Of a DNA stretch of 33,172 bases, positions 1 through 33,172 are shown one piece after another. The notes under the pieces were generated by a model, which was given only the letters and a program-made list of their open reading frames with translations, was not told the origin of the DNA and did not search any database. The position numbers were made by a program, and so were the translations under genes. Source of the stretch: Gemmatimonadota bacterium (GTDB taxonomy: Bacteria > Gemmatimonadota > Gemmatimonadetes > Longimicrobiales > Gaopeijiaceae); NCBI GenBank assembly GCA_003248075.1, contig QJYK01000317.1:1-33172 (forward strand), written 5' to 3'. Position 1 is the first letter of the stretch. Every line of letters starts with the position of its first letter.

Positions 1-1125
1 GGCGACCAGCCCGAGACCCAGCTGCCGGAGGTGGCCCGGCAGAGCCTGTCCGCCTATCTGCACGTCCCCTCTCTCCAGGACGATGGGGCGATCGTGGACC
101 GGGTCGCGGCCTGGGCACGCGATACGCCCATACACCGGGCGGAGTGCCTATGGGAGCCGTACGTGATCCTCGCGGCTCGCATCAGAGAGCGGTTGGGCCT
201 TCCCGGCCTGACGGTCGAGCAGACGATCCCATTCCGCGACAAGGAGGTCATGAAGCGGGTTCTGGACGCGGCGGGCATCCGTACTCCGCACCATTACAGC
301 GCGACGACCGTGGCCGGCGTTATCGAAGCCGCCGAGGCGATCGGCTATCCGGTCATCGTCAAACCCATCGCCGGGGCGGGCTCCGAGAGCACGTATCGGG
401 TGGACGCGCGCGAGGATCTGGACCGAATCGTTCCCGCTCTGCGCCACGTGACGGAGGTGAGCGTCGAGGAGTTCGTCGTCGGCGACGACATGACGTTCGA
501 CACGATCTGCATCAATGGCGAGGTGGTGCACTACAGCATCTCGACCTACATCCCGCGTGCGCTCTACATGAAGGAGAACGAGTGGGTGAGCCCCATAACC
601 CTCGTGCTCCGGGACCCGGACGCGCCCGAGCTCGAGTCCGGACGCAGGATGGGTCGCGCGGTCCTCGAAGCCCTGGGCTTCCAGACGGGCTACACGCACA
701 TGGAGTGGTACCGCACGCCGGAAGGAGAAGCGGTGTTCGGCGAGATCGGCGCGCGCTCGCCCGGCGCCGGCCTCGTGGACCTGATCAACTATGCGGCGGA
801 CGTCGACACCTACACCGGTTGGGCCGAGGCCGTCGTGCACTCTCGCTTCTCGCAGCCGATGGAGCGAAGATACAACGCGGCGTGGATCTACAAGCGGGCG
901 CAGGGCCATGGCCATATTCGGCGGTACGAGGGGCTGGAAGCGATCCTCTCGGAGTATGGACCTCACCTCGTGGCGGTCGACCTGAACCCGATCGGACAAC
1001 CCCGTCGCGACTGGCGAAAGGTCTTGGTGGGAGACGGGATGGTCGTGCTCCGGCACCCGGATCTGCGCACGACCAGAGCGATGGCGGAGCGCATCGCCAG
1101 TCGGTTGCATATCATCGCAGGGTGA
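1..1125 (+). CDS. ATP-grasp domain protein (5' end outside window)
   Basis: ATP-grasp enzymes activate a carboxylate as an acyl-phosphate with ATP and join it to a nucleophile, usually an amine. The frame is open from base 1. A GTG at position 31 could start translation, but the coding frame continues upstream, so the true start is probably outside the window. Seen: an entry region with DKEVMKRVLDAAGIRTP, an ATP-binding strand and glycine loop KPIAGAGSEST, an acidic EEFVVGDDMTFDT segment, and the late metal-binding motif GEIGARSPGAGLVDLIN. No fused domain is visible in the roughly 374 codons present. The gene ends 4 bp before the GT5 synthase start, so the two are very likely co-transcribed and possibly translationally coupled. 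Substrate is unknown. The metal-binding region resembles stand-alone biotin-carboxylase/carbamoyl-phosphate-synthase-like ATP-grasp proteins. The family is secure; the reaction is not. Confidence 0.85.
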   Translation, partial: GDQPETQLPEVARQSLSAYLHVPSLQDDGAIVDRVAAWARDTPIHRAECLWEPYVILAARIRERLGLPGLTVEQTIPFRDKEVMKRVLDAAGIRTPHHYSATTVAGVIEAAEAIGYPVIVKPIAGAGSESTYRVDAREDLDRIVPALRHVTEVSVEEFVVGDDMTFDTICINGEVVHYSISTYIPRALYMKENEWVSPITLVLRDPDAPELESGRRMGRAVLEALGFQTGYTHMEWYRTPEGEAVFGEIGARSPGAGLVDLINYAADVDTYTGWAEAVVHSRFSQPMERRYNAAWIYKRAQGHGHIRRYEGLEAILSEYGPHLVAVDLNPIGQPRRDWRKVLVGDGMVVLRHPDLRTTRAMAERIASRLHIIAG

Positions 1126-1129
1126 GACC

Positions 1130-2578
1130 ATGAACGTCGTGCATCTGGTCGCCGAGTTCTGGCCCTATGCTCGAACAGGGGGCCTGGCGGAGGCCGTGCG
1201 CGGCATCTCCACGCACCAGGCACGCTCCGGTACGCCGACCTTCGTCTTCATGCCCCTGTATCGCGTGGCACGTGCGCGCGTCCCCGAGCTCGAGCCCGCG
1301 TGCCCGGATGTTCAAGTCCCCCTGGCCGGCCGCACCTTCACGTGCCGGATCTACTGGAGCGTGGAGCCGCCCCTGGATGGTCCGAGGGTCCTGTTCGTGG
1401 AGAACGACGAGGCCTTCGACCGGGAGGGCATCTACGGGGAAGGGGGAGGGGACTACTGGGACAACCATTACCGCTTCGCCCTGTTCGCGCGGGCGGTGCT
1501 GGAAGCCCTGCCCCAGGTCGTGCCGGAGGGCCCTACCGTCCTGCATCCGCACGACTGGCACACCTCTCTGGCCCCGGTATACCTGCGCACCGTCTACGCG
1601 GGCCGTCCCTACTACGACGCGGTCGCGTGCGTGCTCTCGGTACACAACGCGGGATATCAGGGGATGTTCGGGACGGAGGTGGTGGACGCGCTGGGGCTCC
1701 CTCCTGAAGTGGTCCACTGGAGTCGCATGGAGTACTACGGGAAGCTCAACTGGCTCAAGGGTGGTCTCGCCTACGCCGACTGGGTGACCACGGTGAGCCC
1801 GACGCATGCACACGAGCTCCGCACTCCGGCGGGAGGCTTCGGACTGCACGATTTCTTCATCGCGCTCGGCGACCGGCTGGTCGGCATCCTCAACGGCATC
1901 GACCAGGACCTGTGGGATCCCGCCTGCGACAACGTCATTTCCCAACGGTTCTCGAAGAACGACCTACGGGGCAAGGCGGCCTGCAAGGCGGAGCTTCAGC
2001 GCTTGGCCGGACTTCCCGAGGATCCGGCCGTGCCGCTCGCCTGCATGACCGCGCGCCTGGCCAAGCAGAAGGGCTTCGACCTCATTCTCCAGGACGGGCT
2101 GCTGTACAGGATGCCGCGCGCGCAGTTCATCTTCCTGGGCGAGGGCGACCCGGGCTATCAGCAAGGCCTCACCGAGGTGGCGCGGGACCTTCCCGAGCGG
2201 GTGGCCGCGTTCTTCGAGTTCACCGAGGAGCGCGAGCATCGTCTGCTGGCAGGCGCAGACATCCTTCTCATGCCCTCACAGTACGAGCCGTGCGGCCTGA
2301 CCCAGATGCGCGCCCAACGCTATGGTGCGCTCCCCGTGGTACGGCGTGTCGGCGGCCTCTCGGATACCGTGGAGGACCAGGTCACCGGATTCGTCTTCGA
2401 CGAATACACGACGCATGCCTTCGAGGTGGCCCTGCGCCGGGCGTTCGCGCTCTATCCGCAGCGCGCGGCCTGGCAGAGCCACGTGCAGGAAGCGATGGCG
2501 CGGGATTTCGGGTGGGAGCGCTCGGCCCAGCGCTACCTGGACATGTATGCCTCCGCCGTGGAGGCGCACCTGGGCTGA
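1130..2578 (+). CDS. glgA: Glycogen/starch synthase, GT5 family (GlgA-type)
   Basis: Transfers glucose from a nucleotide-sugar, normally ADP-glucose, to the non-reducing end of an alpha-1,4-glucan in the cytoplasm. The 482 aa match the usual family length. Seen: N-terminal nucleotide-sugar loop RTGGL at residues 15-19, where most GlgA proteins have KTGGL; VHNAGYQG with H172; RLAKQKG with R309 and K314, matching the conserved Arg/Lys pair; acceptor/catalytic segment PSQYEPCGLTQ with E386; and VRRVGGLSDTV, where the usual form is TGGL. The main catalytic residues are therefore present, with conservative changes in both glycine loops (K15R, and Thr to Val). The ATG lies 4 bp after the ATP-grasp stop. 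No glgB, glgC or glgP is in the window, so the pairing with an ATP-grasp protein is not a standard glycogen operon, and the acceptor or donor might differ. Confidence 0.88.
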   Translation: MNVVHLVAEFWPYARTGGLAEAVRGISTHQARSGTPTFVFMPLYRVARARVPELEPACPDVQVPLAGRTFTCRIYWSVEPPLDGPRVLFVENDEAFDREGIYGEGGGDYWDNHYRFALFARAVLEALPQVVPEGPTVLHPHDWHTSLAPVYLRTVYAGRPYYDAVACVLSVHNAGYQGMFGTEVVDALGLPPEVVHWSRMEYYGKLNWLKGGLAYADWVTTVSPTHAHELRTPAGGFGLHDFFIALGDRLVGILNGIDQDLWDPACDNVISQRFSKNDLRGKAACKAELQRLAGLPEDPAVPLACMTARLAKQKGFDLILQDGLLYRMPRAQFIFLGEGDPGYQQGLTEVARDLPERVAAFFEFTEEREHRLLAGADILLMPSQYEPCGLTQMRAQRYGALPVVRRVGGLSDTVEDQVTGFVFDEYTTHAFEVALRRAFALYPQRAAWQSHVQEAMARDFGWERSAQRYLDMYASAVEAHLG

Positions 2579-2593
2579 CGCACCCGGTCCGCG

Positions 2594-5500
2594 TCAGCGG
2601 CCCCCGTCCCAGACGCCTACCGGTCGGTCGGTCTCCGCCCACATCGCCGGGTCCGTCCACCAACGCTCTCCGTAGGGCGCGGGCACGGGCCACACCTCGT
2701 CCAGCGTGAGACCGTCCCGCAGGACCCCGCCCTGCATCACGTATCGGATGGACAGCGTGTTGCGGATGTCCTCCAGGGGATTCCGGTCCAGCACGAGCAG
2801 GTCGGCGAGCTTGCCGACCTCCAGGGAGCCGATGTCCTGGTCGGCGCCCAGGAACCGCGCCCCCTCCATCGTGGCCACGCGGAGCGCGCCGTGCGCGCCC
2901 ATCGCCGAGGCGACCATCCAGATCTCCCAGTGTGATCCGATGCCGTGAGCCTGGCCGTGAGAGCCGATCGCGCCACCTCCGCCTCGTTCGATGACGTCGG
3001 CCATCCCCTGAGCGATGAACGGGAACGAGTAGTCCGTGTCGGGCCGCCACATGTGCCGTCGTGTGTGGGGGATGACCTGACGCCACGGCATCCACAGCTG
3101 CTGGCGCTCGTCCCGCCAGACATCGCTCTCCTGGAAGAAGTACTCCTCATTCCAGGCGCCCGGCCCGCCCACGATGAAGGTGGGGGAGTAGACCGCACGC
3201 GTGGCGCCGAAGAAGCTGGCCGCATCCGAGTGCAGGGGCGTGTAGCTCATCGGGTGCTCGAAGCCGGTCTGCCCGTCCAGGATCATGCCGACGTTGTACG
3301 CCAGGTCGCTCCCCTCGGACGTGACCATGAGGCTCTTCTTGCGAGCCGCGTCGCTGACCCATTGGCGTTGGTCGCGGCGGGGCTGCAGGTACTGCTTGAT
3401 GGCGGTCGCGCCCCAATCGGCCAACCGGTTCACGTTCTGCTCGGCGACCTCGTAGCTGGAAAGGTCGTTCTGGCGCGAGCCGTCGCCCCGATACAGCGGA
3501 TCTCCGCTGCTGAACGTGCGTGGGCCGATGAGCCGGCCGGCGCGGATGAGCTCGGCAGCGGTGAAGACGATCTGGCTCCACATGGAGTTGTCCAGGTTCG
3601 TCGTCACCCCGTAGGCGAGGTACACGGCCTGCTCGAAGTCGTGCTGTGGCTGGATCCCCCGGTTCTCCCGGTAGTGGTGGGCGTGCATGTCGACGAAGCC
3701 CGGGATCAACGTCTTGCTGGTCGCGTCCACGACCTCGTCGACGCCCGACGTGTCGCACTCCCCCACGCACGCGATGCGGGCTCCGCGTACGACCAGGGTT
3801 CCCCGCTCCAGCACCTGGTCGCCGGCCATCGTCACGATGCGGGCGTTCGTGAACGCCACGGATCCGCTCGGGATCCGCTGGTCGACCATGAGCGTCACGT
3901 CGACGGAGTCGGTGGTCTCGTCCCCCGGGCGGTACGTGAAGAAATGGGGTCCCGAGCCGAAGTCCAGCGTGCCGGCGTCGCGCCAGGACGGATAGAGGCC
4001 TCCCTCCGTGCTCAGCTGTTTCACCGGAATGCGCCCGCGCCCCTTCTGGATGGAGAGCGGCTCGCCACCCGTGCCCCGGTAGGGGAAGGGTGCGACGTAC
4101 ACGTTGTCCCCTTCCTGGAACGCCACCCACTCCCCCGTGGGTGAGATCGCGATCTCGTCCGCGAACGGCAGCGTCAGGTGGACCATGCGGTCGCTTCCGT
4201 CCGGACGGACCGAGATCAATCCCACCGCACTGCCGCTCCCGTCCGGATCGGGGATCCGATCCGGAAAGAAGACGCGGCCGTCCGGGCCGTACGTCCCCCG
4301 TGGCACCTGGGTGCGTCCGCCGCCCCGGGCATCGACCACGGTCACCACCCGCGCGGCCCCGCCGGCGCCGGGCATCTCCACGATCTCCCAATAGGGGTTC
4401 CAGGCGATCCCCCGGCCGCGCTTCGCCGCGCCCTCACCCCTGGTCACGAGCAGCCGCGAGCCGTCCGGGCTCCACGCGGTGTGCAGGTACTCCCAGGACT
4501 CATCGGCCAGGGTCACGCGGCGTGGGGCTCCCCCTCCCGCCGGCGCGGTCCACACCGCACCGCCCTCGGAGTCGTCCCACGTCGTGAACGCGATGCGTCG
4601 TCCATCCGGAGACCAGGAGGGCGCGTACTCGAAGGGCGCGAACCCATCCGCGGTCAGGCGGGCCGGTGTGCCCCCCGGCAGCGCCCGCGTCCAGACGCGC
4701 CCCACCGCCTGGAAGGCGAGCCGGCTTCCGTCCGGTGAGGCCGTGAGCCAGCGCAGGAAGCGGGCCCGGAACGGATCGTCGCCGATGCGGAACGACGCCC
4801 GCGTCTGCTCCGAGGCCGTGCGCTGCACCCGGGCGGAGAACGGGATGGTCGTGACCTCGCCCGTGGCGACGTCGAGGCGACGCAGCTTCCCGCCCTGGGA
4901 CATGAGGATCGCCGACCCATCGTCGGTCCAGTCGTAGCCCGGCATGATGCGCAGGGTCTTGATGCCTTCGGCATTGTCCTGGGTGATGGGATCCATGACG
5001 ACGCGCTCGGCGCCGGTCTGGAGGTCGCGCAGCCAGAGGGCCGTGCGTGGTCCGAAGCGATGGCCCTTGAAGGAGATCGTGCCATTGGGGATGCGACGCG
5101 CGAACGCCAACCAGCGGCCGTCCGGGGAGATCTCGGGCGCGTACGCCCCGCCGGAGGAGCCGCGGATCTGCTGCTGCGCCTCTCCGGCGGAGACCGAGAC
5201 GATCTCACCGGTCCCGAGGTCCTTGCGACGCACCTGCCAATGTCCGGCCAGGGCGTCGCGGCCGGCGAGGCCCGGGGGCCCGCTGTAGACGTGGAAGTAG
5301 AGGTAGCGCCCGTCTCTGGAGACCGCGGGCCACGCCGCGCCGCCTTCGTCGGCGTTCGCAACGAGCTCGATGCCCTGGCCGCCGTCGCGGTGATACATCC
5401 ACAGGCCGCTTCCGCCGCCACCGCCACCGCCGCCGCCACCGACGTTCTGACGGCGCACGACGATGTAGCGCCCGTCGGGTGTCCACGCGGGCTCGACGGC

Positions 5501-5932
5501 GCGCACGTTGTTGTCGGTGAACACGGACCGCGGGTTGGCGCCGTCGGCATCCATGAGCCAGAGGTTGTTCTGTCCCTTCCGGTCCGAGATGAACGCGATC
5601 GCGTCTCCACTCGGCGAGTATCGCGGGTGGTAGTTCACGGAGACGCCCGCATCGCGGGTCAGGAGCTCCGCTTCCCCTCCGGACGTGGACACGCGGTAGA
5701 CGTGTCCGAGGAGGTCGAAGACGACCCAACGGGCGTCGGGAGAGACGTCCACCGACATCCAGGTGCCCACGTCGGTGCTGAAGTCCACCTCCCGCGTGAC
5801 GCCGCGGGCGAGTGTGACGTCCCAGCCACGGCTCGAGGTGGTGTCCTCCTGTGCGCCCGAGCGGGTCGGTGCAGCGAAGGGGAACGCGAGCAGCGGGAGC
5901 AGGGCGGGGGCGAGCCGGCGGGCAGGCGTCAT
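2594..5932 (-). CDS. Exported TolB-like beta-propeller / amidohydrolase fusion
   Basis: Predicted secreted or periplasmic metal-dependent hydrolase of 1112 aa. I chose ATG 5932 because a signal peptide begins there (hydrophobic residues about 7-23, SGA|Q cleavage near 27); the frame is open to 6259 without a sensible N-terminus. Residues about 40-680 carry repeated propeller blades of the PD40/TolB type, with motifs such as YSPSGDAIAF, WTPDGRYIVV and WSPDGRRIAF. Residues about 687-1060 are an amidohydrolase domain: TNARIVTM start, MHAHH metal motif near 747-751, AIKQY lysine, GFEHP histidine and the C-terminal GKLADLLVLDRNPL strand. The beta-5 histidine of many amidohydrolases is replaced by a SEG motif. 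A run of ten glycines (165-174) interrupts the propeller. The gene converges on glgA with a 15-bp gap. No strong Shine-Dalgarno is visible. The exact substrate (peptide-like or cyclic amide) cannot be read from sequence. Confidence 0.9.
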   Translation of the reverse strand: MTPARRLAPALLPLLAFPFAAPTRSGAQEDTTSSRGWDVTLARGVTREVDFSTDVGTWMSVDVSPDARWVVFDLLGHVYRVSTSGGEAELLTRDAGVSVNYHPRYSPSGDAIAFISDRKGQNNLWLMDADGANPRSVFTDNNVRAVEPAWTPDGRYIVVRRQNVGGGGGGGGGGSGLWMYHRDGGQGIELVANADEGGAAWPAVSRDGRYLYFHVYSGPPGLAGRDALAGHWQVRRKDLGTGEIVSVSAGEAQQQIRGSSGGAYAPEISPDGRWLAFARRIPNGTISFKGHRFGPRTALWLRDLQTGAERVVMDPITQDNAEGIKTLRIMPGYDWTDDGSAILMSQGGKLRRLDVATGEVTTIPFSARVQRTASEQTRASFRIGDDPFRARFLRWLTASPDGSRLAFQAVGRVWTRALPGGTPARLTADGFAPFEYAPSWSPDGRRIAFTTWDDSEGGAVWTAPAGGGAPRRVTLADESWEYLHTAWSPDGSRLLVTRGEGAAKRGRGIAWNPYWEIVEMPGAGGAARVVTVVDARGGGRTQVPRGTYGPDGRVFFPDRIPDPDGSGSAVGLISVRPDGSDRMVHLTLPFADEIAISPTGEWVAFQEGDNVYVAPFPYRGTGGEPLSIQKGRGRIPVKQLSTEGGLYPSWRDAGTLDFGSGPHFFTYRPGDETTDSVDVTLMVDQRIPSGSVAFTNARIVTMAGDQVLERGTLVVRGARIACVGECDTSGVDEVVDATSKTLIPGFVDMHAHHYRENRGIQPQHDFEQAVYLAYGVTTNLDNSMWSQIVFTAAELIRAGRLIGPRTFSSGDPLYRGDGSRQNDLSSYEVAEQNVNRLADWGATAIKQYLQPRRDQRQWVSDAARKKSLMVTSEGSDLAYNVGMILDGQTGFEHPMSYTPLHSDAASFFGATRAVYSPTFIVGGPGAWNEEYFFQESDVWRDERQQLWMPWRQVIPHTRRHMWRPDTDYSFPFIAQGMADVIERGGGGAIGSHGQAHGIGSHWEIWMVASAMGAHGALRVATMEGARFLGADQDIGSLEVGKLADLLVLDRNPLEDIRNTLSIRYVMQGGVLRDGLTLDEVWPVPAPYGERWWTDPAMWAETDRPVGVWDGGR
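5411..5440 (-). repeat. GGN-codon microsatellite encoding ten glycines
   Basis: Ten consecutive glycine codons within the propeller domain of the exported amidohydrolase. On the + strand they read as a GCC/ACC trinucleotide tract. Such tracts can change length by slippage in whole codons, altering a surface loop without breaking the frame. Confidence 0.8.
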
Positions 5933-6133
5933 GGTCGGGTCTCGTCGGAATCCGGGAGCGTCCAGCGGCGACGGCCCGCAAGGTACTCCGCCGCTCAGGG
6001 ACGAGCCAACGCGTCGGTCCCCGGGGGCTGCGTGTGGCGCGGCCGCGATCCCCCGACGACCCCGGCTCGCCCGGGGCGCGATCTCGAGGCATCTTCCTCC
6101 GACACCCGAACCGTGTGCACCAAGGAGGAAGCG

Positions 6134-7786
6134 ATGCGCGCGAACCGCGTGACCCTGGCCGCGGGCCTGGGCATGCTCGCTGCTTGCGCCCCGGATGGAC
6201 CCGGCGAGCCGCCCCACGTCGACGCCATCACGGCCGAAGCCCTGAGTGCCGACCTGCACGCACTCTCTGCGGATAGCATGCGCGGAAGACTGGTGGGCAC
6301 GCCCGAGATCGCTAAGGCCGCGGATTGGGTGGGGGCGCGTTTCGAGGAGCTGGGGCTACAACCGGCCGGCACGTCGGGATACTTCGAGCCCTTCGATCTC
6401 GACTGGTTCACGCTCGGGGCGGGGAACGCGCTCCGCGTGGGTACGGGTACCCCGAGCCCGGTCGGAAGCGGGTGGTATCCACGGAACGTGTCGGCGACCG
6501 GCTCGGCCCAGGGCGAAGTGGTGTTCGCCGGATTCGGGATCGTGGAGCCACGCGTCTCGTGGGACGACTACGGGGACGCGGACCTGACCGGCAAGGTGGT
6601 GCTCGTGCTCGATGGCGAGCCGGGACCGGACGATCCGGCGAGCCCGTTCGACGGGGTGGTCACCTCCGAGGCGTCACGGGACTGGCGCAAGGTCGTTGCC
6701 GCGCAGGAGCGGGGCGCCGTCGCCGTTCTGTTCGTGCGGGACGTGAACAGCCGGGGCGGGAACCAGGACCTCGCCGCCGCGGCGGCCGGCTATTGGCCGG
6801 ACGAGCCCCGAAGGGTGGAGCGGTTCTCACTCGGGGTCTGGATGGATCGGGTTCGCGTTCCGGTGGCGGAGGTCTCGGTCGACCTGGCTGAGGGACTCGT
6901 CGCCGGAACGGGGCGGCCGTTGGCCCAACTCGCTACGGACGCCGAGGCCTCGCTGGGTGGGCTCGGCGTGATGGAGCTTCCGGGTGCCCGCGTCTCCGTG
7001 ACGACCGCGGTGGAGCGGCACGTCGTCCCCGCACGGAACATCCTCGCCATGGTCGAAGGGTCCGATCCCGCTCTGGCCGGCGAGGTCGTCATCGTCGCGG
7101 GTCACCACGACCACAACGGAGCCGACGGCGACGAGATCTTCAACGGGGCGGACGACGACGGATCGGGCACCATCGGCGTGCTCGCGGTGGCGCGCGCCTA
7201 TGCGCTCGGGATGGCGGAAGGAAAGAGACCGCGGCGCTCGGTGGTCTTCGCCGTCTGGGACGCCGAGGAGCGCGGCCTGCTCGGGGCCTGGTACCACGCG
7301 GAGCGTCCACGCGCGCCGCTGTCGAATGTGGTCGCCGTCCTCAACCTCGACATGATCGGGAGGAACGAGGAGGTGCCCGAGAGCGGGGGCCCGCGCTTCC
7401 GCGGGCTGGAGCCGCAGACGGCCGCCTCCAACGCGAACGCGATCAACATCCTCGGGCATACCCGCACCCCCGAGCTGGCCGCGGTGGTGCAGGCGGCCAA
7501 CGGCCAGGTGGGCCTGGATCTCAGGCTACGCTACGACAACAACGCCTCGAACCTGCTGCGTCGCAGCGATCACTGGCCGTTCCTGCAGAACGGTGTGCCG
7601 GCGCTCTGGTTCCACACGGGGCTGCACCCGGACTACCACACGGATCGGGACGACGCCGACCGGATCGAATACGGGAAGATGGAGAGCGTCGTGAAGCTCG
7701 TGCTGCGCTCGAGCTGGGCGGTAGCGAACGCGGACGGACGCCCGTCGATGGGCCCGCATCCCATGGGGGACGGGATCGCGAACTGA
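6134..7786 (+). CDS. M28-family zinc peptidase, lipoprotein, with PA-type insert
   Basis: Predicted lipid-anchored aminopeptidase of 550 aa acting outside the cytoplasm. The start is ATG 6134, preceded by AAGGAGGA at 6122-6129. The same frame is open far upstream (to 5060), but that part lies antisense to the amidohydrolase gene. Seen: type II signal with lipobox LAAC at C18; a PA-like region around residues 120-290 (GEVVFAGFGI, DLTGKVVLVLDG); and the M28 metal-binding series GHHDH near 323-327, FNGADDDGSG, WDAEERG near 375, LNLDMIG and a late histidine in TGLHPDYHTDRDD near 503. All five expected ligand positions of a co-catalytic two-zinc site appear present. The gene is divergent from the amidohydrolase (201-bp gap) and converges with the M20 peptidase 22 bp downstream. 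Confidence 0.93.
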   Translation: MRANRVTLAAGLGMLAACAPDGPGEPPHVDAITAEALSADLHALSADSMRGRLVGTPEIAKAADWVGARFEELGLQPAGTSGYFEPFDLDWFTLGAGNALRVGTGTPSPVGSGWYPRNVSATGSAQGEVVFAGFGIVEPRVSWDDYGDADLTGKVVLVLDGEPGPDDPASPFDGVVTSEASRDWRKVVAAQERGAVAVLFVRDVNSRGGNQDLAAAAAGYWPDEPRRVERFSLGVWMDRVRVPVAEVSVDLAEGLVAGTGRPLAQLATDAEASLGGLGVMELPGARVSVTTAVERHVVPARNILAMVEGSDPALAGEVVIVAGHHDHNGADGDEIFNGADDDGSGTIGVLAVARAYALGMAEGKRPRRSVVFAVWDAEERGLLGAWYHAERPRAPLSNVVAVLNLDMIGRNEEVPESGGPRFRGLEPQTAASNANAINILGHTRTPELAAVVQAANGQVGLDLRLRYDNNASNLLRRSDHWPFLQNGVPALWFHTGLHPDYHTDRDDADRIEYGKMESVVKLVLRSSWAVANADGRPSMGPHPMGDGIAN

Positions 7787-7808
7787 CGCATGGCGCCGGA
7801 GCCGGTGG

Positions 7809-9383
7809 TCAGCTCACCGCGCCGCCGAGCGTCGCGAGCATCACGCCGAAGATGCGGATCGCGCGGAAGTAGTCGCCGAGCCGGATGTTCTCGTTCGGCG
7901 AGTGCTGGTTGGAATCGTGGTTGTACGTCGCGAGCCCGAAGGGCGGGAGGCCGAGCACCTCCTCGAAGAGTACCAGCGGCCCGCTTCCCCCGATGGTGGG
8001 CAGCACCACGGGAGGGGCGCCGGAGGCACGCTCGACGACGCCCATCATGCGCTGGACCATCTCGTTCTCGATGGGTGTGCGGAACGAGGGATACCCGCCC
8101 GGGCGGCGCACGAGCGACGCGAGGGGCTTGCCCTTGGCGCGGTCCGCATCGGTGGGGGGGCCTTCGAGCACGACGTATCCCTGCCCTTCGATGTGTCTGC
8201 GCACCTTGGCGAGCGCCGCCACGTCGTCCTGGCCGGGCACGAGCCGAAGGTCGAGCGCAGCCGTCGCGTCTGCGGGGACGACCGTGCGGGCCTGGCCCCC
8301 CACGTACATCGCCTGCATGCCGCGCACGTTCAGCGACGGGTAGGTCAGGAGGTCGAAGAGCCGCTCGCCGGCGCCATAGGTGACCGGGATCCCGAACTCG
8401 CGCTGGAGCTCGTCCTCCACCCGTGGGAGGCGTGCGAGGGCCGCCCGTTCCGCGTCCGTCAGGGGCGTGCGGTCGTCGTAGTAGCCAGGCACCGCCACGC
8501 GACCGTCGGGGTCGAACATCGACGACACCAGCTTGCTCAGCTCGATGGCCGGATTCACCGCCCAGTTGCCGTAGTGCCCGGAGTGCAGCGGACCCCTGGC
8601 TCCGTACACCGTCAGATCCGCCGTCACGATCCCACGTGTGCCGAGGTAGATCGTCGGATCGTCCGACTGGAACATGGGTGCGTCGAGGATCGCCAACGCA
8701 TCGGCCTCCAAGAGTGATCGATTCTCCGGGCTCTCGAGGATCGAGCGCAGCCCCGGAGACGAGCTCTCCTCATCTCCCTCCAGGAACAGCTTCACGTTGA
8801 ACGACAGCTCCGCGCCCTGGTCCGCGAGCATGTCCAGGGCCATGAGGAACGCCGAGATCGGCCCCCGGTCGTCGGCGATCGCGCGTCCGTAGGCGCGTGC
8901 CTCGTCGTCGAGGCGCGCGGTGGTGGAGAGCCCGGTGACCGGGCCGATCCGGCTACCGTCGGGCGCGAACAGCGTCGGCGTGAAGGGGTCGCTGTCCCAG
9001 CGGGAGGGGTCCACCTCCTGGCCGTCGTAGTGGAAGTAGATCAGCACGGTCGGTCGGCCCGAGCCGACCAGCTTCTGGGCGAAGACCGCGGGCACGCCTC
9101 CTCCCGACATCTCCCGCGTGTCGAAGCCGTGCTCCTCGAGGCGCTCGCGGAGGTGCCCACGTGCTGCCGCGAGCCCCGCCGGATCCGAAGCGACAGCGCG
9201 GAACGACCCGAGCGTGCCGAGCTGCTGCACGGCCTCCCAGCGGTGGGTGTCCACCCAGGCTCGTGCCTGGTCGGGGGTGAGCTGGGCAGCGGTCGAGCGC
9301 CCCGAGGCCGCCGTGACGAACGTCAGGGCGAGGACCGCGTGAAGTGTGCGGAAGGAACGGAACGGCCGGGCGCGGATCGTCAT
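7809..9383 (-). CDS. Exported M20-family metallopeptidase
   Basis: Predicted zinc dipeptidase or carboxypeptidase of the M20 family, 524 aa. The N-terminus has a signal-peptide-like segment (residues about 11-33, ending TAAQ). Metal-site motifs are in order: YFHYDGQ with H118 and D120, GRAIADDRGP with D171, LEGDEESSS with E205/E206 (catalytic Glu and ligand), LDAP with D235, and a C-terminal NQHSPNE histidine. LHSGHYG near 266-272 matches the start of the lid/dimerisation domain. The spacing is normal for the family, so the enzyme should be active. It is the last gene of a minus-strand group (possible lipoprotein, cyclophilin, M20). With the neighbouring M28 peptidase it suggests stepwise breakdown of extracellular peptides. 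Confidence 0.92.
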   Translation of the reverse strand: MTIRARPFRSFRTLHAVLALTFVTAASGRSTAAQLTPDQARAWVDTHRWEAVQQLGTLGSFRAVASDPAGLAAARGHLRERLEEHGFDTREMSGGGVPAVFAQKLVGSGRPTVLIYFHYDGQEVDPSRWDSDPFTPTLFAPDGSRIGPVTGLSTTARLDDEARAYGRAIADDRGPISAFLMALDMLADQGAELSFNVKLFLEGDEESSSPGLRSILESPENRSLLEADALAILDAPMFQSDDPTIYLGTRGIVTADLTVYGARGPLHSGHYGNWAVNPAIELSKLVSSMFDPDGRVAVPGYYDDRTPLTDAERAALARLPRVEDELQREFGIPVTYGAGERLFDLLTYPSLNVRGMQAMYVGGQARTVVPADATAALDLRLVPGQDDVAALAKVRRHIEGQGYVVLEGPPTDADRAKGKPLASLVRRPGGYPSFRTPIENEMVQRMMGVVERASGAPPVVLPTIGGSGPLVLFEEVLGLPPFGLATYNHDSNQHSPNENIRLGDYFRAIRIFGVMLATLGGAVS

Positions 9384-9422
9384 GGCGATCTCGGGTTGTG
9401 CGTCGTGGGGTGCGGTCTCGAG

Positions 9423-9893
9423 TCAGGCCCCGGAGACCGTGACCTTCTCCATGACGACCTTGTCGCGCGGACGGTCGCCCATCCCGGTCTTCACCTTGCC
9501 GATCGCGCGCACGATCTCGATGCCCCCGGTGACCTTGCCGAAGATCGCGTGCTTCCCGTCCAGCCATGGTGTGGGCACGAGCGTGATGAAGAACTGCGAT
9601 CCACCCGTGTTCGGGCCGGCGTTCGCCATCGAGAAGACGCCCTCGCCCTCGTGCTTCAGGCCCGGCGCGAACTCGTCCTTGATGGTATAGCCGGGCCCGC
9701 CCGTGCCGGTCCCGTTCGGACACCCCCCCTGGATCATGAAGCCGTCGATCACGCGGTGGAACGTGAGGCCGTCGTAGTATCCCTTCTTGGCCAGGTCGAT
9801 GAAGTTGCCCGCCGTGGTCGGCGCGACGTCGGCGAACATCTCGGCGGTGATCGTGCCGTGGTTGGTCTCGATGGTGACGGTCGGGTTGGCCAC
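9423..9893 (-). CDS. Cyclophilin-type peptidyl-prolyl cis-trans isomerase
   Basis: Catalyses cis-trans isomerisation of Xaa-Pro bonds during folding. At 156 aa and without a signal peptide it is the compact cytoplasmic type. Seen: [14 protein letters not shown] with the catalytic arginine, GSQFFITL, and [13 protein letters not shown] containing the tryptophan of the cyclosporin-binding face. The start is a GTG at 9893 with GGAG about 7 bases upstream. It lies 39 bp upstream of the M20 peptidase gene on the same strand and 73 bp downstream of the small possible lipoprotein, so a shared transcript is likely. Confidence 0.95.
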
Positions 9894-9966
9894 GCTGCGC
9901 TCCGGGTGGGGTGGGGACGGGTCGGAACGCTACGCAGATCCCCCGGCGTCGTCCACCCGGGTGCGC

Positions 9967-10521
9967 CTAGCGCGATACGATCACGGGCTGGCTGCCCGCC
10001 GAGCCGGCGAGGCCGATGTACAGGAAGATCGAATGGCCGCATCCGCCGTCGATCGTCGCGTTCCGGCCGGTCCGCTCCATCATGCGCTGCGCCAGGCCGC
10101 CGCTGCCTTCGCGGAACAGCGCGCGCGCCTCCAGCACCGGGATGCCGGCGACACCCGCCTCCAGCGGGCCCAACGTGTACAGGGGCGCGGCGCCGGGGCC
10201 TTCGGCGACGGGAAGCACCCTCGATACGCCCTCGGGCTGGATCGTGCAGCTGTTCCACCCCATCCGGTCGAAGATCGTGTAGTGGGGTCGGTAGGGCGCG
10301 CTCGACGCGTCCCCGCCCCACGTGCGGCGGGGCGTGTACTCGTACGTGCTGGTGGTCGCTTGCTTCGGCCGGGCGGCGAGGGTGGGAGCCGCGCCCCCCT
10401 GGGCCTTGGCACCGGCCATGGCGAGCCCGGCGTCCACCGCGCGGGCGCACCCGGTGCTCGTCAGGAAGGCGGCGATCGCCGCGAGCATCCGGGCCGAACG
10501 GAACTTCGCAGGAGCGCCCAT
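9967..10521 (-). CDS. Small exported protein, possible lipoprotein, unknown function
   Basis: I do not recognise this 184-aa protein. The start at ATG 10521 is supported by a strong CGGAGGA just upstream and by a hydrophobic N-terminus (residues 11-21) ending at C25 (STGC), a weak lipobox. The frame is open to 10662, but that would overlap the divergent gene. The mature part holds three cysteines, two of them in a GGCGHS motif near the C-terminus, and a RTWGGDASSAPYRPHYTIFD segment. The sequence is Gly/Ala-rich. The gene heads a minus-strand group with the cyclophilin and M20 peptidase genes. It looks like a conserved secreted protein of the lineage rather than a broken gene. Confidence 0.7.
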   Translation of the reverse strand: MGAPAKFRSARMLAAIAAFLTSTGCARAVDAGLAMAGAKAQGGAAPTLAARPKQATTSTYEYTPRRTWGGDASSAPYRPHYTIFDRMGWNSCTIQPEGVSRVLPVAEGPGAAPLYTLGPLEAGVAGIPVLEARALFREGSGGLAQRMMERTGRNATIDGGCGHSIFLYIGLAGSAGSQPVIVSR

Positions 10522-10650
10522 GCCATCCTCCGGAGGAATGGCGGGGAGCGATGTCGGTGATACCGCGGGACGAGCGGCGCGGTTCCGCGCTCCGGGCCGC
10601 TGCGAATTCCCGATTGCCCCGCCCGCGGCGACGCCCGTAACCTTTCCGCC

Positions 10651-12597
10651 ATGAATCTCCATACGACGCGCGCCACCCTGCTCGCCGCCACCCTCGCGGC
10701 CACCTCATGCACCCCCGCGCTCAAGCTCACGCCGAGCGACGCGGACGTGGTGCTCTCCCGCCAGGTCCTCGACGCGCCCGATCCCGGGCGCCGCGGGTCG
10801 TACGCGGTGAAAACCCTCTATTACGGCAGCGGTACGGACAAGAACCGGCCCGAGTACCGTGACTCGGTGGCGATCACGACGGAGACGGTCGACGCGTCCA
10901 TGCTGGTCGACCTGGGACAGTCCGCGAAGTCCCGCAACGGGTATTGGGGGTTCACGCCGAAAGAGATGCCGCTGAACGCACGGGTGTGGTATCCCGAGGG
11001 CGAGGGCCCGTTTCCGCTGGTGCTCGTCGTGCACGGGAACCACAGCATGGAGGACTACTCTGACCCGGGCTACGACTATCTGGGCGAGCTGCTGGCGAGC
11101 CGCGGCTACATCCTGGCCAGCATCGACGAGAACTTCATCAACGGTGGCATCCGTGGCGAGAACGACGCTCGCGGGTGGTTCCTGCTCAAGCACGTCCAGC
11201 TCTTTCAGCGCTTCAACCGAGAGTCCGGCAACCCGTTCGAGGGGAAGGTGGACATGGGCAACATCGCGCTCATGGGCCACTCGCGGGGCGGTGAGGCCGT
11301 CGCGAACGCAGCCGCGTTCAACCGGCTCTCCCATTATCCCGACGATGCCTCGTTGACCTTCGACTTCGGCTTCGACGTCAAGGGCATCATCTCCATCGCG
11401 CCGGTGGACGGGCAGTATCTCCCGACGGGCAGGAAGGTCGTCGTCGAGGACGTGAGCTATCTCACGTTCCACGGATCGCACGACGGCGACGTGACGAGCT
11501 TCCACGGCCTACGGATCTACGACCGCCTCAAGTTCACCACACCGGACCCGTTCCGGTTCAAGGCCGCCGTCTACGTGTACCGGGCCAACCACGGACAATG
11601 GAACACGGTCTGGCAGAACAAGGACAACGGACCGCGCAGCGCCCGCCTATTGGATCTTCGGGGACTCATCCCGCAGGTGGACCAGCGGCGATTCGCCGAG
11701 ATCTACGTCTCGGCGTTCCTGGACGTCGTCCTGAAGGGCGACAAGCGCTACCTCCCGATCTTCCGCGACCATCGCGTCATTGGCGGTTGGCTTCCGAAGA
11801 CGATGTACATCACGCGCTTCGAGACGAGCGCGTTCCGACCCCTCGCAGGTTTCGAGGAGGACATCGACGTGACGTCCGGCACCGAGCCCGGCGTCCGCCT
11901 GCAGGGGGACTCGCTCGCCACATGGAAGGAGGCGACGCTGGAGCTGCGGTCCGCCAATCGGAACAACACGTCGGCGTCGCAGGAGAACCAAGCCGTGTGG
12001 CTCGGGTGGAACAACCGCATCTCGGGACCGGATACGACGCGCACCGGACCGCCGGCGCGCTTCACGGTGCACCTCCCCGATGGGCTCGCGCGGGCCTGGT
12101 CGTTGGACGACGGGACCACGCTGGACTTCATGCTGGGAGCCACGGAGTCGATCCCGGGCCCGCGAGTCGACCCGACGAGCGACACGACGACCGCCCAACG
12201 ACGGCCGGCCCGTGGGAGCGATCGGCGACGGCGCGACGGCGACCGGGAGAAGCCCCCCGTCGACCTCAGCGTGCAGGTGGAGGATGCCTCCGGAAACGTC
12301 GCCGTCGTCGATCTGCGCACGTACGGTGCGATCCGGCGGCCGCTCGAGACCTACGTGATGCGCCGTGGAGACCTGGAGCGTCAGCGCTTCCAGGACCACT
12401 GGGAGCAGATCCTCCAGACGTACTCGATTCCGCTTCGGGATTTCCTGGCGCGGAACGCCGCGCTGGATTTGCGCACCCTGAGGGCGGTCCGCTTGGTCTT
12501 CGACCGTGCGATCGCCGGCGAGGTGGTGGTGGACCAGATCGGGTTCAGCTCGCTGGACCCGGCGTTCCTGACAGCTCGGGCCGAGGGCCCGCGCTGA
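10651..12597 (+). CDS. Alpha/beta-hydrolase-fold lipoprotein
   Basis: Predicted cell-envelope serine hydrolase of 648 aa. The N-terminal signal ends at C20 (AATSC), an acceptable lipobox. Residues about 100-370 form the hydrolase core: oxyanion strand LVLVVHGNH, nucleophile elbow GHSRGGEAV with S211, and an acid/His region with FHGSHDGDV and YRANHGQW. The nucleophile elbow resembles chlorophyllase/dienelactone-hydrolase-like proteins. The C-terminal half (about 380-648) looks like a beta-sandwich accessory domain (ATLELRSANRN, FTVHLPDG, VVVDQIGF), interrupted by a charged linker around residue 520-535. Esterase or peptidase activity is plausible; the substrate is unknown. The 129-bp gap to the divergent minus-strand gene should hold both promoters. 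The gene converges with the outer-membrane barrel gene 30 bp downstream. Confidence 0.83.
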   Translation: MNLHTTRATLLAATLAATSCTPALKLTPSDADVVLSRQVLDAPDPGRRGSYAVKTLYYGSGTDKNRPEYRDSVAITTETVDASMLVDLGQSAKSRNGYWGFTPKEMPLNARVWYPEGEGPFPLVLVVHGNHSMEDYSDPGYDYLGELLASRGYILASIDENFINGGIRGENDARGWFLLKHVQLFQRFNRESGNPFEGKVDMGNIALMGHSRGGEAVANAAAFNRLSHYPDDASLTFDFGFDVKGIISIAPVDGQYLPTGRKVVVEDVSYLTFHGSHDGDVTSFHGLRIYDRLKFTTPDPFRFKAAVYVYRANHGQWNTVWQNKDNGPRSARLLDLRGLIPQVDQRRFAEIYVSAFLDVVLKGDKRYLPIFRDHRVIGGWLPKTMYITRFETSAFRPLAGFEEDIDVTSGTEPGVRLQGDSLATWKEATLELRSANRNNTSASQENQAVWLGWNNRISGPDTTRTGPPARFTVHLPDGLARAWSLDDGTTLDFMLGATESIPGPRVDPTSDTTTAQRRPARGSDRRRRDGDREKPPVDLSVQVEDASGNVAVVDLRTYGAIRRPLETYVMRRGDLERQRFQDHWEQILQTYSIPLRDFLARNAALDLRTLRAVRLVFDRAIAGEVVVDQIGFSSLDPAFLTARAEGPR

Positions 12598-12627
12598 CGC
12601 CTGGGCCCAAGGAGCCTGGTCGCCGCG

Positions 12628-13536
12628 CTAGCGCCAACGCACACCCAGTCGGTGGGTGCCCTCGTCCAGGGCGCCGAAGCGGCGATAGGCCCACTCCAGG
12701 ACGAGGTCGTCCCCCCAGTACGCGAAGCCGAAGGTGACCGGGCTGCCCTCGCTCCCGTCGGGAACGCTCTGGACCCCCACGCGAGCGACGAAGGTCCGGC
12801 CCGAGATCGGCCAGTATCCGACCTCCATGCCGGCCCCCACGAGGGTCTCCTCCTCCGTGTAGGAAAGCGTCCCCGACAGGCCCAGGTCGAAGATCCCGAC
12901 CTGCTGGCCGTATGCACCGGCTCCGAACACGACGCGACCCAGGTCCGCGCCATCGTTCCCGTCCAACGGCTCGTCGCCGATGTCCTGGAGCGTCAGGCCC
13001 ATCGTGAGTGGGCCGATCCGCCGTGCTGCTCCCACGTCCACGAGCGCCGCCGACGATTCCGTCGACCCGACGCGCGCCTCCACCCACCTGGCCGCCACGC
13101 CGAGGCGCACGCCGAAGAGGCTGTGCGCGTAACCAACCGTCGCCACGTGCTCCGCGACCGCCGTGCCCCCGTCGTCGAACAGACCGTCCTCGAGGGCCGA
13201 CGTCCCGGACGCGGGTGACCCGAACTGGAGCGTCTGCAAGCCGATGCCCACCCCACCCCCGTACCATGTGGTGGCGGCCGACGCCGATGCGGAGGAGGAG
13301 CCATCCCCCCAGGCCTGCACGTCGATCCCGAAGCCCCCGGCGTCGACCAGGAGCGCGGGGTGATAGAACAACGCGTCGGCGTGGCCCGAGTTCATCATGT
13401 ACGCTCCCCCGAGCGCCATCGCCCGGGTGGACGCGGGCACCGAGCGCATGCGTGGACGCGTATCGATCACCTGGGCCTGGGCCGACACGTGAGGGACGAT
13501 CGTGAGCACGACGGCGAAGGTCAGGCGGAGCTTCAT
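12628..13536 (-). CDS. Outer-membrane beta-barrel, PorV/UPF0164-like
   Basis: The 302-aa protein begins with a clear signal peptide (MKLRLTFAVVLTIV..., AQA cleavage near 21). It continues with the ASTRAMALGGAYM / HADALFYHPA pattern typical of PorV/PorQ and UPF0164 barrels, which form transport channels or secretion-system anchors. The rest alternates polar and hydrophobic residues in short strands, as in a barrel, and ends in a basic/aromatic strand (HRLGVRWR). I chose ATG 13536, preceded by GGGGGAT, over the in-frame extension to 13971 because that extension lies antisense to nudC. It is the last gene of the zinc-ribbon/nudC group, although the 73-bp gap may hold its own promoter. Confidence 0.8.
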   Translation of the reverse strand: MKLRLTFAVVLTIVPHVSAQAQVIDTRPRMRSVPASTRAMALGGAYMMNSGHADALFYHPALLVDAGGFGIDVQAWGDGSSSASASAATTWYGGGVGIGLQTLQFGSPASGTSALEDGLFDDGGTAVAEHVATVGYAHSLFGVRLGVAARWVEARVGSTESSAALVDVGAARRIGPLTMGLTLQDIGDEPLDGNDGADLGRVVFGAGAYGQQVGIFDLGLSGTLSYTEEETLVGAGMEVGYWPISGRTFVARVGVQSVPDGSEGSPVTFGFAYWGDDLVLEWAYRRFGALDEGTHRLGVRWR

Positions 13537-13609
13537 GGACGATCCCCCGGGACGGTGTGACTCGGGCGGGGAGAAGCTCGGCGCACCCGTGGGGGCCGGC
13601 AATAGCCGA

Positions 13610-14428
13610 TCACGTGTCGCCGACCCGAGCGAGGAAGTCGTCCACGAGCCGGCGCGCGATCGAGGGCGGGAACGGGAGCGCAGGAGGGAGGCGGTCTTTC
13701 CGGAACCAACCGGCATCCTCGATCTCGTCGTCGTCGAGCCGGATCTCCCCGCTGTCCCAGCTCGCGACGAACCCCACCATGAGCGAGTGGGGAAAGGGCC
13801 AGGGCTGGCTCCCGAAATAGCGAACGTCGGACACGCGCACGCCCACCTCCTCCTCGACCTCGCGGCGAACCGCCCCCTCCAGGGACTCGCCGGGCTCCAC
13901 GAACCCGGCGAGCGTCGAGTAGATGCCCGGGGGAAAGTGGTGCGAGCGAGCCAGGAGCATCTCGCGCCCACGCTCCACCAAGACGATGACGGCCGGCGCC
14001 AGTCGAGGGAAGTGGAGCTGCCCGCACGATGGGCAGGACATCGCTTCGTGGGAGGGATGCCGGACGGTGGTGGTCCCGCATCGGGAGCAATAACGGTGGG
14101 TACGCAGCCATTCGGCCTTCTGGACGGCCGCGCCAGCGGCGGCGAACAGGTCGGCAGGCACCACCGAAGCGAAGGCCCGCAGGCCGATGAGCTTCGTACC
14201 CTGCGGTGGCACGAAGGCCTCGGGGAGCTCCCACATACGGCTCTCTCGTTGCAGTGCCGGGGGGAGGCGGACGGCGAGCGGGGGTGGGATGGCCGGCTGC
14301 CACGGGATCAGGGCTTCCAGCTCGGCCTGGTCCGGGAGCCTCGGTCCCGATTCGGCATCCACGACCAGGATCCGGCTTCCTGCGAACGCGAAGCACCAGG
14401 GTCCTTCGACGTTTGGCACGGGGGTCAC
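13610..14428 (-). CDS. nudC: NADH pyrophosphatase NudC
   Basis: Hydrolyses NAD(H) to NMN(H) and AMP and, in bacteria where it was studied, removes NAD caps from RNA. The 272 aa contain the NudC-specific layout: N-terminal domain, four-cysteine zinc ribbon (YCSRCG and CPSCG), Nudix box GFVEPGESLEGAVRREVEEEVG, and the diagnostic SQPWPFPHSLM motif about 17 residues after it. All catalytic glutamates of the Nudix box are present. The start is a GTG at 14428 that overlaps the stop of the upstream zinc-ribbon gene by four bases (GTGA), indicating translational coupling. Confidence 0.96.
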   Translation of the reverse strand: MTPVPNVEGPWCFAFAGSRILVVDAESGPRLPDQAELEALIPWQPAIPPPLAVRLPPALQRESRMWELPEAFVPPQGTKLIGLRAFASVVPADLFAAAGAAVQKAEWLRTHRYCSRCGTTTVRHPSHEAMSCPSCGQLHFPRLAPAVIVLVERGREMLLARSHHFPPGIYSTLAGFVEPGESLEGAVRREVEEEVGVRVSDVRYFGSQPWPFPHSLMVGFVASWDSGEIRLDDDEIEDAGWFRKDRLPPALPFPPSIARRLVDDFLARVGDT

Positions 14429-14631
14429 CGGGGCATCCTGTCGATGACCACCGAGCGGTGGCAGCGGGCGCAGGAGAGCCAGATGCGATCACGGACGTAG
14501 GAAACGTCGCGACGTGGCGGGATGGGGCGGCGATCGAGGGCCACGTCACACATGGGGCAACGCGTCGGAGAGCCGCTCAGGAGGGCCTCCTCCAGGAGGT
14601 GGACCTCGTCGGGGGTGAAGGATCCGGCCAT
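14425..14631 (-). CDS. Small zinc-ribbon protein coupled to nudC
   Basis: Unrecognised 68-aa protein with two CxxC pairs: CPMC in the middle and CARC near the C-terminus, about 32 residues apart. This is the spacing of a treble-clef or zinc-ribbon fold. The helix between start and first knuckle (TPDEVHLLEEAL) is amphipathic. ATG 14631 is my choice; an in-frame TTG at 14652 would add seven residues (75 aa), and neither has a strong Shine-Dalgarno. The stop overlaps the nudC start by four bases, so expression is linked. It could be a nucleic-acid-binding partner, but nothing in the sequence proves this. Confidence 0.7.
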   Translation of the reverse strand: MAGSFTPDEVHLLEEALLSGSPTRCPMCDVALDRRPIPPRRDVSYVRDRIWLSCARCHRSVVIDRMPR

Positions 14632-14684
14632 GGCGTCAGGGCGGGAGCTCAACAGAATCGCATCTCGGCGTGTCTTATCTTGTC

Positions 14685-14710
14685 TAAGCCCCCGTCTTGG
14701 AGAGGGCTTA
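14685..14710. promoter_or_regulatory. Inverted repeat TAAGCCC/GGGCTTA in divergent intergenic region
   Basis: A perfect 7-bp inverted repeat (14685-14691 and 14704-14710) with a 12-base centre. It lies next to a short AT-richer stretch between the divergent zinc-ribbon/nudC and DUF5916 genes. The position suits a transcription-factor operator or control of both promoters. No regulator is known. Confidence 0.3.
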
Positions 14711-14776
14711 CGATCCGGATCCCTTCCGGGGCCTCCGGCGAACGAGAAAAGCTGGGCCTGGGCGAAAGCCCCAAGC

Positions 14777-14782
14777 TATACT
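14777..14782 (+). promoter_or_regulatory. Candidate -10 box TATACT for the DUF5916 gene
   Basis: Five of six bases match TATAAT, about 68 bases before the start codon. No good -35 hexamer sits at 16-18 bp. Instead a GGGC-GAAA-GCCC inverted repeat (14760-14771) occupies that place. It would start an RNA near 14789. Confidence 0.35.
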
Positions 14783-14816
14783 GTAGGTCGCCTGCCCGCG
14801 GGAATGAAGCGGCGGG

Positions 14817-14833
14817 CGCTCGGCACCCGAGCG
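14817..14833 (+). promoter_or_regulatory. 5'-UTR hairpin upstream of the DUF5916 gene
   Basis: CGCTCGG-CAC-CCGAGCG forms a perfect 7-bp stem with a 3-base loop. It ends 16 bases before the start codon and close to the weak purine-rich ribosome-binding site. A second, less regular GC-rich inverted repeat lies just upstream (about 14792-14816). The placement could modulate translation or RNA stability. Confidence 0.4.
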
Positions 14834-14849
14834 AGACGACGAAGAGAGC

Positions 14850-17195
14850 ATGCAGAGCACACTCATAGCACTGGCGGTCGCCAACGCCGTCGGCACCCAC
14901 GGTCCCTCCGCGCCGGAGCGTTACGACGGAGCACTTGGGGAGATCTCCGTGAGCACGCCCGTCGTCGCGGATGCCGACATCCGCATCGACGGTCGTCTCG
15001 AGGACCTGAGCTGGGAGCAGGCGGCGCTCCTGCACTCCTTCACACAGTACGAGCCGGTGGAGGGGGTTCCAGCCTCCCAGAAGACCGAGGTCATGGTGAT
15101 GCTGGACGCCCACGCCGTCTACTTCGGCGTCCGCGCCTACGACGACAACCCCGTGGGGATCCGGGCGACGCTCGCGGAACGTGACGAGTTCACCCGCTCG
15201 GACGACTACATCCGTTTCGTCATCGACACGTTCAACGACCAACGGCGTGCGTATGTCTTCAGTGTGAACCCCCTCGGCGTGCAGCAGGACGGCATCTGGA
15301 ACGAGGGGGGTGGGGCCGGTCGCATGCACATGGGTCCGCCGGTGGACGACAACCCCGACTTCCTCTGGGAGTCCTCGGGCGAGGTCACCGATTGGGGATA
15401 CGCGCTCGAGATCAAGATTCCGCTCAAGAGCCTGCGCTTTCCCGAGGCCGAGGAGCAGGCGTGGGGCCTGCAGGTCGTTCGCAAGATCGCCCGCAACGGC
15501 TACGAGGAGTCTTGGGCGCCGATTACGACCAACATCGCGAACCGACTGACCCAATCCGGCAAGCTGACCGGGCTCCGGGGGTTGGACGCCGGACTGTTCC
15601 TGGAGGTCAACCCGGTCCTCACCGGACGCCGCCTCGGGACCGAGAGCGACGGCGTCTTCGCGCATACCAGTCCCGAGGCGGACTTCGGTCTCAACATGAC
15701 CTACGGACTGACGTCAAACCTGACCCTGGACGGGACCTACAACCCCGACTTCAGCCAGGTCGAGGCGGACGCGGGCCAGATCGCGGTCAACGAGCGCTTC
15801 GCCCTCTTCTTTCCCGAGAAGCGGCCGTTCTTCCTCGAGGGCACCGAGATCTTCAACCTCCCCAAGCAGCTCGTCTACACGCGCTCGATCGCCAACCCCA
15901 TCGGTGGGGCGAAGATGACGGGGAAGGTCGGTGCCTGGAACGTCGGCTACCTCGGCGCCGTGGACCAGTCCCTCGACGATGGCGACGACGCGATCGCGAA
16001 CATCGTCCGGGTGCGCCGCGACATCGGCGGCAGCTCGACGCTGGGCATGGTCTACACGGACCGCACGCTCCACGGAGACGAGTTCAACCGCGTGGCCGGC
16101 GCAGACGCCCGTCTCGTTCTCGCGCAGCGCTACACCGTGACGTTGGTCGGATCCACCAGCTTCACCGCGGCACCGCAAGCCGAGACAGCGGTCGGATCCC
16201 TGTGGTCTGCGCGGGTGGAGCGGGCCGGTCGTGCCCTCAGCCTCACCGCCGAGATCGAGGACTCCGACAGCGACTTCGAGGCCGGGAGCGGCTTCCTGCG
16301 TCGGACCGGGGACACCCAGCTCGAGTCGACCATCCGCTACAATCGATATGGCACGTCGGGAAGCCTGGTCGAGCGGTGGGGGCCGAGCCTCGAGCTCAGG
16401 GGATACTGGGACCACGACGCGTTCTGGTCCTCCCAGGGCGCCGAGGAGGCATCTGCGCAGCTGGGCGGGAGCGTCTCCTTCCGGGGCAACGTGTCGATCT
16501 GGGGCAACCTGAAGCGAACGAGCTTCGAGTTCCAACCCGAGGGGTACGAGGGCTTCGTCGTCGAGACGTCCTCGGGGACCGTCGAGCCCTTCTACCCGAG
16601 CCAGGACCTCTTCGGGGGACTGTGGGGGCTCAACGGCATGCTCTGGGTCAACACCTTCGACAAGGTGCGGGGCAACGTGCGCTTCTCCTGGGACGAGGTG
16701 CCCATCTTCGGCGCGTCGTCGGCCGCGATCGAGCCCGCCGACTCCTATACGGGCAGCCTGAGCCTGAACCTGTACCCCACCCAGTCCCTGCAGGCGGAGG
16801 TGGGGGTCCGGCACACGACGATCCTCCGTCAACGCGACGGCTCGAAGTACTCGTCGGCCACCATCCCGAGGATCCGGGCCCAATACCAGTTCTCCCGGGC
16901 GTTCTTCGTGCGCGGGATCTTCGAGTACGCGTCTCAGGAACGCAGGGCGCTTCTGCATCCGAGCACCGGTCGACCGGTGTCCGTGTGCGACGACGTCGGC
17001 TGCACGCTGCGCGACGGGTCGACCGCCCACGATTTCCACGTCGAGGGGCTCGTGAGCTACGAGCCGTCACCCGGCACCGTCTTCTACGTGGGCTACACCC
17101 GCGAGATGGAAGACCCGGACGCCTTCCGCTTCCGCGACCTCCGGGCCACGGCCGACGGTCTCTTCGTGAAGGTGAGCTACCGCTTCCGGTTCTGA
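14850..17195 (+). CDS. DUF5916-domain outer-membrane protein with N-terminal CBM9-like domain
   Basis: The 781-aa protein has a short N-terminal hydrophobic stretch, then a carbohydrate-binding-module-9-like domain (about 40-235; ADIRIDGRLEDLSWEQA, VYFGVRAYD, YALEIKIPLKSLRFP). From about 240 to the end follows the DUF5916 region with FPEKRPFFLEG and NPDFSQVEADAGQI, both hallmarks of this family. The C-terminal half alternates as in a beta-barrel and closes with VKVSYRFRF, a typical terminal outer-membrane strand with aromatic end. The family's role is not established; its members sit among exported peptidases and TonB-type systems in Bacteroidota and Gemmatimonadota, so a surface binding or uptake role is inference. 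The ATG is preceded by a weak GAAGAGAG. A structured leader lies upstream, and infA follows 120 bp later on the same strand. Confidence 0.88.
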   Translation: MQSTLIALAVANAVGTHGPSAPERYDGALGEISVSTPVVADADIRIDGRLEDLSWEQAALLHSFTQYEPVEGVPASQKTEVMVMLDAHAVYFGVRAYDDNPVGIRATLAERDEFTRSDDYIRFVIDTFNDQRRAYVFSVNPLGVQQDGIWNEGGGAGRMHMGPPVDDNPDFLWESSGEVTDWGYALEIKIPLKSLRFPEAEEQAWGLQVVRKIARNGYEESWAPITTNIANRLTQSGKLTGLRGLDAGLFLEVNPVLTGRRLGTESDGVFAHTSPEADFGLNMTYGLTSNLTLDGTYNPDFSQVEADAGQIAVNERFALFFPEKRPFFLEGTEIFNLPKQLVYTRSIANPIGGAKMTGKVGAWNVGYLGAVDQSLDDGDDAIANIVRVRRDIGGSSTLGMVYTDRTLHGDEFNRVAGADARLVLAQRYTVTLVGSTSFTAAPQAETAVGSLWSARVERAGRALSLTAEIEDSDSDFEAGSGFLRRTGDTQLESTIRYNRYGTSGSLVERWGPSLELRGYWDHDAFWSSQGAEEASAQLGGSVSFRGNVSIWGNLKRTSFEFQPEGYEGFVVETSSGTVEPFYPSQDLFGGLWGLNGMLWVNTFDKVRGNVRFSWDEVPIFGASSAAIEPADSYTGSLSLNLYPTQSLQAEVGVRHTTILRQRDGSKYSSATIPRIRAQYQFSRAFFVRGIFEYASQERRALLHPSTGRPVSVCDDVGCTLRDGSTAHDFHVEGLVSYEPSPGTVFYVGYTREMEDPDAFRFRDLRATADGLFVKVSYRFRF

Positions 17196-17315
17196 CCGTT
17201 CCCCGTCGCCCGGAGTCGGCTGGACTGTTGCCCACGCGACTCGGGCGGGGTTAAGGTATCCGGCCGCAAGCGGCGTCTAGCTTGGAATTCCAGCCAGGAA
17301 CGGACCAGGGAATCG

Positions 17316-17531
17316 GTGGCGAAAGAGGCGATCGAGATCGAGGGTACGGTGAGCGAAGTGCTCCCCAACGCGACGTTCCGAGTCGAGTTGGAGAACGGGC
17401 ACGCGGTCTTGGCGTACCTGTCCGGAAAGATGCGGCAGAACTACATCCGCGTTCTCGAGGGTGACCGGGTCAAGGTCGAGCTGTCTCCCTACGACCTGAC
17501 CCGCGGGCGGGTGACGTACCGTTACAAGTGA
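17316..17531 (+). CDS. infA: Translation initiation factor IF-1
   Basis: 71-aa OB-fold protein that binds the ribosomal A site during initiation. It is recognised over its full length: [51 protein letters not shown] and the final GRVTYRYK are all family-typical. The start is GTG 17316 with a weak GGGA upstream. No ribosomal-protein genes are adjacent, so infA is outside the usual spc/alpha operon. A GC-rich hairpin begins directly after the stop codon. Confidence 0.98.
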
Positions 17532-17555
17532 GCTCGGACCGGACCGGGTCCGAGC
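17532..17555 (+). terminator. GC-rich hairpin directly after infA, no U-tract
   Basis: GCTCGGACC (17532-17540) and GGTCCGAGC (17547-17555) form a perfect 9-bp stem with a 6-base loop, starting at the first base after the infA stop. There is no T-run after it, so it may be a pausing or 3'-end-protecting stem or a U-less terminator. Confidence 0.5.
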
Positions 17556-17678
17556 GCCCCGCAGCTCGTCGCGCGTTGGGACCTCCCCGACCCAGCGAAG
17601 CGCCCTGAAACCACCTGTGGCCTCTGGGCGTAGGGTCCGTTCGGGACCTGCAATCGAACCCCTCCGGAGACAGAAACG

Positions 17679-17876
17679 ATGAGAACGTTCGCCGCTCTGA
17701 CCCTCAGCGGTGTTGCCGGCATCATCCTCTTGAAGCTGTTGGCGACCGTGGTCTTTCCGCTGCTCGGGGTCTTCCTCGGTATCCTGGCGATGACGGTGAA
17801 GCTGGCCCTCCTTGCTGCGGTGGTCTTCTTCTTCTACTCGATGCTGAAGAAGAGGCGCGAAGCCGACGTGTCCTGA
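17679..17876 (+). CDS. Small membrane protein, unknown function
   Basis: 65 aa, mostly hydrophobic: about residues 8-38 and 40-56 could form two transmembrane helices, followed by a positively charged tail (LKKRREAD) that should face the cytoplasm. The start ATG has CCGGAGA about 9 bases upstream, and the protein is plausible in composition and codon use. I do not recognise a family. It lies 147 bp after infA and ends 16 bp before the convergent potassium-channel gene. Confidence 0.65.
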   Translation: MRTFAALTLSGVAGIILLKLLATVVFPLLGVFLGILAMTVKLALLAAVVFFFYSMLKKRREADVS

Positions 17877-17891
17877 CGGCGTACCGCCGTC
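17875..17891. terminator. Hairpin spanning a 16-bp convergent junction
   Basis: GACGGCG-TAC-CGCCGTC, a perfect 7-bp stem with a 3-base loop, fills the gap between the stop of the small membrane protein and the stop of the potassium-channel gene on the other strand. It could end or protect both transcripts. There is no U-tract on either side. Confidence 0.55.
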
Positions 17892-17892
17892 C

Positions 17893-19089
17893 TCAGGCCA
17901 CCACGGATCGCAGCCGAGAGATCTGCTCTTCCTTGCCCAGCACGATGACCTCGTCGCCGGGCTCGAGGCGAGTGCCGGCGACCGGGTTGAAGACGAAGTC
18001 CTGGTGGTCCGCCTTCTTCCTCAGCGCGATGACGATGAGGCCCGTGCGTTGGGGGATCCGTGCCTCCTGAAGGGTCCTCCCCGCCACGTCCGACCCTCCA
18101 CCGATCACCACCTGCTCCATGCGCAGCGCCATGTGCGATGAGCTGGTGGCGATGTCGAGGAAGCTGACCGCAGAGGGTCGCAGGAGTACCGACGCCATCC
18201 GGATCGCGCTGCTCACGTTGGGACTGACTACGTGGTCCGCGCCGGCTCGGTAGAGCTTGTCCATCGTCTCCTCCTCATAAGCGCGAGCCACGATCTTCAC
18301 CTTTCCGGCGAGGTCGCGGGCAGACAGGCACACGAAGAGGTTGTCGGTGTCCTGGCTCAGACAGGCGACCAGGCCCTTCGCGCGCATCAGCCCGGCCTCG
18401 AGCAGGACCTGGTCGTGGGTGGCGTCACCCAGGATCACGTGCGCGTCGGGCAGGATCTCGCGGAGCTGGGCCACCCGCGCGGGATCTCGCTCGATCACGA
18501 CGTAGTCGTTGGTCATCGTGTCGAGCTCCTGAGCCACCTGGCGCCCGGTGCGCCCACATCCGCAGACGATGACGTGGTCCTTCATGTTGTCGATCTCACG
18601 CATGGAGCGACGCCTCCGGAGTGCATCCTTCAGGTCCAGCTCGACGAGGAGCGAGGTGAGGTTGGCGAACCAAAAGCCCATCCAGGTGATTCCACCGACA
18701 AGGAGCAGGCCGGTGAATGCCCGTCCGTTCGGGCTCAGCGGCCACACCTCCTCGTAACCGACCGCGGTGACGGTGATGACCGTCATGAAGGCTGCGTCGG
18801 CCAGATTACGCCCCTCGATGATCACGTATCCCGCTGTCCCGACCACGCAGAGCGCGACCAGGCCGATCAGGGTCCAGGTTAGGCGCGGGAGGAAGGCGGC
18901 CATCAAATACGCAATGTATGCGCTGACAAGGGGATCCGAGATTCCAAACCTCTGGGTGAATGGGAAGCTAGGCGGGACCGAGTCGTTCGGCCACTTCTTC
19001 CCTTGACGCTCCGATGGGCGGCCCTTACCCTTGGGTTCACGAGTCACCGCAGGCCAGGAAACACTTGATTCGCGCGGGTTTTCGGACAT
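17893..19089 (-). CDS. Two-helix potassium channel with TrkA-N/TrkA-C (RCK) domains
   Basis: 398-aa inner-membrane ion channel of the MthK/Kch type. Seen in order: hydrophilic N-terminus of about 65 residues; TM1 (about 72-92); pore helix and selectivity filter TVTAVGYEE at 106-114; TM2 (about 124-150); TrkA-N Rossmann domain with VCGCGRTG at 175-182; and a TrkA-C-like ligand domain from about residue 315 (VVIGGGSDVAGRTLQEARI, LEPGDEVIVLG). The filter reads AVGYE where textbook channels have TVGYG; this substitution probably still conducts, but selectivity is untested. ATG 19089 is used; an internal ATG at 18903 would remove the N-terminal extension, leaving TM1 a few residues in. A 16-bp palindrome lies directly upstream of the start. 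Confidence 0.9.
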   Translation of the reverse strand: MSENPRESSVSWPAVTREPKGKGRPSERQGKKWPNDSVPPSFPFTQRFGISDPLVSAYIAYLMAAFLPRLTWTLIGLVALCVVGTAGYVIIEGRNLADAAFMTVITVTAVGYEEVWPLSPNGRAFTGLLLVGGITWMGFWFANLTSLLVELDLKDALRRRRSMREIDNMKDHVIVCGCGRTGRQVAQELDTMTNDYVVIERDPARVAQLREILPDAHVILGDATHDQVLLEAGLMRAKGLVACLSQDTDNLFVCLSARDLAGKVKIVARAYEEETMDKLYRAGADHVVSPNVSSAIRMASVLLRPSAVSFLDIATSSSHMALRMEQVVIGGGSDVAGRTLQEARIPQRTGLIVIALRKKADHQDFVFNPVAGTRLEPGDEVIVLGKEEQISRLRSVVA

Positions 19090-19090
19090 C

Positions 19091-19106
19091 CCGAGAGTTC
19101 TCTCGG
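19091..19106. promoter_or_regulatory. 16-bp palindrome CCGAGAG-TT-CTCTCGG between channel and HU genes
   Basis: A perfect inverted repeat starting two bases upstream of the channel start codon and 72 bp before the HU start. On the channel transcript it would form a hairpin over the ribosome-binding region, where no normal Shine-Dalgarno is seen. Alternatively it is an operator for the divergent pair. Confidence 0.4.
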
Positions 19107-19177
19107 CGAGGGCGTTCCAGGCCAGCGACCCGGCGGCCGCAGCCGCGTCACTTCTTCATCCCTAAAGGAGCTACCCG

Positions 19178-19462
19178 ATGAACAAGTCCGATCTAGTGGA
19201 CGCCCTCGCTGACGCCACCGGCATGACCAAGGCAGACGCCGGTCGCGCGGTGGACGCGATCTTCAGCGCTGACGGCGGCATCATTGCCAAGACGCTGAAG
19301 GGGGGCGGCCGCGTCCAGATCACGGGCTTCGGGACCTTCGAAGCGAAGCACCGGAAGGCGCGCATGGGCCGGAATCCCCGGACCGGCAAGGCGATTCCGA
19401 TTCCCGCGTCGAAGACTCCGGGGTTCAAGGCGGGGAAGGGTCTGAAAGACGCGATCAGCTAG
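19178..19462 (+). CDS. HU-family DNA-binding protein
   Basis: 94-aa nucleoid protein that bends and compacts DNA as a dimer. Full-length match: MNKSDLVDALADATGMTKADA helical N-terminus, GGRVQITGFGTFEAKHRKARMGRNPRTG DNA-binding arm, and a C-terminal PGFKAGKGLKDAI helix. The start has a strong AAAGGAG. It is transcribed alone, with a GC-rich hairpin downstream. Confidence 0.96.
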   Translation: MNKSDLVDALADATGMTKADAGRAVDAIFSADGGIIAKTLKGGGRVQITGFGTFEAKHRKARMGRNPRTGKAIPIPASKTPGFKAGKGLKDAIS

Positions 19463-19507
19463 GGTACGCTCCCCTTCAGGCATTCCTGGCCCTTGCGGGA
19501 ACGGACG

Positions 19508-19534
19508 GGGCCGCGGCGCAGGGCGCCGCGGCCC
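19508..19534. terminator. 12-bp hairpin after the HU gene (convergent junction)
   Basis: GGGCCGCGGCGC and GCGCCGCGGCCC form a perfect 12-bp stem with loop AGG, followed on the + strand by TTCGTC. It lies between the HU stop and the stop of the convergent DEAD-box-like gene, so it probably serves both. It is a very stable stem with only a poor U-tract. Confidence 0.7.
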
Positions 19535-19579
19535 TTCGTCATCTCGGTACGCCCGCACCCGGCCCGAGTCCGGCGCGGC

Positions 19580-21139
19580 TCAGGTGTCCGTGGGCCTGCG
19601 CACCCCGCGTCCTCGTCCTTTCGGGGACGGTGGTCGCCCGGGCCGCCGATCGTAGTCCGCGCGGACGGCACGCCCCCTTATGGACGTCCCGTTCAGCGCG
19701 GCGATCACCTTGGCAGCGACTGGTTCCTGGACCTCGACCAACGTGTGCGAGTCCCTGATGTCGATCTTGCCCACGTTGGAGCCGGGAATGCCCGCCTCTC
19801 CGGTGATCGCACCGAGGAGGTCCTTGGGCGTCAGTCCCTCCTTGCCCCCGACGCCGAGGAAGAGTCTCACCCACGGTGTGGGTGCTGCGTGCTCACGGGT
19901 CGGAGCAGAGGGCGCTGCCGGGGCGGTGGCCGGGGTCCTGGCGCGCAGCAACGCGGCGGCGGCTGCGGCCACCTCGGCGGGGTCGAACCGTTCGAAGAGG
20001 GGCTCCAGCAACAAGAGGTAGGCCGCCGTGTCCTCCTCCTCGACGGCTGTCGCCAGCATCTCCCGGAAGGCCGCGGCGTCGCTGGGCGGTTGGCGGGTCG
20101 CGGGAAACCCCTCCAGCGTGAAGCCGGTCCGTCGGGCGATGTCCCGGAGGTGGGTCATCTCGCGCGGAAGCGTGAGAACCACGCCCGAAGCCCCGTGACC
20201 GTGCCGCCGGTCCAGCGAGTCCCTGTCCGCAGGCACGTCGAAGCTCAGGACGACGACACCCTCAACGTGCTCCGCCGCGGCTCGCGACTCGAGCTCCGCC
20301 ACGCCGAGCCACACCGGCGTGCTCGAATCGCCGGGAGCCCCCGCCGTGTAACCGTGGAGGGTGAGGTAGTCCCCCACGTCGGCAGCCCGGTCGTCGCTCC
20401 CGAAATAGACCAGCGCGTGTCGTGCCTCGTTCTCCAGCAGCTCGGCGACGGTCGCCAGGAGCGCGGCTTCTTTGGGCTCGGACACGACACGGAACCGGAT
20501 CGAGCCCCGGTCCGGCGACCCGTCGTCCTGGCCGTCGGAGGGGCGAGGTGGCACCGTCGCCGCGCGCCGGGCGTGACGCTCGACGAAGCTCGTGACGCCC
20601 GGCGTCACCGGAAGCGCAAGTACCACCCGCTGACAGTCCTTCGGAACCCATTCGAGCAAGGCCTCGACGGGCTCCAGCCCCTCCAGGCGCTCGAGGCGGT
20701 CCGCCTGATCAACGACCAGCGTCTTCACTCCGGCGAGCGCCAGGTCTCCGGCCCGCACGCGCGCCATGACGTCGGTCGGCGTTCCGAACAGGACGTTCGC
20801 CCGGGTGGGCAGGGCCCACGTCGAGCCGAGGGCGGAGACGGTGTGACCTGTGGTGAAGGCCAGCCGTTGCAGGGACTCGGCCATCCGCTCGGCCCCTTCG
20901 GCCATGGGCGTGAGCACCAGCACCGCCGGGGTCCCGGCCTCGGCGTCGAGCGCATCGAGCGCCGCGCTGCCCCACGCGGCCAGCGTCCCGCTACCCGGCG
21001 ATGCGGCGATGAGGAGATTGTGGCCCCGTCGGACGACAGGGACCGCGGCCCGTTGGATCGAGGTCGGTACCTCGATGCCCTCGGCCGCGAGGGACTCGAC
21101 CATCTCGGCCGAGAGCCCGAGGTCTTCGAACGAATCCAT
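19580..21139 (-). CDS. Degenerate DEAD-box helicase-like protein with DbpA-type RNA-binding domain
   Basis: 519 aa, laid out like a DEAD-box RNA helicase but without the ATPase residues. The Q motif is kept (VPTSIQ, Q29). Motif I reads ASPGSGTL (46-53), so the P-loop GKT lysine and threonine are replaced. Motif Ia is LTPMAEGA, not PTRELA. Motif II is DQAD (144-147), losing the catalytic glutamate. The SAT motif becomes LPV (175-177). The second RecA domain has no recognisable motif V or HRxGRxGR. In contrast the C-terminal DbpA-like RNA-binding domain is well formed (about 423-497, WVRLFLGVGGKEGLTPKDLLGAI shortened here to its core GVGGKEGLTP) and is followed by a basic Arg/Gly/Pro tail. The frame is intact, so it is a maintained pseudoenzyme, not a pseudogene. 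It is the third gene of a minus-strand group. An RNA-binding or ribosome-assembly scaffold role is inference. Confidence 0.85.
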   Translation of the reverse strand: MDSFEDLGLSAEMVESLAAEGIEVPTSIQRAAVPVVRRGHNLLIAASPGSGTLAAWGSAALDALDAEAGTPAVLVLTPMAEGAERMAESLQRLAFTTGHTVSALGSTWALPTRANVLFGTPTDVMARVRAGDLALAGVKTLVVDQADRLERLEGLEPVEALLEWVPKDCQRVVLALPVTPGVTSFVERHARRAATVPPRPSDGQDDGSPDRGSIRFRVVSEPKEAALLATVAELLENEARHALVYFGSDDRAADVGDYLTLHGYTAGAPGDSSTPVWLGVAELESRAAAEHVEGVVVLSFDVPADRDSLDRRHGHGASGVVLTLPREMTHLRDIARRTGFTLEGFPATRQPPSDAAAFREMLATAVEEEDTAAYLLLLEPLFERFDPAEVAAAAAALLRARTPATAPAAPSAPTREHAAPTPWVRLFLGVGGKEGLTPKDLLGAITGEAGIPGSNVGKIDIRDSHTLVEVQEPVAAKVIAALNGTSIRGRAVRADYDRRPGRPPSPKGRGRGVRRPTDT

Positions 21140-21166
21140 TCTGGGGATCGGTAGGCGCGCCCGGAC

Positions 21167-21469
21167 TCAGCCGGCCTCGCCCGAGCCAGGACCGCCCGCG
21201 TCGCCGGGCTCGTAGGGAAGGTGGTTGAGGAACTTCTGGATCTCGTAGTCGATGCGAGACGTGCGCAGCCGGTCGGTGGACGCCACCACCTCCGTGTACG
21301 GTCCGTGTCGATGAGCGGTGAGCGTCACCGTGCCCTCCGCGCCCGAGTACGTGGCTCCGTGGGACGAACCCTTCGTCCGTGCCAAGCCGACCATGTCGGG
21401 GAGCATCCCCTCAGCCCGCTCCAGAACGTCTTTCGGCGGCAGGGCGGTCTTCCGCTGGTATCCGGCCAT
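21167..21469 (-). CDS. Conserved-looking 100-aa protein, unknown function
   Basis: I do not recognise a family. The N-terminal half (QRKTALPPKDVLERAEGMLPD) looks helical. The middle has beta-like segments (GTVTLTAHRHGPYTEVVAST), followed by a helical RIDYEIQKFLNHLPYEPGD and a Gly-rich end. There is no signal peptide, membrane segment or metal motif. It sits between the cysteine-less DsbA-like gene (28-bp gap) and the DEAD-box-like gene (27-bp gap) on the same strand, so all three are probably one operon. The start is ATG 21469; no clear Shine-Dalgarno is visible. Confidence 0.65.
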   Translation of the reverse strand: MAGYQRKTALPPKDVLERAEGMLPDMVGLARTKGSSHGATYSGAEGTVTLTAHRHGPYTEVVASTDRLRTSRIDYEIQKFLNHLPYEPGDAGGPGSGEAG

Positions 21470-21497
21470 GGTCTGGAATCACCCGGGTCGAGGTCGT

Positions 21498-22079
21498 TCA
21501 GGAAGGGCAAAGAAAGGTGCGCAGGCGGTCCCGGATGTGGAAGCCCCGCAGCACACGTCCGTTCGAGGCCAATGCGGGTGGGTCGGTGATCCCCAGGGTG
21601 GCGGCCTCCCGTCGGGACCTTGCGACAGACCCTGCGAAGCGGTCGACGTCCAACACCGCCTTGGCCTCGGTCACGTCGAGCCCCAGGCCGCCGGCGACGC
21701 GCAGGAGGACGTCCACGCGACCGATGTCCAAGCCCTGGCGGAGGAACGCCTCGAACAGGGCCCGATGAGCCCGGGCACCCATTCCCTTTTCCTCGGCGTG
21801 CAGACGGAGCTCGTGCGCCTTGCGCGTCCATGGAATGATGGGTGGATCCGCGAGTTGCACGCCCACACTCGCGGCCAGTGCGACCCCCTCCTGCCACCGG
21901 GCCCGCCACCACACGGATCCGGGATCGATCAAGGGCTCGGGCGGTGGTCGGAGCTCATAGGGAGCTCGGCTCACCGGTCCGATGTCGTTGCCGTATTCGA
22001 GCGCCGAGACCTGGAGCTCGAGCATCCAGGAGATCGGATCCGCATAGTCGAGGTAGAGCACCGCGGGTGACACGATCAT
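21498..22079 (-). CDS. DsbA-like / HCCA-isomerase-like thioredoxin-fold protein lacking CxxC
   Basis: 193 aa with the thioredoxin-fold start VLYLDYADPISWMLELQVSAL, a helical insert (about 60-150) and a late cis-proline segment ITDPPALASNG, as in DsbA/FrnE-type proteins. The usual CPxC is DPIS here, so it cannot act as a dithiol oxidoreductase. Related proteins with Ser at this site are 2-hydroxychromene-2-carboxylate isomerases and kappa-class GSTs, which use bound glutathione. No signal peptide, so cytoplasmic. ATG 22079 is the chosen start; the same frame is open upstream but runs antisense to the aminotransferase. First gene of the three-gene minus-strand group. Confidence 0.78.
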   Translation of the reverse strand: MIVSPAVLYLDYADPISWMLELQVSALEYGNDIGPVSRAPYELRPPPEPLIDPGSVWWRARWQEGVALAASVGVQLADPPIIPWTRKAHELRLHAEEKGMGARAHRALFEAFLRQGLDIGRVDVLLRVAGGLGLDVTEAKAVLDVDRFAGSVARSRREAATLGITDPPALASNGRVLRGFHIRDRLRTFLCPS

Positions 22080-22130
22080 GGAACGGAAGCTGACGGTAGG
22101 GCGGGCTGTCGGCAAACGGATGTCGCTTCC

Positions 22131-22159
22131 TTGAATTGCCCCTGCGGGCGGGAGATATT
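22131..22159 (+). promoter_or_regulatory. Candidate promoter for the aminotransferase gene
   Basis: TTGAAT (22131-22136) and GATATT (22154-22159) are separated by 17 bp, each matching four of six consensus bases. Transcription would start near 22166, giving a leader of about 28 bases. It is one of the better -35/-10 pairs in this GC-rich window. Confidence 0.4.
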
Positions 22160-22193
22160 GCCTGCCCGCCTCGCCACGTTCCGAGGGACCGAC

Positions 22194-23381
22194 ATGCGTT
22201 ACAGCGCCAACATCGAGCGACTCAAGCCGTCGGCCACCATCGCCGTCAGCACCCTGGCCAAGCGTCTTGCCGAGGAGGGTCGCGACATCATCAACCTGAG
22301 CACCGGTGAGCCGGACTTCGACACGCCGGCATTCATCAGCGATGCCGCCGTCGAAGGGATCCGTGGCGGCCAGACGCGCTACACGCCCCCGGCGGGGATT
22401 CCGGCGCTGCGCAAGACGATCGCCGCGCGCTTGTCCGAGCGGGCGGGTCGTGCCGTGGACTGGGCGGGCGTCGTGGTTTCGTCCGGTGCCAAACAATCGC
22501 TGTTCAATGCCGTCTTCTCTCTCTTTGGACCGGGCGACGAGGTGTTGGTGGCTGCTCCGTACTGGACCAGCTACCCCGACCTGGTCACCCTCGCCCGAGC
22601 CGACGCCGTTCCCGTGTTCGGCCCGCCGGAAGACGATTTCAAGGTCTCCCCCTCGATCCTCGAGGCGGCCCGGACGGACCGCACGAGAGGACTGATCCTC
22701 AACACGCCGTGCAATCCGACGGGTGCGGTCTATTCCCTGGACCAGCTGACCGTGATCGCCAGGTGGGCCCGCGAGCGGGGCATCTGGCTCATCTGCGACG
22801 AGATCTACCGCAACATCTATCACGAGGACGACCGCTCATCCGCTGCCGGGCTGCTGGACGTGCCCGAGTCGGCGATCGGCGACTTCGTGCTCATCGACGG
22901 CGCGTCCAAGAGCTATGCGATGACCGGTTGGCGCGTGGGGTTCTCGTATTGCCGGAGCGACGTAGCCCAGAAGATGGCGGACCTCCAGAGTCAGGTCACC
23001 TCGAACACCAGCACCCCGGCCCAGGTGGCTGCTCTGGAGGCCTTCGGCAATGTCGAGCTGGCGTGGACCTCGGTCCGAGACATGGCGGCGGCGTTCCGGA
23101 GGCGTCGGGACCTCGTCGTGGCCCGGATGCGTGAGCTCATGCCTTCCGTGCCTTTCATCAAGCCGCACGGCGCGTTCTACCTGTTCTTCCGCGTGGACCA
23201 TCTATTCGACAGCGAGGTCCCGGACGCGACCGCATGGTGTAGTCGGCTCCTGGAGGAGACCGGGTTGGCGCTCGTGCCCGGCGCCGCCTTCGGAGACGAC
23301 CGCTGGGCGCGAATGAGCTTCGCGGCGTCCGACGACGTTTTGGAAGAGGCGCTGTGCCGGCTGGCCCGCATCGCGGGCTAG
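22194..23381 (+). CDS. PLP-dependent class I aminotransferase (AspB-type aspartate/prephenate aminotransferase family)
   Basis: 395-aa fold-type I aminotransferase. Seen: INLSTGEPDFDTP and YTPPAGIPALRKTIA, which mark the AspB/prephenate subgroup; SSGAKQSLFNA phosphate site; NTPCNPTGAVYS; CDEIYRNIYHE with the PLP-stacking/hydrogen-bonding Asp and Tyr; the Schiff-base lysine K239 in GASKSYAMTGWRVGF; and a C-terminal ARMSFA arginine that binds the substrate carboxylate. Most likely it makes aspartate or other amino acids from 2-oxoacids with glutamate. I start at ATG 22194 (GAGGGA upstream); an in-frame TTG at 22131 falls within the candidate promoter. Transcribed alone; converges with the fructosamine-kinase-family gene 14 bp on. 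Confidence 0.93.
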   Translation: MRYSANIERLKPSATIAVSTLAKRLAEEGRDIINLSTGEPDFDTPAFISDAAVEGIRGGQTRYTPPAGIPALRKTIAARLSERAGRAVDWAGVVVSSGAKQSLFNAVFSLFGPGDEVLVAAPYWTSYPDLVTLARADAVPVFGPPEDDFKVSPSILEAARTDRTRGLILNTPCNPTGAVYSLDQLTVIARWARERGIWLICDEIYRNIYHEDDRSSAAGLLDVPESAIGDFVLIDGASKSYAMTGWRVGFSYCRSDVAQKMADLQSQVTSNTSTPAQVAALEAFGNVELAWTSVRDMAAAFRRRRDLVVARMRELMPSVPFIKPHGAFYLFFRVDHLFDSEVPDATAWCSRLLEETGLALVPGAAFGDDRWARMSFAASDDVLEEALCRLARIAG

Positions 23382-23393
23382 GTCTTCCGAGCG

Positions 23394-23417
23394 CGTCAGC
23401 TTCGGAGCGCGCTGACG
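23394..23417. terminator. Inverted repeat at a convergent junction
   Basis: CGTCAGC (23394-23400) and GCTGACG (23411-23417) form a perfect 7-bp stem around a 10-base loop. It overlaps the last codons of the fructosamine-kinase-family gene and lies just after the aminotransferase stop. No U-tract. Possibly a shared 3'-end stem. Confidence 0.35.
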
Positions 23418-24313
23418 GCCCGCAGCGCCGTCCGGATTGCGGCGGCCTCGTATCCACCGCCGAAGAGATTGACATGAACCAGCAAGTAGTAGAGCTGGTA
23501 GACGTCTCTCCGGAAGGCATGGTATCCGGGACCGATCCCCACGGCTTCTTCGTACGCCGCGTAGAACTGTGCGTCGAAGCCCCCGAAGAGCTCGGTCATG
23601 GCCAGGTCCACCTCACCGTGGCCCAGGTAGACCGCCGGGTCGATCAGGACCGGCATCCCGTCGGCTCCGGGGTAGACGTTCCCGGACCAGAGGTCGCCGT
23701 GCAGCAGGTGGGGCGCAGCGTCCACATCGGCCAGGGCTTCGCCCAGCAGCTCCATCAGCGCTTCGACCGCGCGGGTGCCTTCGCCGACGAGGTAGCCGCG
23801 TTCGCGCGCGAGTCGCAGCTGGGGGTTCAGGCGGTGCCCCCGCCACAGCTCGGTCCACGAGCGGATGGACGGGTTCGACTGGGGAAGCGACCCGATCCAG
23901 TTGTTCCGGTGCCAGCCATAGCGATCCCCCTCGGCGGTCGACGCGTGCAGGCGCGCGAGCCCGTGCCCGAGGTGCACGTCGTAGCGTGGATCGGCCACGC
24001 CCTTCGGGACGTGCTCCATCAAGAGCCAGGCGGGCCCACCGGCGGACCCTCCGTGGGCGATGGGCTCCGGGACGCGCAGGAGCCGGGCAGAGCGGAGCGC
24101 CTCGAGGCCATCGGCCTCCGCCTCGAAGAGCTCCGGCGACGCGCTCCCGCTCCATTTCAGGAAGTAACTCCGGTTCTCGGTAGAGGCGACGCGGGCACCG
24201 TGGTTGACGCAACCGCCTCCGACCGGCTCGACGGATCGAAGCCGTACCTCCCGACCGGGGCGTGAGAGCGAGGCTTCCACGGCCGCACGTACGGAGTCGG
24301 GAAGCGCAACCAT
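23396..24313 (-). CDS. Fructosamine/ketosamine-3-kinase family protein
   Basis: Phosphorylates sugar adducts (fructosamines, ribulosamines, erythrulosamines) on amino groups of proteins or small molecules; the phosphorylated adduct then falls off, repairing glycation. The 305 aa match the family. Seen: GGCVNHGARV glycine loop, SYFLKW lysine strand, LMEHVP hinge, YGWHRNNWIGSLPQSN (diagnostic for this family), LLHGDLWSGN catalytic loop with the kinase aspartate, and VLIDPAVYLGHGEVDLAMTELFGGF metal-binding segment. The gene starts 6 bp after the LMW phosphatase stop, clearly one operon. Bacterial members characterised so far prefer ribulosamines/erythrulosamines over fructosamines; which one applies here is not visible. 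Confidence 0.93.
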   Translation of the reverse strand: MVALPDSVRAAVEASLSRPGREVRLRSVEPVGGGCVNHGARVASTENRSYFLKWSGSASPELFEAEADGLEALRSARLLRVPEPIAHGGSAGGPAWLLMEHVPKGVADPRYDVHLGHGLARLHASTAEGDRYGWHRNNWIGSLPQSNPSIRSWTELWRGHRLNPQLRLARERGYLVGEGTRAVEALMELLGEALADVDAAPHLLHGDLWSGNVYPGADGMPVLIDPAVYLGHGEVDLAMTELFGGFDAQFYAAYEEAVGIGPGYHAFRRDVYQLYYLLVHVNLFGGGYEAAAIRTALRAVSALRS

Positions 24314-24319
24314 CGGGTC

Positions 24320-24814
24320 TCAGCCCTCTGGCGCGACCAGATGGTCCAGGAGGGCCTCGCAGGACCGCCGGACCATCGCGTAGACCCGTTCGAACCCCTC
24401 GGGGCCGCCATAGTAGGGATCGGGCACCTCGTCGCCATCCTCGGAATCCCACTCGCGTAACAGGCGCGTCTTCGGTCGACGTGGATGCCCGTCGGCCATC
24501 CGCTCGAGGTCGCGGAGGTTCTCGCGGTCCATGGCCACGATCAGATCGAACCGACCGAAGTCCGACGGCTCGACCCGTCGTGCCCGGCCCTCCATCGAGA
24601 CCCCGTGACGCGCGGCTACGGCCATCGAGCGCCGGTCGGCGCGCTCACCGACGTGCCACGCCCCGGTCCCGGCCGAGTCGATCTCGAATCGGTCTTCGAG
24701 TCCCCGCTCCCGGACGAGGTGGGCGAACACGGCCTCCGCCAGGGGGGACCGGCAGATGTTGCCGAGGCACACGAAGAGCACGGCGGTGCGCGTTTCAGGA
24801 CTCTTGGGCGGCAT
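24320..24814 (-). CDS. Low-molecular-weight protein-tyrosine-phosphatase family
   Basis: 164-aa cytoplasmic phosphatase. Seen: CX5R loop VCLGNICRS with nucleophile C16 and R22, DSAGTGAWHVGERAD, and the general acid in DPYYGG at D132. Family length is normal. ATG 24814 begins just before the first strand; the frame is open upstream but without domain content. It directly precedes the fructosamine-kinase-family gene. LMW phosphatases of this type can remove phosphate from ribulosamine-5-phosphate and erythrulosamine-4-phosphate on proteins, making these adducts substrates for the kinase. The gene order fits that, although a phosphotyrosine role remains possible. Confidence 0.93.
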   Translation of the reverse strand: MPPKSPETRTAVLFVCLGNICRSPLAEAVFAHLVRERGLEDRFEIDSAGTGAWHVGERADRRSMAVAARHGVSMEGRARRVEPSDFGRFDLIVAMDRENLRDLERMADGHPRRPKTRLLREWDSEDGDEVPDPYYGGPEGFERVYAMVRRSCEALLDHLVAPEG

Positions 24815-25044
24815 GAGGAGGAGAACCGGGTGCGATCGCGGGTGGCGGGCACGTCGACGCCTGGGCGCGGCGAGCGGATGAAGGTGCGCGTCACACCCCC
24901 CGTCCGCAAACGGGACGGCCCTCCCCTTTCCCTTTGGGTTTCCGGCGCCAGGGAGTACCTTTCGCGCGGCCACGCGTGCGCCGACGGGATCGGCGGCCGG
25001 AGACCCCCTCCCTTCGCGGCGGCCGGAGCCATTCGGAGCATCCT
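24815..25044. other. Divergent intergenic region, no gene
   Basis: 230 bp between the LMW phosphatase and the DEAD-box helicase, expected to hold both promoters. A 6-bp inverted repeat CCGTCC/GGACGG lies at 24900-24918. I see no convincing -35/-10 pair and no small gene. Confidence 0.5.
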
Positions 25045-26307
25045 GTGGAAGCCGTCGATTTTCGCGATCTGAACCTGTCCGAGGAAAGACTCGCCGCCGT
25101 GGAGGCGTTGGGTTGGACCCGTCCGACACCGATCCAGGCCAAGGCTATTCCCTCGGGCCTGGCCGGAAGGGACGTCGTGGGAATCGCCCAGACGGGAACA
25201 GGAAAGACCGCTGCCTTCATGATCCCGGCCCTCGAGCGCCTGCGCGGCGGCCAGGGGCTGCAAGTGCTCGTGCTGTGCCCGACGCGCGAGCTCGCCCAAC
25301 AGGTCGCCGAGGACGCGGCGGCGCTGGCGCTTGGCACCGGCGTTCGTGTCGAGTCCATCTTCGGCGGCGTGGGCTATGGTCCCCAGATCGAGGCGCTTCA
25401 GCAGGGCTTCGAGGTGATCGTGGCGACGCCCGGCCGCTTCATCGACCATCTCCACCAGAAGCGGGTCGATCTGTCGACGGTCCGGTACCTCGTTCTCGAC
25501 GAGGCGGATCGGATGCTCGACATGGGTTTCCGGCCCCAAATCGAGCAGGTGCTGCGCGGCCTGCCGTCCGAGCGCCAGACGATGCTGTTCAGCGCGACGA
25601 TGCCCCATGGGGTCCACGACCTGGCCCTGCGCATAACCCGAGACGCAGTCTGGATCGAGGCTGCTCGCGCAGGGACGACGGCCGAGGGTATCGAAGAGGC
25701 ATTCTACTCGGTGAAGCCGGAGAAGAAGCCCGATCTGCTGCTCAGGCTCCTCGACGACCCCGAGTGGGACCAGGTGCTGGTGTTCACACGCACGAAGGCG
25801 GGGGCGGACGTCCTGGACGCACGCCTCCAGCGCGAGGGCATCAAGGCCGACGTCCTGCACTCGGACCGACAGATGAAGCATCGCACCCGTGCCCTGGATC
25901 GCTTCGCCACGGGGAAGGTCCGGGTCCTGGTCGCCACGGACATCGCCCAGCGCGGCCTGGATGTGGAGGGGATCAGCCACGTCGTGAACTACGATGTCCC
26001 CCTCGACCCGGAGGACTACGTGCACCGCATCGGGAGGACCGGACGCGCGGGTGCCACCGGCACCGCCGTGACGTTCGTGACGGCCGCCGACCTCGGGGCC
26101 ATGAAGACGCTGGAGCGTAGGCTCGAGCGCAACGTGGAGCGGGTGCACCTGCCGGAGTTCGACTACGCGGGCGCGCCACAGACCGAACGGCGCTCCGCCG
26201 CACGCCGCGGGAGCAAGTCCCGCTCCCCGCACGGCATGGGCTCGCGATCCGCGGACGAGCTCACGGCGGAGGAGCTGGCGGAGCTGCTGAGGCTCGGCGG
26301 TGACTGA
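25045..26307 (+). CDS. DEAD-box ATP-dependent RNA helicase (RhlE-like)
   Basis: 420-aa RNA helicase with all motifs intact: Q motif TPIQ (Q31), GTGKT (51-55), PTRELAQQ (80-86), GG, TPGR, DEAD (152-155), SAT (183-185), ATDIAQRGLDV and HRIGRTGRAG (from H327). The C-terminal extension of about 60 residues is basic (RRSAARRGSKSRS) and ends in a short acidic helix. Unwinds short RNA duplexes in ribosome assembly or mRNA turnover. The GTG at 25045 is chosen because GGAG lies 6 bases upstream and the family core starts at VDFRDLNLSEE; the frame is open to 24934 with unlikely Arg-rich sequence. It contrasts with the inactive DEAD-box-like protein 4 kb upstream. The 138-aa gene follows 49 bp later. 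Confidence 0.94.
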   Translation: MEAVDFRDLNLSEERLAAVEALGWTRPTPIQAKAIPSGLAGRDVVGIAQTGTGKTAAFMIPALERLRGGQGLQVLVLCPTRELAQQVAEDAAALALGTGVRVESIFGGVGYGPQIEALQQGFEVIVATPGRFIDHLHQKRVDLSTVRYLVLDEADRMLDMGFRPQIEQVLRGLPSERQTMLFSATMPHGVHDLALRITRDAVWIEAARAGTTAEGIEEAFYSVKPEKKPDLLLRLLDDPEWDQVLVFTRTKAGADVLDARLQREGIKADVLHSDRQMKHRTRALDRFATGKVRVLVATDIAQRGLDVEGISHVVNYDVPLDPEDYVHRIGRTGRAGATGTAVTFVTAADLGAMKTLERRLERNVERVHLPEFDYAGAPQTERRSAARRGSKSRSPHGMGSRSADELTAEELAELLRLGGD

Positions 26308-26356
26308 CCCGCCTCCCGCCACTCCGGATTCCCAGTTACAGTCAACGAGCCGAACG

Positions 26357-26773
26357 ATGATCTACAAGCGTTACGGGACCGCGCTCCACAGCGTGGTTAC
26401 GAACTTCGATTCCAAGGCACTGAACGAGATCGGATTCCGCCGCGACCGGCAGAAGACGATGACAGGTGGGGACTTCGAGACCGGCTTCGAGCACATGACG
26501 ACCCATGAGCTCGCCACCGACGCAGAGGGAGACGTCCAGGACGAGACGGAGCAGCTGCTCCTGGAACGGCTCGAGGCGCGACTCGACGAGTTGCTGGGCG
26601 CCCTGGGTGACGGCGAGATCCTGCTGGTCGAGAACGGGGAGGGTCATGATTGGCCCAAGACGCGGCAGCAGATGCGTAATGTCGTCGTGGAGGGTGAGAA
26701 TCGCTTGCGCTTCAGCTACGGGATGTCGCCCCCGCTCCGGATGGGCGTCTACCGGCCCAGGAGCACGCCGTAG
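26357..26773 (+). CDS. 138-aa protein, unknown function
   Basis: I do not recognise a family. The protein is acidic in the middle (DAEGDVQDETEQLLLERLEARLDELL is a likely long helix, quoted here by its core EQLLLERLEARL), flanked by short conserved-looking ends (MIYKRYGTALHSVVTNFDSKALNEIGF start; GVYRPRS end). No signal peptide or membrane segment. I start at ATG 26357; a GTG at 26300 overlapping the helicase stop would add 19 residues of low complexity (PPPATPDSQLQSTS). It lies 49 bp after the helicase gene on the same strand, so co-transcription is likely, and the structured RNA follows. The stop codon is part of a 15-bp palindrome. Confidence 0.65.
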   Translation: MIYKRYGTALHSVVTNFDSKALNEIGFRRDRQKTMTGGDFETGFEHMTTHELATDAEGDVQDETEQLLLERLEARLDELLGALGDGEILLVENGEGHDWPKTRQQMRNVVVEGENRLRFSYGMSPPLRMGVYRPRSTP

Positions 26774-26807
26774 GGAAGTTCCCTACAAACGTGGGCGGGT
26801 TTGCCCG
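26771..26807 (+). terminator. Two hairpins after the 138-aa gene
   Basis: TAGGGAA-G-TTCCCTA (26771-26785) is a perfect palindrome that includes the TAG stop; CGGG-TTTG-CCCG follows at 26796-26807, or GGGC/GCCC at 26793-26806. Together they probably mark the end of the helicase transcript, although no U-tract is present. Confidence 0.4.
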
Positions 26808-26831
26808 ACAGAAGCAGCCCCTTCGTCGCGG

Positions 26832-26837
26832 TATCAT
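26832..26837 (+). promoter_or_regulatory. Candidate -10 box TATCAT for the structured RNA
   Basis: Five of six bases match TATAAT; transcription would begin near 26843. The TTGCCC at 26801-26806 is too far away (25 bp) to be a normal -35, so this is a weak call. Confidence 0.3.
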
Positions 26838-26843
26838 GGTGCA

Positions 26844-27169
26844 GAGATTGACGGGGCGATCGATCCACTGGGAAGAGGTCCACGAACCTCGACCCGCCCT
26901 CGCCGGATCGAAGTCCCGGGCCCGACGGGGGCTTTGGGCAGGAGTTCCCGCCGGGCCGAAAAAAGGTCGGACGGAGTGGCCCGGGCGGCTCGAGACCCCA
27001 CGAAGGGGGCCCGACGCAGGCCCCAGGCGAGCGAGAGAGCCGGGCGAGACCCGCAAAGGGTGATTGGCTCCGTCCGAACGAAGGTGAGGGGTGTCCTGTT
27101 GGCGGGAGGGTCGCAGGCGCCCCCGCTCGAGTCCGGCTGGGCGAAAGCCCTGCCGGGCTCTTTTTTTTT
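26844..27169 (+). ncRNA. Structured non-coding RNA, possible 6S-like RNA
   Basis: No credible gene is present in the 507 bp from 26774 to 27280, but the + strand folds into one long rod. Nested perfect helices are: CGGGGGC 26926-26932 with GCCCCCG 27119-27125; TCCCGCC 26946-26952 with GGCGGGA 27101-27107; TCGGACGGAG 26967-26976 with CTCCGTCCGA 27068-27077; GGCTC 26987-26991 with GAGCC 27037-27041; and an apical GGGGCC/GGCCCC hairpin 27006-27024. Between the second and third helix is a large open bubble (14 and 23 bases). The rod spans 200 bases and is followed 3 bases later by a strong intrinsic terminator. An unbranched rod of about 200 nt with a central bubble is how 6S RNA (the RNA-polymerase decoy) is built. 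I found no RNase P, tmRNA or SRP motifs. A 5' hairpin domain (GGGCG 26854-26858 / CGCCC 26895-26899, with GAGGT/ACCTC inside) may be leader. The 5' end is uncertain. Existence of the RNA is likely; 6S identity is a hypothesis. Confidence 0.6.
27129..27169 (+). terminator. Strong intrinsic terminator with nine-T tract
   Basis: GAGTCCGGC (27129-27137) pairs with GCCGGGCTC (27152-27160) including one G-U. After a T-T mismatch, GGGC (27139-27142) pairs with GCCC (27147-27150), closed by a GAAA tetraloop. Nine Ts follow (27161-27169). It is the only textbook rho-independent terminator in the window. Confidence 0.95.
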
Positions 27170-27230
27170 CGTTGTCCCCCACCGGGGCGCCCTCGGGCAT
27201 CGGTCAGGTCGTAGCCCGCTTCTGCGGGGC

Positions 27231-27254
27231 GACGGGCGGGTGTTCGTGCCCGTC
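27231..27254 (-). terminator. Hairpin downstream of the S9 peptidase gene
   Basis: GACGGGC and GCCCGTC form a perfect 7-bp stem with a 10-base loop, 26 bp beyond the peptidase stop; a second small stem CCCGC-TTCT-GCGGG lies at 27215-27228. Together they may end the minus-strand transcript before it reaches the structured RNA. No U-tract. Confidence 0.4.
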
Positions 27255-27280
27255 ACCCCGCATGAGGCTGCGGGCCCCGA

Positions 27281-29326
27281 TCAGCTTCCGTGACCGTCCT
27301 GCGTGACCGGCGTGGCGCGCCCGTGGCGGGTGAACCACTCTCTCAGATAGAGCTGGGTCCGGAGGAAGTTCGAGGGTGTGCTGGACGTGCCGTGCCACTC
27401 GTTCTTGAAGCGCACCATGGCGGTGGGGACGCCGAGCACTTTGAGCGCCGCATAGAACTCCTCGGTCTGCGGCATCGGGGTGCGGAGGTCCATCTCACCG
27501 GTCATGAGCATGGTGGGCGTCTTCACGTTCCCGACGTACATCAGCGACGATCTGCGCAGGTGCTCGCTCGGATCGTCCCACGGGAACTTCTCGAAGTTGC
27601 GGTACCAGCCGATTCCGTCCGTGGTGCCCACGAACGAGAGCCAGTTGGTCACCGGACAGTTCGCGGACGCCGCCGCGAATCGATTCGTGTGACCGACGGT
27701 CCACGAGGTGAGGACGCCACCACCCGAGCATCCGAACACGAACATGTTGTCCGAGTCGACGTAGCCGCGCGCGATGACTTCGTCCACGCCCTTCATGAGG
27801 TCGTCGAAGTCCTTGCCGGGATACGCATTCTTGATCGCGTTCGCGAAGGCGCTGCCATATCCGGTGCTGCCGCGCGGGTTGACGTAGAGCAGCACGTACC
27901 CGTTCGCCGCGTGCTCCTGGAAGCTGAAGTTGAACCCGACCGAGTACATGCTGTGCGGACCGCCGTGGATCGACAGCATCAGCGGGTACTTCCTGGACGC
28001 GTCGAAGTCTGGCGGCTTCACGATCCAGCCCTGGATGCGGTAGCCGTCCACCGACTCGTACCAGATCTCCTCCACGTCTCCCAGCGTGACCCCTGCCAGC
28101 ACGTCGTCATTCACGTGGGTCAGCTGGTGCATCTCGGACGGGCGGTCGAGTCGGAGGGAGACGATGTCACCGGGCTGGTGTGGGCTGGTGAGCGTGCCGA
28201 CCAGAGTGCCGCTCCGGGTGATCGAGCCGATCCCGATCAGGTGGGTGCCCTCCGTGATCTGACGGACGCCGCCGTCCAGGGAGACGAACTGGACGTTCCT
28301 GCTGCCGGCGTCGTTGGCCGTGAAGTAGAGGCCGCGCCCGTTCGACGCCCACGTGTAGTCGGAAGCCTGCCGGTCGAAGTCACCCGAGATCATGCGGGGG
28401 TTCGAGCCGTCGCGGCCCATCACCCACAGCTGGGTGTTCCTGTAGGTGTCGTCGTGCCAGTCGATCCCGGTGTAGGCGATGAGGCGCCCATCGGGGGAGG
28501 GCAGGGGATTGGCGTCCGGCCCGTGTCGGGTCGTGAGCTGCCGGATCACGCCGCTCCCGACGTCCACGGAGTAGATCTCCGACTCGCGCCAGGCGAGCTC
28601 GGCGTCCTCGGTGCGGAGTGACGAGAACAGGATCTCTCGACCGTCAGGGGTCCATTCAGCCCCCGAGTGGTTCCAGTCTCCATCGGTGAGCTGTCGAGGG
28701 GTGCCTCCTTCCGAAGGAACGACGAAGATGTGTCGCCACCCCTCGTCGTTGAAGCCGACCCGATCCTGCCTGTAGTCGGCGCGGGTCACGACTTTGGGGT
28801 CCTCCGTCCACCTGGCGCCCGCCGGACGGCCCGGGAGCGACACGCGCCAGGGATTGGCCTCGTCCACGGTCATGCTGAAGGCGATCGTCGTGCCGTCGGG
28901 CGACCAGCGAAGCGAGGAGGGACCGTGCTCGACGCGGGTGATCTGGGTGGTCGCGCCTTCATCGTCCATCCAGCGCACGAAGATCTGGGAGCCGCGCGGC
29001 TCACCGCTGGCCGTATACGCGATGCGGGTTCCGTCCGGGGACCAGACGGGGGACGACCCGTCCACCAGGAACCGGTTCTTCGAGCCATCGGCGTTCATGA
29101 TCCAGACCGATGACTCACGACGGTCGTTGATCTTGTCCACCCACCCACGCGTGTAGACGATCTGGGTTCCGTCCGGCGAGGCCTGCGGGTCGGAGACGGT
29201 CTCCATGTCGAGGTAGCTCTGCAACGAGAGCTTCTTCACGGAGCCGCTCTGGGCCGTCACGGGCGCCGCGATGGCGAGGGCCGCGACGGCGAGTGTCAGC
29301 GCCGCACGGCGGTGGGAGACGGGCAT
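27281..29326 (-). CDS. Exported S9-family serine peptidase (prolyl-oligopeptidase type)
   Basis: 681-aa secreted or periplasmic peptidase. The ATG at 29326 has a strong AGGGAGGT and begins a signal peptide (about 1-26, ending VTAQ). Residues about 35-400 form a WD40/PD40-type propeller (ASPDGTQIVYT, WSPDGTRIAYT, WTPDGREILFS, PSPDGRLIAYT). The catalytic alpha/beta-hydrolase domain (about 430-681) has oxyanion strand IHGGPH, NPRGSTGYG, nucleophile S534 in GCSGGG, D613 in GEMDLRTP and H645 in NEWHGTS; the spacing is normal for dipeptidyl/acylaminoacyl peptidases. It likely trims short peptides outside the cytoplasm. Gene stands alone on the minus strand, divergent from the cupin gene. Confidence 0.95.
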   Translation of the reverse strand: MPVSHRRAALTLAVAALAIAAPVTAQSGSVKKLSLQSYLDMETVSDPQASPDGTQIVYTRGWVDKINDRRESSVWIMNADGSKNRFLVDGSSPVWSPDGTRIAYTASGEPRGSQIFVRWMDDEGATTQITRVEHGPSSLRWSPDGTTIAFSMTVDEANPWRVSLPGRPAGARWTEDPKVVTRADYRQDRVGFNDEGWRHIFVVPSEGGTPRQLTDGDWNHSGAEWTPDGREILFSSLRTEDAELAWRESEIYSVDVGSGVIRQLTTRHGPDANPLPSPDGRLIAYTGIDWHDDTYRNTQLWVMGRDGSNPRMISGDFDRQASDYTWASNGRGLYFTANDAGSRNVQFVSLDGGVRQITEGTHLIGIGSITRSGTLVGTLTSPHQPGDIVSLRLDRPSEMHQLTHVNDDVLAGVTLGDVEEIWYESVDGYRIQGWIVKPPDFDASRKYPLMLSIHGGPHSMYSVGFNFSFQEHAANGYVLLYVNPRGSTGYGSAFANAIKNAYPGKDFDDLMKGVDEVIARGYVDSDNMFVFGCSGGGVLTSWTVGHTNRFAAASANCPVTNWLSFVGTTDGIGWYRNFEKFPWDDPSEHLRRSSLMYVGNVKTPTMLMTGEMDLRTPMPQTEEFYAALKVLGVPTAMVRFKNEWHGTSSTPSNFLRTQLYLREWFTRHGRATPVTQDGHGS

Positions 29327-29363
29327 GGCAACCTCCCTTGTCAGCGGGAAACCGGCCTGCTTC

Positions 29364-29379
29364 GGGGCCCAAGGGCCCC
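29364..29379. promoter_or_regulatory. 16-bp palindrome GGGGCCC-AA-GGGCCCC upstream of the S9 gene
   Basis: A perfect inverted repeat in the 233-bp divergent region, 38 bp before the S9 peptidase start. It could be an operator or a leader hairpin. The rest of this region (29327-29559) holds no gene I can support; a possible minus-strand -10 (TATCTT at 29413-29418) lacks a -35. Confidence 0.35.
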
Positions 29380-29559
29380 TGCATGGGCCGGCGCGGTCAG
29401 TGTCGGGGGATGCCAAGATAGGGGCGACCCGTTCGTCCCGCGATGGAGGGGGAGCCGAGCCCGGCCTCCCGGGCGGTGGCGCGCCGTGCCGTGGCTGCGC
29501 AAGATGATGGCCTATCCGGTCGAGAACCTGCCCTCCAGGGCCATCCGAGGAGACGACGC

Positions 29560-29928
29560 ATGCCGGTCCGACACCAGGACAGCCTTCCCGCCGAAGAGGT
29601 CAGGGCGGGCAAGAGAACCACACGACAGGTGCTGATCGGGCCGGAAGAGGGTCCGAACTTCGCCTTGCGCCGCTTCATCATGGAACCGGGGGGCGGCATG
29701 CCGTTGCACACGAACACGGTCGAGCACGAGCAATATGTTCTGCGCGGGAGCGCGACCGTGAGGATCGGAGGGGAGACGCATCACGTAAAGGCGGGGGACG
29801 TGGTGTTCATCCCGGCTGGCGTTCCCCACGACTACACGGCCGACGATGGAGCGGAGCCCTTCGAGTTCCTGTGCGTGGTACCCAACCGCGAGGATGTGAT
29901 CTCTCTCGTGGACGAGCCCGCCTGCTGA
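29560..29928 (+). CDS. Small single-domain cupin
   Basis: 122-aa cytoplasmic protein with one conserved beta-barrel: cupin motif 1 around PGGGMPLHTNTVEHEQYVLRG (central residues LHTN, E and G), and motif 2 GDVVFIPAGVPHDY with the metal histidine. The usual HxH of motif 1 is HxN, so the metal site is incomplete or altered. It could be a sugar- or metabolite-binding or isomerase-like cupin; the family covers many reactions. ATG 29560 follows GAGGAG at about 8 bases; the upstream in-frame extension lacks domain content. The amidohydrolase gene follows 49 bp later on the same strand. Confidence 0.85.
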   Translation: MPVRHQDSLPAEEVRAGKRTTRQVLIGPEEGPNFALRRFIMEPGGGMPLHTNTVEHEQYVLRGSATVRIGGETHHVKAGDVVFIPAGVPHDYTADDGAEPFEFLCVVPNREDVISLVDEPAC

Positions 29929-29977
29929 GGACACGGAAGCCCGACGACTGCCGTTCCACCCGCTCCCGGAGACAACG

Positions 29978-31588
29978 ATGATCGCACCGGTCCGGACGCT
30001 CGTCCTGGTGGCCTTGCTCATGAGCGCGGCTCCGCTGGGCACGCTGGCTCAAGACATCACGCTTCCGGAGCCCATCCCGCTCGGCGCCACGACGGGGCAA
30101 CGAGCGCAGCGGCTGCTGATCCGGAACGCGACCGTCGTCAGCGGTCGCGGCTCGCCACGCTCGAACCGGGCCATGCCGCCCGAGGGGCCCATCGACATCG
30201 TCATCGAGAACGGCAGGATCGTCGACATGATCTTGCGGGACCCGGTGAACATGGGTGGAGACGACGAAGGGGCGGCGAATCTGGGCGCCGACCTGGTCCT
30301 CGATGCTGCCGGCAAGTACGTCATCCCCGGGCTGGTGGACATGCACGTGCACATCCGCCCGGATGGTGAGGAGCTGGGCCCGCGCGCTCTCGACTACCAG
30401 TACCGACTCTGGATGGGTCATGGCGTCACCGCGGTCCGCGACGCGGGGACCGGCGCGACGCTGGAGACGATGACCCGACAGCGGGCGGCCGCCGAGACGC
30501 AGGGTATCGTCGCGCCGCATCTGGTGCTGTGCCAGCGTTGGCCTCTGCCGCTGCGCCGCTGGGACGTGGGCAACACCCCCGAGTCCGCGCGCGCGATGGT
30601 GCGGAGCTTCAGGGACCAGGGTGCGGACTGCATCAAGGTCAGCAAGAGCCCCGGACACTATCCGGACGTCCTGGAAGCGATCGTGGACGAGGGGCTGCAG
30701 CTGGGCATGAAGACCATGGTCGATCTCAAGGTCTCGGAGACGGACGCGGTCACGGCCAGCGCGCTCGGGGTCGCGAGCATCGAGCACTGGTACGGAGTGC
30801 CGGATGCCGCGCTGACGGGCAGCCAGGACTTCCCCGCGGACTACAACTACTGGACAGAGCTGGATCGCTTCCGGTGGGCGGGGGACCTGTGGCGTCAGGC
30901 GGATCCGGACAGGCTGTCGGACGTCATCGATCTGCTGATCCGGAACGGCACCAACTGGGACCCGACCATGGTGGTCTACGAGGACAACCGGGATCTGTGG
31001 AGGGCGCTGACGCTGCCTTGGACCCGCACGCTCTACCATCCGGCCGTCATCGACGGCATGTGGCCCGACGAGGCCACGCACGGTGCGTTCAAGACCGAAT
31101 GGAAGACCTCGGACGAGGTGATGTGGAGGAACAACTTCGACATCTGGATGCGGTGGGTGAAGGAGTTTCATGCGCGCGGTGGACTCCTGACCGTCGGTAC
31201 GGACACCAGCCCTTGGGGCGGCATGGCGGTGATTCGCGAGATGGAGCTCATGCAGGAGGCCGGGCTGCACCCGCTGGACGTGATCCGTGTCGCGACCACC
31301 AACGCCTACACGACGCTGGGGTGGGACGACCATTGCGGCGTGCGCGTCGGATGCGTGGCCGACCTGGCCGTGGTGAACGGCAACCCGGTCGACAACTTCA
31401 AGGTCATGTACGGCCTGGGGTACGGATTCTACGGAATCGCCCCCACGTCCGAGCAGTGGAAGTGGGGGGGAGTGCAGTGGACCATCCGGGAGGGAGTCGT
31501 CTACGACGCGCAGGCGCTGCTTCGTGAGGCGCTGTGGTACGTGCAACAGGAGAAGCGGCGCGGAGTCACGGAGCAGGGTGGCGAGTGA
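29978..31588 (+). CDS. Exported amidohydrolase-family protein
   Basis: 536-aa predicted periplasmic metal-dependent hydrolase. Signal peptide about 1-25 (ALLMSAAPLGTLAQ). Seen: IRNATVVSG start of the composite beta domain, VIPGLVDMHVHI with H123 and H125, CIKVSKS with a possible carbamylated lysine, SIEHWYG histidine, VGTDTSPWGG catalytic aspartate, and VADLAVVNGNP end of the composite domain. The beta-5 histidine found in related imidazolonepropionase-type enzymes is absent (MVDLKVSETD). SD CGGAGA precedes the ATG. Substrate unknown. It shares the amidohydrolase core with the propeller fusion at 2594-5932 but has no propeller. The 3' end overlaps the convergent CoA-transferase gene by 23 bp. 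Confidence 0.9.
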   Translation: MIAPVRTLVLVALLMSAAPLGTLAQDITLPEPIPLGATTGQRAQRLLIRNATVVSGRGSPRSNRAMPPEGPIDIVIENGRIVDMILRDPVNMGGDDEGAANLGADLVLDAAGKYVIPGLVDMHVHIRPDGEELGPRALDYQYRLWMGHGVTAVRDAGTGATLETMTRQRAAAETQGIVAPHLVLCQRWPLPLRRWDVGNTPESARAMVRSFRDQGADCIKVSKSPGHYPDVLEAIVDEGLQLGMKTMVDLKVSETDAVTASALGVASIEHWYGVPDAALTGSQDFPADYNYWTELDRFRWAGDLWRQADPDRLSDVIDLLIRNGTNWDPTMVVYEDNRDLWRALTLPWTRTLYHPAVIDGMWPDEATHGAFKTEWKTSDEVMWRNNFDIWMRWVKEFHARGGLLTVGTDTSPWGGMAVIREMELMQEAGLHPLDVIRVATTNAYTTLGWDDHCGVRVGCVADLAVVNGNPVDNFKVMYGLGYGFYGIAPTSEQWKWGGVQWTIREGVVYDAQALLREALWYVQQEKRRGVTEQGGE

Positions 31589-32360
31589 CGCTCCGGCGGG
31601 CGTGGGCGCGCCTGGTACGCTCCCGTAGGTCGCGTAGCGCCTGAAGCTCCTCGACGGTAGGGGCCTCCGTCTCGTCCAGCGGCTCGCCCACCACGAGCGG
31701 CCACCCGGTGTCCCTTCGCACCGTGTCGACGGCCACTCCCGGATGGACGGCGGTGAGCACGAGTTCACCGCTCGCATCGGGGGTGAGCACGCCCAGGTCG
31801 GTCACCACGCGCGTCACGCCACGTCCCCACGGCCCCGGGAACGCCCGAAGCAGCGCCGGAGGGACCCGGGCCGGCGTCGTGATGTAGTCGAGCTCCGGCA
31901 CGAACGTCCGCCTGCCGTGGCGTGCCATGACCAGAACCTCCGTCGCCATGGCTCCGATGTCCGGTGCGCCCCCCGCGCCGGGAAGACGGACCCGCGGCGC
32001 GTGGTAGGCTCCGATCACCGTCGAATTGAGGTTCCCGAACCGGTCGATCTGGGCGGCGCCGAGGAAGCCCACGTCGATCCTTCCTCCGCCCAACCAGTAC
32101 GCGAACACCTCGGGTACGGGGACCACGGCGTCCGCGGTCTCCGCGAGCTCCCCGTCACCGATCGACAGGGGCAGGACATCGGGCTTCGCTCCGATGGCGC
32201 CCGACTCGTACACGAGCTCCAGGTCCGGCGCATGCAGCCTCCGCGCCAGGTTGGCGGCCTCGCTCGGCAGCCCGATGCCCACGAAGCAAGTGGCTCCGTT
32301 CCGGAGGCATCGAGCCGCAGCGATCGTCATGAGCTCGTCGGGTCGGGCCGAATCGCTCAT
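31566..32360 (-). CDS. Type I CoA-transferase, beta subunit (GctB/IpdB-like)
   Basis: 264-aa partner of the following alpha subunit. Type I CoA-transferases move CoA between carboxylic acids via a glutamyl-CoA intermediate. Seen: ATCFVGIGLPSEAANLAR start, LVYESGAIGAKP containing the candidate catalytic glutamate, and GAAQIDRFGNLNSTVIG glycine-rich loop, all family-typical. The start ATG overlaps the alpha-subunit stop by four bases (ATGA), so the subunits are translated together. Close relatives in actinobacteria (IpdAB) act in steroid-ring degradation as hydrolases rather than transferases; the family alone cannot tell. The 3' end overlaps the convergent amidohydrolase by 23 bp. Confidence 0.88.
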   Translation of the reverse strand: MSDSARPDELMTIAAARCLRNGATCFVGIGLPSEAANLARRLHAPDLELVYESGAIGAKPDVLPLSIGDGELAETADAVVPVPEVFAYWLGGGRIDVGFLGAAQIDRFGNLNSTVIGAYHAPRVRLPGAGGAPDIGAMATEVLVMARHGRRTFVPELDYITTPARVPPALLRAFPGPWGRGVTRVVTDLGVLTPDASGELVLTAVHPGVAVDTVRRDTGWPLVVGEPLDETEAPTVEELQALRDLRERTRRAHARRSVTRHPAP

Positions 32361-33172
32361 GCGGCCCCCTCATCGAGGCTCCTCAGGTGCTCCGCCATGC
32401 TCCTGGTTCCTCGCACGTGCCTGTCGATCCACCGGGAGAAGCCGTCGCGATCCCGGGAGATCGGGTCCCAACCCTTGTAGAATGCGTTGTCCCGCTGTCC
32501 GTACCCCTGGGCGTAGGAGGGATAGGCGCCGTTCGGCACGTGGCAGACGGCGGTGACGAGACGGTTCGGCAGGACGATCGCGCCAGGCACGGGGGTCAAC
32601 TCGGCCACGATCTCCTCGACGGTCACGATCACCCGGCGCGCCGACATCACGGCCTCCTTCTGGATCCCGATGATCCCCCACAGCTGGATGTTTCCCGCGC
32701 GGTCGCTCCGCTGGGCGTGCACGACGGTGACGTCGATGCGGTGGGCCTGAACGGCCAGGACACGTGAGGCGTCGAAGGGGCTATCGATCCACCTCAGGTG
32801 CGACGCGTCCTCGGAGATCTGCCCGCCCGGCGTCCCACGCACCACCCCGAAGGCGAGGCGTGACGCGGCGGCGACGTATGCCGCGGCCATGGTCGCATGC
32901 GTGTGCTCCACGAGCTCCAGCGGGCGCGGCCACCCGTTCTCGACCGCATCGCGGAAGCGATGGAGCGAGCCGACTCCAGGGTTGCCGCCCCAGGAGAATA
33001 CCAGCTTCGACGCGGCCCCGAAGCCGATGAGCTGATCGTAGATCACGTCTGGAGTCATTCGGTGCAGGACGAGATCCCGGCGTCCCTGACGGATGAGCTC
33101 GTGCCCCGCCGCGTGGGGAATCAGGTGCGTGCAGCCTTCCATCGCGAGGGCCGCGCCGTCTGGCACGAGCTC
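32357..33172 (-). CDS. Type I CoA-transferase, alpha subunit (GctA/IpdA-like; 5' end outside window)
   Basis: The frame runs through the right edge; the start lies outside, so at least 271 codons are present. Seen: VPDGAALAMEGCTHLIPHAAGHELIRQG (central motif EGCTHLIPHAAGHE), FSWGGNPGVGSLHRFRDAV, HAQRSDRAGNIQLWG, and VTVEEIV, which strongly mark the glutaconate-CoA-transferase/IpdA alpha family. A GTG at 33166 could be a start, but coding continues upstream of it. Operon with the beta subunit. Confidence 0.9.
   Translation of the reverse strand, partial: ELVPDGAALAMEGCTHLIPHAAGHELIRQGRRDLVLHRMTPDVIYDQLIGFGAASKLVFSWGGNPGVGSLHRFRDAVENGWPRPLELVEHTHATMAAAYVAAASRLAFGVVRGTPGGQISEDASHLRWIDSPFDASRVLAVQAHRIDVTVVHAQRSDRAGNIQLWGIIGIQKEAVMSARRVIVTVEEIVAELTPVPGAIVLPNRLVTAVCHVPNGAYPSYAQGYGQRDNAFYKGWDPISRDRDGFSRWIDRHVRGTRSMAEHLRSLDEGAA

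Follow-up and report, generated by a model that had tools for sequence, protein, structure and literature searches.

A conserved DEAD-box pseudo-helicase with a DbpA-type RNA-binding domain, predicted to have lost ATP hydrolysis, in the order Longimicrobiales

Introduction

CsdA of Escherichia coli is an active cold-shock helicase, and conserved pseudo-kinases are known in bacteria. A search of open-access papers found no description of a bacterial DEAD-box pseudo-helicase. A described protein of this kind is eukaryotic; Utp25/Def, of the SSU processome, has been called the first fully validated pseudohelicase (PMC9539457). In YxiN and Hera, guanine is read via main-chain groups (I436, G437 and I439 in YxiN), and Thermus thermophilus Hera, which has an RNA-binding domain (RBD), contacts double-stranded RNA with its basic C-terminal tail (PMC3695512). 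Here we describe P0002, the product of a gene found in a 33,172-nucleotide stretch of Gemmatimonadota DNA (the window), and compare its family with these systems.

Results

The gene and its domains

P0002 is a pseudo-DEAD-box helicase of 519 amino acids with a DbpA-type C-terminal RBD, encoded on the minus strand between 19580 and 21139, an assignment drawn from PF00270, PF03880, orthologues, motifs, tree, dN/dS and fold. A sequence-only reading of this DNA had placed a full-length open frame here without giving a strand, and the frame was confirmed. The protein matched PF00270 (DEAD) above the cut-off (E 2.3e-13) and PF03880 (DbpA RBD) over residues 425–494 (E 1.9e-23; 82.7 bits against a cut-off of 25.6), and scored 128.6 bits in the DbpA equivalog model NF008744, below its cut-off of 524. 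As P0002 still matches DEAD-helicase models, such matches call for caution in annotation. The core (residues about 1–399; 19943–21139) comprises RecA1 and RecA2 and keeps the Q motif glutamine, with motifs I, Ia, II, III, V and VI not working, as judged from the motif alignment, the AlphaFold2 (AF2) model and the RecA1 match. It is followed by the RBD (residues about 422–498; 19646–19876), delimited by the PF03880 match and conserved columns, and by a basic tail rich in R, K, G and P (residues 499–519; 19583–19645), recognised by its net charge. A frameshift or assembly artefact was ruled out because P0002 aligned end to end with its orthologues, at up to 63% identity.

Loss of the catalytic motifs

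Related genomes supplied 20 intact DbpA-type and 18 RhlE-type helicases, with which the motifs of P0002 were compared. The changes that had been read from the sequence were all present in the alignment. The Q motif was kept, Q29 being found in P0002 and in 47 of 47 Longimicrobiales members aligned. The P-loop had changed from GKT to GTL (SPGSGTL in P0002 compared to ATGTGKT in the paralogues), so that its glycines were kept and its lysine was gone; motif II had changed from DEAD to DQAD, with loss of the glutamate; motif III had changed from SAT to LPV; and HRxGRxGR was absent, the HRIGRTGR of the paralogues being replaced by DRRHG and a deletion. The losses extended further than that reading had noted, as motif V (TDVAARGLD) and motif Ia (PTREL) were also gone and only the TP of motif Ib (TPGR) was left.

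Across the family, none of 63 pseudo-helicases combined the lysine of the P-loop with the glutamate of motif II, both of which DEAD-box ATPases need, whereas 23 of 23 intact paralogues had both. The glutamate was retained by one member and absent from 62. The lysine, within GKT, was kept in 12 members, eight in family f3 and four in f9. No member analysed from f1 (the family of the window) or f2 had it, and most of them carried T, V, L, A or I in its place. The entire P-loop was missing in some distant members of the class, for example L188 and L192. On average, 0.38 of motif columns and 0.25 of non-motif columns were kept, a comparison that does not tell catalytic from structural loss. Twenty positions, including W108, H313, H330, N483, R493 and D495, were conserved in the pseudo-helicase family and rare in intact paralogues; new constraints therefore arose, and the changes are not mere decay.

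Distribution

Orthologues, counted at E ≤ 1e-28, were found in 56 of 59 relatives from the order Longimicrobiales (phylum Gemmatimonadota); those without one were two incomplete genomes (G008 and G032) and an f2 genome (G037). A scan of public genomes, built on one peptide pattern specific to Longimicrobiales and with good coverage of Gemmatimonadota only, gave 94 relatives with an alignment as query and none with P0002 alone. The 80 loci listed from these 94 were nearly all named Gemmatimonadota, Gemmatimonadales or Longimicrobiales. One locus (L130), labelled 'Gammaproteobacteria bacterium isolate Ww582', encoded a Longimicrobiales-type pseudo-helicase with 43% identity; this genome is probably misnamed or misbinned. 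Full-length but more divergent relatives were found in other families of the class. Matches in the class outside Longimicrobiales include intact helicases (e.g. L194, L195 and L196), so the class tallies are not counts of pseudo-helicases.

The motif losses were common to all orthologues examined, which rules out a strain-specific decay. The observation that the sequence-only reading had named as speaking against it, close homologues in which GKT and DEAD are intact, was looked for and not found.

Phylogeny and order of loss

A FastTree phylogeny of 104 sequences, rooted with RhlE-type helicases, placed the 63 pseudo-helicases in one clade that was sister to the 23 intact DbpA-type helicases, and the P0002 family appears to be a paralogue of a Gemmatimonadota DEAD-box helicase of DbpA/CsdA type. 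Support was 1.0 for PS+DD, 0.78 for PS, 1.0 for Longimicrobiales and only 0.35 for f2+f3; on these sequences, the class members outside Longimicrobiales would join the pseudo-helicase clade with moderate support (0.78). An IQ-TREE working tree, calculated without support values, had the same topology. Substitution depth was about three times greater in the pseudo-helicases than in the intact paralogues (mean 1.51 compared to 0.57). The near-complete absence of the motif II glutamate, set against the twelve members that keep the lysine, indicates that loss of the glutamate and motif VI preceded that of the lysine. If never regained, the lysine was lost at least three times (in f1/f2, in other class lineages and in L180 within f9), or four times should f2 and f3 be sister groups; the tree does not decide between three and four.

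Selection

The dN/dS ratios of close pairs were estimated by the Nei-Gojobori method for the core and the RBD separately and, as this is a simple estimator and the genomes are apparently GC-rich, they are better compared with each other than taken as absolute values. The core of the pseudo-helicases gave ratios of about 0.06–0.4, with the RBD mostly lower; core and RBD values were 0.103 and 0.032 (L004–L211), 0.116 and 0.041 (L022–L201), 0.100 and 0.047 (L010–L212), 0.178 and 0.088 (L028–L203) and 0.114 and 0.024 (L043–L045). One f3 pair (L042–L033) was loose in core and RBD alike (0.41 and 0.42). In most pairs of intact paralogues the RBD was at or above the core, with core and RBD values of 0.131 and 0.144 (L068–L064), 0.118 and 0.161 (L053–L068), 0.320 and 0.310 (L054–L061) and 0.212 and 0.289 (L060–L055). 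Both parts of the pseudo-helicase are thus under purifying selection, and the RBD, which is the looser part in the intact paralogues, is now the more constrained.

Predicted structure and charge

An AF2 model based on 54 orthologues had a mean pLDDT of 90.4 and consisted of RecA1, RecA2, a helical linker and the RBD. The pLDDT was about 95 across most of the RecA core and lowest in the linker near 409–418 and in the tail. Both RecA-like domains were present, and two-domain cores aligned with DEAD-box cores at Z 26–30 in VIA-align 2; the large rmsd of these matches was due to domain orientation. RecA1 alone was best matched by 5gju (Z 30.5, rmsd 1.6, 197 residues), and the top full-length matches in Foldseek were E. 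coli DbpA.

The RBD had been read as intact. This held for its fold but not for the beta1-alpha1 loop, which is basic in intact paralogues and contains E or D in the Longimicrobiales pseudo-helicases. The RBD was near neutral in Longimicrobiales members (mean net charge -0.4 compared to +2.75 in intact paralogues) and the core strongly acidic (-22 compared to -4), whereas the C-terminal tail had a mean net charge of +7.6 in 47 Longimicrobiales members and +0.75 in intact paralogues. V456, G457 and I459, which we matched to the guanine-reading residues of YxiN, were conserved, as was the G-A-x-x-G-E helix. The lost basic loop, near-neutral RBD, basic tail and very acidic core suggest that RNA is no longer gripped by the core and is contacted, if at all, through the RBD and tail; a near-neutral RBD without the basic loop might bind RNA weakly or have a protein as its ligand.

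Genomic neighbourhood

Two genes precede that of P0002 on the minus strand. The first encodes a DsbA-fold (HCCA isomerase/GST-kappa-like) protein (21498–22094; PF01323) without a CxxC motif, and is followed after 28 bp by the gene for a conserved 100-amino acid protein without a name (21167–21469), which ends 27 bp upstream of the pseudo-helicase. This order is conserved, and the three genes are a putative conserved operon. Scans for promoters and terminators found nothing. The 100-amino acid protein, which is conserved across the class, was encoded at 72 of the 80 listed public loci, in most cases no more than about 450 bp upstream of where the pseudo-helicase starts, and in 108 of the 121 genomes of a phylum sample, where outside Longimicrobiales it was often away from the pseudo-helicase. 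It had no match in Pfam or NCBIfam; its model (pLDDT 88) has a predicted beta-alpha-beta4-alpha fold, and H37, H53 and H55 were invariant. Fold matches to Chk1 KA1 and Aha1-like proteins were weak (best E 5.5e-3), which is too little for naming. Of 70 sequences of the DsbA-fold protein, only 5 contained CxxC at any position; most orthologues had DPxS at the site of the DsbA motif, and a few divergent members had a single cysteine there.

Convergent to P0002 is a gene for an HU-family DNA-binding protein (19178–19462, plus strand; PF00216, E 3.7e-31); of 75 neighbourhoods, 39 had this gene close to the pseudo-helicase. A strong GC-rich hairpin without a T run lies between the two genes on the minus strand (19466–19585; -70.6 kcal/mol, z -2.6). 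The further neighbours are a divergent aminotransferase, then a fructosamine kinase, an LMW phosphatase and a RhlE/CshA-type helicase. A single PADLOC match in a search for defence genes (PsyrT, E 0.024) was read as chance.

The intact DEAD-box helicase that had been reported about 4 kb from P0002 is real. It is the RhlE/CshA-type protein at 24934–26307 on the plus strand, for which CshA was the best model (E 4e-125), followed closely by those for DbpA, RhlE and CsdA, each score being below its cut-off. Such a helicase is syntenic within the family and was present in 32 neighbourhoods, and in f1 loci it lay on the opposite strand, 4.0–8.6 kb away. Among the 32 f1 genomes with a detected DbpA domain, 27, that of the window included, had it only at the pseudo-helicase locus and five had two; three f1 genomes, 60–82% complete, had none. 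The second domains (L052, L059, L066, L067 and a G021 locus, C84:3584-3796) sat in intact DEAD-box paralogues in four of the five cases. The lack of a second DbpA domain in most f1 genomes suggests that the active paralogue has been lost in f1.

Discussion

The proposal that P0002 is a maintained pseudo-enzyme predicted to have lost ATP hydrolysis is borne out by recurrent motif losses, dN/dS well below 1 and a preserved fold; the same losses with ratios below 1, suggested beforehand as the mark of a conserved pseudoenzyme if seen across genera, were seen across genera and families. Judged from its sequences, the family is almost certainly conserved and catalytically dead. Loss of the ATP machinery throughout the class, while selection kept the rest, makes an RNA-binding scaffold the most likely identity of the protein, rather than a motor. 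We consider it likely that ATP hydrolysis has been lost while the two-RecA fold and RBD were selected as such a scaffold. RNA binding itself, to which the RBD and basic tail point, is probable, and a role as a ribosome or rRNA assembly factor is put forward only tentatively. The RBD and tail would bind structured RNA, perhaps rRNA, and the acidic, nucleotide-independent core, having lost RNA clamping, could serve as a docking surface for proteins or as a spacer. The whole protein would then act as an RNA-binding scaffold or placeholder and not as an ATP-driven remodeller.

Other explanations bear on different parts of this evidence. The threefold substitution depth could be expected of a decaying gene heading for loss, but nearly all complete orthologues are full-length, dozens of columns are conserved and the dN/dS result already contradicts decay, which we regard as having a negligible chance of being correct. 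The sequence-only reading had also offered a competitor, and a dominant-negative competitor or regulator acting on an active DbpA/CsdA paralogue at the same rRNA site would be in keeping with the active paralogues that carry this type of RBD and coexist with the pseudo-helicase in most genomes of f3 and in some of f1 and f2. However, the paralogues and the pseudo-helicases have diverged in the RBD loop, and with the pseudo-helicase as the sole DbpA-domain protein in 27 of 32 f1 genomes there is in most of them no active DbpA-type helicase to compete with; this part of the reading is disfavoured and very unlikely.

A nucleotide could instead be held by the Q motif and the P-loop glycines and drive a conformational change without hydrolysis. 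Q29, G49 and G51 are present in all 47 Longimicrobiales members used and GKT is retained in the eight f3 and four f9 sequences, in which lineages ATP binding without hydrolysis may matter. Such a switch is nevertheless unlikely for the family, given the replaced lysine in most f1 and f2 members, the loss of the cleft-closing motifs V and VI, and class members such as L188 and L192 that have no P-loop at all. It is similarly doubtful, if by a hair less so, that RNA is no longer the ligand and that the RBD-like domain has become a protein- or metabolite-binding module, making P0002 an adaptor for its DsbA-fold and 100-amino acid operon partners; the acidic core, the near-neutral RBD and the conserved putative operon would suit an adaptor, but the kept guanine-reading backbone frame and G-A-x-x-G-E helix and the gained basic tail fit RNA better.

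Within the RNA-binding scaffold reading, a fuller history can be sketched as a possibility that we hold with some doubt. The family would occur almost throughout Longimicrobiales and beyond that order in the class, and would have lost motifs II and VI before the P-loop, which disappeared afterwards in several lineages. In most f1 genomes it would have outlasted all active helicases of DbpA type, acting without ATP as an RNA-binding assembly factor or scaffold with the 100-amino acid protein as partner. This decay is graded: f3 and f9 sequences retain GKT, those of f1 and f2 lack it, and some distant class members have no P-loop at all. This makes it testable which helicase functions need ATP and what an ATP-free DEAD-box fold does.

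The order of RecA1, RecA2 and a PF03880 RBD is shared by P0002, E. coli DbpA (7pli, 7pmq) and Bacillus subtilis YxiN, and the guanine-reading backbone positions are common to them; DbpA and YxiN differ in being active helicases with a basic GGKK-type loop. The loop of the E. coli CsdA/DeaD RBD (5b88), VGRDDGV, resembles the VGERDGV of the pseudo-helicase family, and the RecA1 of CsdA/DeaD (5gju) is the best RecA1 match of P0002, whose score lies below the CsdA equivalog cut-off. T. thermophilus Hera also combines an RBD with a basic C-terminal tail, but it is active as a helicase, is dimeric and has a dimerisation domain of its own. Utp25/Def is like P0002 in having the two-RecA DEAD-box fold without catalytic motifs, and unlike it in being eukaryotic, in carrying its extension at the N-terminus and disordered, and in that no DbpA RBD is mentioned (PMC9539457). 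The function of Utp25/Def was tested experimentally whereas the P0002 family is known from sequence and model; the likeness is one of kind and does not imply orthology. With a predicted DEAD-box fold that lacks the catalytic motifs and is kept by selection, P0002 would be a pseudohelicase in the same sense as Utp25/Def.
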